DNA of 50,644 nucleotides, taken from the NCBI GenBank assembly GCA_003163875.1, contig PLRK01000104.1, positions 571-51,214 of the forward strand, read 5' to 3'. The stretch's first letter is position 1. Every line of letters starts with the position of its first letter. Below the pieces are notes generated by a model. The model was not told the origin of the DNA and ran no database searches. It saw only the letters and a list, made by a program, of their open reading frames with translations. The DNA is from Acidimicrobiaceae bacterium. GTDB lineage: Bacteria; Actinomycetota; Acidimicrobiia; Acidimicrobiales; RAAP-2. A program made the translations under genes and the position numbers. Of the stretch, positions 1 through 50,644 are shown piece after piece.

Positions 1-2138
1 CGGGCACGCGCCTCGACGGATTCTTATCGCTCGCCGCCGAATTCGGTGCGGCCATCGTCGCAACCTGCATCGACGAAGAAGGACAGGCGCGCACGGCCGA
101 ATGGAAGGTGCGCGCGGCACGTGCCATCACCGATCTCGCCGTCACGCGCTACGGCTTGAGTGCGCACGACATCTTCATCGACCCCCTCGCCCTACCGTTA
201 TCGACGGGCATGGTCGAGTCGCGACGTGACGGCATCGAAACCCTCGAAGCAATCAGGCGCATCAAGTCCGAGCTTCCCGGCGTGCGCACGATCCTCGGGT
301 TGTCCAACATCTCCTTTGGACTCAATCCGGCAGCCCGACAAGTGCTCAACAGCGTGTTCTTGCACGAAGCCGCCGAAGCCGGCCTCGATGCCGCAATCGT
401 GCACGCATCCAAGATCCTTCCTCTCTCGCGCGTCGACGACGACGCGCGACGCATCTGCCTCGACCTCATTTATGATCGGCGAACCGACACGTATGATCCC
501 CTCGCCGAACTCCTTCGGGCCTTCGAGGGCGTCTCGACGTCCAGCCAGAATCAGCACTCGCTCGACGACCTCGCACTCGATGAGCGATTGCGACAGCGCA
601 TCATCGATGGCGCCCGTGTGGGTCTCGACGACGACTTGAGCGAAGCAATGAGCGCCGGCATGAAACCACTCGACATCGTCAATGACCTCCTGCTCGACGG
701 GATGCGCGAAGTGGGCGATCTCTTCGCCTCGGGAGAGATGCAGCTTCCCTTCGTGCTCCAGAGTGCCGAAACCATGAAGGCCGCCGTGGCGTTCCTCGAG
801 CCCCACATGGAGAAAAGTGATCAAGGGGGAAGGGGACGCGTCGTCCTCGCGACCGTGAAGGGCGACGTCCACGACATTGGCAAGAACTTGGTCGACATCA
901 TCTTGACCAACAATGGCTACGAAGTCATCAACCTCGGCATCAAGGTGGGCATCAACGAGATGCTGACCGCGGTCGAAGAAGAGCACGCTGACGCACTCGG
1001 GATGAGTGGGCTACTCGTCAAGTCGACGTTGATCATGCGCGAGAATCTCGAATTGATGAACGAGCGCGGAATGAGCAACGTGCCGGTACTGCTCGGCGGT
1101 GCCGCGCTCACGCGAACCTACGTTGAACGCGACCTGCGCGAGGTCTACGAGGGACGACTCTTCTACGGCAAGGACGCCTTCGAGGGCTTGCGCGTGCTCG
1201 ATCGCCTGGGTTCAATGGCGAAATCGGGCGAGGAGGACCCTCACTTCGGGCGTGAGATCTCAGAGAGGAAGGTCCAACGTCGATTCCGCGACGAGCAAGC
1301 GATCCCCGACAACCTTCCCGCCCGAAGTCCCGACGTCGATCAGGACAACCCACTCTTCCCACCTCCATTTCTCGGCAGTCGTGTCGCGAAGGGCATGTCG
1401 ATCGACGAGATCAGCGACTACTTGAACCTCACCGCATTATTTCGAAATCAATGGGGCTACCGCCCAGACGACGGCGAAGATGACATAGCCTTCAAGGAAC
1501 GAGTGAGCGCGGTGCTACGAGAGCAGGTGGGCATCGCGAAGCAAGAGGATTTGCTTATTCCCCAAGTGGTGTGGGGGCACTTCCCCGCGGCGTCAGACGG
1601 CACGTCACTGATCATCTTCGACGATGACGAACGCACGAGTGAACTGACTCGCTTCGTCTTTCCTCGCCAACACGAGGCGCCCTATCTCTGCATCGCCGAC
1701 TTCTTTCGCTCGACGGACAGCCCCGATCACGACTACGCGAGTTTCATGCTCGTCACGATGGGGGCGAAGATATCGGAGCGTTGCCAAGAACTCTTCGCGG
1801 AGAATCGCTACACCGACTATCTGCTCTTGCATGGTCTCGGCGTCGAAATGGCCGAAGCACTCGCTGAGATGTGGCACAGGAGGATTCGTGAAGAACTTGG
1901 GTTCGTCGAACACGACGGGCCAACGCTCACTGGCCTCTTTCGTCAGCAGTATCGAGGCGGTCGATACTCGTGGGGCTATCCGGCTTGCCCGGATTTGAGT
2001 GACAACGCGAAGGTGGCATCGCTCTTGGACGCCAGTCGCATCGGCGTCGTCGTCTCTGAGGGTTTCCAATTACACCCGGAGCAAACGACCGACGCCATCA
2101 TTTGCCATCACCCGATGGCCAAGTACTTCATCGCCTAG
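1..2138 (+). CDS. metH: Methionine synthase, cobalamin-dependent (5' truncated by window edge)
   Basis: MetH transfers a methyl group from methyltetrahydrofolate to homocysteine through a bound cobalamin in the cytosol. The reading frame is open from base 3, upstream of the GTG at 108 used in the ORF track, and reads as the end of the pterin-binding domain (TCIDEEGQARTAEWK). The true start therefore lies outside the window. Next come the cobalamin cap and binding domains, with the B12-ligand motif DVHDIG near residue 252 of the ORF-track protein. The C-terminal AdoMet reactivation domain follows, with RYSWGYPACPD and a closing HHPMAKYF. The homocysteine-binding half is not in the window. The gene ends 31 bp before the next one on the same strand. 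Confidence 0.95.
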   Translation, partial: GTRLDGFLSLAAEFGAAIVATCIDEEGQARTAEWKVRAARAITDLAVTRYGLSAHDIFIDPLALPLSTGMVESRRDGIETLEAIRRIKSELPGVRTILGLSNISFGLNPAARQVLNSVFLHEAAEAGLDAAIVHASKILPLSRVDDDARRICLDLIYDRRTDTYDPLAELLRAFEGVSTSSQNQHSLDDLALDERLRQRIIDGARVGLDDDLSEAMSAGMKPLDIVNDLLLDGMREVGDLFASGEMQLPFVLQSAETMKAAVAFLEPHMEKSDQGGRGRVVLATVKGDVHDIGKNLVDIILTNNGYEVINLGIKVGINEMLTAVEEEHADALGMSGLLVKSTLIMRENLELMNERGMSNVPVLLGGAALTRTYVERDLREVYEGRLFYGKDAFEGLRVLDRLGSMAKSGEEDPHFGREISERKVQRRFRDEQAIPDNLPARSPDVDQDNPLFPPPFLGSRVAKGMSIDEISDYLNLTALFRNQWGYRPDDGEDDIAFKERVSAVLREQVGIAKQEDLLIPQVVWGHFPAASDGTSLIIFDDDERTSELTRFVFPRQHEAPYLCIADFFRSTDSPDHDYASFMLVTMGAKISERCQELFAENRYTDYLLLHGLGVEMAEALAEMWHRRIREELGFVEHDGPTLTGLFRQQYRGGRYSWGYPACPDLSDNAKVASLLDASRIGVVVSEGFQLHPEQTTDAIICHHPMAKYFIA

Positions 2139-2169
2139 GACTCTACTTTTCGTCTAACTTTGAGACGCA

Positions 2170-3696
2170 ATGACGTCTAGAACCACGCGTCGTCGATTTC
2201 TGCAGGCTTCCGGCTCCCTTCTGGGGAGCGTGCTCGCCACGTCTCGCGTCGCGGGGGCATCAACCGATGCTCCACTTGGCACACTGCAGGTGAGTGCGAC
2301 CATCCAGCAGGAAAACCAAAAGCTCGGGGATGGCTCGTGGATCATGGGACGCCCAGCCCAACCAGGCGACATTGAGGGCTACGCGAGTGCGCCGAGCGTC
2401 AACCTGGGCGAGACCATCTCGTTCTTCGTCAGCACCGTCGCCACGCACTACCGCGCCAAAGTCTTTCGCATGGGTTACTACCAAGGTTACGGTGCCCATC
2501 TCGTCGAGACCAGAACTCCCCTTTCTGGTCGACGCCTCGACATCCCGACGCCTGACGTGAACAACACCGTCGACTGCGATTGGCCAGTGTCCTTCACGCT
2601 CGAGGACACGGGGAACTACGTACCTGGTCAATACCTCGTTCGATTGGAACTCCCCACTGGCGAGTATTCGTTCATTCCCTTCTTGATACGTGACGACGAG
2701 TCCACGTCAACATACGTCTACATGAGTTCAGTGAATACGTGGCAGGCCTACAACGCATGGGGCGGCTACAGCCTCTACCGCGGCGCCGACCACTACGGCA
2801 ACACTGATTTCGACGAAGGGGTTCGCGCCACCATCGTCTCGTTCAACCGCCCGTACAGTCGTCACTTCGGCAACGGTTCAGGCGACTTCGTAGGCAACGA
2901 ATTTCCTTTTCTGTTCCTCGCCGAGAAATTGGGGCTCGATCTCTCCTACTGGACCAACGTTGATCTGCATCAACGCGGCAACGCGCTTACCCAACACCAA
3001 GCCCTCATCTCGCTCGGTCACGACGAGTACTACTCGCCGCCGATGCGCCTGGCCGCCACCAACGCCATCGACGCCGGCGTCAACGTCGCGTTCCTTGGAG
3101 CGAATTTCTGCTATCGCAAGATTCGTTATCTCGAGAGCTACAACGGTGCGAACCGTCTCATGGTCAACTATCGCTCGATCGCGGACCCGATCTACGCGAG
3201 CGATCCTTCGGCGACAACGGTGAACTGGTCCGATTGGCCATCGGACACACCCGAGAGCACGTTCTCTGGCTCGCATTGGGGCGGAGTACCCGGCGAAGGG
3301 TCACTCGTCGTGTGCGACGCCTCATCATGGCTCTGGAGTGGCGCCGGGCTCGATGACGGCGACGTGCTCGAAGGCGCCCTCGGTGGGGAGTTCAATAATC
3401 ACAACCCCACCGTCACGAACCCGCCCAACGTGCAGCTATTCGGCCACTCGCCCGTCGTCGGCGGCATCAGCGATATCACCTACTCGGCACAACCTGATCA
3501 GGGCGGCGTCTTTTGCACCGGGACTGGCTGGTGGATCTATCGACTCTCGAATGCACCACTACTGGGAAACCGTTGGGTCCCTGCACCCGTGCCCGGTGTC
3601 ACGTCGCCACTCACGACGGCTACCCAGAACCTTCTGGCGCTCCTTGGCGGGGGTCCCTGCGGACTCTTCATGCCGTCGGTCGCCACTCTCGCCTAG
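2170..3696 (+). CDS. Tat-exported N,N-dimethylformamidase beta-subunit-like protein
   Basis: The N-terminus is a clear twin-arginine signal (TTRRRFLQASGSLLGSVLA) with probable cleavage after ASRVAGA-type residues, so the protein is exported folded. The mature part (about 475 aa) resembles the C-terminal domain of the N,N-dimethylformamidase large subunit, a family common in actinobacteria. I recognise it from blocks such as FRMGYYQG, SSVNTWQAYNAWGG, SLGHDEYYS and FLGANFCYRKIRY. DMFase hydrolyses formamides with a mononuclear iron, but the substrate of the exported actinobacterial relatives is unknown to me. No small alpha subunit is adjacent. A TAACTT -10-like box lies 9 nt before the ATG. 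The stop shares a CTAG with the convergent lipBA gene. Confidence 0.8.
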   Translation: MTSRTTRRRFLQASGSLLGSVLATSRVAGASTDAPLGTLQVSATIQQENQKLGDGSWIMGRPAQPGDIEGYASAPSVNLGETISFFVSTVATHYRAKVFRMGYYQGYGAHLVETRTPLSGRRLDIPTPDVNNTVDCDWPVSFTLEDTGNYVPGQYLVRLELPTGEYSFIPFLIRDDESTSTYVYMSSVNTWQAYNAWGGYSLYRGADHYGNTDFDEGVRATIVSFNRPYSRHFGNGSGDFVGNEFPFLFLAEKLGLDLSYWTNVDLHQRGNALTQHQALISLGHDEYYSPPMRLAATNAIDAGVNVAFLGANFCYRKIRYLESYNGANRLMVNYRSIADPIYASDPSATTVNWSDWPSDTPESTFSGSHWGGVPGEGSLVVCDASSWLWSGAGLDDGDVLEGALGGEFNNHNPTVTNPPNVQLFGHSPVVGGISDITYSAQPDQGGVFCTGTGWWIYRLSNAPLLGNRWVPAPVPGVTSPLTTATQNLLALLGGGPCGLFMPSVATLA

Positions 3697-5318
3697 CGAC
3701 GCGTTGGCGCCGCGACCGGTGTGGCGTCACTCAACGCCTTCTTCGCGTGATAACTCGACCTAGTCAAGGGTGATGCCTGGACGTGACGCAATCCGAAACC
3801 CTCACCAATGAGGACGAGTTCATCAAATTCTGAAGGTTCCCACCAACGCGCGACGGGGAGATGCTGCTCAGTAGGTCGCAAGTACTGGCCAATCGTCGCG
3901 ATCGACACGCCCACCGACGCCACGTCAGCCAACGTCTCGACCACTTCGTCGCGGGTCTCACCGAGTCCGACCATCATTCCTGACTTCGTCGTGAAGCCCG
4001 CAGCGACGCTTCGTGCGAGTAGCGTGAGCGAACGCGCGTAACCCGCGCTCGGGCGCACCGCGCGCTGCAGTCGGGCGACAGTTTCGATGTTGTGGTTGAT
4101 GACGTCGGGTTCAGACGCAAAGATGAGTTCCAACGACGCGAGGTCGCCCTTCAAATCGCTGATCAACACTTCGACATTGGTGGACGCCGAGCGACGCCGG
4201 ATGGCGCGGACCGTTTCGCCAATGGCGCCCGCGCCGCCGTCGACGAGGTCGTCGCGCGCGACACAGGTAATGACGGCGTGCGCGAGTCCGAGACGTACGA
4301 CGGCTTCGGCGACGCGCTCGGGCTCGGTTGGATCAAGCGCCAGTGGCTTTCGCGTGTCGATGAGGCAGAATCCACACGCCCTGGTACAACGCTCACCGTT
4401 GACCATGAACGTCGCGGTGCCCTCCGCCCAACACTCGAAGATATTGGGACACCCCGCTTCCTCGCACACGGTCACGAGTCGTAGATCCTCGGTGAGTGTG
4501 CGAAGCGACTGATATTCGAGGCCCATGTGCGCCTCGATGCGCAACCAGTCGGGTTTACGCGATCGAAGCGCAATTCCCGCGTCAGGGTCAACGCCCGCCT
4601 TTCGCAAGCGTCGCAGCAAAGGTCGCTCCGATGACGTGCTCGACGCGCTACGGTCAACGCGCGCCACGCTGTGCGTGTCGCCGAATCGAAGCGATAACTC
4701 TTCACCCAGTCGCTCTTCGACCTCGAGCGCACTCACGCTGAGTCCAAGCGAACGCAACGAACCTACGGGTTTATCGGTGATACCGCACGGATTGATCTTG
4801 GCGAAACCATTGAGGTCGATATCAACATTCAGGGCCACGCCGTGCAACGTCCGGCGCACGTCGCGCGCATTTCGTTCGGTGCGAACGCCCACCGCCGCGA
4901 TCTTGGAGGGTCGAGCTTCGAGGTGGGCCCACACGCCGGGATAGCCGTCGAGGCGTCCAATCTCACCAAGCGTGTGCTGCTCGTCGACTCCTCGCACGGT
5001 CGCGATCACGGCGTCCTCGAGGTCACGAACGTGCGCCTTACCCGCTGAAGGATCATCGGCGACGGTACGAATTGCCCAGGCGACGACCTGGCCCGGGGCG
5101 TGGAACGTCACGTCGCCGCCGCGATCGGCGTCGACGACGACGGCATCGAGCGCGTCGAGTGGAACGAGGAAGTTCTCTTCCTGGGTGCGTACCCCTCGGG
5201 TGTAGGTAGGAGGGTGCTCGAACAACAACACGTAGTCGTCATTGGCTTGCAACAAGGCACGTTGTAAGTCATTCGCCTCGGCGAACGAGATTCGCCCCAG
5301 GTGACGGCGACGAAGCAT
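3693..5318 (-). CDS. lipB-lipA: LipB-LipA fusion: octanoyltransferase / lipoyl synthase
   Basis: One 541-aa frame contains both enzymes of de novo lipoylation. Residues 1 to about 225 are LipB, with RGGDVTFHAPGQ at about 67-77, catalytic Lys139 in SKIAAVG and Cys178 in NPCGI. After a Ser-rich linker (about 224-235), residues 240-541 are LipA. The auxiliary-cluster cysteines are C285, C290 and C296 (CEEAGCPNIFEC), the radical-SAM triad is C311, C315 and C318 (CTRACGFC), and the C-terminal RSSY that ligates the auxiliary cluster is present at about 520. All catalytic residues I can check are intact, so both halves should work. The ATG directly follows the E2 stop with no gap, implying co-translation with the lipoyl acceptor protein. 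LipB and LipA are normally separate proteins. Confidence 0.95.
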   Translation of the reverse strand: MLRRRHLGRISFAEANDLQRALLQANDDYVLLFEHPPTYTRGVRTQEENFLVPLDALDAVVVDADRGGDVTFHAPGQVVAWAIRTVADDPSAGKAHVRDLEDAVIATVRGVDEQHTLGEIGRLDGYPGVWAHLEARPSKIAAVGVRTERNARDVRRTLHGVALNVDIDLNGFAKINPCGITDKPVGSLRSLGLSVSALEVEERLGEELSLRFGDTHSVARVDRSASSTSSERPLLRRLRKAGVDPDAGIALRSRKPDWLRIEAHMGLEYQSLRTLTEDLRLVTVCEEAGCPNIFECWAEGTATFMVNGERCTRACGFCLIDTRKPLALDPTEPERVAEAVVRLGLAHAVITCVARDDLVDGGAGAIGETVRAIRRRSASTNVEVLISDLKGDLASLELIFASEPDVINHNIETVARLQRAVRPSAGYARSLTLLARSVAAGFTTKSGMMVGLGETRDEVVETLADVASVGVSIATIGQYLRPTEQHLPVARWWEPSEFDELVLIGEGFGLRHVQASPLTRSSYHAKKALSDATPVAAPTRR

Positions 5319-6533
5319 CTAGCGCTCGCTCTCCAAGTCCATGCCGGCGAGTAATTCCGCCACTCGCTCGAGATAATTGACCGCCGACACTGGCTCACAG
5401 ACGCGGTGATCAAAAGACAGGCCCAACACCAAACGTCGTCCCGGGGCGACCGTCTCCTTACCATTCTTCACGACGACGACGGGTACCTTGCGAACAGCAC
5501 CCACGCTCAACGCCGCGACCTCTGGTTGGATGATGATGGGCTCGGTGAAGAGGGTGTTCTCGCTGGGTGCACCGACGATCGTGAATGTGCCACCCATGAG
5601 ATCGTCCGTCGTCAATTGGCGCGACGCCAATCGCTCACCCAGTTCACTCACCCGACGCGCGAGCGCACGCAAGGTAAGGCCGGCCGCCGCATGGACGACC
5701 GGTACGAGCATGCCGTCCTCCGCCACGTGGCGCATGACGCCCAAATTCACCGTGCGATGGATCGTCAATTGATCCTCGTTGTACGTGGCATTCAAGAACT
5801 CGAACTCAGCCAAGGCGCGTACCGCGGCGAGACTGACGACCATCTCGTCGCTGATGGTCACCCCGTCACGGGTCACGCGTCCCGCCGCCTCCAACTCAGC
5901 GAAGACCGTGGCGTCCACTTCGATGGCGACGAAGCCGTGGGGGGTGCTCTGCGTCGACACCGACATGTGTTGGCCCATGCGACGTTGTCCATTCGAGAGG
6001 GGTACCACTACCTCTTCGGTTGGTCCATCCAAGACGGCGCGCTCGGCGTCACGGCGAGTGATCGCTCCCCCGGGACCAGAGCCCTGGACGGTCGACGGCT
6101 CGACACCACCGTCACTCAATATCCTTCGCACGACCGGTGAGACGACGACGCCACTTTGCGCGTTGGCGTCCACCGATGGTGCCGGCACTGGCGCCGGTAT
6201 CGCCTCGACGGCGGAAACGTCAGGCGTCGCCGGAGCCTTCGCGGCCGATGGCTCGGTCTGCGTCGAGCTGGCACTCGGCGCGGGCGAACCCGCACTGGCG
6301 TTCTCGTCGATCACAGCAACGCGCGACCCCGTTTCGACGGTGTCGCCCTCACCGGCCAAAATCTGCACTAACACGCCCGCCGCAGGTGAGGGCATCTCGG
6401 AGTCGACTTTGTCAGTCGAGACTTCGAAGAGGGGTTCATCACGCGCGACGGCATCGCCTATCTTCTTGAACCATTGCGTGATGATTCCTTCGGTGACTGA
6501 CTCACCTAACGACGGAAGCGTGACGTCAACCAA
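5319..6533 (-). CDS. sucB: 2-oxoacid dehydrogenase E2, dihydrolipoyl acyltransferase (single lipoyl domain)
   Basis: This is the E2 core of a pyruvate, 2-oxoglutarate or branched-chain dehydrogenase complex; the sequence alone does not settle which. Domains in order: one lipoyl domain (about 1-76) with the lipoylated lysine in STDKVDSE, an Ala/Pro-rich linker (about 80-125), a peripheral subunit-binding domain (about 131-168, VSPVVRRILSDGG) and the acyltransferase domain to the end. The active-site block reads SFDHRVCEPVSA, where the family has DHRxxDG: the histidine is kept but Asp-Gly is replaced by Glu-Pro. The usual Asn-x-Gly loop after GGTFTI is also replaced. The start overlaps the end of lpd by 8 bp and the stop abuts lipBA. 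No E1 gene is in the window. Confidence 0.88.
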   Translation of the reverse strand: MVDVTLPSLGESVTEGIITQWFKKIGDAVARDEPLFEVSTDKVDSEMPSPAAGVLVQILAGEGDTVETGSRVAVIDENASAGSPAPSASSTQTEPSAAKAPATPDVSAVEAIPAPVPAPSVDANAQSGVVVSPVVRRILSDGGVEPSTVQGSGPGGAITRRDAERAVLDGPTEEVVVPLSNGQRRMGQHMSVSTQSTPHGFVAIEVDATVFAELEAAGRVTRDGVTISDEMVVSLAAVRALAEFEFLNATYNEDQLTIHRTVNLGVMRHVAEDGMLVPVVHAAAGLTLRALARRVSELGERLASRQLTTDDLMGGTFTIVGAPSENTLFTEPIIIQPEVAALSVGAVRKVPVVVVKNGKETVAPGRRLVLGLSFDHRVCEPVSAVNYLERVAELLAGMDLESER

Positions 6534-7941
6534 CGTGCAATCCTCGTCCGGCGAGTGCGATGAGCGTTTCGCCGAATGTCTCGGAGAGCGATGGGTGCGG
6601 TTGGATGAGGGCGGCCGCTTCTTCGGCGGTGGCTTCCCAGTTGACGGCGAAATAACCCGCCCCGAGTTGTTCGGTCACCCACGGGCCCGCCATGTGGACC
6701 CCGAGGATCTGACCGGCACTGCCATCGGCGCGCTTTTCAGCGATGATCTTGACGACGCCGTCTGTGTCGCCAATGATCTGCGCGCGACTGTTGCCACCAA
6801 AGGGATCCTTCTTGACAACGACGTCGTAGCCCTTTTCCTTGGCCGCGGCTTCGGTGAGTCCGCAGAACGCGACCTCCGGATTCGAGTAGATCGCCCAGGG
6901 GACTCGGTCGTAGTCGACGGGAACGACAGGTTCGCCGAGGATTGATTTGATGGTGACGATGGCTTCGGCGAAACCGACGTGCGCGAGCTGGGGCGTGTTC
7001 GCCACCACGTCACCCACGGCGTAGACGTTGGGGTTCGACGTGCGCATGTACGGATCAGCGACGACGAATCCTCGCTCGTTGATCTCGACGCCAGTTCCCT
7101 CACCCAGCAGACCTTCGGTGCGAGGACGTCGCCCAACTGACACGACCACCATGTCCACCTTGACGTCTTCGCCACCTTCGATGTTGACCGACGTGCCACC
7201 CTTGTTTGGTTTGTGACCAGTGATGTTGACGCCCACTTGGATCTCGATGCCACGCTTCTTGAAGGCGCGCTCGACGACCTTGGCGACTTCGGCGTCGCAA
7301 CCAGCGAGGATCGACGGGAGTCCTTCGAGGATGGTGACCTTGGTACCCATGTCGGCCAACAGAGACGCGAACTCACAGCCAATCGCCCCGCCACCAATGA
7401 CGGCGGCAGTTTCGGGGAGCGCCTCGAGATTGAGGAACTCATCAGAGGTATAGACGATCTTTCCATCGACGTCGATGCCCGGTAGCGTGCGCGGTACCGA
7501 TCCCGCCGCGATGATGACGTTCTTCCCCTTCGCGATGACGCCAGCGTCTGCGCCGTCGAGTACCGTGACCGTGAGATCCTTGTCGAGTCGCCCCGTGCCT
7601 TCGAAGATGGTGACCTTTCGGCCCTTTAAGAGACCCGACAGACCCTTATAGAGCTTGTCGACGATGTCGTTCTTTCGTGCTTGGCTCACGGCGAAATCCG
7701 TTTTGATCTCTCCAGTGCTGAAACCAAACGCACTCGAATGTTCGAGCGTGCGGTGCACGTGGGCGGTCTCGAGGAACTCCTTCGCGGGTACGCAACCACG
7801 GTGAAGGCAGGTACCACCCACCTTGTCGCGCTCAATGATCGCGATGTTGAGTCCGGCACTTGCGCCGTACAGGGCGGCGGCGTATCCACCGGGCCCTCCT
7901 CCGATGACGACAACATCGAACTGTTGGACCTCGTTAGCCAC
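6526..7941 (-). CDS. lpdA: Dihydrolipoyl dehydrogenase (E3)
   Basis: This flavoprotein reoxidises dihydrolipoamide with NAD+. It has the FAD-binding GGGPGGYAAA motif, the redox disulfide GGTCLHRGCVP, the NAD-binding VIGGGAIGCEFAS, the second FAD block YAVGDV and the C-terminal dimer-interface His-Pro in QPHPSLSET. The ORF track starts at a TTG (7956). I prefer the GTG at 7941 because AAGGGA lies 6 nt upstream of it, and it gives a protein starting VANEVQQFDVVV, like other E3 proteins. It is the first gene of the lpd-E2-lipBA run. A TAGGAT hexamer (complement of 7984-7989) upstream could be its -10 box. Confidence 0.95.
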   Translation of the reverse strand: MANEVQQFDVVVIGGGPGGYAAALYGASAGLNIAIIERDKVGGTCLHRGCVPAKEFLETAHVHRTLEHSSAFGFSTGEIKTDFAVSQARKNDIVDKLYKGLSGLLKGRKVTIFEGTGRLDKDLTVTVLDGADAGVIAKGKNVIIAAGSVPRTLPGIDVDGKIVYTSDEFLNLEALPETAAVIGGGAIGCEFASLLADMGTKVTILEGLPSILAGCDAEVAKVVERAFKKRGIEIQVGVNITGHKPNKGGTSVNIEGGEDVKVDMVVVSVGRRPRTEGLLGEGTGVEINERGFVVADPYMRTSNPNVYAVGDVVANTPQLAHVGFAEAIVTIKSILGEPVVPVDYDRVPWAIYSNPEVAFCGLTEAAAKEKGYDVVVKKDPFGGNSRAQIIGDTDGVVKIIAEKRADGSAGQILGVHMAGPWVTEQLGAGYFAVNWEATAEEAAALIQPHPSLSETFGETLIALAGRGLHVG

Positions 7942-8020
7942 GGCCGTTCCCTTCAATCTTCCTAGTGCTCAACCCCCTAGGGAATCCTAATGTTCTACCC
8001 ACGGGCCCAGGCGCCAGGCT

Positions 8021-8458
8021 CTAGGAATGCCGACCCCGCTGGGTGTCGGCAGCCTGGGTCGCCAACTCGTCGACGAAGTCATTCATGACGTCGCCCGAAT
8101 GACCCTTAACCCAACGAAACGTGATGTCACGTCCGCTCTCGAGGGCGAGGACAAACAGCTCCTCCCATAGATCACGATTCGCGACGGGTTGGCCTTGGGA
8201 GTTCTTCCAATTGCGACGCAGCCACCCGTTGTACCACTTATCGTTGAAACACTTGACGACGTAGTTCGAATCACTCACGATCTCGAGGGGACTTTCGGGA
8301 TTCTCCTTCAGCGCTTCGATGACCGCGATGACCTCCATTCGTTGGTTGGTCGTATGCGCATCGGCTCCACTGGCGAATGATTCTGCACCACTCGCCCACG
8401 CCCATCCCCCCGGACCCGGGTTACCGCGGCACGCGCCGTCGGTATGTATGCGTTTCAT
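8021..8458 (-). CDS. rnhA: Ribonuclease HI
   Basis: The protein degrades the RNA strand of RNA-DNA hybrids in the cytosol. All four acidic catalytic positions are visible: Asp in HTDGACRGNPG, Glu in NQRMEVIA, Asp in VSDSNYV and the late Asp in DVMNDFVDELA. The length of 145 aa is normal. I chose the ATG at 8458 rather than the ORF-track start (8476) because its ATG overlaps the TGA of the upstream rrf2-type gene as ATGA, which implies translational coupling, and because MKRIHTDG is the usual N-terminus. Confidence 0.95.
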   Translation of the reverse strand: MKRIHTDGACRGNPGPGGWAWASGAESFASGADAHTTNQRMEVIAVIEALKENPESPLEIVSDSNYVVKCFNDKWYNGWLRRNWKNSQGQPVANRDLWEELFVLALESGRDITFRWVKGHSGDVMNDFVDELATQAADTQRGRHS

Positions 8459-8913
8459 ATCGTCCGAGTGACCCACGAATCCGGATCAGAGGTGAAACGC
8501 GTCACGGCAACTGGCATCTCGCCGCGCAAGACCTGTCCGAGGGTGACGTGCTCGAGAACCTCACGCAACGCGCCACGGACCGCTACCCATACGTCACGCA
8601 AGTGCTTGGCTTCACCCTCATAGATGAGCGTCTCGGGTCGCATGCCGCGTACCCCCGCCATCGGACCGCTCACGACGCGAAGGATGTCAGCGATCATGAT
8701 CGAGTCGGGGTCCCTCGCGAGTTTGAAGCCACCTTCGGGACCTCGCTGGGACGTCACCAACCCACCTCGACGAAGATCGGACATGATTGCACCGAGAAAC
8801 TTCGCGGGCAGTTCTTGCTCCTGTGCCAAGTGTTCGGCACTTATCGAATTCGTCGTCGCCGCGAGGGTCAAGAGCGCGCGTATCGCGTACTCGGCCTTGG
8901 CGGGGATCTGCAT
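8455..8913 (-). CDS. Rrf2-family transcriptional regulator without Fe-S cysteines
   Basis: The winged-helix regulator begins MQIPAKAEYAIRAL, the typical Rrf2 N-terminus, followed by the recognition helix and wing with RGPEGGFKLARDP. IscR/NsrR-type members bind a cluster through three cysteines at about residues 90-110. This 152-aa protein has none in that region (GPMAGVRGMRPETLIYEGE), so it should sense something other than a [2Fe-2S] cluster, or act as a CymR-like member. I chose ATG 8913 because upstream ORF-track residues do not look like the family and a CAGAAT box sits exactly 6 nt before the ATG. The gene is divergent from thiE and coupled to rnhA. Confidence 0.88.
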   Translation of the reverse strand: MQIPAKAEYAIRALLTLAATTNSISAEHLAQEQELPAKFLGAIMSDLRRGGLVTSQRGPEGGFKLARDPDSIMIADILRVVSGPMAGVRGMRPETLIYEGEAKHLRDVWVAVRGALREVLEHVTLGQVLRGEMPVAVTRFTSDPDSWVTRTI

Positions 8914-8919
8914 AGAACC

Positions 8920-8925
8920 ATTCTG
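8920..8925 (-). promoter_or_regulatory. -10 box, leaderless start of the Rrf2 gene
   Basis: On the minus strand CAGAAT is followed by GGTTCT and then the ATG. It differs from TANNNT only in its first base. The 6-nt spacing places the predicted transcript start at the start codon. Confidence 0.4.
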
Positions 8926-8966
8926 CCCCACGACAGGCCCACAAACTGTCAGCCGGTCCAAACTCC

Positions 8967-8972
8967 TAAAGT
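8967..8972 (+). promoter_or_regulatory. -10 box, leaderless start of thiE
   Basis: TAAAGT is followed by six bases and the GTG start at 8979. There is no Shine-Dalgarno sequence, so the predicted transcript starts at or next to the GTG. No convincing -35 is visible. Confidence 0.5.
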
Positions 8973-8978
8973 GGACTC

Positions 8979-9623
8979 GTGTTCGATCTACGCTCGCGCC
9001 GCCTGTATCTTTGCGTCCCCGCGCGCAAGGACATGGCGGTTTTTCTCCCTCAAGTCCTTCGAGGAGGTGTCGACATCGTTCAATTGCGAGAAAAACACCT
9101 CACCGATGAGGTTCGCCTCGCGTCGGCGCGGACCATGCGACCGATTTGCCGAGATTTCGGGGTCCCTTTCATCATGAACGATTCGCCAGAACTCGCTCTC
9201 GAGAGCGGGGCCGACGGCGTGCACGTGGGCCAAGACGACGTCAGTGTCGAGCGATGCCGACGACTTATGGGCGATACCGCCATTATTGGACTTTCCACGC
9301 ACGCGAAGGATGAATTCCTCGAAGGACTGTCGAGCCAAGCGAGTTACTTGAGCGCCGGACCCATCGTCCCCACTCCCACGAAGCTGGGTCGGCCGGGCAC
9401 GGGTGTCGCGTACGCGACTGCCTGCGAGCAACAGAGCGACCGACCCGTCTTCGTCACCGGAGGCGTGACCGACCAGAACGTCACTTCACTCGTCAACGCC
9501 GGACTTCGCCGCTTCGTCATCGTGCGTTACTTGACCCAAGCGAAAGAACCAGAAAAAGCTGCTCGCCTCCTTCGCGAAGCGCTTGACATCGCGCTCTCAG
9601 CGGTGACGGTCGAGCCAACCTAA
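8979..9623 (+). CDS. thiE: Thiamine phosphate synthase
   Basis: ThiE joins HMP pyrophosphate to the thiazole phosphate to give thiamine phosphate. The 214-aa TIM-barrel shows QLREK, the FIMNDSPELA and ADGVHVGQDD blocks for substrate and Mg2+, the SAGPIVPTPTKLG loop and the C-terminal phosphate-binding VTGGV. No other thiamine gene is nearby. The GTG start has a TAAAGT -10 box 6 nt before it. The last 27 bp overlap the convergent hydrolase gene. The final motif reads VIVRYLTQA, where the family more often has a VSAI-type sequence; this looks like normal divergence. Confidence 0.9.
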   Translation: MFDLRSRRLYLCVPARKDMAVFLPQVLRGGVDIVQLREKHLTDEVRLASARTMRPICRDFGVPFIMNDSPELALESGADGVHVGQDDVSVERCRRLMGDTAIIGLSTHAKDEFLEGLSSQASYLSAGPIVPTPTKLGRPGTGVAYATACEQQSDRPVFVTGGVTDQNVTSLVNAGLRRFVIVRYLTQAKEPEKAARLLREALDIALSAVTVEPT

Positions 9624-10343
9624 CAGCGTCGCAACCATTCGTGGATCAGCGCGCAGCTGGTGCCCGGCCCCTTGGATGATGCGCAGTTCCGCTCGACCTT
9701 CAGCACTCGCGAGAAGATCTCGCGCGTCGCTCACGGGTACTTCGAGGTCGTCGGCGCCATGGCCAATGAGCAGTCGCCTCGGTGGTATGAGCGCTATCGA
9801 ACCCAAGGGGTCGATGGCGAGTACGTCGTCGCGAAGCGCCTCGGGAGCAAGCAGGTCGATTTTGTTGCCAACGACGCCGGCGACTTGGACGGAGCGATGA
9901 AATTCATCAGCGCTGGAACACCAATAATCGAGGTGTGCGGGAGCAGCGAAGGTCGCAACGCCGCGTACGCGTTCGTCACGCGCGGCGAGGGCGAGGGCGA
10001 GCGAACCACCAAATCCAAATCCGGCGAGGGAGATTCGACGATCGTCTTCATCGACCCGATCGAAGATGACGCGAAGATCAGCCAACCACTGACTCGCCGA
10101 GAAGGTACCAGTACTGCCACCCACGCCCGAGAACGTCCCGGTCGCCACAACCCATCCAGACTCGTTCGCCAGATGCTCCGCGAGTTCGGGGAGAAGTCCG
10201 GCCGCCTGTCGCCCCATCCCTAACGCGCGAGGTAGTCCGTGCACCAAAACGAGAACGTGGCCCGTGTTTGGTCGCGCACTCGAGGTCGCGATGCGCAAAT
10301 CCAGCGTCGAGTTCGCGCTCTTGAGTTGCTCGTGCGCGAGCAC
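9597..10343 (-). CDS. Alpha/beta-hydrolase-fold protein lacking the nucleophilic serine
   Basis: The 248-aa fold is recognisable from LVLVHGLPRALG (oxyanion region), GHGADD (acid loop) and GAGHQLRAD (histidine loop). The nucleophile elbow reads LAGFGFGGSLAL, codons GGA-TTT-GGA-TTT-GGT-GGT, so glycine sits where serine, cysteine or aspartate normally is. It may be a non-catalytic member or use another residue; I recall similar GFGxGG elbows in other actinobacterial proteins. I chose the GTG at 10343, just after the acyl-CoA dehydrogenase stop; the long ORF-track N-terminus is read through that gene. It probably forms an operon with that dehydrogenase. Confidence 0.75.
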   Translation of the reverse strand: MLAHEQLKSANSTLDLRIATSSARPNTGHVLVLVHGLPRALGMGRQAAGLLPELAEHLANESGWVVATGTFSGVGGSTGTFSASQWLADLRVIFDRVDEDDRRISLAGFGFGGSLALALAARDERVRGVATFAAPAHLDYWCSSADEFHRSVQVAGVVGNKIDLLAPEALRDDVLAIDPLGSIALIPPRRLLIGHGADDLEVPVSDARDLLASAEGRAELRIIQGAGHQLRADPRMVATLLGWLDRHR

Positions 10344-10347
10344 GCCT

Positions 10348-11463
10348 TTAGATGTCCAAGTGTTGAGCGAGAAGTTCTCGGTGATACGCAGGATCGCCCA
10401 AGAACAACTCGGAACTCTTCGCTCGCTTGAAATAAAGGTGCGCGTGGTGCTCCCAGGTGAAACCAATACCGCCGTGAATTTGGATGTTCTCCGCGGCGCA
10501 GTGAAAGTACGCCTCGGAACAGAAGGACTTTGCGAGACTCGCCGCAATCGGTAATTCGTCATTCAGTTCTTGGGACGCCCACGCGGCGTAGTACGCCGCG
10601 GACTTCGCCGATTCGACGTCGAGCAACATGTCCGCGCACTTGTGCTTGATGGCTTGAAACGAACCAATAGGACGTCCGAACTGGACTCGTGTCTTCGCGT
10701 AGTCCACCGCATTGTTCAAGACTCGCTGCGCACCACCGACTTGCTCGGCGGCGAGCGCGGATTCGGCGACTTGGAGCATCGTCTGCAGCCCGTTGAGCGC
10801 GTCGCCCTCAGTGCCGACCAACGTAGCAGTGGCGTCGTGCAGTTCGATACGACTTTGCTTACGCGTTTGGTCCATCGTGGCGAGCGCGGTTCGCGTCACC
10901 CCTTTGGCGTCGCCCTTCAACGCGAACAGCGAAAGACCCTTTGACGTTTTCGCAGGCACGAAGATGACCGACGCGAGGTTGCCGTCGGTGACATAATTCA
11001 CGACACCATTGAGTTCGAAGCCGTCAACCTTCGCCGTCGCGGTCGTCGAGGTGGCGTTGAGGTCCCAGTTACCCGTGTCATCGGTGAGTGCCACCGTTGC
11101 GATGGTGTCGCCCGACGCAATACCAGGGAGATACGTTGCTTTGTCATCATCGTTTCCGACGAACAGCACGGCGTTCGCCGCGAGCGCGACCGTAGAGAAA
11201 TAGGGCGCGCAAAAGAGTGCCGCACCCATCTCTTCAAAGACGACGTAGAGTTCCACGGGACCGAAACCTTGACCACCAAATTGCTCAGGGATACCCAAAC
11301 CTTGGAGGGCAAGTTCCTTTGCCATCAACTCCCAGACGTCCGGGTCATATCCCTCGGGTGTCGCCATGAGACGGCGCACCTCGGTCTCGGGCGACTTCTC
11401 TTCCAAGAACCGCCGGACCATTTTTCGCAGTTCTTCCTGCTCTTCGCTAAAGCCAAAGTTCAT
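10348..11463 (-). CDS. Acyl-CoA dehydrogenase (FadE family)
   Basis: A 371-aa FAD-dependent acyl-CoA dehydrogenase. It has the N-terminal helical domain (SEEQEELRKMVRRFLEE), a mid beta-domain and the C-terminal helices with QIHGGIGFTWEHHAHLYFKRA. The Glu of the usual YEGT motif is absent (ELFLGDPAYHR). Instead Glu appears in ALAAEQVGGAQ, the position used in actinobacterial steroid-type FadE proteins that often work as heteromers. The substrate cannot be inferred. AAAGGA 5-6 nt before the ATG is a good ribosome-binding site, and TACTCT further upstream could be its -10. It is divergent from the metallo-hydrolase and upstream of the alpha/beta hydrolase. Confidence 0.9.
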   Translation of the reverse strand: MNFGFSEEQEELRKMVRRFLEEKSPETEVRRLMATPEGYDPDVWELMAKELALQGLGIPEQFGGQGFGPVELYVVFEEMGAALFCAPYFSTVALAANAVLFVGNDDDKATYLPGIASGDTIATVALTDDTGNWDLNATSTTATAKVDGFELNGVVNYVTDGNLASVIFVPAKTSKGLSLFALKGDAKGVTRTALATMDQTRKQSRIELHDATATLVGTEGDALNGLQTMLQVAESALAAEQVGGAQRVLNNAVDYAKTRVQFGRPIGSFQAIKHKCADMLLDVESAKSAAYYAAWASQELNDELPIAASLAKSFCSEAYFHCAAENIQIHGGIGFTWEHHAHLYFKRAKSSELFLGDPAYHRELLAQHLDI

Positions 11464-11544
11464 TGCGATCCTTTATTCCCCCTACCGGAGAGTAATGCCG
11501 GTGACACTGACATTAGCGAAAGTTCGACCTGCGCTGAATCGTGG

Positions 11545-11550
11545 CAATCT
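11545..11550 (+). promoter_or_regulatory. Possible -10 box of the MBL-fold gene
   Basis: CAATCT lies 6 nt before the ATG at 11557. It matches TANNNT except for the first base and follows the leaderless spacing seen elsewhere in the window. Confidence 0.3.
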
Positions 11551-11556
11551 ACGTAG

Positions 11557-12174
11557 ATGGACAACGTCGAACTCGTCTGGTCTGACGCCAGCGCCGAAGT
11601 GCACCGCTTCGTCGTGGGGCCCGTCGAAAATAACGTCTACGTCGTTCGCTGTCGGCGTAGCGGCGTCGCCACACTGATCGACGCCGCGAATGAACACGAC
11701 CGTCTCCTTCGTGTGGCATCACGATTGGGTGTGACTTCAGTGCTTGAGACCCACGGACACTGGGATCACATCGGCGCCGTCACTGAGGTTCGAGAGGCGG
11801 GAATCGACGTCTGGGTGCGTGACGAGGACGCGGGCCTGCTGCCAAGCTATGACCACCTACTCGAGGACGACACCGTGCACGTGGTTGGCGACCTTCGGTT
11901 GCGAACCGTGCACACCCCCGGTCACACTCCCGGGTCCATTTCCTTCGCTCTCGAGAACACTCCGATCTTGTTCACTGGTGACACGCTCTTTCCAGGGGGT
12001 CCGGGCAACGCCACGTTCGAAGGAGGGGACTTCCCTACGATCATCAACTCCATCGAGCAGCGGATCTTTCGGGTCTACGCACCCGACACCATCATCTGGC
12101 CGGGCCACGGTGCCAACTCCACGCTCGGCACCGAGTCACCCCACCTCGATGAATGGGTCGAACGGGGCTGGTAG
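11557..12174 (+). CDS. MBL-fold metallo-hydrolase, glyoxalase II-like
   Basis: A 205-aa metallo-beta-lactamase-fold hydrolase with the binuclear metal motif THGHWDHIG (HxHxDH), then HTPGHTPGS, the bridging Asp in FTGDTLF and a final His in WPGHG. The glyoxalase II-like layout suggests hydrolysis of a thioester or a related substrate, which I cannot name. The ATG has no Shine-Dalgarno sequence. A gap of about 41 bp separates it from sufC1 on the same strand, which has its own predicted -10. Confidence 0.88.
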   Translation: MDNVELVWSDASAEVHRFVVGPVENNVYVVRCRRSGVATLIDAANEHDRLLRVASRLGVTSVLETHGHWDHIGAVTEVREAGIDVWVRDEDAGLLPSYDHLLEDDTVHVVGDLRLRTVHTPGHTPGSISFALENTPILFTGDTLFPGGPGNATFEGGDFPTIINSIEQRIFRVYAPDTIIWPGHGANSTLGTESPHLDEWVERGW

Positions 12175-12202
12175 CGGCGTTCTCGCGCCAATGCACCACC
12201 GG

Positions 12203-12208
12203 TAGGCT
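12203..12208 (+). promoter_or_regulatory. -10 box, leaderless start of sufC1
   Basis: TAGGCT is followed by seven bases and the GTG at 12216. It supports that start over the upstream ORF-track start and puts sufC1-sufS-sufU under its own promoter. Confidence 0.45.
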
Positions 12209-12215
12209 GCTAGCC

Positions 12216-12974
12216 GTGTCTGCACCCCTCTTGGAACTGCGAAACCTCCACTGCGAAGCGGATGGCGCGAACATTCTTCGTGGCGTTGACCTCGTGGTCA
12301 ACGAAGGCGAAGTCCACGCCCTGATGGGGCCCAATGGCGCCGGTAAGTCGACAATCGCGAACGTCGTCATGGGACACCCGGGCTACACGCTGAGTGCCGG
12401 GGACATCCTTCTCAAGGGCGAGAACATCGCCGCGTGGAGCCCTGACGAACGGGCACGAGCGGGCATCTTTCTCGCCTTCCAGTATCCAGAAGCCATTAGC
12501 GGGGTCTCGGTCGTCCAGTTCTTACGCCAGGCGATCGCGGCGAGGAAGGGCCTCGACGAACTCAGTGTCCTCGAAGTTCGTCTTGATCTGATGGAGTGGA
12601 TGGACCGTCTTGGAATGGATCCCGCCTTCGCTGAACGGCACCTCAATGACGGATTCTCGGGCGGCGAACGCAAGCGCAACGAGATCCTGCAGATGGCGCT
12701 CTTGGAGCCGGCGATTGCGTTCCTCGACGAGACCGATTCAGGACTCGACATCGACGCGTTGCGCGTCGTTGCCCGTGGAGTGCGCACCGTGCGTAACGAG
12801 CACCCCGCGATGGGCGTGATCGTCGTCACGCACTACGTGAAACTCCTCGAAGAAATCGAACCCGATCAAGTGCACATCCTCGTCGACGGCCAGATCGTCG
12901 AATCGGGCGACGCCGACCTCGCCCAGCGCATCGAGCACGAAGGCTACGACGCGTGGCGACCGGTCAGCCTATGA
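12216..12974 (+). CDS. sufC: SufC-type Fe-S assembly ATPase (copy 1)
   Basis: A soluble ABC ATPase that drives the SufBCD scaffold. Walker A is GPNGAGKST, the signature is FSGGERKRNEILQ and Walker B is IAFLDETDSGLDID, followed by the switch histidine in VVTHY. The block GFSGGERKRNEILQMALLEP is close to canonical SufC. The GTG at 12216 gives 252 aa starting VSAPLLELRNL; the ORF-track start adds 21 unrelated residues. The ATG of sufS overlaps the stop (ATGA). A second SufC is encoded 3 kb away with sufD, so this copy is unusual in travelling with sufS and sufU only. Confidence 0.93.
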   Translation: MSAPLLELRNLHCEADGANILRGVDLVVNEGEVHALMGPNGAGKSTIANVVMGHPGYTLSAGDILLKGENIAAWSPDERARAGIFLAFQYPEAISGVSVVQFLRQAIAARKGLDELSVLEVRLDLMEWMDRLGMDPAFAERHLNDGFSGGERKRNEILQMALLEPAIAFLDETDSGLDIDALRVVARGVRTVRNEHPAMGVIVVTHYVKLLEEIEPDQVHILVDGQIVESGDADLAQRIEHEGYDAWRPVSL

Positions 12975-14206
12975 CCACATTCGATCCTCGCCTCGTTCGC
13001 GCCGACACGCCGCTCCTTACGCGAATCATCAACGGCCGGCCCATCACGTACCTCGACTCGGCGGCGTCGTCGCTTCCTCCTCGACCCGTCATCGACGCAA
13101 TGAGTCGACACTACGAACGACAACACGCCAACGTGCACCGCGGTGTTTATCAAACGGCGAACGAATCAACGCAGTCCTACGAGGGGGCGCGCGAAGCAAT
13201 TGCTCGCTTCATTCACGCACCCGCTGGTGGCGAAGAGATTGTCTTCACGAAAAATGCGACCGAGGGGTTCAACCTGCTCGCAAAATCGTGGGCGGCTTCG
13301 AATCTTCGCAGTGGTGACGTCGTGCTCGTCAGCGAGATGGAGCACCACGCCAACATCGTGCCGTGGTTCCAACTTCGAGAATCGATTGATATTGAGGTTC
13401 GATTCATCCCCGTGGGTGACGACTACCGCCTCGACCTTGGCAACATCGACGAACTTATGAAGGGCGTACGTCTCGTGTCGGTGACGGCGATGTCGAACGT
13501 ACTCGGCACCGTGACGCCTCTGAAGCAACTCGCGCGCATCGCGCACGAGCACGATGCGCTCATTGCGGTTGACGCCGCCCAATTGGTTGGACACGCGCCA
13601 AGCGACGTCGTTGATCTCGATGTCGATTTCTTCATCTTCTCGGCGCACAAGATGCTGGGTCCCACTGGTCTGGGTATCCTGTGGACCCGACGCGACATCC
13701 TCAATACCATGCCCCCATTCTTGGGCGGAGGCGGGATGATTGCCGACGTGTCAACGAGTGGATACGTGCCCGCGAAGGGCCCGACTCGATTTGAAGCGGG
13801 CACCCCGCCGATCGCCGAAGCTGCTGGTTTGAGTGCAGCGGTCACGTACCTCGAAGGTCTCGGCATGGAGAACGTCGCTCGACACGACCGTGACCTCACC
13901 CAAGACGCACTCTCTCGCATCGACGACGAATTTGGCGGACGCGTGCGCATCGTCGGACCTGTCGATACTGATCATCGAGGTGGCGTGATCAGTTTGGACG
14001 TCGAGGGAGTGCATGCCCATGACGTCGCCCAAGTGCTCGACCAGTTCGGCGTATGTGTGCGACCTGGGCACCACTGCGCCAAGCCTCTCATGAAGCGCTT
14101 CAACCTCACGGCGACGGCGCGTGCATCCTTCGGTCCCTATTCGCTCGTGAGCGACACTGACGTCTTACTCGAGGCACTCACCGATGCCGTCAAACTGTTC
14201 GGGTGA
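12971..14206 (+). CDS. sufS: Cysteine desulfurase SufS
   Basis: A PLP enzyme that releases sulfane sulfur from cysteine for Fe-S assembly. The PLP lysine is in FIFSAHKMLGPTG, the conserved ATEGFNLLA and DAAQLVGHAP blocks are present, and the catalytic cysteine is in RPGHHCAKPL, as in group II (SufS/CsdB) enzymes. I chose ATG 12971 because it overlaps the sufC1 stop as ATGA. The protein is then 411 aa. Its partner SufU follows immediately. Confidence 0.96.
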   Translation: MTTFDPRLVRADTPLLTRIINGRPITYLDSAASSLPPRPVIDAMSRHYERQHANVHRGVYQTANESTQSYEGAREAIARFIHAPAGGEEIVFTKNATEGFNLLAKSWAASNLRSGDVVLVSEMEHHANIVPWFQLRESIDIEVRFIPVGDDYRLDLGNIDELMKGVRLVSVTAMSNVLGTVTPLKQLARIAHEHDALIAVDAAQLVGHAPSDVVDLDVDFFIFSAHKMLGPTGLGILWTRRDILNTMPPFLGGGGMIADVSTSGYVPAKGPTRFEAGTPPIAEAAGLSAAVTYLEGLGMENVARHDRDLTQDALSRIDDEFGGRVRIVGPVDTDHRGGVISLDVEGVHAHDVAQVLDQFGVCVRPGHHCAKPLMKRFNLTATARASFGPYSLVSDTDVLLEALTDAVKLFG

Positions 14207-14208
14207 CG

Positions 14209-14679
14209 ATGTCGAACCTCGAAGACCTCTATCGCGAAGTAATCCTTGACCACTATCGTTCACCGCGAAATCGTGGCGAACTCGAAACGCCGCCGGCGCT
14301 TCGCGTCGAAGGATTCAACCCCCTGTGCGGCGACGAGGTCGTGGTCTATCTCCTCGTCGACAACGGCGTCCTAACCGACATTAAGATGACCGGACACGGG
14401 TGTTCGATCTCGCAGTCGTCGTCATCGCTCATGAGCGCCGCAGTGAAGGGCAAATCGCTGGAGCAGGTGCGAGGACTCATCACCACGTTCAAGACCTTGA
14501 TGACGGTCCACGAATCATCAATCGATTCGTCGGAACCTCCGCCACTCCAAGACGTTCGGGCCCTCGGCGAGCTCGCGGCGCTACAGGGTGTCGTGAAGTT
14601 CCCCGTGCGCATCAAGTGTGCGACGCTCGCGTGGAACACGCTCAACCAAGGACTCGATGAACTCAGCGCCATTGACTAA
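14209..14679 (+). CDS. sufU: SufU sulfur-acceptor protein
   Basis: A zinc-dependent sulfurtransferase that takes persulfide from SufS in Gram-positive SUF systems. The metal-ligand residues are visible: Cys and Asp in PLCGDE, Cys in GHGCSIS and Cys in KCATLAW. About 156 aa. The start may be GTG 14203, which overlaps the sufS stop as GTGA, or ATG 14209; I list the ATG because MSNLEDLYREVILDHYR matches the usual N-terminus. The stop TAA shares three bases with the convergent LCP stop. Confidence 0.94.
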   Translation: MSNLEDLYREVILDHYRSPRNRGELETPPALRVEGFNPLCGDEVVVYLLVDNGVLTDIKMTGHGCSISQSSSSLMSAAVKGKSLEQVRGLITTFKTLMTVHESSIDSSEPPPLQDVRALGELAALQGVVKFPVRIKCATLAWNTLNQGLDELSAID

Positions 14680-15998
14680 GGCGTACAGGGCACCGGGTCG
14701 AAATACGGCGTCACCTGCGATGGATTGATTGAGGTTGTTGTCGTTGGCGACGTGCCGTGTTTCTTTTTCTTGTGTGGTCCGAGCGTCGTGGTGGTCGTCG
14801 GGGTCACGACGGGCGGCAACGGCGTCTGCAGAGCACTGTTCGGTGGAGGATCGGTTGGCGTGAGTAATTGCGAACCGAAAATGTTGACGAGCATTTGTTG
14901 CGCCTCGGGCTGCTCCACGAACAGTACGTCACCGAGTCCGCTGATTTGGCTGTCGGTCACCGGCATGGTGTACGTGAGCATCTTGGCTGGATTGAGGCTA
15001 TGGAACTTCACCGCAAGCGCGATGAGCTCGTTCAGGGTGAAATTATTGTCCAACTCGATTCCTTGTGGAATCTTGGAGAGGAACGAATTGATGGAGAGAG
15101 GATTGTAAATACCTTTCAGTCGGCTGATCATTGCTCGTAAGAAAGCGTTTTGGCGGTCGATGCGCCCAAAGTCACTCGTACCGTCGTAGTTCCACACACC
15201 ATTTTGAAACCATTCGTAGTGGCGACTTCGTGCGACCGCGAGTGCTTGGAATCCGGTGACCAACTGACAGCCCGGATGCTTGATGTTGAGTCCGGAATAG
15301 GCATCCTTGGCTGGGAACGGAAAGTCGAGGTAGACCCCTCCGATGGCGTCGGCGGCGTTGATGAGACCGCCGAAACTCACGACGATGGTGTGGTTAATAG
15401 GGATGCCGAAGTTCGCCGTGATGGTCTGGGCGAGCAACGACGGACCATTGCCAAAATTCACATTGATTCGATTGAATTTTCCATAGAGTGCTTGATTAGC
15501 GAGCAAGGTCGTCATCGTGTCACGAGGGATTGAGAGAATCGTGATGGTTCCGGCCGCTGGGTCGACGTGCATGATCTTGACGACGTCGCTGCGTTGCCCA
15601 GAGACCGAGCCGGTCGAGGCGCCCGTTTGCGCCGCGACCGCGCCGGTGAGTCCCGCCCTGCTATCGGATCCGACTTCCAGGATGTTGAATGGCTTCCCGC
15701 TCAATTGCGGCAGTTCGCTCGCCACGTGGATCTTCTTTATCTGACCGAATCGCCACTGCGCGTAGAGATAGCCTCCGCCGATGACCCCGACGAGCAACGC
15801 CACGACAACGATGAAGCTGATGATGACCCGTCGCCGGGTACGTCCGGGTCTGCGTGGTCGCTTCCTTCGAGGTGCGCCTGACTTCTCGTCAACGGCGGCC
15901 CCCAGAGCCACGAGGCGACTTTCGTTGGCCAATCGCTTTCGTTCACGGCGCGATTCTCGGGAACGGCCTCCAAGGTCGCCGTTACTTTCATCGCTCAT
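14676..15998 (-). CDS. LytR-CpsA-Psr (LCP) cell-wall ligase family protein
   Basis: LCP proteins attach glycopolymers to peptidoglycan at the outer face of the membrane. Visible parts are a basic cytoplasmic N-terminus (RRKRPRRPGRTRRR), one transmembrane helix (ISFIVVVALLVGVIGGGYLYA), and the LCP domain with LEVGSDSRAG, SDVVKIMHVDP, SIPRDT and RSRHYE...DFGRIDRQNAFLRA, which carry the pyrophosphate-binding arginines and aspartates. The tail is Thr/Pro/Lys-rich (TPTTTTTLGPHKKKKHG). Two adjacent ATGs are possible (16001 and 15998). I prefer 15998 because TAAAGT lies exactly 6 nt before it. Confidence 0.92.
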   Translation of the reverse strand: MSDESNGDLGGRSRESRRERKRLANESRLVALGAAVDEKSGAPRRKRPRRPGRTRRRVIISFIVVVALLVGVIGGGYLYAQWRFGQIKKIHVASELPQLSGKPFNILEVGSDSRAGLTGAVAAQTGASTGSVSGQRSDVVKIMHVDPAAGTITILSIPRDTMTTLLANQALYGKFNRINVNFGNGPSLLAQTITANFGIPINHTIVVSFGGLINAADAIGGVYLDFPFPAKDAYSGLNIKHPGCQLVTGFQALAVARSRHYEWFQNGVWNYDGTSDFGRIDRQNAFLRAMISRLKGIYNPLSINSFLSKIPQGIELDNNFTLNELIALAVKFHSLNPAKMLTYTMPVTDSQISGLGDVLFVEQPEAQQMLVNIFGSQLLTPTDPPPNSALQTPLPPVVTPTTTTTLGPHKKKKHGTSPTTTTSINPSQVTPYFDPVPCTP

Positions 15999-16004
15999 CA
16001 TGCA

Positions 16005-16010
16005 ACTTTA
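16005..16010 (-). promoter_or_regulatory. -10 box, leaderless start of the LCP gene
   Basis: On the minus strand TAAAGT is followed by TGCATG and then ATG (15998). There is no Shine-Dalgarno sequence. The spacing selects the second of two tandem ATGs. Confidence 0.45.
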
Positions 16011-16033
16011 CTTGCTGCGAAAATGTAAGAATT

Positions 16034-16762
16034 CTAAGAATTCTGATGACGAAACGGTTCATAGCCGTCACGTTCGAGTACTTCTGACAATTCTGGACCA
16101 CCCGTCGCGACCACTCGACCTTCACTCACGACGTGGATCTTTGTTGGCGTAAGTTCCTGCAAGAGACGGCGGAAGTGAGTGATGACGAGCACGCCACAGT
16201 TCCACTCGGTGGTCGCAGCGAAGAGTCGTCTCGAAACTGCACCGAGGGCATCGACATCGAGTCCTGAGTCAATCTCGTCGAGCACCGCGAACTTCGGTCG
16301 AAGAATCCCAAGTTGCACCATCTCCGCGCGCTTTCGCTCACCGCCAGAGAGGTCGACGTTCACGAAGCGATCGAGAACATCGCTGCGAAGTTCGACCCGT
16401 TGTGCTTCTTCGCTCATCCGTGCTCGCAAATTCGTCGGGTCCGCACCAGCGGCGACAAGTAGATCGAGAGGGCGTACCCCTGGCACTTCCATTGGATGTT
16501 GCAGCGCGAGTAGGAGTCCGTGGCGGGCGCGCTCAGTTGCCGAGAGGCCCAAGAGTTCGACGCCGTCAAGGAGAACTGACCCTCCAAGCACCTTGTAACC
16601 AGGATGCCCACTCAAGGCGTGCGCGAGAGTGGACTTTCCCGAACCGTTTGGCCCCATGATTGCGTGCACTTCGCCCGACGCCATAAACAGGTCGAAGCCT
16701 CGCAGCACTTCTTTACCCGCCACTTCGACGCGCAAACCCTCGATTTTCAACGACGACGTCAC
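16034..16762 (-). CDS. sufC: SufC-type Fe-S assembly ATPase (copy 2, with sufD)
   Basis: A second SufC-like ATPase of 242 aa with Walker A GPNGSGKST, signature LSGGERKRAEMVQ, Walker B FAVLDEIDSGLDVD and switch His VITHF. It is clearly diverged from copy 1: the canonical RNEILQMALLEP is RAEMVQLGILRP here. Its GTG start overlaps the Rieske gene stop (GTGA), so sufD, the Rieske gene and this copy form one coupled operon. By position it is the likely partner of SufB and SufD. The ORF-track N-terminus (62 residues) is read-through of the Rieske gene. Confidence 0.92.
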   Translation of the reverse strand: MTSSLKIEGLRVEVAGKEVLRGFDLFMASGEVHAIMGPNGSGKSTLAHALSGHPGYKVLGGSVLLDGVELLGLSATERARHGLLLALQHPMEVPGVRPLDLLVAAGADPTNLRARMSEEAQRVELRSDVLDRFVNVDLSGGERKRAEMVQLGILRPKFAVLDEIDSGLDVDALGAVSRRLFAATTEWNCGVLVITHFRRLLQELTPTKIHVVSEGRVVATGGPELSEVLERDGYEPFRHQNS

Positions 16763-17073
16763 GGCACGATCACTTCGAGTCGGCCATTGTTCTGCGTGAC
16801 GTCGTAGTGCGCCACCGGCTTTGTCGCGGGGAACGACATTGGTTCGCCGTCGCGAAGCCGGAACATCGCGCCGTGGCGAGCGCACTCGATTTCGAGTGAC
16901 TCGACGTTTACCTCGCCTTCGGCGAGACTGAAATCCTCGTGGCTGCATCGATCGTCGAGCACGTAGACATCAGTTCCGATGCGAACGACCACGAGTACTC
17001 GGTCACTGATTCGCATTTGTCGCGGTTCGCCGTCGACGAAATCGTCGATCACGCCCAGATCAAAACTCGTCAC
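16759..17073 (-). CDS. Rieske-type [2Fe-2S] ferredoxin in the suf operon
   Basis: A 104-aa soluble Rieske ferredoxin. The cluster ligands are CSH (CSHEDFSLAEG) and CxxH (CARHGAMF). It resembles the small NirD/biphenyl-dioxygenase-type ferredoxins found inside actinobacterial suf operons. It may supply electrons to assembly or be an early client; that role is inference. The ATG overlaps the sufD stop and the stop overlaps the sufC2 start. Confidence 0.93.
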   Translation of the reverse strand: MTSFDLGVIDDFVDGEPRQMRISDRVLVVVRIGTDVYVLDDRCSHEDFSLAEGEVNVESLEIECARHGAMFRLRDGEPMSFPATKPVAHYDVTQNNGRLEVIVP

Positions 17074-18311
17074 GGTGCCACCATCTGCAAGCTCGAAAGG
17101 GCTGCGGTGACATCGTCTTCGACCAACGCGGCAAGTTCTTCGGGCAACGTCGTCAGCATCTCGTAGAAGAAACCTTGAATGATCAGACGCTCCGCATCAC
17201 TGCGGGTCACGCCTCGCGACTCGAGGTACCAACGTTGCAATTCATCGAGTGGTCCGACGCTCGAGGCGTGCGCACACATCACGTCATTTTCTCGAATGTC
17301 GAGATTCGGCACACTGTCCGCATGCGCGTGAGGAGAGAGGAGAAGATTGTGATTCGTTTGACGAGCGTCGGTGCGCTTCGCGCCCTTTTCAATTTCGATC
17401 AAGCCTGTATAGACCGACCTCGACTCGTCGGCGACTGCCCCCTTAGAGAGCAGCGTCGAGCGACTGCGCTGCGCCTTATGAAACTGGTGCGTGCGAAAGT
17501 CGTGCACCTGTCGACCAGCACCCAAGAACGTCGTTCGCAACTCATTTTCCGCACCGGTGCCCAGCAACTCTGCGTCGTTGCGGGAACGATTGTAATGCGC
17601 GCCCATGCCGATAACCGCTTGGCGTAGGCGCGCGTCCTTTCGAATCAGCCCCGTCGTGCGCGCCACGTGCCACGCGCTGTCGTCCAAGCGTTGGTAGGTG
17701 ATCAGTTGCAAGGACGCGTTAACTCCCACCTCGTATTCGCTCAACGGCACGACGAGCGCCTCGCTGCCGCCTTCGAAGTATTCGACGACCGTGACGCTGC
17801 TCGCGTCACCGACCTTTATTTGTGTTTGAGAGAAGGAAGCCGAGCCCGTCGCGTCATAGAGAATGATGATTGGTTGATCGATGTTCACTCGCTCCGCGAT
17901 TTCGAGAATCGTCGTCGCTGGGGCCAGCGCGACACTCAAGAGCGCAAAGGCGTCGCTCTCGTAACGCTCAATGGGATCTTCGCCACGCAACGTGGTCGCA
18001 CTTTCGATACTCGTGACGCTGACGCCATCGAGCGTGGCGCTCACCGAGCTAAGAAAGCCGTCCACGACCCGAACGACGAGTCCACCGGCCGCGCACAACT
18101 GCTCGCCAAAGGCCGACACGTCACGAACGCGCGGTTCGTTCGCGACGTCGAAGTGATCGATCACGAATTCACTCAATGGTGCGTAGCGCCACACTTCATC
18201 AGCCGTGGTCGGAAGTCCTATTTCTTGGAAACTTTCCCACGCACGTTCGCGATCGCGCGCCGTGGGCGAGGAAGAAATGAAGGAGCGAGCGGACTCGGCG
18301 AAGATTTTCAT
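17070..18311 (-). CDS. sufD: Fe-S assembly scaffold SufD
   Basis: SufD pairs with SufB on the SufC dimer as a beta-helix scaffold. The 413-aa protein shows the SufD N-terminal helical region (PTTADEVWRYAPLSEF) and the C-terminal SufBD core with HDFRTHQFHKA, SKGAVADESRSVYTG, QTNHNLLLSPHAHADSVPNLDI and the CAHASSVGPLDE block containing the conserved Cys and His. I chose ATG 18311 (MKIFAESARS) over the TTG used by the ORF track. The promoter region is shared with the divergent dienoyl-CoA isomerase gene, and sufB is separated by about 1.5 kb. Confidence 0.93.
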   Translation of the reverse strand: MKIFAESARSFISSSPTARDRERAWESFQEIGLPTTADEVWRYAPLSEFVIDHFDVANEPRVRDVSAFGEQLCAAGGLVVRVVDGFLSSVSATLDGVSVTSIESATTLRGEDPIERYESDAFALLSVALAPATTILEIAERVNIDQPIIILYDATGSASFSQTQIKVGDASSVTVVEYFEGGSEALVVPLSEYEVGVNASLQLITYQRLDDSAWHVARTTGLIRKDARLRQAVIGMGAHYNRSRNDAELLGTGAENELRTTFLGAGRQVHDFRTHQFHKAQRSRSTLLSKGAVADESRSVYTGLIEIEKGAKRTDARQTNHNLLLSPHAHADSVPNLDIRENDVMCAHASSVGPLDELQRWYLESRGVTRSDAERLIIQGFFYEMLTTLPEELAALVEDDVTAALSSLQMVAP

Positions 18312-18366
18312 AGTTTTAGGGACCAATGCAGTGTAATGGTCGAGAGAGCATTCTCCTCGAGCGACC

Positions 18367-18372
18367 TAGGCT
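18367..18372 (+). promoter_or_regulatory. Putative -10 box of the enoyl-CoA hydratase-family gene
   Basis: TAGGCT, the same hexamer as at sufC1 and the DUF6941 gene, lies 25 nt before the ATG. This gene would have a short leader with a strong GGGGGAAG ribosome-binding site. Confidence 0.35.
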
Positions 18373-18397
18373 GCGCAGAGAACGAACGGGGGAAGTT

Positions 18398-19234
18398 ATG
18401 AGTTTCAAGTCCGACGTCTTGACCCTCGAGGTCAATGAGCACGTTGCCACGTTGTGGCTCGACCGCGAGTCAGCACGCAACGCCATGGGCAGCGCACTCT
18501 GGCGAGGACTCAGCGAAGCCGCCGAAGAGATTGCCAGCGACGAGAGCATTCGAGTTCTCGTCATTGCAGCGAAGGGACCCCACTTCACGGTGGGACTTGA
18601 CCTGAAGGAATTCGGCGGAACTCTCACGGGAGGCTTGGAAGGAGCGAATCCGCCGTCGCGTGCGACTGCAAATGCCACTAGCTATCGAGCGGTTCGTCGA
18701 ATGCAAGATTCCGTGACCTCTATTGCCAAGTTGTCGGTACCCGTCATCGCGGCGGTGCACGGTTACTGCATTGGAGGTGGCGTCGACCTCATCAGTGCGT
18801 GCGACATCCGGCTGTGTTCGAGTGATGCCATCTTTTCGGTGCGCGAAGCGAAAGTCGCCATCGTCGCAGACCTTGGGACGTTGCAGCGACTGCCTCGCAT
18901 CGTGAGTGCCGGACACGTCGCCGAACTGGCCTTCACTGGAAAGGACATCACGTCGCAACGAGCCGAGGAGATTGGGCTCGTCAACTCGGTGCACGGCACC
19001 AGTGCGCCCGACGTGCTCGACGCTGCATACGATCTCGCGCGCGAGATCGCTGCGAATTCTCCTCTCGCCGTACAAGGAACGAAGGCTGTCCTTGCCGCGA
19101 ATGATGGCCGAACCGTCGATGAAGGTCTCGAATTCGTGGCGCGCTGGAACACGATGTATATCCAAAGCAACGACTTGCGAGAAGCGATGACTGCGTTTAT
19201 TGAACGACGGGCTCCAAAATTCGAAGGTAACTAG
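18398..19234 (+). CDS. Crotonase family, delta(3,5)-delta(2,4)-dienoyl-CoA isomerase-like
   Basis: A 278-aa crotonase-fold enzyme. The block GGGVDLISACDIRLCSSDA followed by VREAKVAIVADLGTLQRLP matches the dienoyl-CoA isomerase (ECH1) pattern, where the catalytic acids are Asp in GGGVD, Glu in VRE and Asp in AD(L/V)GTLQ. All three are present. This would move conjugated double bases of odd-position unsaturated acyl-CoAs during beta-oxidation. I chose ATG 18398 because GGGGGAAG precedes it; the ORF-track start adds 24 residues. The gene sits between suf genes without obvious functional linkage and ends in a CTAG shared with the next gene. Confidence 0.82.
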   Translation: MSFKSDVLTLEVNEHVATLWLDRESARNAMGSALWRGLSEAAEEIASDESIRVLVIAAKGPHFTVGLDLKEFGGTLTGGLEGANPPSRATANATSYRAVRRMQDSVTSIAKLSVPVIAAVHGYCIGGGVDLISACDIRLCSSDAIFSVREAKVAIVADLGTLQRLPRIVSAGHVAELAFTGKDITSQRAEEIGLVNSVHGTSAPDVLDAAYDLAREIAANSPLAVQGTKAVLAANDGRTVDEGLEFVARWNTMYIQSNDLREAMTAFIERRAPKFEGN

Positions 19235-19584
19235 CGCCGCCAGAACTTCCAGCCGGTGCGACCCTTCTTTTCCATTTCGTCGAGCTGACGACGTCGTTCC
19301 TCGAGAAGTTCGGGTGCGACCGAATTGACGATTTCACTCGCCATGTCGAGCACCTCGCGCCGCTCTTCGAGCGGCACCGATGACTCGGGAGCCTGCTCAA
19401 CGGGCTTGTCGACAAGGGTCCCGTGCGACCAACCGACATCGGCGAACCGACGCTCATAGGTGATGCAATCCGCCGGGCACGACCATGGTTGATCGGGAGC
19501 GTTACCCAGGACACAAAATCGCGCTACTTCACCGGACTTGTAGGTACGACTCTGGAAGTGTTTGCACTCCTCGCGCATTCCCAT
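19231..19584 (-). CDS. Conserved-looking four-cysteine protein, function unknown
   Basis: A 117-aa soluble protein I cannot assign. It has exactly four cysteines, C7, C24, C36 and C40, spaced C-x16-C-x11-C-x3-C (EECKHF, RFCVLG, WSCPADC). That could hold an Fe-S cluster or zinc. The rest is a charged helix (EERREVLDMASEIV, LLEERRRQLDEMEKK) and a basic aromatic tail GWKFWRR. GGGGAG lies 6 nt before the ATG at 19584, supporting this start. It sits between the sufD operon and sufB, so a link to Fe-S biology is possible but unproven. Confidence 0.65.
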   Translation of the reverse strand: MGMREECKHFQSRTYKSGEVARFCVLGNAPDQPWSCPADCITYERRFADVGWSHGTLVDKPVEQAPESSVPLEERREVLDMASEIVNSVAPELLEERRRQLDEMEKKGRTGWKFWRR

Positions 19585-19804
19585 CAGATACTCCCCATCT
19601 CGATATCGAAGAGGCTTCCGTGCGAAGAAATGCGGATGTCGGTCGTCACGTTCGTTTCTCTAGCGGCAGGCGTCATAGGTCAAAATTACTGGCAACCGAC
19701 GTTCCTCATGCGTTTCGCAATCTGGTGCCAGGTTGAGGCCCCCTGCGACGACGTCGAACTTGCGAAAAGCGGGGACGACCGACGGGTTTAGTGCACGTGG
19801 CACG
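19585..19804. other. 220-bp intergenic region downstream of sufB, no gene seen
   Basis: This lies between sufB (minus) and the four-cysteine protein gene (minus). I find no convincing ORF, tRNA or T-tailed hairpin. It probably carries the upstream region of the four-cysteine gene. Confidence 0.4.
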
Positions 19805-21205
19805 TCAACCAATCGAGCCTTCCATTTGCAGTTCAATCAACCGCGACCACTCGACCGCGTACTCCATTGGCAGGGTTCGCGTTACGGGTTCGATAAAACC
19901 GTTCACGATCATTCCCATAGCTTGACTTTCGGTAAGTCCCCTGCTCATCAGGTAGAACAATTGATCGTCACCTATTTTCGACACGGTCGCCTCGTGACCA
20001 ATGGAGGCGTCTTGCTCGCCGACTTCCATATATGGTTTGGTCTCGGACGTTGAGCGCTCGTCCAGTAACAGCGCGTCGCAGCGCACGAAGCTCTTGGCGC
20101 CGGTGGCACCCTCTTCGACTTTGACCAACCCGCGGTACGTCGTGAGCCCGCCGTCCTTGGAGATCGACTTGGAGACAATGGTCGAGGTGGTCTCTGGCGC
20201 ACAGTGCACCATCTTTGCCCCCGCGTCTTGGACCTGCCCCGGACCCGCGTAGGCGACCGAGAGAACCTCGCCCGACGCCTTGGGCCCCATCAGGTACACC
20301 GAAGGATATTTCATCGTGAGCCGCGATCCAATGTTGCCGTCGATCCATTCAACGTGCGCTTCCTCTTCGGCGCGAGCCCGCTTGGTCACGAGGTTGTACA
20401 CATTGTTCGACCAGTTCTGAATGGTCGTATAGGTGATGCGAGCCCCCTTGAGCGCGACGAGCTCGACGACGGCGGAGTGCAATGAATCGGTGGAATAAAC
20501 GGGTGCAGAGCATCCTTCGACGTAGTGGACTTGACTTCCCTCGTCGGCGATAATAAGCGTGCGCTCGAATTGGCCCATGTTCTCGGTGTTGATGCGGAAA
20601 TAGGCTTGCAAGGGTTGGTCGACCTTCACGCCCGGTGGCACGTAAATGAATGAGCCGCCACTCCACACCGCGGAGTTAAGTGCGGCGAATTTATTGTCAT
20701 TGGGCGGGATAATCGTGCCAAAGTACTTTCGTACCAGATCGGGATAATCACGCACCGCGGTGTCCATGTCACAGAACAAGACGCCAAGACGCTCGAGGTC
20801 TTCGCGGTTGCGATGGAACACCACTTCGGATTCGTATTGCGCAGTGACGCCCGCCAAATACTTACGCTCTGCTTCAGGAATCCCGAGTCGTTCGTACGTG
20901 TTCTTAATCGCGTCGGGGAGGTCTTCCCAGCGTTCCACGCGGTTCTCGGTGGGCTTGATGTAGTAATAGATGTCGTTGAAATCAAGGTCGGGCATGCGAT
21001 TAGCGAACCAAGGGAGCATCGGTTTCTTCTCGAAGCGCTTCAGCGCATTCAACCGAAACTCGAGCATCCACGGCTCTTCACTCTTGATGCCGGACATCTC
21101 TCGAACTATCGCCTCGTTGATACCCTTTTTCGGTTTGAAGACGGGAATCTGCTCGTCGGACCATCCCAACTGGTAACGGCTGAAGTCCAAGTTTTCGATC
21201 GTCAT
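19805..21205 (-). CDS. sufB: Fe-S assembly scaffold SufB
   Basis: The SufB core scaffold is 466 aa. Family blocks are [64 protein letters not shown], the [15 protein letters not shown] region and [21 protein letters not shown]. The start codon has an AAGGAG ribosome-binding site 4 nt upstream. sufB is transcribed in the same direction as sufD but separated from it by a plus-strand isomerase gene and the four-cysteine gene, so it has its own promoter. This is a broken-up version of the usual contiguous sufBDCSU operon. Confidence 0.96.
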
Positions 21206-21234
21206 TGCGCTCCTTCGGGATTAACCCTACGGCC

Positions 21235-21240
21235 ATAGTA
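21235..21240 (-). promoter_or_regulatory. Putative -10 box of sufB
   Basis: TACTAT on the minus strand lies 29 nt before the sufB ATG and would give a short leader containing the AAGGAG site. No clear -35 was found. Confidence 0.35.
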
Positions 21241-21415
21241 GTAACTAAAAGTGGCCCCAGAACAAGCTTTCCATCCCGGTCCCACTACGTACCGACCCGA
21301 CGCGGTTCGAATCCCGACGCGATGGACGCTGGTCAGAGGCGTCATTACCATAATCGATGCGCCGCGCGATACGCGACGACCTTTCCCAGGCGCCGTAGCG
21401 TCCATCCAAGTCTGG

Positions 21416-21421
21416 CAGAGT
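21416..21421 (+). promoter_or_regulatory. Possible -10 box of ptrB
   Basis: CAGAGT is followed by GGAGCC and the GTG at 21428. It fits the 6-nt leaderless spacing with a first-base mismatch. The same bases include a TGGAG ribosome-binding site, so the two readings cannot be separated by eye. Confidence 0.3.
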
Positions 21422-21427
21422 GGAGCC

Positions 21428-23599
21428 GTGCCTACTGCCCCCAAGGTCCCCCAGCGGCCCCACCTCATCTCCCGACACGAGGACGAACGAACCGACCCCT
21501 ATTACTGGCTGATGGACCGCGAGAATCCCGAGGTCCTCGCCCATCTACGCAGCGAAAACGCCTATCTTGGCGAATCGCTCGCCCGACTCAAGCCCCTCGA
21601 AAACGAACTTTTTGAGGAGATCAAGGGCCGAATCGAAGAGACGGATATATCGGTACCGGTGCTGCGAGGGGCGTGGTGGTACTTCGAGCGCACGCGTGAA
21701 GGTCTCGACTACGCGATCAGCTGTCGCGTACCAAGCACGCCGGGTGATCTCACGCCTCCAGTTATTGATCCCTTGAACACGCTCGAGGGCGAGCAAGTGA
21801 TTCTCGACGAAAACCTCGAAGCGAAAGGTCACGACTTCCTCTCCGTGGGCGTACTTGCGGTGAGCCCCGACGATGCGTGGGTCGCGGTGGGTACCGACTT
21901 CGAAGGTCACGAACGCCACCGCGTGACCATTCGCCCTCTCGCGGGACAGGCTCCAATCAGCGATGAACTTTTGGACGTCTACTACGGTTTCGCGTGGGCG
22001 GCGGACAGTCGTCACTTCTTTTACACCCGAGTCGACGATGCGATGCGACCTTGGCAGGTGTGGCGCCACGAGCTCGCGACGATGTCAGACGACGACGTGC
22101 TCGTGTACCAGGAAGACGATGCGCAGTTCAACGTTTCAGTCGGTCGCAGTCGCGATGACGCGGTCGTGGTCATCCACGTCGGCTCCTCGACGACGACCGA
22201 AGTCCGATATCTGGAAGCCGATCGACCGACTGATGCGTTCACGTTGCTCGAGGAACGTCGCCACGGCATCGAGTACGGCGTCGAACACTTCATTGATTCG
22301 CACGCAACGACCTGGTGGCTCAAGGTCACGAACGAAGAGGCGACTGACTTTCGTCTGCTCGCCAAACGCGAGAGCGATGAACAATGGCGCGAACTCATTG
22401 CCGAGCGACCAGGAAACCGTCTTGATGGCGTTGACGCCTTCAAGTCCTTCCTCGCGATAAGTGAGCGCTACGACGGTTGCAGCGCCGTGCGAATCGTCCC
22501 CATCCTCGAGGGCGAGGAACCTTTCGGCGACCATCTCCTCGAGCGATCATATTTCGTAGAGGCCGATTCCAATCCGAGCACCGTGTCACTTTCTGCGAAC
22601 GCGACCTTCGACACGCCCCAAGTGCGGGTCATGATCACCTCACTCGTCACTCCGCGCCTCGTCGCCGACGTCGTCGTTGCGACCGGAGAGCGAATCCTTC
22701 GAAAGCAACAACAGGTGCTGGGTGGTTATGACGAGTCGCAGTACGTCACCGGGCGACTCTGGGTAACTGCCAGTGACGGAGTACGGATTCCAGTGTCGAT
22801 TGTCGCGAAACGAAGTCTGGTCGAAGTCGATGACCAGGGAGCACTCCGCGCGACGTCCCCGCTCCCTTTTCTTCTCTATGGCTACGGGAGCTATGAGATT
22901 TCAATCGATCCAGCGTTCTCGTCGCTTCGCTTGTCGTTGCTCGATCGAGGTGTCGTCTTTGCAATCGCGCACGTTCGTGGCGGCGGTGAGATGGGCCGTT
23001 CGTGGTACGAGATGGGAAAATTGTCACAAAAGCCGACGACGTTCAGTGATTTTGTGCGAGTCGCTCGACAACTCGTTGATGATGGTTGGACTACTCCCGA
23101 AAAACTCTGCGCACGAGGAGGCTCCGCCGGAGGACTCTTGATGGGAGCCGTCATGAATCTCGCACCAGAGTTGTTCAAGTGCGTCGTCGCGGAGGTCCCG
23201 TTCGTCGACGCTCTGACGACCATGTTGGACGACTCGCTTCCGCTGACAATTGGTGAGTGGGAGGAATGGGGTAACCCCGACGCTAGTGCGATCGCGTATC
23301 GGACCATGAAGAGCTATTCGCCCTACGACAACGTCCGCGAACTCAACGACGACGGATCAGTACGGCGGTACCCCGACGTCTTCGTCGCGGGCGGACTCAA
23401 CGATTCACGGGTAGGTTTCTGGGAACCCGCCAAATGGGTCCTTCGATTGCGCGACGCCAACGAAAGCAACGTGGCGTATCTCAAGACCGAGATGGGTGCT
23501 GGTCACGGTGGCCCTTCGGGTCGCTACGACGCGTGGCGCGACGAGGCACAAATACTCGCCTTTGTGTTGGACGAAATCGAACCGACGTCTGCCAACTAG
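21428..23599 (+). CDS. ptrB: Oligopeptidase B (prolyl oligopeptidase family, S9A)
   Basis: A 723-aa cytosolic serine peptidase cleaving short peptides after basic residues. An N-terminal beta-propeller region is followed by the catalytic domain. The triad is Ser in RGGSAGGLLMG, Asp in GGLNDSRVGFWEPAKW and His in GAGHGGPSGR, each matching oligopeptidase B. The block HVRGGGEMGRSWYEMGK is also typical. I chose GTG 21428 (VPTAPKVPQRPHLISRH). The ORF-track N-terminus before it has no family resemblance, and TGGAG precedes this GTG. The 222 bp between sufB and ptrB hold divergent promoters only. Confidence 0.94.
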   Translation: MPTAPKVPQRPHLISRHEDERTDPYYWLMDRENPEVLAHLRSENAYLGESLARLKPLENELFEEIKGRIEETDISVPVLRGAWWYFERTREGLDYAISCRVPSTPGDLTPPVIDPLNTLEGEQVILDENLEAKGHDFLSVGVLAVSPDDAWVAVGTDFEGHERHRVTIRPLAGQAPISDELLDVYYGFAWAADSRHFFYTRVDDAMRPWQVWRHELATMSDDDVLVYQEDDAQFNVSVGRSRDDAVVVIHVGSSTTTEVRYLEADRPTDAFTLLEERRHGIEYGVEHFIDSHATTWWLKVTNEEATDFRLLAKRESDEQWRELIAERPGNRLDGVDAFKSFLAISERYDGCSAVRIVPILEGEEPFGDHLLERSYFVEADSNPSTVSLSANATFDTPQVRVMITSLVTPRLVADVVVATGERILRKQQQVLGGYDESQYVTGRLWVTASDGVRIPVSIVAKRSLVEVDDQGALRATSPLPFLLYGYGSYEISIDPAFSSLRLSLLDRGVVFAIAHVRGGGEMGRSWYEMGKLSQKPTTFSDFVRVARQLVDDGWTTPEKLCARGGSAGGLLMGAVMNLAPELFKCVVAEVPFVDALTTMLDDSLPLTIGEWEEWGNPDASAIAYRTMKSYSPYDNVRELNDDGSVRRYPDVFVAGGLNDSRVGFWEPAKWVLRLRDANESNVAYLKTEMGAGHGGPSGRYDAWRDEAQILAFVLDEIEPTSAN

Positions 23600-23606
23600 G
23601 GAAGAG

Positions 23607-24095
23607 CTAGAGGGTCGTGGTCGTCACCGTACTCGTGGTGCTTGACCTATGGTGTGACCCGTAGTCGTGCTCGTAGTATCCAACGAAGCCGAGCACAATC
23701 ACCACGACGATGACGATCACGACGACCCGAGGGCCAGTGACTGACCAATTCGACCGATTGGACGACCGAGAGAGGGCCCATTCAGTGTCGCGCCGTGACG
23801 AACTGAGCGACGCGAAATCCGGATTGGACGGGTGGTAATCGCTGAAGACGTATTTCTTATCGGGTTCGAGACGGGGACGCGACGGAGCTGAAGGTTGGCT
23901 TGGTTTCTCGGTCCCGTCGAGCAATCGAAATCCGCGTGATGGTTCATACGGCGAAGGGGGCGGTACGACGAGTCGCCGATCGCGACTTCGCAGAACTCTT
24001 CGCTCTTCGTCACGGCGGACTTTTCTGACTCGTAATGCCACGCCTAGGAGCAACACTACGAGCAGCACTACCAAGGAAATCTTGATTGCGGTCAC
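23607..24095 (-). CDS. Two-transmembrane-segment protein with Thr-rich tail, unknown function
   Basis: A 162-aa protein with one hydrophobic segment at about 5-22 (ISLVVLLVVLLLGVALRV), a basic stretch, a roughly 85-residue Pro/Ser/Arg-rich hydrophilic region, and a second segment at about 123-139 (VVVIVIVVVIVLGFVGYY). The end is Ser/Thr-rich (SSTTSTVTTTTL). It could be an envelope-associated linker protein; I do not recognise a family. It starts with GTG and ends 7 bp from the convergent ptrB stop. Gene reality rests on the coherent membrane topology and gene spacing. Confidence 0.6.
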   Translation of the reverse strand: MTAIKISLVVLLVVLLLGVALRVRKVRRDEERRVLRSRDRRLVVPPPSPYEPSRGFRLLDGTEKPSQPSAPSRPRLEPDKKYVFSDYHPSNPDFASLSSSRRDTEWALSRSSNRSNWSVTGPRVVVIVIVVVIVLGFVGYYEHDYGSHHRSSTTSTVTTTTL

Positions 24096-24170
24096 GACCG
24101 TGGTGGCGTCGGCACGTCTTCATACGTTCTTCGCCAGGCCATGAGTCGAATCGTAGTGAACCCAACTGCA

Positions 24171-24644
24171 CTAATCGAGGACGTCAAATCCGCCACGAAA
24201 GTAGATCAAAGGTTCGCCCGGATGTGAGGCGACGTGGTCGATCCGCACCACCGCAATGTCGTGGTCGCCGTGCGTCGAGTACGAAAGGATTTGACCCTCA
24301 AGATGCGCAATCGCCCCTTCGAGCAGCGGTGTACCGTTCGGTCCCGGCTCCCAACCAACACTTTCGAACTTATCGATGCCCGTGGTCGCGAAGACTCGGG
24401 CGAGTGACTCTTGCTGCGCCGAGAGAATGTTGATTCCTACGGTCGTTGCCTCACGTACCAAGGGCCAGGAGTGGCCATTCGCGTTCGCCGCGAAGGAGAT
24501 GAGGATCGGATCGAGCGAGAGCGAACCGAAGGTTTGGCACGTGAAACCCACCGGGCCCACATTTGATTGTGCACTCACGACAACGACGCCGGTGGCGTAG
24601 CGCCCGACCGCCTCTTTGAAATGCGCGATTTCCAAGGAACTCAC
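24171..24644 (-). CDS. Flavin reductase-like (FMN-binding) protein
   Basis: A 157-aa flavin reductase-like split-barrel protein, often the reductase of a two-component flavin monooxygenase. Typical blocks are FKEAVGRYATGVVVVSA, GFTCQTFGSLSLDPILISF, VGINILSAQQ and the closing DHDIAVVRIDHV with LIYFRGGF. I chose GTG 24644 (VSSLEIAHFKEA) because a TAAGGT box lies 7 nt upstream and the family begins about there. The longer ORF-track start would overlap the divergent hydrolase gene. No monooxygenase partner is adjacent. Confidence 0.87.
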   Translation of the reverse strand: MSSLEIAHFKEAVGRYATGVVVVSAQSNVGPVGFTCQTFGSLSLDPILISFAANANGHSWPLVREATTVGINILSAQQESLARVFATTGIDKFESVGWEPGPNGTPLLEGAIAHLEGQILSYSTHGDHDIAVVRIDHVASHPGEPLIYFRGGFDVLD

Positions 24645-24651
24645 ACGTGGC

Positions 24652-24657
24652 ACCTTA
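24652..24657 (-). promoter_or_regulatory. -10 box, leaderless start of the flavin reductase gene
   Basis: On the minus strand TAAGGT is followed by GCCACGT and the GTG at 24644. The AAGGTG inside could also act as a ribosome-binding site. Confidence 0.4.
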
Positions 24658-24671
24658 TCGGCAAGGTTGAG

Positions 24672-24677
24672 TACCGT
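24672..24677 (+). promoter_or_regulatory. -10 box, leaderless start of the epoxide hydrolase gene
   Basis: TACCGT lies 7 nt before the ATG at 24685. It is back to back with the flavin reductase -10 in a 40-bp divergent gap. Confidence 0.38.
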
Positions 24678-24684
24678 GATGTCC

Positions 24685-25554
24685 ATGAGCGCACAGCGGG
24701 TCCCCTTCGACGACGTGACCCTCGAGTGTGAGGTCATGGGTCCTCGGAACGGGCCACTCGCCCTATGCCTTCATGGCTTCCCCGATACCATTCACACCTT
24801 TCGGTATCTGGCACCGCATCTGGTTGACAAAGGGTACCGAGTCGTCACACCTTCAATGCGTGGTTACGCACCCTCGACGTTGTCGAATTCAAATACGTAT
24901 TCAGTGAGCGCCCTCGCACTCGATGCCATTCAACTCCACGAATTCTTCGATGGTGACGAGGAGGCACTGCTTATCGGTCACGATTGGGGAGCTGCCGCAA
25001 CGTATCTCGCGACGACGGCAGAGCCTTCTCGATGGCGTCACGCCATAACTATCGGGTTTCCACCTTTCATGACCTTCATGACGGCGCTGACTCACTATCA
25101 ACAACTCGCGGCGAGTTGGTATATGACGTACTTTCAAAACCAAGGCGCCGAAATCACTGTCGCCAAAGACGACTTCGACTTCATCGCGCAGTTGTGGGTG
25201 ACGTGGTCTCCCTCCTACGACGCGACAAATGACGTCGCATTTGTAAAAGATTCGCTGCGCGCGCCCGAGCACCTGAGCGCCGCTTTGCATTACTACCGGG
25301 CGCTTAATTTACCGCCACCCAATGACGAGCGACTCGCGAGCATCGAAGCCACTCTCGGCAACGCACCGGAGGTCCCGACGCTGTATCTCCATGGTCAAGA
25401 CGATGGCTGCATACTGTCGTCGTTTGTATTGGATGCGTTGGACTATCTTGCTCTCGGCTCGCGCTATGAAGTGATTGGCGGGGCAGGGCACTTCTTGCAC
25501 CTCGAACAACCCGACCTCGTGCACACAATGATTGACGAGTTCATAGGTCTCTAG
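24685..25554 (+). CDS. Alpha/beta hydrolase with Asp nucleophile, epoxide hydrolase-like
   Basis: A 289-aa alpha/beta hydrolase. LHGFPD forms the oxyanion hole, the elbow GHDWGAAA has the aspartate nucleophile used by epoxide hydrolases and haloalkane dehalogenases, the acid is in GQDDGC and the histidine is in GAGHFLHLEQP. The lid region has tyrosines (WYMTYFQ, HYYRAL) suited to epoxide ring opening, which favours an epoxide hydrolase over a dehalogenase. The start is ATG 24685, or 24679 two codons earlier. The stop TAG shares a CTAG with mutY. Divergent from the flavin reductase gene. Confidence 0.85.
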   Translation: MSAQRVPFDDVTLECEVMGPRNGPLALCLHGFPDTIHTFRYLAPHLVDKGYRVVTPSMRGYAPSTLSNSNTYSVSALALDAIQLHEFFDGDEEALLIGHDWGAAATYLATTAEPSRWRHAITIGFPPFMTFMTALTHYQQLAASWYMTYFQNQGAEITVAKDDFDFIAQLWVTWSPSYDATNDVAFVKDSLRAPEHLSAALHYYRALNLPPPNDERLASIEATLGNAPEVPTLYLHGQDDGCILSSFVLDALDYLALGSRYEVIGGAGHFLHLEQPDLVHTMIDEFIGL

Positions 25555-26432
25555 GATCGCGCGAGTTGTACTCGGGTTCCCCGGCGCTCGATGAGCCCCT
25601 CGTTGACCATTCGTTCTACGATTGCTCCGACGCGCGAAACGTCATTCGAACCCAAGAGTTTCGTTACGTCGCGAAATTCGACGTCGGCGTCGCGCAAGAG
25701 TGCGAGCAGCCTTCCTCGCAACTGTCGATCGGAACCTTCAAATGCTGACTGACGCCGCGAGACACCGGCGCTCAGCGGCGCCGGATCGACGCCACCCTCT
25801 TTCTTCCAGCGACAGGAACGAGCGACGGGGCAACTCGTGCACGAAGGCGTTGCTTTGCAGTACTGGGCACCCAAGTCGAGCATCGCCTGGTTGAAAGCGG
25901 CAACATGCTCGTCGGGCAAGAGCCGCTCCGCGAGGTCGCGCGCCTCGGCGGTCCGTAGTGTTCGATTCGCGATTGCGCGTGCGAGCACTCGGCCAACGTT
26001 GGTGTCGAGTACCGCCACTCGTTCTCCGAAGGCGAACGACGCGACCGCATTGGCGGTGTAGTCGCCGACGCCTGGAAGCGATCGAAGCGCAAAGACCGAC
26101 GAAGGTACCTCGCCCGAGAAATCGTCTCTGATTCTCTTCGCCGTTTCGTGCAGTGCTTTGGCTCGTCGGTGGTAACCCAACCCGGCCCAGAGTTGCAATA
26201 CTGAAGCGAGCGGCGCATCGGCGCAGCGACGAGGCGTCGGAAAGGCGTCCATGAATCGGCGCCAAGGTTCAATCACTCGCGACACCTGGGTTTGTTGGAG
26301 CATCACCTCGCTCACCAAAATGGCCCACGGATCATGGTGGCCAATCCACGGCAGTTGACGATTCAGTTGTGCAGAGTGGCGACGCAGCGCACGTCGAAAC
26401 GGCGCGCAGTCGTCATTCCCAGACGTCGCCAC
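25551..26432 (-). CDS. mutY: A/G-specific adenine glycosylase
   Basis: MutY removes adenine opposite 8-oxoguanine. Catalytic Glu is in SEVMLQQTQV, the helix-hairpin-helix is LPGVGDYTANAV, catalytic Asp is in LDTNVGRVL and the [4Fe-4S] ligands are C-x6-C-x2-C-x5-C (CKATPSCTSCPVARSC). At 293 aa it lacks the C-terminal NUDIX-like 8-oxoG recognition domain of E. coli MutY; a short winged-helix-like segment (DVTKLLGSNDVSRVGAIVERM) closes the protein instead. The GTG start overlaps the upstream MaoC gene by 20 bp. A later start is possible. Confidence 0.93.
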   Translation of the reverse strand: MATSGNDDCAPFRRALRRHSAQLNRQLPWIGHHDPWAILVSEVMLQQTQVSRVIEPWRRFMDAFPTPRRCADAPLASVLQLWAGLGYHRRAKALHETAKRIRDDFSGEVPSSVFALRSLPGVGDYTANAVASFAFGERVAVLDTNVGRVLARAIANRTLRTAEARDLAERLLPDEHVAAFNQAMLDLGAQYCKATPSCTSCPVARSCRWKKEGGVDPAPLSAGVSRRQSAFEGSDRQLRGRLLALLRDADVEFRDVTKLLGSNDVSRVGAIVERMVNEGLIERRGTRVQLARS

Positions 26433-26925
26433 CGTACGGTCGCTGTCGCGGTGGAGCGAATTCCTTCTTCCACACCATCACTTTGCGGCGAAAATAGCAG
26501 ACCTCGAGACCTTCTTGATTGAATCCCTTCGTCTCGACGAGCACGACACCTCGGTCGTTCTTCGACGTGGAAGGCGTTTTTTCAAGGACTCGAGTTTCCG
26601 CGTAGATCGTGTCGCCATGAAACGTGGGATAGCGATGGATGAGCGTCTCCACCTCAAGATTCGCAATCGCGGAGCCTGAGACGTCAGGCACGCTCATACC
26701 CAGGACCAGCGAGTACACGAGATTCCCGACAACGACGTTCCTCTTCTGGACACTCTCGTGCTCGGCGAACCACGCATTGGTATGCAGGGGATGGTGGTTC
26801 ATGGTGATCATGCAAAAAAGATGATCGTCGGCTTCGGTTATCGTCTTTCCCGGCCAGTGCTTGAACACATCGCCAATTTCGAAATCCTCGAAGTACCGAC
26901 CAAAAGGTCTGTCGAATGTCGTCAT
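26413..26925 (-). CDS. MaoC-type hydratase, probable mesaconyl-CoA hydratase
   Basis: A 170-aa hot-dog-fold hydratase of the short MaoC group. FEDFEIGDVF, the active-site region ITEADDHLFCMITMNHHPLH and the closing GFNQEGLEVCYFRRKVMVWKK resemble mesaconyl-CoA or itaconyl-CoA hydratases. The next locus encodes methylsuccinyl-CoA dehydrogenase, which makes mesaconyl-CoA, so mesaconyl-CoA hydratase to beta-methylmalyl-CoA is the better guess. An itaconyl-CoA hydratase of leucine/itaconate breakdown is the alternative. I chose ATG 26925 (MTTFDRPFGRYF). A CAGACT box lies 6 nt upstream. Confidence 0.78.
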   Translation of the reverse strand: MTTFDRPFGRYFEDFEIGDVFKHWPGKTITEADDHLFCMITMNHHPLHTNAWFAEHESVQKRNVVVGNLVYSLVLGMSVPDVSGSAIANLEVETLIHRYPTFHGDTIYAETRVLEKTPSTSKNDRGVVLVETKGFNQEGLEVCYFRRKVMVWKKEFAPPRQRPYGGDVWE

Positions 26926-26931
26926 AGTCGT

Positions 26932-26937
26932 AGTCTG
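26932..26937 (-). promoter_or_regulatory. Possible -10 box of the MaoC gene
   Basis: On the minus strand CAGACT is followed by ACGACT and the ATG at 26925. It has a first-base mismatch to TANNNT at the leaderless spacing. Confidence 0.28.
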
Positions 26938-26974
26938 CCCCAAGTCATCACGAGTCCACGGCTTCGCTATTGAC

Positions 26975-27418
26975 CTAGGCCGTCTCGGACTCGATCTCCA
27001 CAAGGGGGCGTGTGGTAAATGAGACCGACGCACCGGGTAGCGACTCTCCATCAATCACGAGACGCCAGGTGAATCGCGAACCCGGCTCCAAGGGGATGGG
27101 ACCAAAGTTGACGGCGATAGGCACGTCCACCGGTGTGCCCTGGGGCACGTCACTGGGCGTCGAAGTGGTGAAGTCACCACGAACCTCAATCGTCTGGGTG
27201 CCTTCAGGGGTTTCGAAGCGAACGAGCTGGCCATCGGCGTCTTCTAAGACGAGTTCCCAATGATGCGACGAGTTGAATTCGTGCCAGTCCACGCCCACCT
27301 TCATCGCGACGGCTGAAGGTACGGGATCGGGACCAGTGACGGACCAACCTCCCCCAAGGATGTAGAGCTTTCCTTCCGCCACTTGGGCCGAGTCAGCGAG
27401 GAGCATGGTCACGTTCAT
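26975..27418 (-). CDS. DUF6941-like hypothetical protein
   Basis: A 147-aa protein beginning VTMLLADSAQVAEGKLYILGG, which I recall as the hallmark of an uncharacterised family (DUF6941). A beta-rich second half (GPIPLEPGSRFTWRLVIDGE) looks like an immunoglobulin-like sandwich. There is no signal peptide or membrane segment. It is divergent from mcd, with a TAGGCT box 6 nt before the ATG, and lies 49 bp upstream of the MaoC gene on the same strand. Function unknown. Confidence 0.75.
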   Translation of the reverse strand: MNVTMLLADSAQVAEGKLYILGGGWSVTGPDPVPSAVAMKVGVDWHEFNSSHHWELVLEDADGQLVRFETPEGTQTIEVRGDFTTSTPSDVPQGTPVDVPIAVNFGPIPLEPGSRFTWRLVIDGESLPGASVSFTTRPLVEIESETA

Positions 27419-27424
27419 GTGCTC

Positions 27425-27430
27425 AGCCTA
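27425..27430 (-). promoter_or_regulatory. -10 box, leaderless start of the DUF6941 gene
   Basis: On the minus strand TAGGCT is followed by GAGCAC and the ATG at 27418, with no Shine-Dalgarno sequence. Confidence 0.48.
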
Positions 27431-27459
27431 GGCCGAGCGCGACAGCGTCCAACAAACAC

Positions 27460-27465
27460 TAAATT
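27460..27465 (+). promoter_or_regulatory. -10 box, leaderless start of mcd
   Basis: TAAATT is followed by TCACCT and the ATG at 27472. There is no ribosome-binding site. GCGACA about 15 nt upstream may be a weak -35. Confidence 0.5.
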
Positions 27466-27471
27466 TCACCT

Positions 27472-29082
27472 ATGTCCACAATCGCCCGGCAGATCAGCGT
27501 CGCTTCGGACACGATTGATCATGCCGAGGAGGTCATTCTCGCAGGCGTGAAAGAACTAAAGAACCGTGGCGGTGTCGACACGAATGAAACGCTCGCCTAC
27601 GACCTCGCCCATGCGGCGAGCGCCATCGCGACCGCACGTGCGTGTCTCCCCTACGCGGCTCGTGGTGACAACGAAGCGGCCCTCACCTTCGCATTTCTCG
27701 CCTTGGCACTAAGCGACCTCGCGACGCGAATTCTCGGGCGTGAAGAACTTTGGGGAGCATCGAGGGATTGGTACGCCCCCTTCGCGCACTTCGTCACTAC
27801 CTATCGCGATCCACAGTTCCTTGCGACGCTCGCGGAGAGTCCAGGCGATCGACACTTAGACCAAGACTTTCAAATGGTCGCGGACATGTTTCATCGATTC
27901 GCGCTCGAAGAAGTCCGTCCCCATACCGAGCACGTGCACCGCACCAACGGCGACATTCCTGAGTCAATTATCGAAGGACTTAACGAGTTGGGCGGCTTTG
28001 GACTTTCGGTGCCCGAAGAATATGGTGGCTTTGCGACCGGCGGCGAATCAGAGTATCTCGGCATGGTCATTGCGACCGAAGAATTGTCGTGGGGCGGACT
28101 GGGTATTGGCGGATCGCTGATAACCCGTCCAGAGATCGTGACGCGAGCACTCGTGCACGGTGGCACCGATGACCAAAAGAAGTACTGGCTACCTCGCCTG
28201 GCATCCGCGGAGACGTTGACCGCGATTGCGGTGACCGAACCCGACTACGGCAGCGACGTCGCGGGTTTGACCACGTCAGCGACCAAGACCAATGGAGGTT
28301 GGTTGGTCAACGGCACCAAGACATGGTGCACCTTTGCCGCACGCGCGAACGTCTTGGCTCTGCTCGCACGAACCGACGCCGATCGCGCAAAATCGCACCG
28401 TGGGCTGTCGCTCTTCCTCGTGGAGAAACCACAGGGCGACAGTCATGGTTTCCTCTTTCGTCAAGACGCTCAGAGCGAAGGTCGACGCGACGACGATGGC
28501 CGACTCGAAGGTCGGCCAATTGACACGATTGGCTACCGCGGAATGCATTCCTACGAGCTCAGTTTTTCCAATTGGTTCGTGCCCGACGACAATCTCATCG
28601 GCGGCGACGAAGGCCTCGGCAAGGGTTTCTACTTACAAATGGCTGGCTTCGAGAACGGTCGCATTCAGACGGCGGCGCGCGCCGTGGGCGTCATGCAGGC
28701 CGCCTACGAAGCGGCGCTCGAGTACGCGAGACATCGAGTGGTGTTTGGTGAGCCAATCATCAAGTACGAACTGACACGCGTGAAACTAGCCACCATGGCC
28801 TCGATCATCCAATGTTCACGTCAGTTCTCGCTCGAAGTTGCTCGATTGATGGGGCGTGGCGAAGGCACGATGGAAGCATCGATGGCGAAGGCGTACGTAT
28901 GTCGTGCGGCCGAGTGGGTTACTCGCGAAGCAATGCAGATTCACGGCGGCATGGGCTACGCCGAGGAATTCCCCGTGAGCCGCTACTTCGTTGACGCGAG
29001 GGTACTGTCGATATTCGAAGGCGCGGACGAGACGCTATGTCTGAAAGTCATCGCTCGGCGGTTGCTCGACAACGTCAAATAA
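27472..29082 (+). CDS. mcd: (2S)-Methylsuccinyl-CoA dehydrogenase
   Basis: This FAD enzyme oxidises methylsuccinyl-CoA to mesaconyl-CoA in the ethylmalonyl-CoA pathway. At 536 aa it carries the roughly 150-residue N-terminal extension that distinguishes Mcd from ordinary acyl-CoA dehydrogenases. Blocks I recall from proteobacterial Mcd are HTEHVHRTNGDIPE, GGFGLSVPEEYGGFATGGE, TEPDYGSDVAG, FENGRIQTAARAVGVMQAAYEAA and MQIHGGMGYAEEFPVSRYF. The catalytic Glu is in SIFEGADETLCL. The last 48 bp overlap the convergent transporter gene. The flanking hydratase and lyase genes fit the same pathway. Confidence 0.92.
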   Translation: MSTIARQISVASDTIDHAEEVILAGVKELKNRGGVDTNETLAYDLAHAASAIATARACLPYAARGDNEAALTFAFLALALSDLATRILGREELWGASRDWYAPFAHFVTTYRDPQFLATLAESPGDRHLDQDFQMVADMFHRFALEEVRPHTEHVHRTNGDIPESIIEGLNELGGFGLSVPEEYGGFATGGESEYLGMVIATEELSWGGLGIGGSLITRPEIVTRALVHGGTDDQKKYWLPRLASAETLTAIAVTEPDYGSDVAGLTTSATKTNGGWLVNGTKTWCTFAARANVLALLARTDADRAKSHRGLSLFLVEKPQGDSHGFLFRQDAQSEGRRDDDGRLEGRPIDTIGYRGMHSYELSFSNWFVPDDNLIGGDEGLGKGFYLQMAGFENGRIQTAARAVGVMQAAYEAALEYARHRVVFGEPIIKYELTRVKLATMASIIQCSRQFSLEVARLMGRGEGTMEASMAKAYVCRAAEWVTREAMQIHGGMGYAEEFPVSRYFVDARVLSIFEGADETLCLKVIARRLLDNVK

Positions 29083-30264
29083 CGCCGCTTCCAGCGCCGC
29101 ATTGGGAGAGCCGAATGCGCATTCGTCACGCTCGATGGCGAGGTTGTTGTTCGCGAGCAAGCGAGCACCCCACTTCTCTTCAATATGACCAAACCGCCAC
29201 AGCACCGCTGAGCCACCCCAGACCGCGATGAACATGGCGACGATGACGTAACCCGCCGTGTTGATGTTGAATCCCTCGGAGAAGCGCCAAAAGGAGCCGC
29301 GCCAATGAAGCTCCATCGGCAGCAGCCCCATTAATTCAATGCCCCCAATGAAGAGACAAATGAATATGGAAAGTCCGGTGATCATCAAGTTGTAGTAAAT
29401 GCGACGAACAGGGTTGAAGAGTGCGTGTGAGTACGCGACATTCATAAAGAGACTGTCAATGGTGTCCATCAAGGACATGCCCGCGGTGAAGAGGATTGGC
29501 AGGCACATGATCGAATACCACGGCAGCGCCTTTGAAGCAAGGAGGGCGGTCGTGGCGAGGAGGCTGACCTCGGTGGCGGTGTCAAAGCCCAAACCAAAAA
29601 CGACACCCACGGGATACATCTGCCATTCCTTGGTGATGGACTTCATCCATTTGCCAAAGATCCGAAAAAACATTCCGCGGTTGTTGAGTTGGCGTTCAAG
29701 TTCTTCTTCGTTGTACATCCCGTTTCGCATCGAACGAAAGACGCGGATGATGCCCGCAAGGATGACGATGTTAAGTGCCGCGATGAGAAACAAGAATGCG
29801 GCGGAGACGAGCGTGCCGAAGATCCCGCCGAACTGCTCGAGACCAGAGCCTTGGTTCGACACCGCGGCGAATACGGTCCGCTCCGCAATGACCAAACCGG
29901 CACCAATCGCCACCACGATCGTCGAGTGTCCCAATGAGAAGTAGTAACCGACGCTCAGCGGTCGGCGAGGTTCAGGCTCGTCGATCCGATCATTCATCAG
30001 TTTTCTCGTGGTGTTGTCAATCGCAGCAATGTGATCAGCATCAAAGGCGTGACGCAGTCCAAGTGAGTAGGCCAATCCTGCGATGCCAATACCCAAACCT
30101 TTGTAGTGACCGGGCAGAACGAAACCAATGAAGATGCCAAAACCTACGATATGCAGCAGGGAGATCGTCCCGACCATCCAACCTGCGCGTCGCCATTCTT
30201 TCTTCGTCAGCGACTCTCGAACTTGCTGGCGGCGGCCAACCTTGGCGGCAGAAATGGTCGTCAT
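29035..30264 (-). CDS. NiCoT-family nickel/cobalt transporter
   Basis: An eight-helix-type NiCoT permease. The signature HxxxxDH is in LRHAFDADHIAAIDN, and the second family motif is GVVFGLGFDTATEVSLLA. The protein is about 409 aa from ATG 30264. I prefer this start over GTG 30273 because TAAGGT lies 7 nt before it. It may import cobalt for cobalamin (metH is in this window and ethylmalonyl-CoA mutase would need B12) or nickel for other enzymes; the sequence alone does not decide. It lies 48 bp downstream of the lyase gene on the same strand. I saw no B12 riboswitch. Confidence 0.92.
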   Translation of the reverse strand: MTTISAAKVGRRQQVRESLTKKEWRRAGWMVGTISLLHIVGFGIFIGFVLPGHYKGLGIGIAGLAYSLGLRHAFDADHIAAIDNTTRKLMNDRIDEPEPRRPLSVGYYFSLGHSTIVVAIGAGLVIAERTVFAAVSNQGSGLEQFGGIFGTLVSAAFLFLIAALNIVILAGIIRVFRSMRNGMYNEEELERQLNNRGMFFRIFGKWMKSITKEWQMYPVGVVFGLGFDTATEVSLLATTALLASKALPWYSIMCLPILFTAGMSLMDTIDSLFMNVAYSHALFNPVRRIYYNLMITGLSIFICLFIGGIELMGLLPMELHWRGSFWRFSEGFNINTAGYVIVAMFIAVWGGSAVLWRFGHIEEKWGARLLANNNLAIERDECAFGSPNAALEAALFDVVEQPPSDDFQT

Positions 30265-30271
30265 ACGCGCC

Positions 30272-30277
30272 ACCTTA
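30272..30277 (-). promoter_or_regulatory. -10 box, leaderless start of the NiCoT gene
   Basis: On the minus strand TAAGGT is followed by GGCGCGT and the ATG at 30264. It may give the transporter a promoter separate from the lyase gene. AAGGTGG could instead be a ribosome-binding site. Confidence 0.35.
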
Positions 30278-30312
30278 CTGGGAAGCGTTCCTAATAAGAC
30301 GATATTTTGGGG

Positions 30313-31251
30313 CTAATTCTTGCTTCGCTGCAGACCTGATCGAAGGCCTCTGGTTACGAAGGAATTCGCAATTTTTGCGGATGCCTCGTCAATCATCTCG
30401 TCGCCGAACATCAATGCTCCGGTGTGCTGCTGCTCGGTTGCCACGCGGTACGTGTCCAAAATGTCGTAGGACTTATCAAAGAGTTCTTGGCTCGGCGAGT
30501 AGACCTCGTTGAGGACCAGGGCCTGGTCAGGAGTCAGTGCCCATTTCCCATCGAAACCGTAGGAATAGGAGATCGTCGCGGCGTAGCGCAGAGCGTCCAG
30601 ATCACGAACCTTGAGAAAGGGCCCGTCGATGACGTGCAATCCGTTCGCTCGTCCAGCCATGAGGATCTTGGCGAAGACATAGCTGAAGGGATTCGAAGGT
30701 CCCTCGTGGATCGTTTCGTCAATCGTCGTCACGGGCATACCAATCGACGCCGCGAAGTCCGCCGGACCAAAGACAATCGTCTCGAGTCGCTTCGACGCTG
30801 CACAGATCTCTTCGACGTTGATCAGGCCCTCCGCCGTCTCGATCTGCGCTTCGATGCCAATGTGTCCGATTGGGAGTCCCGCGTTCTTCTCCACTTGGGT
30901 CAACAAGAGATCCATCGCCACCACATCGGACGCTCGTTGTACTTTTGGCATCATGATCTCGTCAAGTCGGTTACCGGCTTTACTAACGACGTCTATAACG
31001 TCGCCGTAGGTCCACGGGGTATCCCAGGCGTTCACTCGCACGCACAGCACTCGCTCCCCCCAGTCGAGCGAACGAATCGCGTTCACGACCTTTTCTCGCG
31101 CGGCGACCTTCTCGTTGGGCGCAACCGAGTCTTCAAGATCGAGGAAACTCATGTCCGCCGTGGAACTAGGAGCTTTCGCGAGAAAACGATCAGAGGAACC
31201 CGGTGTTGAGAGACACGACCGGCGAGGTAGGGAGCGAGAACGAGCGGACAT
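30313..31251 (-). CDS. mcl: L-malyl-CoA / beta-methylmalyl-CoA lyase (HpcH/HpaI/CitE family)
   Basis: A Mg2+-dependent lyase cleaving beta-methylmalyl-CoA to glyoxylate and propionyl-CoA. The 312 aa match the length of proteobacterial Mcl1. Visible parts are the acyl-CoA/metal block RRSCLSTPGSSDRF, DLEDSVAPNEK, LDWGERVLCVRVNAWDTPW, MMPKVQRASDV, Glu in EAQIETAEGL and Asp in FGPADFAASIGM. I chose ATG 31251 (MSARSRSLPRR) because TATGCT lies 7 nt before it. The ORF-track start runs far into the divergent gene's upstream region. Other CitE-like lyases are possible, but the neighbours favour Mcl. Confidence 0.88.
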   Translation of the reverse strand: MSARSRSLPRRSCLSTPGSSDRFLAKAPSSTADMSFLDLEDSVAPNEKVAAREKVVNAIRSLDWGERVLCVRVNAWDTPWTYGDVIDVVSKAGNRLDEIMMPKVQRASDVVAMDLLLTQVEKNAGLPIGHIGIEAQIETAEGLINVEEICAASKRLETIVFGPADFAASIGMPVTTIDETIHEGPSNPFSYVFAKILMAGRANGLHVIDGPFLKVRDLDALRYAATISYSYGFDGKWALTPDQALVLNEVYSPSQELFDKSYDILDTYRVATEQQHTGALMFGDEMIDEASAKIANSFVTRGLRSGLQRSKN

Positions 31252-31258
31252 GCGTTCG

Positions 31259-31264
31259 AGCATA
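31259..31264 (-). promoter_or_regulatory. -10 box, leaderless start of mcl
   Basis: On the minus strand TATGCT is followed by CGAACGC and the ATG at 31251. TTCAAG 17 nt further upstream could be a weak -35. Confidence 0.42.
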
Positions 31265-31299
31265 TTCAAGTGGGCGTCGAGCTTGAAATCACATCTGAA

Positions 31300-31310
31300 T
31301 TGACCGTCAA
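31300..31310. promoter_or_regulatory. Palindrome TTGACCGTCAA upstream of mcl
   Basis: Five-base arms flank one central base, a perfect inverted repeat in the 224-bp gap between mcl and the NlpC/P60 gene. It is centred about 54 bp upstream of the predicted mcl transcript start, a position suited to an activator. The binding protein is unknown. Confidence 0.25.
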
Positions 31311-31475
31311 CTCTCCACGTTTCTAGCTCTTTATCAGGTGGTACAGAAGTTCTTATGTTGTTTTTCGCCCCGTACGTACCTACCAGCCGGTAGCCTTCTC
31401 TACGTGACTGACGTCGAGCGCTGCGGGCGCCATTCGACGCTACGGCCTGCAAGGGGACATCAGCGGTTCCGGTGG

Positions 31476-32510
31476 ATGAAGTCTGCTCTGGCTGTCGTCG
31501 CAGTGTGTTCCAGCACTGTGGCTGTTTTTCCACGTGCGGCGGGCGCCTCCTCGATCACCAATGACCGAGAGAAGGCGAATCAGCTCTACAACCAGATCCA
31601 GTCCATCAATGGTCAGGTCGAGTTGCTCGGTCAAAAGTATGACGAAGCGCAGATCAAACTGAACAACTTCAACAACCAAATCACTCACACCAAACAGACC
31701 GTCGCCGCGATCAAGAACAAGGTGACCAACGGCACCACGGAATTGGAACAGGACGCGATCTTCGCCTACGTGACCAACGGCTCCGCCGCGAGCAACAATC
31801 CCCTCTTCTCGTCCAACGCCTCCAAGATTGGTGCGACGAACGTTTATAACCAGATCGCCGAAGGAAACGTCAGCTCCACCATCGCCAGTTTGAAGAACTA
31901 TCGAATCGAACTCACCCAGGAGCGAAGTGTTCTCAACGCCGAAGACGACCAAGCGCGCGCCGCCACCAAAGTCGCCGCCAACGCCTTTCACAAAGCCAAA
32001 GTCCTTCAAGCAGCACTCCAATCGACACTAAATCAAGTCAAGGGCCAGATTGCGGTCTACGTCGCCGAGGCGGCTGCGGCGGCTGCGGCGAAGTCCGACG
32101 GCGCTCTCAAGTCGGCCAAACCAATCGACGGATTCCCGGCACCACCTCCGGACTCACGAGCCGACATCGCCATACGTGCGGCCTTGTCGTATCTCGGCAC
32201 GTGGTACTGCTGGGGCGGTGCCTCGCGAAGTTGCGTCGATTGTTCGGGGCTCATCATGCTGGCGTACCAGGCTGCGGGTATCGACTTCCCCCACTACTCG
32301 GGAGCACAGTACGAGGACACCGAACGCGTACCCTTGTACGACATCGAGCCCGGTGACCTCTTGTTCTACGGTTGGCACGGCGACGAGCACGTCGCGATGT
32401 ACATAGGCCACGGTGACATGATCGAAGCCGAGATGACCGGCACGCGCGTGCACGTCACCCCCATTCGACTCGGTTACGGTTTCGTAGGTCTCGGCCGCCC
32501 TCGGGCCTAA
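31476..32510 (+). CDS. Secreted NlpC/P60 peptidoglycan endopeptidase with coiled-coil domain
   Basis: A RipA-like cell-wall hydrolase of 344 aa. A signal peptide (MKSALAVVAVCSSTVAVFPRAAGAS) is followed by a long helical coiled-coil region (about 28-200, with QLYNQIQSINGQVELLGQKY), an Ala-rich linker (AEAAAAAAAK) and the NlpC/P60 domain. The catalytic Cys is in CVDCSGLIMLAYQ and the His in GDEHVAMYIG. It probably cleaves peptide stems during division. I chose ATG 31476 because the signal peptide begins there; the ORF-track start adds 46 residues. It is followed 2 nt later by the Lgt-like gene. Confidence 0.92.
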   Translation: MKSALAVVAVCSSTVAVFPRAAGASSITNDREKANQLYNQIQSINGQVELLGQKYDEAQIKLNNFNNQITHTKQTVAAIKNKVTNGTTELEQDAIFAYVTNGSAASNNPLFSSNASKIGATNVYNQIAEGNVSSTIASLKNYRIELTQERSVLNAEDDQARAATKVAANAFHKAKVLQAALQSTLNQVKGQIAVYVAEAAAAAAAKSDGALKSAKPIDGFPAPPPDSRADIAIRAALSYLGTWYCWGGASRSCVDCSGLIMLAYQAAGIDFPHYSGAQYEDTERVPLYDIEPGDLLFYGWHGDEHVAMYIGHGDMIEAEMTGTRVHVTPIRLGYGFVGLGRPRA

Positions 32511-32512
32511 GC

Positions 32513-33298
32513 GTGTCGGGCGTACCAACATCGTTTCACTTAGGGCCACTGGACTTTCACACCTACGGTTTCGGGCTCGCCATCGCGGCGTACGTTGCCT
32601 ACTTGTATTCACGACATCGACTCGCCCGCGCGCATTTCGATGTCGAATCATTCGGGCGTTTCGCAGGCGTGCTGATCTTCAGCGGGCTGGTGGGTGCGCG
32701 AATCGCCAACATCGCAACGAACTGGTCCTATTACAACGGCCACCCCGGTCGCTGGTTGGCGGTGTGGCAAGGCGGCCTCGCGAGCTTTGGTGGCATCGCC
32801 CTTGCGCTGCCCGTCGCCATCACGCTGCAGCGCCGTTGGTGGCCGCAGAGCTCGCTCGCCCGCTTCAGCGATGCGGTGCTGCCGGCATTGGTTCTCGGAT
32901 GGGCCATCGGACGTTTTCTGGGACCCCAATTCATGGTCAACGGCGGTGGGCACATCACCCACCAATGGTTCGGAATTCGTTACGAGGGCCAGTCAGGCAA
33001 ACGCGTACCTGTGCCGATCATTCAAGGGATCGAGGACGGCTTGTTGTGGGGGCTACTCGTCGTGATTGAAAAGAAGTGGACGACGCGCGTCGCGGGTCTG
33101 TTGAGCGCCATCGCGATGATGATCTGGGGGCTCGTGCGTGCATACGACGAACACTGGCTCCTAGGCGATGAGTCACACAGTGGATCACTCGGCGTCCAAT
33201 TTGCTGGCCTCACCTTGGCGATTGCCGGAGTGGTAATCTTCGTGCGTCAATACGTCGTACAGCACCGTCACGGGGTATTACAAGAGAGCGACGCGTAA
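32513..33298 (+). CDS. Prolipoprotein diacylglyceryl transferase-like membrane protein (divergent)
   Basis: A 261-aa polytopic membrane protein whose N-terminus (FHLGPLDFHTYGFGLAIA) and helical order follow Lgt, which adds diacylglycerol to lipoprotein cysteines. The core signature is unusual: the family GRxGNxxNxE appears as GRFLGPQFMVNGGG, and the later HPxxLYE block appears as VPVPIIQGIED. The first Arg and last Glu remain. It may be a diverged Lgt or a paralogue with another role. The GTG start is 2 nt after the NlpC/P60 stop, so the two are probably co-transcribed. Confidence 0.72.
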   Translation: MSGVPTSFHLGPLDFHTYGFGLAIAAYVAYLYSRHRLARAHFDVESFGRFAGVLIFSGLVGARIANIATNWSYYNGHPGRWLAVWQGGLASFGGIALALPVAITLQRRWWPQSSLARFSDAVLPALVLGWAIGRFLGPQFMVNGGGHITHQWFGIRYEGQSGKRVPVPIIQGIEDGLLWGLLVVIEKKWTTRVAGLLSAIAMMIWGLVRAYDEHWLLGDESHSGSLGVQFAGLTLAIAGVVIFVRQYVVQHRHGVLQESDA

Positions 33299-33341
33299 CC
33301 AAAAAGCGACGAGAACAGCGATGCGAAGGAGCGTTGTCGTC

Positions 33342-34355
33342 CTAGAACAACGAGTTCCACTCCTCATCGCTCAATCGGCCGATTCGTTCGGCGTCTCTCG
33401 GGGCGAGAGTGACGACGGTGCGATCAGTTGCGACGTACGAGACATGCGCGAGTCCGAGTTTGCGCCAAGGCTGGAAGAGATTTCTCGTCGGCGAATCATT
33501 GGAATAAATGCCCAAAACCAGGACCGCGTCGTCGTTCGCCGCGACGACTATCGCCGGGCGGAGCTTGGATCGCTGCTCGGGCATGACGGGATCGGTCGCG
33601 TCAAAGGGCACATCGGCGAGGATCACCGTACCGACGAGTGGGTGCGAGGGATCAAAAGTGCTCAGTTCGGCGGGTGTAAAGAGCACCCTTCGGCGCAACA
33701 CTTCGATGATCGGCTCGCTGTTCGCGACCGCGGTCGATGACGACGGCGCAGGAGCTCTGTCGCTGCGCTTTGCCTTAAATGAGTGATTCGCCCGGGCACT
33801 CGTCGCACTCTTCTTTTTCTTTTCCTCTTCACGACGAATGCGCCGTTGCTCTTTGACTTCGTCGCTGACTTGCTTGGGCACGAGCAGAGATGGGGCGCGA
33901 AGAGTCACCAGTTCACCTAATGCCAATTCTGGACGTTCGTCGAGCAGTTGTCGGCAATGTGGTGCAGCGGGAAAGCCTTCACCAATCCCGAACGTGAGCA
34001 CCGCGAGTACGTCGTCGTTCGTCGCACCCTGTGCGACGATATGGTCAACCGCTTCTTTGAGTTGCTCGTAGGTTGGCGCGTCCGCATCATCGCCCAGCGC
34101 TTCGACGATATTTTCGAGCGGCTCGAATGCGAGCACCTCCAGCAGGGCACGAACGGCCGCTATCGGCGCCGTCGCGGCGAAGGTCGATACGTCGCGCTTT
34201 TGTTGCAGCGAGCGCAAGGGCATTGCGACAACCGCACTGAGCTTCGCATTGCCCTTGAGATTCAAGTTGTCAACGGTCTCGAGTACGTGTGCTTCGCTGA
34301 TGCCTGCAATGCCCTGGCGAACGATGTCATTTGCATTCATGTTCATCACCGACAT
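33342..34355 (-). CDS. Unknown N-terminal domain fused to a MazF/PemK-like domain
   Basis: A 337-aa protein in three parts. Residues 1 to about 165 are an unknown helical region (HVLETVDNLNLKGNAKLSAVV). Residues 166-215 are a highly charged linker (EEEKKKKSATSAR). The C-terminal roughly 100 residues resemble the MazF/PemK barrel: VGTVILADVPFD, the KLRPAIVVAAND strand and an end RIGRLSDEEWNSLF like the GRLSxE tail of MazF-type toxins. No antitoxin-like gene is adjacent, so it may be a regulator or a self-contained RNase. The start could be any of three nearby ATGs. It lies 5 nt after the dehydrogenase stop. Confidence 0.65.
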   Translation of the reverse strand: MSVMNMNANDIVRQGIAGISEAHVLETVDNLNLKGNAKLSAVVAMPLRSLQQKRDVSTFAATAPIAAVRALLEVLAFEPLENIVEALGDDADAPTYEQLKEAVDHIVAQGATNDDVLAVLTFGIGEGFPAAPHCRQLLDERPELALGELVTLRAPSLLVPKQVSDEVKEQRRIRREEEKKKKSATSARANHSFKAKRSDRAPAPSSSTAVANSEPIIEVLRRRVLFTPAELSTFDPSHPLVGTVILADVPFDATDPVMPEQRSKLRPAIVVAANDDAVLVLGIYSNDSPTRNLFQPWRKLGLAHVSYVATDRTVVTLAPRDAERIGRLSDEEWNSLF

Positions 34356-34360
34356 CGCGC

Positions 34361-35503
34361 CTACTTCAACAGGTGCTTCGCGACGACGACGCGCTGCACT
34401 TGATTGGTACCCTCGTAGATCTGAGTGATCTTGGCATCGCGCATGAATCGCTCCACGGGGAACTCCTTGGTGAAGCCGTACCCTCCGAGCAACTGCACTG
34501 CGTCAACGGCGACGCTCATCGCCGTGTCCGAGGCGAACGACTTGGCCGCAGCTCCGAGATAACTCAATTGATTGTCAGGATCGCCCGCGTCAATCGTGGC
34601 GCAGGCGCGATACACCAGAGCGCGAGCCGCTTCAGTGCGAATGGCCATGTCAGCGAGCATGAATCGAAGTCCCTGAAGTTCAGAGATGGGGCCGCCAAAG
34701 GCTTTGCGCCCCTTCATATACGACCCGGCGTAATCGATCGATGCCTGTGCGATGCCCACCGCTTGGGCCCCGATGGTGGGACGCGAACGATCGAGCGTGT
34801 GCATGGCGATCTTGAAGCCCTCACCTTCGACACCAATTCGATGACTCATTGGTACCCGCACGTCATGGAGAACGACCTCGCCCGTCGGTGATGCGCGCAG
34901 GCCCATCTTGTCCTCGTGCTTGGGGAATTGCAGCCCCCACTCCTTTTCAACCAAGAAACACGTGATACCTCGACTTCGCGCCTCGGGGTCCGTGCTCGCG
35001 AACACCGTGTAGGTGTCAGAGATTCCCGCATTCGTGATCCAATACTTGGAACCATTGAGAATGTAATCATCCCCATCGCGCACTGCACGACAGCGCATTG
35101 CCGCGACGTCTGATCCAGCGTCGGCTTCGGAGAGACAGTAACTCGCTTGAATGTCGCCCTTCGCAACACGGGGCAGGTAGTGGCGCTTGATCTCTTCGGA
35201 CGCGAAGTTGATGATAGGTAACATTCCAAGCTTGGAAATCAGCATGGTCACTGACGTTGACGCGCAACCTCTCGCTAACTCTTCAGCCATGATTGCTTGG
35301 GTAACCATGTCCGCGCCAACACCGCCGTATTCTTCGGGCACGCCAAGTGATGGCAATTCCATCTCGACGCACGCATCGAAACTCTTTTGCGGGAATTCTT
35401 GCTCCCGGTCGTAGTGCTCCGCGTTGGGCGCAACTCGTTCATCGACGAAACCACGCATCACGTCACGAAACGCGCGCTGCTCTGCATTCAGGTCGAAACT
35501 CAT
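34361..35503 (-). CDS. Acyl-CoA dehydrogenase, short/medium-chain type
   Basis: A canonical 380-aa acyl-CoA dehydrogenase. It has the N-terminal helical domain (LNAEQRAFRDVMRGFVDE), the beta-domain block CLSEADAGSDVAAMR with NGSKYWITNAG, the FAD/tetramer block QLLGGYGFTKEFPVERFMRDAK and the catalytic Glu in IYEGTNQVQR. It resembles butyryl- or branched short-chain acyl-CoA dehydrogenases. A weak AAAGAAG ribosome-binding site precedes ATG 35503. It lies downstream of ilvE and leuB on the same strand, so a branched-chain role is possible but not shown. Confidence 0.94.
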   Translation of the reverse strand: MSFDLNAEQRAFRDVMRGFVDERVAPNAEHYDREQEFPQKSFDACVEMELPSLGVPEEYGGVGADMVTQAIMAEELARGCASTSVTMLISKLGMLPIINFASEEIKRHYLPRVAKGDIQASYCLSEADAGSDVAAMRCRAVRDGDDYILNGSKYWITNAGISDTYTVFASTDPEARSRGITCFLVEKEWGLQFPKHEDKMGLRASPTGEVVLHDVRVPMSHRIGVEGEGFKIAMHTLDRSRPTIGAQAVGIAQASIDYAGSYMKGRKAFGGPISELQGLRFMLADMAIRTEAARALVYRACATIDAGDPDNQLSYLGAAAKSFASDTAMSVAVDAVQLLGGYGFTKEFPVERFMRDAKITQIYEGTNQVQRVVVAKHLLK

Positions 35504-35526
35504 ACTGCTTCTTTCGATAGTGGGGA

Positions 35527-35988
35527 CTAAGGAGAGACGTGACCAGGAACGAGTTCGTCGACCGAAACCGCATCGACGAAGCGGCGTTGGGCAACGTAAC
35601 TATGGGCAATGCCCGCGAACTTCGCACACTGTTCGTGGCGCAGGATCGGTCCCTCGAGACCGAAGAGTTCCATCGCGACCTTCACATCACTGGGGATGGG
35701 ACCTCGGCCGACGATGCTCGCTCGCTTCGCGGCGACGAGGCCAATGCCAAGTTCGACGTCGTGACGATCGTGTTCGTGCTCGAAGGAAAAGGGTCCAAGA
35801 ACGTGGTGCGCGATCGTCAGTGCGTAGCCTTCGCCCGGCGCTGGCGTACCGTAACTGACACCGGTAGGTGGGTGAGCCGAGCGCTGGAGACCCGCCTTGG
35901 GGACTCGCGCGAGTTCGGGAGTCGCCGTCGACATCGTCGGACGCACCTCACCGGCGTTAGGAACGGGAGCAAAGGTTGGCTGGGTCAC
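35527..35988 (-). CDS. Conserved hypothetical protein
   Basis: A 153-aa soluble protein with no signal peptide or membrane segment and no family I can name with confidence. The block MSTATPELARVPKAGLQRSA, the run SYGTPAPGEGYALTIA and the EHEHDRHDVELGIGLVAAKRAS region look conserved rather than shadow-like. His and Asp clustering (FEHEHDRHD) could bind metal. The GTG at 35988 has TAGTCT 6 nt upstream, which supports it as a real, separately transcribed gene between ilvE and the acyl-CoA dehydrogenase. Confidence 0.65.
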   Translation of the reverse strand: MTQPTFAPVPNAGEVRPTMSTATPELARVPKAGLQRSAHPPTGVSYGTPAPGEGYALTIAHHVLGPFSFEHEHDRHDVELGIGLVAAKRASIVGRGPIPSDVKVAMELFGLEGPILRHEQCAKFAGIAHSYVAQRRFVDAVSVDELVPGHVSP

Positions 35989-35994
35989 GCTTCG

Positions 35995-36000
35995 AGACTA
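35995..36000 (-). promoter_or_regulatory. -10 box, leaderless start of the conserved hypothetical gene
   Basis: On the minus strand TAGTCT is followed by CGAAGC and the GTG at 35988, with no ribosome-binding site. Confidence 0.45.
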
Positions 36001-36013
36001 CCTTCGAATGCCG

Positions 36014-36940
36014 CTAAACCCGGTCGAGCCAACTCTCGTACTGGGGCAACTCACCTCGGACGGTTTGATGGTAGATGCCTTGAATCTTTTTCGTGATGGG
36101 ACCCGGCTTGCCTTCGCCGACGACTCGATCGTCAACGGAAGCGATCGGGACCACCTCCGCGGCAGTGCCGGTGAGGAAGGCCTCGTCGGCGAGGTAGAGA
36201 TCGTCACGGCGCATTGGCTCGAAGCTCACGTCGTAGCCGAGGTCGTTCGCGATACGCACGATACTGGATTGGGTAATTCCGCGAAGGGCTCCGGCTTCGG
36301 ATGGTGGAGGACTAATCAAGAGCCCGTCACGCACAATGAAAAGGTTCTCACCAGTGCACTCCGAGACCCTACCGTCGGGCCCCAGCATGATGGCTTCGTC
36401 GTAACCTGCATTGATCGCCTCGACTTTCGCGAGACCCGAGTTCACGTAACCACCCACCGTCTTCGAAGCGGTCGGCATTGCATTGGGCGCGTGTCGAACC
36501 CACGAGGAGATCTTCATCCGCACGCCGTTCTCGGCGCCTTCGTCACCGAGGTAGGCCCCCCACGGCCACACGGCGATTGCCACGTTGACGGGTGAAGGTT
36601 GCGGATTGACGCCCATCTCGCCGTAACCCAAGTACACGAGAGGTCGAATGTAACAACCATTGGGCACATCATTGACACGCACGACTTCCTTGGTCGCTTC
36701 GACGAGCGCCTCAAGCGAGTAGGCCACATCGATCGAGAGAATCTTGCAACTGTTCAAGAGTCGCTGCGTGTGATCAACCAAGCGAAACACCGCGAGCCCC
36801 TTGTCGGTCTTATAGGCGCGAATGCCTTCAAATGCACCCGTGCCGTAATGCAAGGTGTGGGTCAAGACGTGAATCGTCGCTTTATCCCAATCGACCAGCG
36901 TCCCGTCCATCCAGATCTTCTTCGTGGGCGTGATTGGCAT
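36014..36940 (-). CDS. ilvE: Branched-chain amino acid aminotransferase
   Basis: A 308-aa fold-type IV PLP aminotransferase making or degrading Leu, Ile and Val. Visible are [24 protein letters not shown], the FEGIRAY loop, the PLP lysine in [12 protein letters not shown], and the phosphate-binding region [20 protein letters not shown]. The ATG abuts the leuB stop with no gap, so the two are co-transcribed. This matches the shared leucine branch. Confidence 0.95.
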
Positions 36941-37960
36941 TTACAAGTTCTCCATTAATTGTTTGGTAATTCCTGAGGTTCCTAGCGAAGCAACATCTCC
37001 ATTGAATTCTTGCACGGCTCGGGCCACTCGCGACGCCGCCTCGACTTCGCCGAGGTGCTCAAGCATCAACACTGCTGATGAGACGGCCGCGAGGGGGTTC
37101 GCCTTGCCGGTACCGGCAATATCGTGTGCGGCGCCGTGCACGGGCTCAAAGAGCGACGCCGACGTGCGCTCCGGGTTTAAATTTGCGCTCGCGGCGTAGC
37201 CAATGCCACCGGTGACCGCTCCGGCCAAATCCGAAAGAATGTCGCCAAACAAATTGTCGGTCACGATGATCCCGTAACGTTGTGGATTCTCGACGAGATA
37301 GATGCACGCAGCGTCGACGTGGTTGTAGTCGACCTGCACGTTTGGATACAAAGCACCGATTTCTCGCACGACGCGGCTCCAGAGTTCGCCAGCGAACGTC
37401 AGCACGTTGGTCTTGTGCACGAGGGTTAATCTCGGCTCGACCAGCTTCGAGGCTCGTTCAAAGGCGTATCGAACGCAGCGCTCGACACCGAAGCGCGTGT
37501 TCACCGAGCCCTGCGTCGCCACTTCGTGGGCCGTGCCATGGCGAAGGACGCCACCTTCGCCCGCGTACGGTCCTTCAGTGTTTTCACGAACGATGGCGAA
37601 TTCGCAACCCTGCGCGATCGATCCCCGCACGCCCTGGAAGGGTCGGTAATTGATGTAGAGGTCGAGACCAAAGCGCAATCGAAGGAGCAGTCCGCGCTCG
37701 AGAATGCCGCCAGGGATCCGAGTATCTCCAATGGCTGGACCAATCGCCCCAAGAAGTATCGCGTCAAAACCTCCAAGTTGTTCGAGGGTTTCGTCATCGA
37801 GCACGAAGCCATCGCGCAAATACCGGGCCGCACCCACGTCATAGGTGGTCGTGGCAATGTTGACGCCAGCCGCATTCACGACCTCGAGCGCTGCACTGGT
37901 GACCTCGGGTCCAATGCCGTCGCCACCGAGCACGGCCACGCGATAGCTGCGCTGGTTCAT
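36941..37960 (-). CDS. leuB: 3-Isopropylmalate dehydrogenase
   Basis: LeuB oxidatively decarboxylates 3-isopropylmalate in leucine synthesis. The 339 aa include [11 protein letters not shown], the substrate-binding [13 protein letters not shown], Lys in VHKTNVL, the metal-binding [11 protein letters not shown] and [14 protein letters not shown], and the NAD loop [19 protein letters not shown]. Isocitrate or tartrate dehydrogenase relatives are less likely given ilvE, leuC and leuD nearby. I chose ATG 37960 ([13 protein letters not shown]). AGGAG lies 10 nt upstream. Divergent from greA. Confidence 0.92.
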
Positions 37961-38046
37961 TGCTCGTCGTCTCCTCGTTTCGCTCCATTTTGGTCGCTGA
38001 CGCACGCACCTGGCAAACTCGTCGCAGTGGTGCATGGTCCCTTCAG

Positions 38047-38052
38047 TAGAAT
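38047..38052 (+). promoter_or_regulatory. Putative -10 box of greA
   Basis: TAGAAT lies 30 nt before the greA ATG, giving a short leader with a GAGG ribosome-binding site. No clear -35. It lies in the 122-bp gap divergent to leuB. Confidence 0.4.
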
Positions 38053-38082
38053 TGGGGCTTCTCCACAAGTTGAGGTTGCACC

Positions 38083-38559
38083 ATGGCGGGCGAAATTCAT
38101 CGAATCACCCAGGAAACACTGGACAAACTCCGCGCCGAGTACGAACACCTCACCACCGTTGGTCGCACCGAAATTGCACGAGTCATCGAAGCTGCGCGAC
38201 TTCTTGGCGATCTGAGCGAAAACGGTGACTACCACGCCGCCAAGGATGAACAGGGAAAGATGGAATCCCGAATTCGCCAGATCGACAACGTCTTGCGTCA
38301 TCACGAAATCGTCGAACGTGATGGGAACGTCGATGTCGTCCAATACGCATCGATTGTGCGCGTTGTCTACGAGGGCGACTCCGATGACGATTTCCAGGAG
38401 TTCTTCGTCGGTTCCATTGAAGAAAAGCCAGAAGGCGTGCTCGTCGCGTCACCAACCTCGCCCCTCGGCGCGGCGTTGCTCGAGAGAAGGATTGGCGAGC
38501 TCATTGAGTACGAAGCGCCTTCGGGAGTGCTTCGCGTGAAGATCATCGGTATTCGATAA
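38083..38559 (+). CDS. greA: Transcription elongation factor GreA
   Basis: GreA rescues backtracked RNA polymerase by stimulating transcript cleavage. The 158 aa contain the N-terminal coiled coil with the acidic tip in [17 protein letters not shown] and the C-terminal FKBP-like domain ending [23 protein letters not shown]. The leuC GTG follows the stop by 2 nt, so greA and leuCD are likely one transcript, an uncommon neighbour pair. Confidence 0.95.
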
Positions 38560-38561
38560 TC

Positions 38562-39968
38562 GTGAGCGGGAAGACTCTTTTCAAAAAAATCTGGGACGAA
38601 CATGTCGTCGCCTCGCCAGAGGGCGAACCAACGCTCCTCTACATAGACCTGCATCTCGTACACGAGGTCACGAGTCCTCAAGCTTTTGACGGTCTACGCC
38701 TGAGTCATCGGACTGTCCGTCGACCTGATCGAACACTCGCGACCGCCGACCACAACGTGCCCACCGACCCAATCTCAACGCCGGTGAAGGATCCCGTGTC
38801 GCGACGTCAACTAGAGGCACTCGAGGAGAATTGCGAAGAGTTTGGTATCACAGTATTTCCCCGCGGTCACGAGAATCAAGGAATCGTGCACGTCATCGGA
38901 CCTGAACTTGGCGTCACGCAGCCGGGCATGACAATCGTGTGCGGTGATTCACACACATCGACGCACGGGGCTTTCGGCGCCTTGGCCTTCGGCATAGGAA
39001 CGAGTGAGGTAGAACATGTCCTCGCAACCCAGACCCTTCCACAGCAACAAGCCAAGTCCATGTCCGTCACACTGGAAGGAAAGGCGCCCGTCGGCGTCAG
39101 CGCCAAGGACATCGCGCTCGGAATCGTGTCACGGCTCGGTACTGGTGGCGGCGCGGGCTACGTCATTGAATACCGCGGTGAGGCAATTCGCGAGCTCTCA
39201 ATGGAAGGTCGGATGACCATCTGCAATATGAGCATCGAGGCGGGCGCCCGAGCGGGACTCGTCGCGGTGGACGACACCACCATTGCGTATCTCCGAAATC
39301 GCCCGGGCGTGCCGCAGGGTGAACACTTCGACGAAACCGCGGCACGTTGGAGGAGCTACGTCAGCGATGACGATGCCATATTCGATAAAGAGATTGTGAT
39401 CGACGCGAGTGACCTCACGCCGTTTGTCACCTGGGGAACGAACCCGGCGCAAGTGGTTGCCCTGAGCGGCAACATTCCGTCTCCAGATGATTTCGACGAC
39501 GCCGACGAGAAGAATACGACGATGCGTTCGCTCGCCTACATGGACCTCGAACCAGGCACGCAAGTTCGATCAATCCCTGTCGACATCGTCTTTATTGGTT
39601 CGTGCACCAATTCTCGAATCGAAGATCTCCGCGCCGCTGCCCACGTCGCTCGAGGACAGCACGTCGCTGGCAGTGTGCGAGCGCTCGTCGTTCCTGGATC
39701 GCATCGAGTGAAGAAGCAGGCTGAAGAAGAAGGTCTCGACGCAATCTTTTTGGCCGCCGGATTTGAGTGGCGAGAACCCGGATGTTCGATGTGTCTGGGT
39801 ATGAACCCCGATCAACTTCAGCCCGGTCAACGCTGTGCTTCCACCTCGAATCGGAATTTCGAAGGCCGACAGGGACGAGGAGGACGAACCCATCTCGTCT
39901 CACCGGTCGTGGCCGCGGCGACCGCGGTCAAGGGACGATTCGCGACACCCGACGAGGTGTTGTCATGA
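38562..39968 (+). CDS. leuC: 3-Isopropylmalate dehydratase large subunit
   Basis: The large subunit of isopropylmalate isomerase, an aconitase-family enzyme. Its [4Fe-4S] ligands are Cys in [12 protein letters not shown] and the pair in [10 protein letters not shown]. Other blocks are [44 protein letters not shown] and the late [21 protein letters not shown]. 468 aa with a GTG start. The stop overlaps the leuD start (ATGA). The enzyme depends on the Fe-S assembly genes encoded earlier in the window. Confidence 0.96.
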
Positions 39969-40588
39969 AGCCAGTTCGAATCCTCGAAGGTCGCGCGGTG
40001 CCCCTCGAACGCTCCGATGTTGATACCGACCAGATCATCCCTTCTGACTGGCTAAAGCGGGTGGAGCGAACCGGTTTCGGGCGAGGACTCTTCAGCGAAT
40101 GGCGCGACGATCCCGGATTCGTCCTCAACGACCAGCGATACGTCGGTGCGAATATTCTTATCGCGGGTCCCCGTTTCGGAACAGGCTCCTCGCGCGAACA
40201 CGCGGTATGGGCATTGATGGATTACGGATTTGAAGCCATCATTGCTCCATCCTTCGGGGACATCTTTCGAAACAACTCATCGAAGCAGGGTCTCGTCATC
40301 GTCCAACTACCACCACAGGACGTGGAAGAACTCAATACCCTGGTGCGAGACGATGCGACTCGGCTCGTTGTTGTCGACGTTGACAATTTGCGCGTCGAGG
40401 TTCCCGAGGCGGGTTGGCAACGAGGGTTCGATCTCGACGCGATGACTCGCGAACGTCTCCTCAATGGATGGGACGACATCGGACTGACGTTGCGGCGTGA
40501 AGCCGCCATCACCGCGTACGAAAAAGGGTACGCCGCTCCTACGCTCTCGGGGGTCTTCGACCACGAGGGCCATACGCTCGTTCCATAG
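39965..40588 (+). CDS. leuD: 3-Isopropylmalate dehydratase small subunit
   Basis: The small subunit completes the isopropylmalate isomerase active site. The 207 aa include [24 protein letters not shown], the swivel-domain [17 protein letters not shown] and [16 protein letters not shown] chose ATG 39965 from the ATGA overlap with leuC; the ORF track starts inside leuC. A divergence of about 30 bp after its stop leads into the regulatory region of the next operon. Confidence 0.96.
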
Positions 40589-40619
40589 CTAGAAGGGGCG
40601 TTTTATTGCACTTCGTGGC

Positions 40620-40635
40620 TGTGACCAAGGTCACT
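40620..40635. promoter_or_regulatory. CRP/FNR-type operator
   Basis: TGTGACCAAGGTCACT matches the CRP consensus TGTGA-N6-TCACA at nine of ten fixed bases, with perfect GTGACC/GGTCAC arms. It is centred about 42 bp upstream of the transcript start predicted from GATAAT at 40658-40663, the class II activator position. It lies 71 bp upstream of the acetyltransferase GTG and outside coding sequence. The regulator gene is not in the window. Confidence 0.6.
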
Positions 40636-40657
40636 GGCGCGCAGCAGCCCTGCAGCC

Positions 40658-40663
40658 GATAAT
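40658..40663 (+). promoter_or_regulatory. -10 box of the acetyltransferase-deacetylase-USP operon
   Basis: GATAAT differs from TATAAT by one base. The -35 position is poor (TGGCGC), as expected for an activator-dependent promoter. The predicted leader is about 36 nt and holds GGAGGGAG. Confidence 0.45.
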
Positions 40664-40705
40664 CGAGGTGATGGCGAATGCCAGCGCCGAGCGGAGGGAG
40701 CGGAT

Positions 40706-41344
40706 GTGTCGAATGCCCCGCACAACGATGCACCACGGTCCACCGCAACACGGCCCTACCCCTCCCAACTCGAGTGCGACATCATGACGATCACGGGCGT
40801 CAAGTTACACATGCGCCCAATCCGTCCAAGCGATACCGCTTCATTGCAACGTTTTCATCTGCAATTGTCACCCGGCTCGATTTATCGCCGATACTTCATG
40901 ATGCACCCCGAACTCTCAACGACGGAGCTCGCTCACCTCACGAACGTCGACTACGTCGACCGATTTGCCTACATCGTCGAAGACGGCGACGAATTAATTG
41001 CGGTGGGTCGCTACGATCGACTCCCCCATACCTGCGACGCGGAGGTCGCGTTCCTCGTCAGCGACCACTATCAACATCACGGCATCGGCATCTTGTTGTT
41101 GTGGCACCTCGCACGTGCCGCACGATCAAATGGCGTCACCCATTTTGTTGCCGAAACGCAAGCCGACAATCGTGGCATGCTGGGTGTCTTTCGAGATTCC
41201 GGCTATCCCCTCGCGTCGCGACTGGAGGACGAGGTCGTCAGCCTTCGATTCCCGATTCAGTCAACCCCGCAAAGTCACAGTCATTTCCTTCGCCGGACCA
41301 CACTGTTCGAACCCGACGAGAACGGCAACGAAGGGACACCATGA
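40706..41344 (+). CDS. GNAT acetyltransferase, Pat/protein-lysine-acetyltransferase-like
   Basis: A 212-aa GNAT-fold acetyltransferase. The core (MRPIRPSDTASLQRFHLQLSP, SIYRRYFMM, NVDYVDRFAYIV) resembles the acetyltransferase domain of actinobacterial Pat proteins, here without their cAMP-binding domain. The acetyl-CoA loop is HHGIGILLLWHLARAA, slightly off the canonical Q/RxxGxG/A. GTG 40706 follows GGAGGGAG at 5 nt, so I keep the long N-terminus; ATG 40784 is the alternative. The stop overlaps the deacetylase start (ATGA). Protein lysine acetylation is inferred, not shown. Confidence 0.85.
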   Translation: MSNAPHNDAPRSTATRPYPSQLECDIMTITGVKLHMRPIRPSDTASLQRFHLQLSPGSIYRRYFMMHPELSTTELAHLTNVDYVDRFAYIVEDGDELIAVGRYDRLPHTCDAEVAFLVSDHYQHHGIGILLLWHLARAARSNGVTHFVAETQADNRGMLGVFRDSGYPLASRLEDEVVSLRFPIQSTPQSHSHFLRRTTLFEPDENGNEGTP

Positions 41345-42372
41345 TGCTCATCATCAATGGTCACCTTGACGATGCTGGTCACGAGGACGTGGGCCATCCC
41401 GAACGTCCGGAGCGACTTCGCGCGGTCTTGAGAGGCATCAACGAACTCCACCTCGACGGTGATCTCCTCGCGGTCGCACCCTACAGTGCCTCGCGGGCCG
41501 AACTCGCACGCGTGCACGACGCGACGTATCTTGACGAACTTGGTGCCTACTGCTACGAAGGTGGCGGCGATCTTGACGCCGACACGTACGCGACGTATGA
41601 CTCGTGGTCGATTGCCCAGTTTGCCGCGGGCGCGGGCCTCGCCGTCATCAAGGAACTGCAGATACGAGACGACGGAGTGGGGTTCGTCGCGGTGCGTCCA
41701 CCGGGTCATCACGCGTCACGCGACCGCGCCATGGGTTTTTGCTTGTTGAATAACATCGCCGTTGCGGCGGCCGAATTGACGAGCCAAGGTGAGCGAGTGC
41801 TGATCGTCGACTGGGACGTGCACCACGGCAACGGCACGCAGTCGATTTTTTGGGACGATCCCAACGTGATGTACGTCTCGACGCATCAATGGCCTTTCTA
41901 CCCCGGCAGCGGCGCTCCGTATGAAATCGGTGGCTTGGACGCCCTGGGCACCACCGTCAATCTTCCAGTACCCGCTGGGGCGACGGGTGACGTCGTGCGT
42001 CAAGCATTACTCGACACGGCAACACCCGCGATTGAGGAGTTCGCACCGACGTGGGTGCTGGTGTCGGCGGGTTTCGACGCGCATCGATCGGACCCCATGG
42101 CAGACCTGGCACTCTCCAATGGCGATTTCGCCGAGCTCGCCATCCTCACCGCCAGCTTTGCTCCCCGGCCGGGTCGACTCGCGCTATTTCTTGAGGGCGG
42201 CTACGAACTTGGCGCCTTGCAATCGTCGGTCACTTCCTCGCTCGGTGCGCTCTTGGGCGCGGATTTTGCGTCTGAAAGACCCACGCACGGTGGACCTGGA
42301 TCCGACGCGGTGGCGAACGCGAAAGAAGCGCGATTCGCTGCGCTTCGTATTGCGCGCGACACGGGACTATGA
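41341..42372 (+). CDS. Histone-deacetylase-family (AcuC-like) deacetylase
   Basis: A 343-aa zinc-dependent arginase/deacetylase-fold enzyme. Visible are HPERPERLRAVL, the RPPGHHASRDRAMGFCLLNNIAVAA block with the catalytic His pair, the zinc ligands in DWDVHHGNGTQ and SAGFDAHRSDP, and the EGGYELGAL segment near the end. Bacterial members deacetylate acetyl-lysine proteins or acetylated small amines. The ATG overlaps the acetyltransferase stop, so a writer and an eraser are translationally coupled. The ORF track extends the frame upstream over the acetyltransferase; ATG 41341 is the sensible start. Confidence 0.92.
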   Translation: MMLIINGHLDDAGHEDVGHPERPERLRAVLRGINELHLDGDLLAVAPYSASRAELARVHDATYLDELGAYCYEGGGDLDADTYATYDSWSIAQFAAGAGLAVIKELQIRDDGVGFVAVRPPGHHASRDRAMGFCLLNNIAVAAAELTSQGERVLIVDWDVHHGNGTQSIFWDDPNVMYVSTHQWPFYPGSGAPYEIGGLDALGTTVNLPVPAGATGDVVRQALLDTATPAIEEFAPTWVLVSAGFDAHRSDPMADLALSNGDFAELAILTASFAPRPGRLALFLEGGYELGALQSSVTSSLGALLGADFASERPTHGGPGSDAVANAKEARFAALRIARDTGL

Positions 42373-42385
42373 AAGGAAGACGCTG

Positions 42386-42796
42386 ATGCAAGGAATTCGC
42401 ACAATCGCGATCGGCTTCGATGGATCATCAGACGCTCAGGGCGCCGTTCTCTGGGGGCTCAACTTCGCACACGACAATGATGCGCTGGTCGTCGTCGTAC
42501 ACGCAAAGGGACTCCTCGCTCGCTTCGAGCCCACCGTCGTCAACGAAGAGATTGAAGCATCCCTCGCACATGTCTGCGACGAGGTCGGCGTTGCTCGGTC
42601 GTCGGTACGCTTAGAAGTCGTCGATGGCGACGCGTGCTCGGTCATGTTGCGTATGGCCCAGCCACCCGTGAGTGCCGACCTTCTCGTGGTCGGCACCAGA
42701 GGACAAAGTGCGCACGCGGGTCACTTGCTTGGCAGCACCAGTCTGGAACTCGCCCAACACTCGCCGATTCCCGTCGTCATCGTGCCTCGTTCCTAA
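42386..42796 (+). CDS. Universal stress protein, ATP-binding type
   Basis: A single-domain 136-aa USP. TIAIGFDGSSDAQGAVLWGL opens the fold and the ATP motif G-x2-G-x9-G-S is complete in GTRGQSAHAGHLLGST. The C-terminal strand is PVVIVPRS. It contains only one lysine, K41 (VVHAKG). AAAGGAAG precedes the ATG. It is the third gene of the acetyltransferase-deacetylase operon, 13 nt after the deacetylase stop. In mycobacteria a USP is a known target of a cAMP-controlled Pat-type acetyltransferase (recalled), so a substrate role is plausible here. Confidence 0.93.
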   Translation: MQGIRTIAIGFDGSSDAQGAVLWGLNFAHDNDALVVVVHAKGLLARFEPTVVNEEIEASLAHVCDEVGVARSSVRLEVVDGDACSVMLRMAQPPVSADLLVVGTRGQSAHAGHLLGSTSLELAQHSPIPVVIVPRS

Positions 42797-43825
42797 CTAT
42801 TCCTCCGCGACGCTTCGCCAGAGATCGATGTGACCTTCGACGGCGTAGTTGTCGATTTCGACCAACTCCTCCGGGGAGAACGCAGCGTTACTCAGGGAGT
42901 CGAGATTTTCGTCGAGTTGTGCGACGCTGCTCGCCCCCAACACCACCGACGTCACTCGATCATCTCGCAATGCCCACGAAATTGCCATCTGAGAGAGCTT
43001 CTGGCCTCGGCGCCGCGCAATCGCGTTGAGGGCTCGAACTCTCACGATGTTCTCGTCGCTCAACATATCGGCGCTGAGCGAGGTTGCCTTTGAGGCGCGT
43101 GAGCCCTGTGGAACACCATCGAGGTAGCGGTCGGTCAGGAGTCCCTGCGCCAGAGGTGAGAAGGCGATGCAGCCAATACCCTCGCTCGACAAGACGTCAA
43201 GGAGCCGAGTCTCAATCCAGCGATTGAACATGGAATAGGAGGGCTGATGTAGCAAAAGTGGTGTGCCCAATTGACGCAAGATTTTGACCGCCTCCTTCGT
43301 TCTATCGTCCGAGTACGACGAGATACCCACGTACAGTGCTTTTCCCTGACGCACCGCGGTATCGAGGGCGCCCATCGTCTCTTCCAAGGGGGTGTCTTTA
43401 TCGAAGTGGTGGTGGTAGAAGATGTCGACGTAGTCAAGGCCCATCCTCGCCAGACTCTGGTCGAGGCTCGCGAGTAAGTACTTTCGAGATCCAAAATTTC
43501 CGTAGGGTCCCGGCCACATATCCCAACCGGCTTTAGTGGAGATGACCAGCTCGTCGCGCAGCCCGACGAAATCCTCACCCAAGATCCGACCGAAGTTGAC
43601 CTCGGCACTCCCGTAGGGGGGTCCGTAGTTATTCGCCAGATCAAAGTGCGTTACGCCTCGATCGAAGGCACGCCGCAACACCGCACGCTGCACGTCAAGA
43701 GGCTGATCGTCACCAAAGTTGTGCCATAGACCGAGTGAGATCACTGGAAGCAACAGACCACTTCGACCGGTACGTCGATACGTCATCGCCTCGTAGCGAT
43801 CGAATGATGGTTGGTATCTCGTCAC
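42797..43825 (-). CDS. yghZ: Aldo-keto reductase, YghZ-type (L-glyceraldehyde 3-phosphate reductase)
   Basis: A 342-aa NADPH-dependent AKR close in pattern to E. coli YghZ: LPVISLGLWHNFGDDQPL, FDLANNYGPPYGSAEVNFGRIL, STKAGWDMWPGPYG, RKYLLASLDQSLARMGLDYVDIF and GCIAFSPLAQGLLTDRYL. The catalytic Asp, Tyr, Lys and His are in DLANNYG, STKAG and YHHHF. I chose GTG 43825 because TACGAT lies exactly 6 nt before it and the N-terminus (RYQPSFDRYEAMTYR) parallels YghZ. The role in detoxifying triose phosphates or aldehydes is inferred from the family. The stop abuts the convergent usp stop. Confidence 0.92.
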   Translation of the reverse strand: MTRYQPSFDRYEAMTYRRTGRSGLLLPVISLGLWHNFGDDQPLDVQRAVLRRAFDRGVTHFDLANNYGPPYGSAEVNFGRILGEDFVGLRDELVISTKAGWDMWPGPYGNFGSRKYLLASLDQSLARMGLDYVDIFYHHHFDKDTPLEETMGALDTAVRQGKALYVGISSYSDDRTKEAVKILRQLGTPLLLHQPSYSMFNRWIETRLLDVLSSEGIGCIAFSPLAQGLLTDRYLDGVPQGSRASKATSLSADMLSDENIVRVRALNAIARRRGQKLSQMAISWALRDDRVTSVVLGASSVAQLDENLDSLSNAAFSPEELVEIDNYAVEGHIDLWRSVAEE

Positions 43826-43831
43826 GAGAGC

Positions 43832-43837
43832 ATCGTA
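43832..43837 (-). promoter_or_regulatory. -10 box, leaderless start of the YghZ-type gene
   Basis: On the minus strand TACGAT is followed by GCTCTC and the GTG at 43825, with no ribosome-binding site. It decides the start. Confidence 0.45.
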
Positions 43838-43972
43838 CCGGGCTAGTCCGGCGCGCGGTGAACGCACGTTCTTCGTGTCCCAACCACAGTGCGAGGGGCG
43901 TACGCCGCGATGTCTGCAATGCGTGGCCGTGCGCACGCGACGTCCCATTGTGGACGCCGCGTGAACAAAGCG

Positions 43973-44680
43973 CTACTTCGTCGCGGCCGGAACCTCTTTT
44001 GTCGCGGACGCTTTTTTTGCCGCTGGCGCTTTTTTGACCGTCGTCGACGGTGCGTTGCCATCGCCGTCGGTCCTCAGCGTGACTTCAATCGTGGCGACGG
44101 GTGCCACTGAACTCATGGCGTCATCCACCATCATCTTCATATGCCGTTGGCGAAAACCAGACAGCACGCCGTCAGCGCCGATCCAACCAGCGGTCCTCCA
44201 CATCATGAGAAGCACTACCGCAAACAAGGCATAGAACGCACACACGCTCGCGGTACCCGACATGACGTAGGTGAACAGGAGTACCAAACTGCCGAGCAGC
44301 GCGATCGGTGTCAAGAGTCCCAATGCCAAGCAAATGCCAATGGCGAACTCGCTGACCGCGACCAATACGCCGATCCAACCAGCGTTGGGCACCACGAATC
44401 CGTGCAAGAAGTGTCCCCACCAGCTATATGCCGCAGTGCCATGCAGTGCGAATCCCACGACGCCCGAGCCGCCGTTGTGCATGAAGGCGGAATTCTCCGC
44501 ACCCCACAACTTGGACACACCAGCCTGGAGCCACATAATCCCGAGCCAAACGCGCATCGCCGTCCACGCGACTGCGGCAATCTTGGAGCGCGTCAGCCAG
44601 TGCCACACGCTTGGTTCTTCGATTTTTGAGGGATTCCCCAATATCATTTCAGGTGAATACATCAGGCAACCAACTTTCAT
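43973..44680 (-). CDS. DoxX-family membrane protein with Lys/Ala-rich tail
   Basis: A 235-aa DoxX/DoxD-like protein with about four hydrophobic segments: AWTAMRVWLGIMWLQAGVSK, NAGWIGVLVAVSEFAIGICLALG, IALLGSLVLLFTYVMSG and FYALFAVVLLMMW. The family motif AGVSKLWG is near the first helix. The C-terminus is a cytoplasmic basic tail of KKAPAAKKASATK repeats. DoxX proteins are linked to thiosulfate oxidation or to thiol redox complexes, but the role here is unknown. No convincing ribosome-binding site; ATG 44680 or the in-frame ATG at 44662 may be used. Confidence 0.83.
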   Translation of the reverse strand: MKVGCLMYSPEMILGNPSKIEEPSVWHWLTRSKIAAVAWTAMRVWLGIMWLQAGVSKLWGAENSAFMHNGGSGVVGFALHGTAAYSWWGHFLHGFVVPNAGWIGVLVAVSEFAIGICLALGLLTPIALLGSLVLLFTYVMSGTASVCAFYALFAVVLLMMWRTAGWIGADGVLSGFRQRHMKMMVDDAMSSVAPVATIEVTLRTDGDGNAPSTTVKKAPAAKKASATKEVPAATK

Positions 44681-44771
44681 TGTTCGATGACGAGAATTTC
44701 GTCACGTCACTTCGCACAAACTTCTTGAAGCGGCACTTCGTATGAGGACTAAGGACGACTGCTCTATCTCG

Positions 44772-45869
44772 TTACGGCGTCAGCGTCACTTTGAGCGCGC
44801 CGGTCGTTCCGGCCTTCGAGAAGGTGTCATACGCTTCAATCATCTGATCCATCTTGAATCGATGCGTGACGAAGTCCGATACGTCGAGTTTCTTGCTCTC
44901 GACGAGTCCGAGCAAATTGGGAATCGTTCTCGTGTCAACGAGTCCAGTCGTAATAGTGACGTCCTTCTCCCAAAGTTTTTCTAGGTGAAGCGACACTGGT
45001 TTTCCGTGCACACCGATATTGGCGACGTGTCCACATGATCGAATCAGCGTCGTCGCGAGTTCGAACGTCGCTTCGAGCCCCACCGCCTCAATCGCCACGT
45101 CCGCTCCGAGTCCACCGGTCAACTTCATGATCTGCTCCAACGGATCACTCGTCCCGTTGTTGACGACAACGTCAGCGCCGAACTTCTTCGCCTGGTCGAG
45201 TCGTTTGTTATCGAGGTCGATGGCGACGATTGATCGAGGATTGAAGAGTCGCGCCGTCTTGATCGCCGAAAGCCCAACTGGACCCGCACCAACGACCGCC
45301 ACGACATCGCCCGGCGCCACCGCGCCGCTCAAGACGCCAATCTCAAAGCCGGTCGGCACGATGTCGGTCAACATCAGAAGTTCTTCGTCCGAGACTCCCG
45401 GGGGAACCGGATAAGTCGACGTATCGCAGTAGGGCACTCGTACGTACTCGGCCTGCGTGCCGTCGATGAGGTGTCCGAGGATCCATCCACCGCCATTCAG
45501 GCATTGCCCGAATCGACCCTCACGGCAAAATCGACAGATGCTGCACGACGTGACGCACGACACGAGGACGCGTTGACCGACCTGGACGACCTTCACGCCC
45601 GTGCCAATCGATTCAACTGTTCCAATAGCCTCGTGACCAAGGATCAGTCCGATCGACACTTCGGGGACGTCGCCCTTCAAGATGTGAAGATCCGATCCGC
45701 AGATGGTCGTGATATCCACCTTGACGATGGCGTCGGTGTCGTGGAGCAATTGGGGTTTTGGTGCTTCGGTCCACTTCTTGAGTCCGGGGCCCCCATAGAC
45801 CAACGCGCGCATCGTTTTGTTGCTTGGGTGGGAACGGTGTTGCTCTAGCACCGTGGCACTTTTCGACAT
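44772..45869 (-). CDS. Zinc-dependent alcohol dehydrogenase family protein
   Basis: A 365-aa medium-chain dehydrogenase/reductase. Catalytic zinc ligands are in ICGSDLHILKG and GHEAIG. The structural zinc cysteines are CVTSCSICRFCREGRFGQC-type. The NAD(P)-binding motif is VVGAGPVGLSA. The substrate is unclear; similar proteins oxidise secondary alcohols or threonine-like substrates. GGAGGAA 3-4 nt before ATG 45869 fixes the start against the longer ORF-track version. It is divergent from the lyase-kinase operon, so a functional link with it is possible. Confidence 0.92.
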   Translation of the reverse strand: MSKSATVLEQHRSHPSNKTMRALVYGGPGLKKWTEAPKPQLLHDTDAIVKVDITTICGSDLHILKGDVPEVSIGLILGHEAIGTVESIGTGVKVVQVGQRVLVSCVTSCSICRFCREGRFGQCLNGGGWILGHLIDGTQAEYVRVPYCDTSTYPVPPGVSDEELLMLTDIVPTGFEIGVLSGAVAPGDVVAVVGAGPVGLSAIKTARLFNPRSIVAIDLDNKRLDQAKKFGADVVVNNGTSDPLEQIMKLTGGLGADVAIEAVGLEATFELATTLIRSCGHVANIGVHGKPVSLHLEKLWEKDVTITTGLVDTRTIPNLLGLVESKKLDVSDFVTHRFKMDQMIEAYDTFSKAGTTGALKVTLTP

Positions 45870-46077
45870 TGATTCCTCCAGATGAAGGAGGCGTCGAGCC
45901 CGACCGAGCGACAATCGTCTAGATCGTCCAACCCGAACTGGCGTCTCAGGTGCGCTGCGCAAGCCGCACGTGATTCCACCATAGTCGCCTCGACGAGCTT
46001 CAATCCGCACTTCCACCTCGTCGTTTGAAGATGACATCGTCCGGCATAATCGAATGGTTCTACTCTTGAGGAATTCT

Positions 46078-47472
46078 TTGATTGGAGAGATAGTGAGTGA
46101 CTACCCTTACGCCGACAGGTTCGCAATTCATCGCAGCCTTCCTGAAGAGGGCGCCAGCCGCGACGATATTCTCTCGATGCTCGACACGATGTCCCACGTC
46201 GAAGACGCCGCGTGGGAATCTGGACAGTGTTCGGGAACGATGTACTGCGGCGACCATGATCACTACGATTTTCTCAACGAGGCATTCTCCAAGTTCTCCT
46301 ACGTGAACTCGCTCCAGCGCGATCTTTGTCCGAGCTCGACAAAGTTCGAAGCAGAAATCATCGCGATGACCCTCGACCTACTGGGGGCGTCGAACCTGCG
46401 TGACACCACGCCAGTGGGCCTGGTGACGAGCGGCGGCAGCGGGTCGATCGCCCACGCCATGCTCGCGTACCGCGAATCTAAGAATTCCGCTGTGCAGCGA
46501 CCAAATGTCATCAAACCCGAAACGGCACATCCGGCCTTCGCCAAGGCGTGTCACCTCTTTGGCATCGAACTTCACGTCGCGCCAATTGATCCGGTGTCCA
46601 CTCAGGTCGACGTTGGCTGGGTCGAGGAGCACATCGACGAGAACACCATCGCCATTATTGGTTCAGCGTGCAATTACGGCTACGGGACGGTGGACCCCAT
46701 CGAAGAACTTGGCAGAATCGCCCTTCGGCGCGGGGTCGGCTTACACGTCGACGGATGCCTCGGAGGATTCATTCTTCCCTTCGGGCGCGAACTCGGGTAC
46801 GACATCGAGGCCTTCGATTTCAGCGTGCCCGGCGTCACTTCCATCTCTGCCGATACTCATAAATACGGCTACGCGTTAAAAGGAACGAGTGTGCTGTGCT
46901 TCGCCGACAAGGGGCTGCGCAACAGCCAGTACTTCTACCAACCAGACTGGTCGGGAGGAAAATACTGTTCACCCGGCATGGACGGTTCGCGTTCCGCTGG
47001 TTTGCTCGCCGCCACCTGGGCCGCGATGGTGCAATTGGGACGTTCGGGCTATCGACGCTACGCCGAACAGATCTTCGCCACTTCTCGCAAGATGCAAGAC
47101 GCCGTCCACACTCACGCGTCGCTTCGCATCTTGGGTTCGCCAAGTTTCCTCTTCTCGTTCACCTCTGATGATTTTGATGTGTACCACGTCAATGATTTCC
47201 TTCGCACGAAAGGATGGCGACTCAATGGTCAGCAGTACCCGAACGCTTTGCACATGGCGGTCACTCGACCTCAAACCCAGCTCGGCACTGTCGAGAAGTG
47301 GCGTGTCGATCTGAGCGACGCGGTCGACTACGCATTAGCTCATCGCGATGAAGCGCCCAAGTCTGGCGCCATCTACGGAGGAGTCGCCGGCGGGCCCAAC
47401 GACGAAGCGGACGCCTTCATAAAGATGTTCATGGCGATGATGATGGATCAACAGTCCTCAATCCCTGCGTAA
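46078..47472 (+). CDS. PLP-dependent lyase/decarboxylase, sphingosine-1-phosphate lyase-like
   Basis: A 464-aa group II PLP decarboxylase-fold enzyme. Family residues are GLVTSGGSGSIAHAML, ETAHPAFAKACHLFGIELH, GSACNYGYGTVDPI, HVDGCLGGFILPF and the PLP lysine in ISADTHKYGYALKGTSV, the pattern of S1P lyase and its bacterial homologues. These cleave phosphorylated long-chain bases or a related phosphoryl-aminoalcohol. Three starts compete: ATG 46054, TTG 46078 (GAGGA 5 nt upstream) and GTG 46093 (GGAGAG 3 nt upstream). CATAAT at 46045 as a -10 argues against 46054. The stop overlaps the kinase ATG as TAATG. Confidence 0.85.
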   Translation: MIGEIVSDYPYADRFAIHRSLPEEGASRDDILSMLDTMSHVEDAAWESGQCSGTMYCGDHDHYDFLNEAFSKFSYVNSLQRDLCPSSTKFEAEIIAMTLDLLGASNLRDTTPVGLVTSGGSGSIAHAMLAYRESKNSAVQRPNVIKPETAHPAFAKACHLFGIELHVAPIDPVSTQVDVGWVEEHIDENTIAIIGSACNYGYGTVDPIEELGRIALRRGVGLHVDGCLGGFILPFGRELGYDIEAFDFSVPGVTSISADTHKYGYALKGTSVLCFADKGLRNSQYFYQPDWSGGKYCSPGMDGSRSAGLLAATWAAMVQLGRSGYRRYAEQIFATSRKMQDAVHTHASLRILGSPSFLFSFTSDDFDVYHVNDFLRTKGWRLNGQQYPNALHMAVTRPQTQLGTVEKWRVDLSDAVDYALAHRDEAPKSGAIYGGVAGGPNDEADAFIKMFMAMMMDQQSSIPA

Positions 47473-49019
47473 TGGCTATCACCGATCTCTGCCTTTGTAT
47501 CGACTTGGGCACGGGTGGTCCCAAGGTCGGCGTCGTGACATTCGACGGCGACCTCATCGCTCACGAGCTACATCACGTGACGACACACTTTAACGACCAC
47601 GGCGGCGCCACCCAAGACGCCACCGAGTGGTGGGAACTCATTCGCTCCTCTGCGACGCGCTTGCTCCACGCCAAAGGAGTCGACCGCACGCTCGTCAAGG
47701 CGGTCGCGGTGACTGGGCAGTACGCGTCGACAGTGCCCGTCGACGAACAAGGTGTGCCAACGGGACCGTGCGTCACTTGGCTCGACACGCGCGGGGGCCC
47801 CTACAGTCGACGTGCGATCGGTGGAGCACTGCAGGGTTATAACGCGCGAAAACTACGGCGTTTCGTCCAGCGAAGCGGTGGTGCACCCTCGACGTCGGGC
47901 GCCGACCCCGTTGGACAGATCCTCTATCTTTTGCACGAACAACCACAAATCTGTGCGAACACTCGTTGGTTCATGGAACCGGTGGATTACCTGACGATGC
48001 GTTTTTCGGGCGTGGCGACTGGTTCACACGCGTCGCGACTCGCGATGTGGATGACCGATAATCGTCATCTTGAGACGCTTCACTACGACGAGACACTTCT
48101 TGATTCGGTCGGCCTGACCCACGAGAAGTTGCCAACCTTGGTCCGGGCCGCGAGCGTGATTGGAGCAGTAAAACCTGAGGTCGCGAGCGAACTCGGTCTC
48201 GCAACGAGCACGCTGGTCGTCGCGGGACTACCCGACTTGCACGCGGCCGCCTTCGGCGCGCGAGCAACGGCACCCTTCGCCACGCACATGGCGCTCTCGA
48301 CGACTTCGTGGATTAGTTGCCCGCTCGCGAAAAAGAAGACGGACGCTATGCATTCAATCGCGGCCGTGCCGGGTCTGACGAATGATTCCTACGTGATGAT
48401 TGACAACCAGGAAACGGGGGCGAAGGCTCTCGAGTGGCTTCAGCACCTCCTCGCAGGCGGCGAAGAACCCATGAGCTTCGAGCAGATGACCGCGCTCGCC
48501 GCAAGCTCACCTCCCGGAGCGAACGGCGTTCGCTTCACACCCTGGCTCGCGGGTGAACGCTCACCGATCGACGACAAACGGGCCCGAGCCGGCTTTACCA
48601 ATCTTTCGATTACGACCACCACGGCGGACATGATTCGAGCCGTCATGGAAGGTGTCGCCGCGAACAGCGCCTGGCTCTTTGGCTACGTGGAGAAATTCGC
48701 CGAGCGAACCCTAACCCCCATCCGACTCGTGGGAGGAGGGGCCCAGTCCGATCTTTGGTGCCAGATCATCGCTGACGCCCTCGACCGCGAGGTCCACCAA
48801 GTGACGAGTCCCATGACGGCTCAGTTACGCGGCATGGCTCTCGCGGCGTCGGTGTCACTCGGGTACCGATCGCTCGATCAGGTGGATGACGTTGCACTAT
48901 CGACGCGAGTCTTCGAGCCCGTCGAAGTGCACGCCGAACTCTATCGTGGTCTTGTCAAGGACCTAGCCGGTCTCTACCAACGCGACAAGAAATGGTCTCG
49001 GCGCGCAGCGAAGATCTAG
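47472..49019 (+). CDS. FGGY-family carbohydrate kinase (xylulokinase-like)
   Basis: A 515-aa two-domain sugar kinase. Phosphate-loop region IDLGTGGPKVGVV, TGQYASTVPVDE, WLDTRGGPY, catalytic Asp in VAGLPDLHAAAFGA, PWLAGERSP and the ATP-binding LVGGGAQSDLWCQIIADAL are all present. The FGGY signature is diverged. The substrate is unknown; xylulokinase-like enzymes phosphorylate ketoses, but pairing with an S1P-lyase-like enzyme in a TAATG-coupled operon suggests the kinase may phosphorylate the substrate that the lyase then cleaves. Its stop shares a CTAG with the convergent SWEET-like gene. Confidence 0.87.
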   Translation: MAITDLCLCIDLGTGGPKVGVVTFDGDLIAHELHHVTTHFNDHGGATQDATEWWELIRSSATRLLHAKGVDRTLVKAVAVTGQYASTVPVDEQGVPTGPCVTWLDTRGGPYSRRAIGGALQGYNARKLRRFVQRSGGAPSTSGADPVGQILYLLHEQPQICANTRWFMEPVDYLTMRFSGVATGSHASRLAMWMTDNRHLETLHYDETLLDSVGLTHEKLPTLVRAASVIGAVKPEVASELGLATSTLVVAGLPDLHAAAFGARATAPFATHMALSTTSWISCPLAKKKTDAMHSIAAVPGLTNDSYVMIDNQETGAKALEWLQHLLAGGEEPMSFEQMTALAASSPPGANGVRFTPWLAGERSPIDDKRARAGFTNLSITTTTADMIRAVMEGVAANSAWLFGYVEKFAERTLTPIRLVGGGAQSDLWCQIIADALDREVHQVTSPMTAQLRGMALAASVSLGYRSLDQVDDVALSTRVFEPVEVHAELYRGLVKDLAGLYQRDKKWSRRAAKI

Positions 49020-49642
49020 TCGGCGAATACCTCAACGGCGACGAGTTGACGACGAGCTTGGCCGTGGCGCCACGACGCCAACAGAGCAATCGAGAGATTC
49101 GCGATCCCTGCGACCAACGTCGAGACCAGCGCTGCCCACAAGTGCGCACCTGAGTAGTAACCCACCCACAGCACCGAACCGCCAACTCCAAGGACCCACG
49201 AACTCACCGATACGCCACTCGCGTCTTCGTGGCGAACCAACTCCACTATCTGCGGTCCGCGGTTCGCCGTCATGGCGATGCCCGTACCAAGGACGCCGCC
49301 CGCCCATCCCCAGAGCAGGGTGGGTATGACGCAGCACACTACGAAGAATGCGAAACATCGAACGGTCACATTCCACCTCCGCCACGGCTTCAGGCGAAAC
49401 ACAATCGCGAGTTGGATGGGCAAAATGATCAAGCTTCCGAGGATCACCTGCCACGAGTGCGCTGACACCGCGCCGTAGGTGATCCAAAAGCAACCCATAA
49501 AGACAAACAGCACCCACGTCGCGAGCGAGACACCCTCGACGCCGAGACGCTTCGCGCGCGCGTACTGCGCAATAGTCCCTACAAGACCCAAAAACACCGC
49601 GGCCCATCCCGCGCTACTCAAGAGCGAGTGAAAGGTCACCAT
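49016..49642 (-). CDS. PQ-loop/SWEET-like protein with seven predicted helices
   Basis: A 208-aa membrane protein containing two three-helix PQ-loop units joined by an extra helix, a 3-1-3 layout as in eukaryotic SWEETs. Helices begin at about residues 8, 38, 62, 90, 112, 145 and 168. Unit 1 contains TIAQYARAKRLGVEGVSLATWV and unit 2 NRGPQIVELVRHEDASGVSVSSWV; the Pro-Gln pair is kept only in unit 2, and Ala-Gln stands in unit 1. Bacterial family members usually have only three helices and dimerise. ATG 49642 or GTG 49639 is the start; TAAATT lies 6 nt before the GTG. Sugar transport is the family expectation. Confidence 0.8.
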   Translation of the reverse strand: MVTFHSLLSSAGWAAVFLGLVGTIAQYARAKRLGVEGVSLATWVLFVFMGCFWITYGAVSAHSWQVILGSLIILPIQLAIVFRLKPWRRWNVTVRCFAFFVVCCVIPTLLWGWAGGVLGTGIAMTANRGPQIVELVRHEDASGVSVSSWVLGVGGSVLWVGYYSGAHLWAALVSTLVAGIANLSIALLASWRHGQARRQLVAVEVFAD

Positions 49643-49645
49643 TCC

Positions 49646-49651
49646 AATTTA
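49646..49651 (-). promoter_or_regulatory. -10 box, leaderless start of the SWEET-like gene
   Basis: On the minus strand TAAATT is followed by GGAATG and the GTG at 49639, one codon after the ATG. It parallels the LCP gene, where the second of two tandem start codons has the 6-nt spacing. Confidence 0.4.
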
Positions 49652-49664
49652 CTCGGAGGAATTG

Positions 49665-50644
<980 letters not shown>

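Follow-up and report, generated by a model that had tools for sequence, protein, structure and literature searches.

Can one polypeptide carry both enzymes that assemble lipoate, a vitamin-like cofactor, on its carrier proteins? The question is raised by a single gene in the stretch of DNA analysed here (the window, 50,644 nucleotides), from an Acidimicrobiaceae bacterium of the Acidimicrobiia, a class of soil and water bacteria. LipB, LipA and the lipoate pathway are textbook matter: LipB is a Cys/Lys acyltransferase whose octanoyl donor is octanoyl-ACP, and LipA, a radical SAM enzyme, uses up an auxiliary cluster as the source of two sulfurs. LipB and then LipA act on the same protein-bound substrate. 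The gene, named lipBA here, has the following features.

3693-5318, minus strand: lipBA fusion, putative octanoyltransferase-lipoyl synthase, one 541-aa frame (Pfam, NCBIfam and PDB matches, motifs)
4653-5318, minus strand: LipB octanoyltransferase domain, residues ~1-222 (TIGR00214, PF21948, 1W66)
4902-4904, minus strand: K139, catalytic Lys of the LipB Cys/Lys dyad (KIAAVG), invariant in 72 fusions
4785-4787, minus strand: C178, catalytic Cys of the LipB Cys/Lys dyad (NPCG), invariant in 72 fusions
4575-4652, minus strand: interdomain linker, residues 223-248 (substitution pattern, AlphaFold2)
3696-4574, minus strand: LipA lipoyl synthase (radical SAM) domain, residues ~249-541 (TIGR00510, NF004019, 5EXI/5EXK)
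4431-4466, minus strand: auxiliary cluster motif CX4CX5C (C285, C290, C296), residues 285-296
4365-4388, minus strand: radical SAM cluster motif CX3CX2C (C311, C315, C318), residues 311-318
3750-3761, minus strand: RSSY, auxiliary-cluster ligand, residues 520-523 (motif and alignment)

The initial annotation had proposed a single frame of 541 residues holding both LipB and LipA, and this was borne out. The frame, for which the initial annotation named no strand, is open on the minus strand only, from the ATG at 5316-5318 to the stop at 3693-3695; read on the plus strand, this interval is full of stops. Pfam and NCBIfam profiles match both halves in the order LipB (residues ~1-222), linker (~223-248), LipA (~249-541). 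K139, C178, the two cysteine triads and RSSY all lie where the annotation had put them. The LipB half is covered by the LplA/LipB catalytic domain PF21948 (residues 18-208, 83.7 bits) and by the LipB profile TIGR00214 (residues 26-190, 112.6 bits for a cut-off of 83.55); it scores below the cut-off of the stricter LipB model NF010925 (139.4 bits vs 155). In a PDB sequence search the N-terminal half matched Mycobacterium tuberculosis LipB (1W66, 1.8e-28), with whose catalytic Lys and Cys K139 and C178 align, C178 being the PCG cysteine of 1W66. The domain thus has the Cys/Lys dyad of LipB, and it does not class with the LplA ligases: its best matches are LipB models and LipB structures. In the M. 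tuberculosis enzyme the catalytic roles belong to K142 and C176 (PMC9307952).

The C-terminal half is matched by several lipoyl synthase models of Pfam and NCBIfam (residues 252-532), including TIGR00510 (320.8 bits, above its cut-off of 310.25) and NF004019 (370 bits), and by M. tuberculosis LipA (5EXI, 2.3e-85, PDB sequence search). All three motifs that mark LipA (CX3CX2C, CX4CX5C and RSSY) are present. We judged the conservation of catalytic and cluster motifs on 72 aligned fusions: K139, C178, both cysteine motifs and RSS are invariant in 72 of 72, and the Y of RSSY nearly so. From these sequence features, lipBA is very probably a bifunctional lipoyl-assembly enzyme, transferring octanoyl groups to lipoyl domains before it inserts sulfur, and both activities are likely retained. 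The LipB half would octanoylate the lipoyl domain, and on that same domain the LipA half, with two [4Fe-4S] clusters, would then equip the octanoyl chain with two sulfurs.

The genes ahead of lipBA form an operon with it.

5319-6533, minus strand: E2 dihydrolipoyl acyltransferase, SucB-like, one lipoyl domain (PF00364, PF02817, PF00198)
6526-7956, minus strand: lpd, dihydrolipoyl dehydrogenase, first of the three lipoyl genes (TIGR01350, 463.8 bits, over the cut-off)
8021-8476, minus strand: RNase H, directly before lpd
8455-8961, minus strand: Rrf2-family regulator, upstream of RNase H

In reading direction the order is Rrf2, RNase H, lpd, E2, lipBA. As first annotated, lipBA starts right after the E2 gene: the TAG of E2 is followed by the ATG of lipBA with a gap of 0 nt, and this zero-gap junction suggests that the two are translationally coupled. 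An E2 gene lies directly upstream of lipBA in 94 of 101 fused loci, with a gap of 0 nt in 43 of those 94, and Lpd is encoded upstream in all 37 fused loci that have at least 3 kb of upstream sequence. The order lpd-E2-lipBA is kept in nearly the whole class sample. Among sampled actinobacteria with separate genes, E2 stands directly before lipB in just four of 36 loci. Most genus relatives with enough sequence also have Rrf2 and RNase H upstream, and the regulator may give Fe-S-responsive control of lipBA, a predicted Fe-S enzyme.

Elsewhere in the window, the gene at 2170-3696 (plus strand) has a C-terminal N,N-dimethylformamidase beta-subunit-like domain (PF20254) and a twin-arginine-like signal; it is convergent with lipBA, and the two 3' ends overlap by 4 bases. 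The frame at 108-2138 (plus strand) is the C-terminal part of a B12-dependent methionine synthase (MetH), the beginning of which lies upstream of the ORF. A 321-aa ORF at 9597-10562 (minus strand), with no Pfam match at 1e-5, overlaps an acyl-CoA dehydrogenase ORF on the same strand (10348-11463), and its true start is probably further in.

The absence of separate lipA or lipB genes elsewhere, on which the first reading depended, was borne out by protein and family searches of the genome itself (G000, 2.19 Mb in 134 contigs), which is 90% complete, so that a separate copy might still have been missed. The lipBA protein has one real match there and is the sole match to TIGR00510 and the sole match to PF21948 over the cut-off; no separate lipA, lipB or lplA-type gene was found by these searches. 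Two weak candidates were discarded: one, on contig C33, falls within a gene judged panB-like by eye; the other, on C11, a 262-aa ORF, matches PF21948 with 21.4 bits, below the cut-off. More complete genomes of the class, among them four single-contig ones (G173, G185, G192, G197), likewise each have a single match, spanning both domains. The fusion is thus the only candidate lipoate route found in this genome. Its clients would include three E2-type lipoyl-domain proteins: that of the window, one on C84 beside a large E1-like ORF, and one on C33 beside an E1-beta-like ORF (neighbours named by eye). Since GcvH (PF01597) was not found in the genome and these three E2-type proteins exist, the LipB half probably modifies E2 directly.

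We surveyed the distribution of the fusion within the Actinomycetota. The lipBA protein is matched in 162 of the 172 family genomes and in 377 of the 394 class genomes (192 of 197 genera). Fusion status was read separately from these counts, on fetched loci, and every Acidimicrobiia locus checked that reaches both domains encodes them in one frame. Five loci are cut by contig ends (L049, L058, L079, L146, L148) and L147 reaches parts only. Apparent stops counted in the matches of five genomes (G003, G178, G189, G447, G508) were set aside, the fetched loci being one open frame across both domains. The 108 fused sequences reduced to 87 non-redundant ones, 86 of them from Acidimicrobiia. The remaining one is a second LipB-LipA fusion, outside the class, in the actinobacterium G766 (L149, contig C1, ORF 961-3096, plus strand); its congener G751 (L157) has two genes in different frames. 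One sequence titled 'Acidobacteria bacterium' (L021, JAGXAY010000003.1) encodes a fusion 70% identical to that of the window, and its title or binning is probably wrong.

The other Actinomycetota sampled encode LipB and LipA in two genes, which are neighbours in most cases and often share a reading frame divided by a stop. All of the loci L054-L082 have the two genes next to each other in the same frame, which is partly an effect of the search, as it favours read-through alignments; among genomes drawn another way, different frames were found (L157, L160, L163-L165, L168). The initial annotation had suggested mapping such fusions on a phylogeny. Doing so within the Actinomycetota places them class-wide in Acidimicrobiia and in G766, and the LipA tree requires two changes between fused and separate states, at the base of the class and in G766, with 95% SH-aLRT on the branch holding the class. 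The LipB tree is noisier. The three changes on it were discounted, one long row (L165) besides G766 accounting for them; holding the class as one clade was not rejected (AU p 0.686) and even scored better. These trees fit a single fusion event for the class, no later than the common ancestor of the Acidimicrobiia sampled, and an independent one in G766. By this account, neighbouring lipB and lipA in an lpd-E2-lipB-lipA gene row would have become fused.

How the two domains are held together was addressed by structure prediction. AlphaFold2, run on the window protein with the alignment of 72 fusions, gave a mean pLDDT of 92.7 and a pTM of 0.92, with low confidence only at residues 224-228 and the last five residues. 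A distant member (48% identical, with a different linker), taken from where the class splits deepest, gave a pLDDT of 91.4 and a pTM of 0.92, from an alignment that shares sequences with the first. Foldseek retrieved 5EXK/5EXI for the LipA half and 1W66 for the LipB half. A fixed packing of the LipB and LipA domains is predicted, indirectly, from the pTM, because a value of 0.92 would be unexpected for loosely connected domains of ~220 and ~290 residues.

The linker is ~24 residues long in the genus of the window, and from ~24 to 96 residues across the class as measured between BLAST segments. Its residues 229-248 (ERPLLRRLRKAGVDPDAG..) are strongly conserved. When the window gene was compared with relatives within the genus, this stretch had 301 synonymous and 51 nonsynonymous differences, a ratio of 5.9 against 1.9 in LipB and 2.4 in LipA. 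Differences that are mainly synonymous show that the joint is translated and constrained at the protein level. AlphaFold2 predicts a short helix at 233-240, the low-confidence part of the linker being confined to 224-228. In separate LipA proteins the matching stretch, ahead of the RKPxW motif, is occupied by the N-terminal arm of LipA, and the linker can best be read as this arm preceded by a tail of LipB. Many other Acidimicrobiia (L033, L035, L043, L119 and others) share a recurring LSAFSRGxGPG-like motif in the LipB tail or linker, which is absent from the window genus.

What, then, might the fusion bring? At the least, it fixes the stoichiometry and co-expression of the two enzymes. One rigid polypeptide would set a 1:1 ratio of both sites and would raise the local concentration of the octanoyl-lipoyl domain at the LipA site. 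Direct hand-over of the octanoylated lipoyl domain from LipB to LipA is plausible: the packing of the domains is predicted to be fixed in two distant members, and the linker adjoins the stretch that corresponds to the lipoyl-domain docking belt of human LIAS. The strongest version of this idea would make lipBA a rigid two-domain machine, already fixed in the ancestor of the class: a lipoyl domain would bind a single time, at the LipA belt, and meet the LipB site and then the LipA site unreleased. We regard this as doubtful, with perhaps one chance in a few; if true, it would make lipBA a true substrate-handing enzyme.

The main competing account is that the fusion is neutral or just ensures co-expression: the domains act independently, octanoylated E2 diffuses, and any LipA rebinds it. 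It stands close to an even chance. Since it bears on what the fusion is good for and leaves the identity of the two enzymes untouched, its probability overlaps with that given above to a bifunctional lipBA. With lipB and lipA already neighbours in most other sampled actinobacteria, often in frame and one stop apart, loss of that stop would be a cheap event. The independent repeat in G766, while its congener keeps two genes, and the variable length of the linker across the class point the same way. Yet no reversal of the fusion turned up in the class sample, the domain arrangement is confidently predicted in both distant members, and residues 229-248 are more constrained within the genus than the catalytic domains, all of which speak against this account.

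It is improbable that the gene also yields free LipA (or LipB), whether through an internal start or through proteolytic cleavage of the linker. The window gene does have GGAG 6-7 bases before an in-frame TTG at residue 234, and residues 224-228 are predicted to be disordered. Candidate starts with a ribosome-binding site near the linker occur, however, in just 32 of the 108 fused sequences, at scattered positions, and no conserved internal start with such a site was found in the linker region of this set. Less probable still, by our reckoning hardly credible, is a vestigial LipB half, reduced to a docking site for lipoyl domains or no longer active in transfer. The modest LipB scores and the HAPGQ that replaces the usual HGPGQ in the window protein could be read so, but K139, C178 and the RGG..T.H..GQ core are invariant among the aligned fusions, and the genome, which has E2 proteins needing lipoate, has no other detected octanoyltransferase or lipoate ligase. 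An assembly or sequencing error joining two genes, conceivable for a metagenome-like draft of 134 contigs, is refuted, as the same joint recurs at near-identical length in dozens of independent genomes, which also settles the initial concern that it might be an artefact.

The locus thus shows well-known enzymes in an arrangement that is new and real, if modest. A class-wide natural fusion is direct genetic evidence that LipB and LipA can work side by side, and lipBA offers a single expressible protein for structures with lipoyl domains and for tests of hand-over. The fusion is also a class-level marker for Acidimicrobiia and corrects annotations that name one half only. We found no description of a LipB-LipA fusion in the open-access literature, though it may be catalogued in UniProt, InterPro or subscription reviews, and NCBIfam searches with the window protein and the class-wide set displayed no LipB-LipA fusion model. 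A paper on the evolution of lipoate assembly describes fusions of LplA with LplB.

Among known systems, the closest counterparts are LipB (1W66) and LipA (5EXI/5EXK) of M. tuberculosis, one matching each half in sequence and fold, with the Lys/Cys dyad, the cluster motifs and RSSY in common; there they are two proteins, whereas in the window they are one. In Mycobacterium (L054), lipA directly follows lipB in the same frame. The NCBIfam exception model NF053790 (LplA_LipA_fuse, bifunctional lipoate--protein ligase/lipoyl synthase) also has a cofactor-transferase domain ahead of LipA and agrees well with lipBA in the LipA half, but its front domain is an ATP-dependent ligase, whereas the front domain of lipBA is, by its matches, a LipB-type ACP-dependent octanoyltransferase. 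The window protein scores 334.9 bits for a cut-off of 800, over model positions 330-605, i.e., in its LipA half only; the model is matched by 46 of 46 proteins of the class-wide set, in the member displayed by the LipA half only. Human LIAS in complex with H-protein (8UGO, 8V0J) aligns over residues 73-356 with lipBA residues 252-526, and the LipA half superposes on it with a TM-score by target length of ~0.9 (Foldseek). Residues 66-110 of LIAS form a belt around the lipoyl carrier (PMC12246082). Because this belt aligns with residues ~245-289 of lipBA, the LipB domain, which human LIAS lacks, would be attached directly ahead of the stretch where the lipoyl domain docks.
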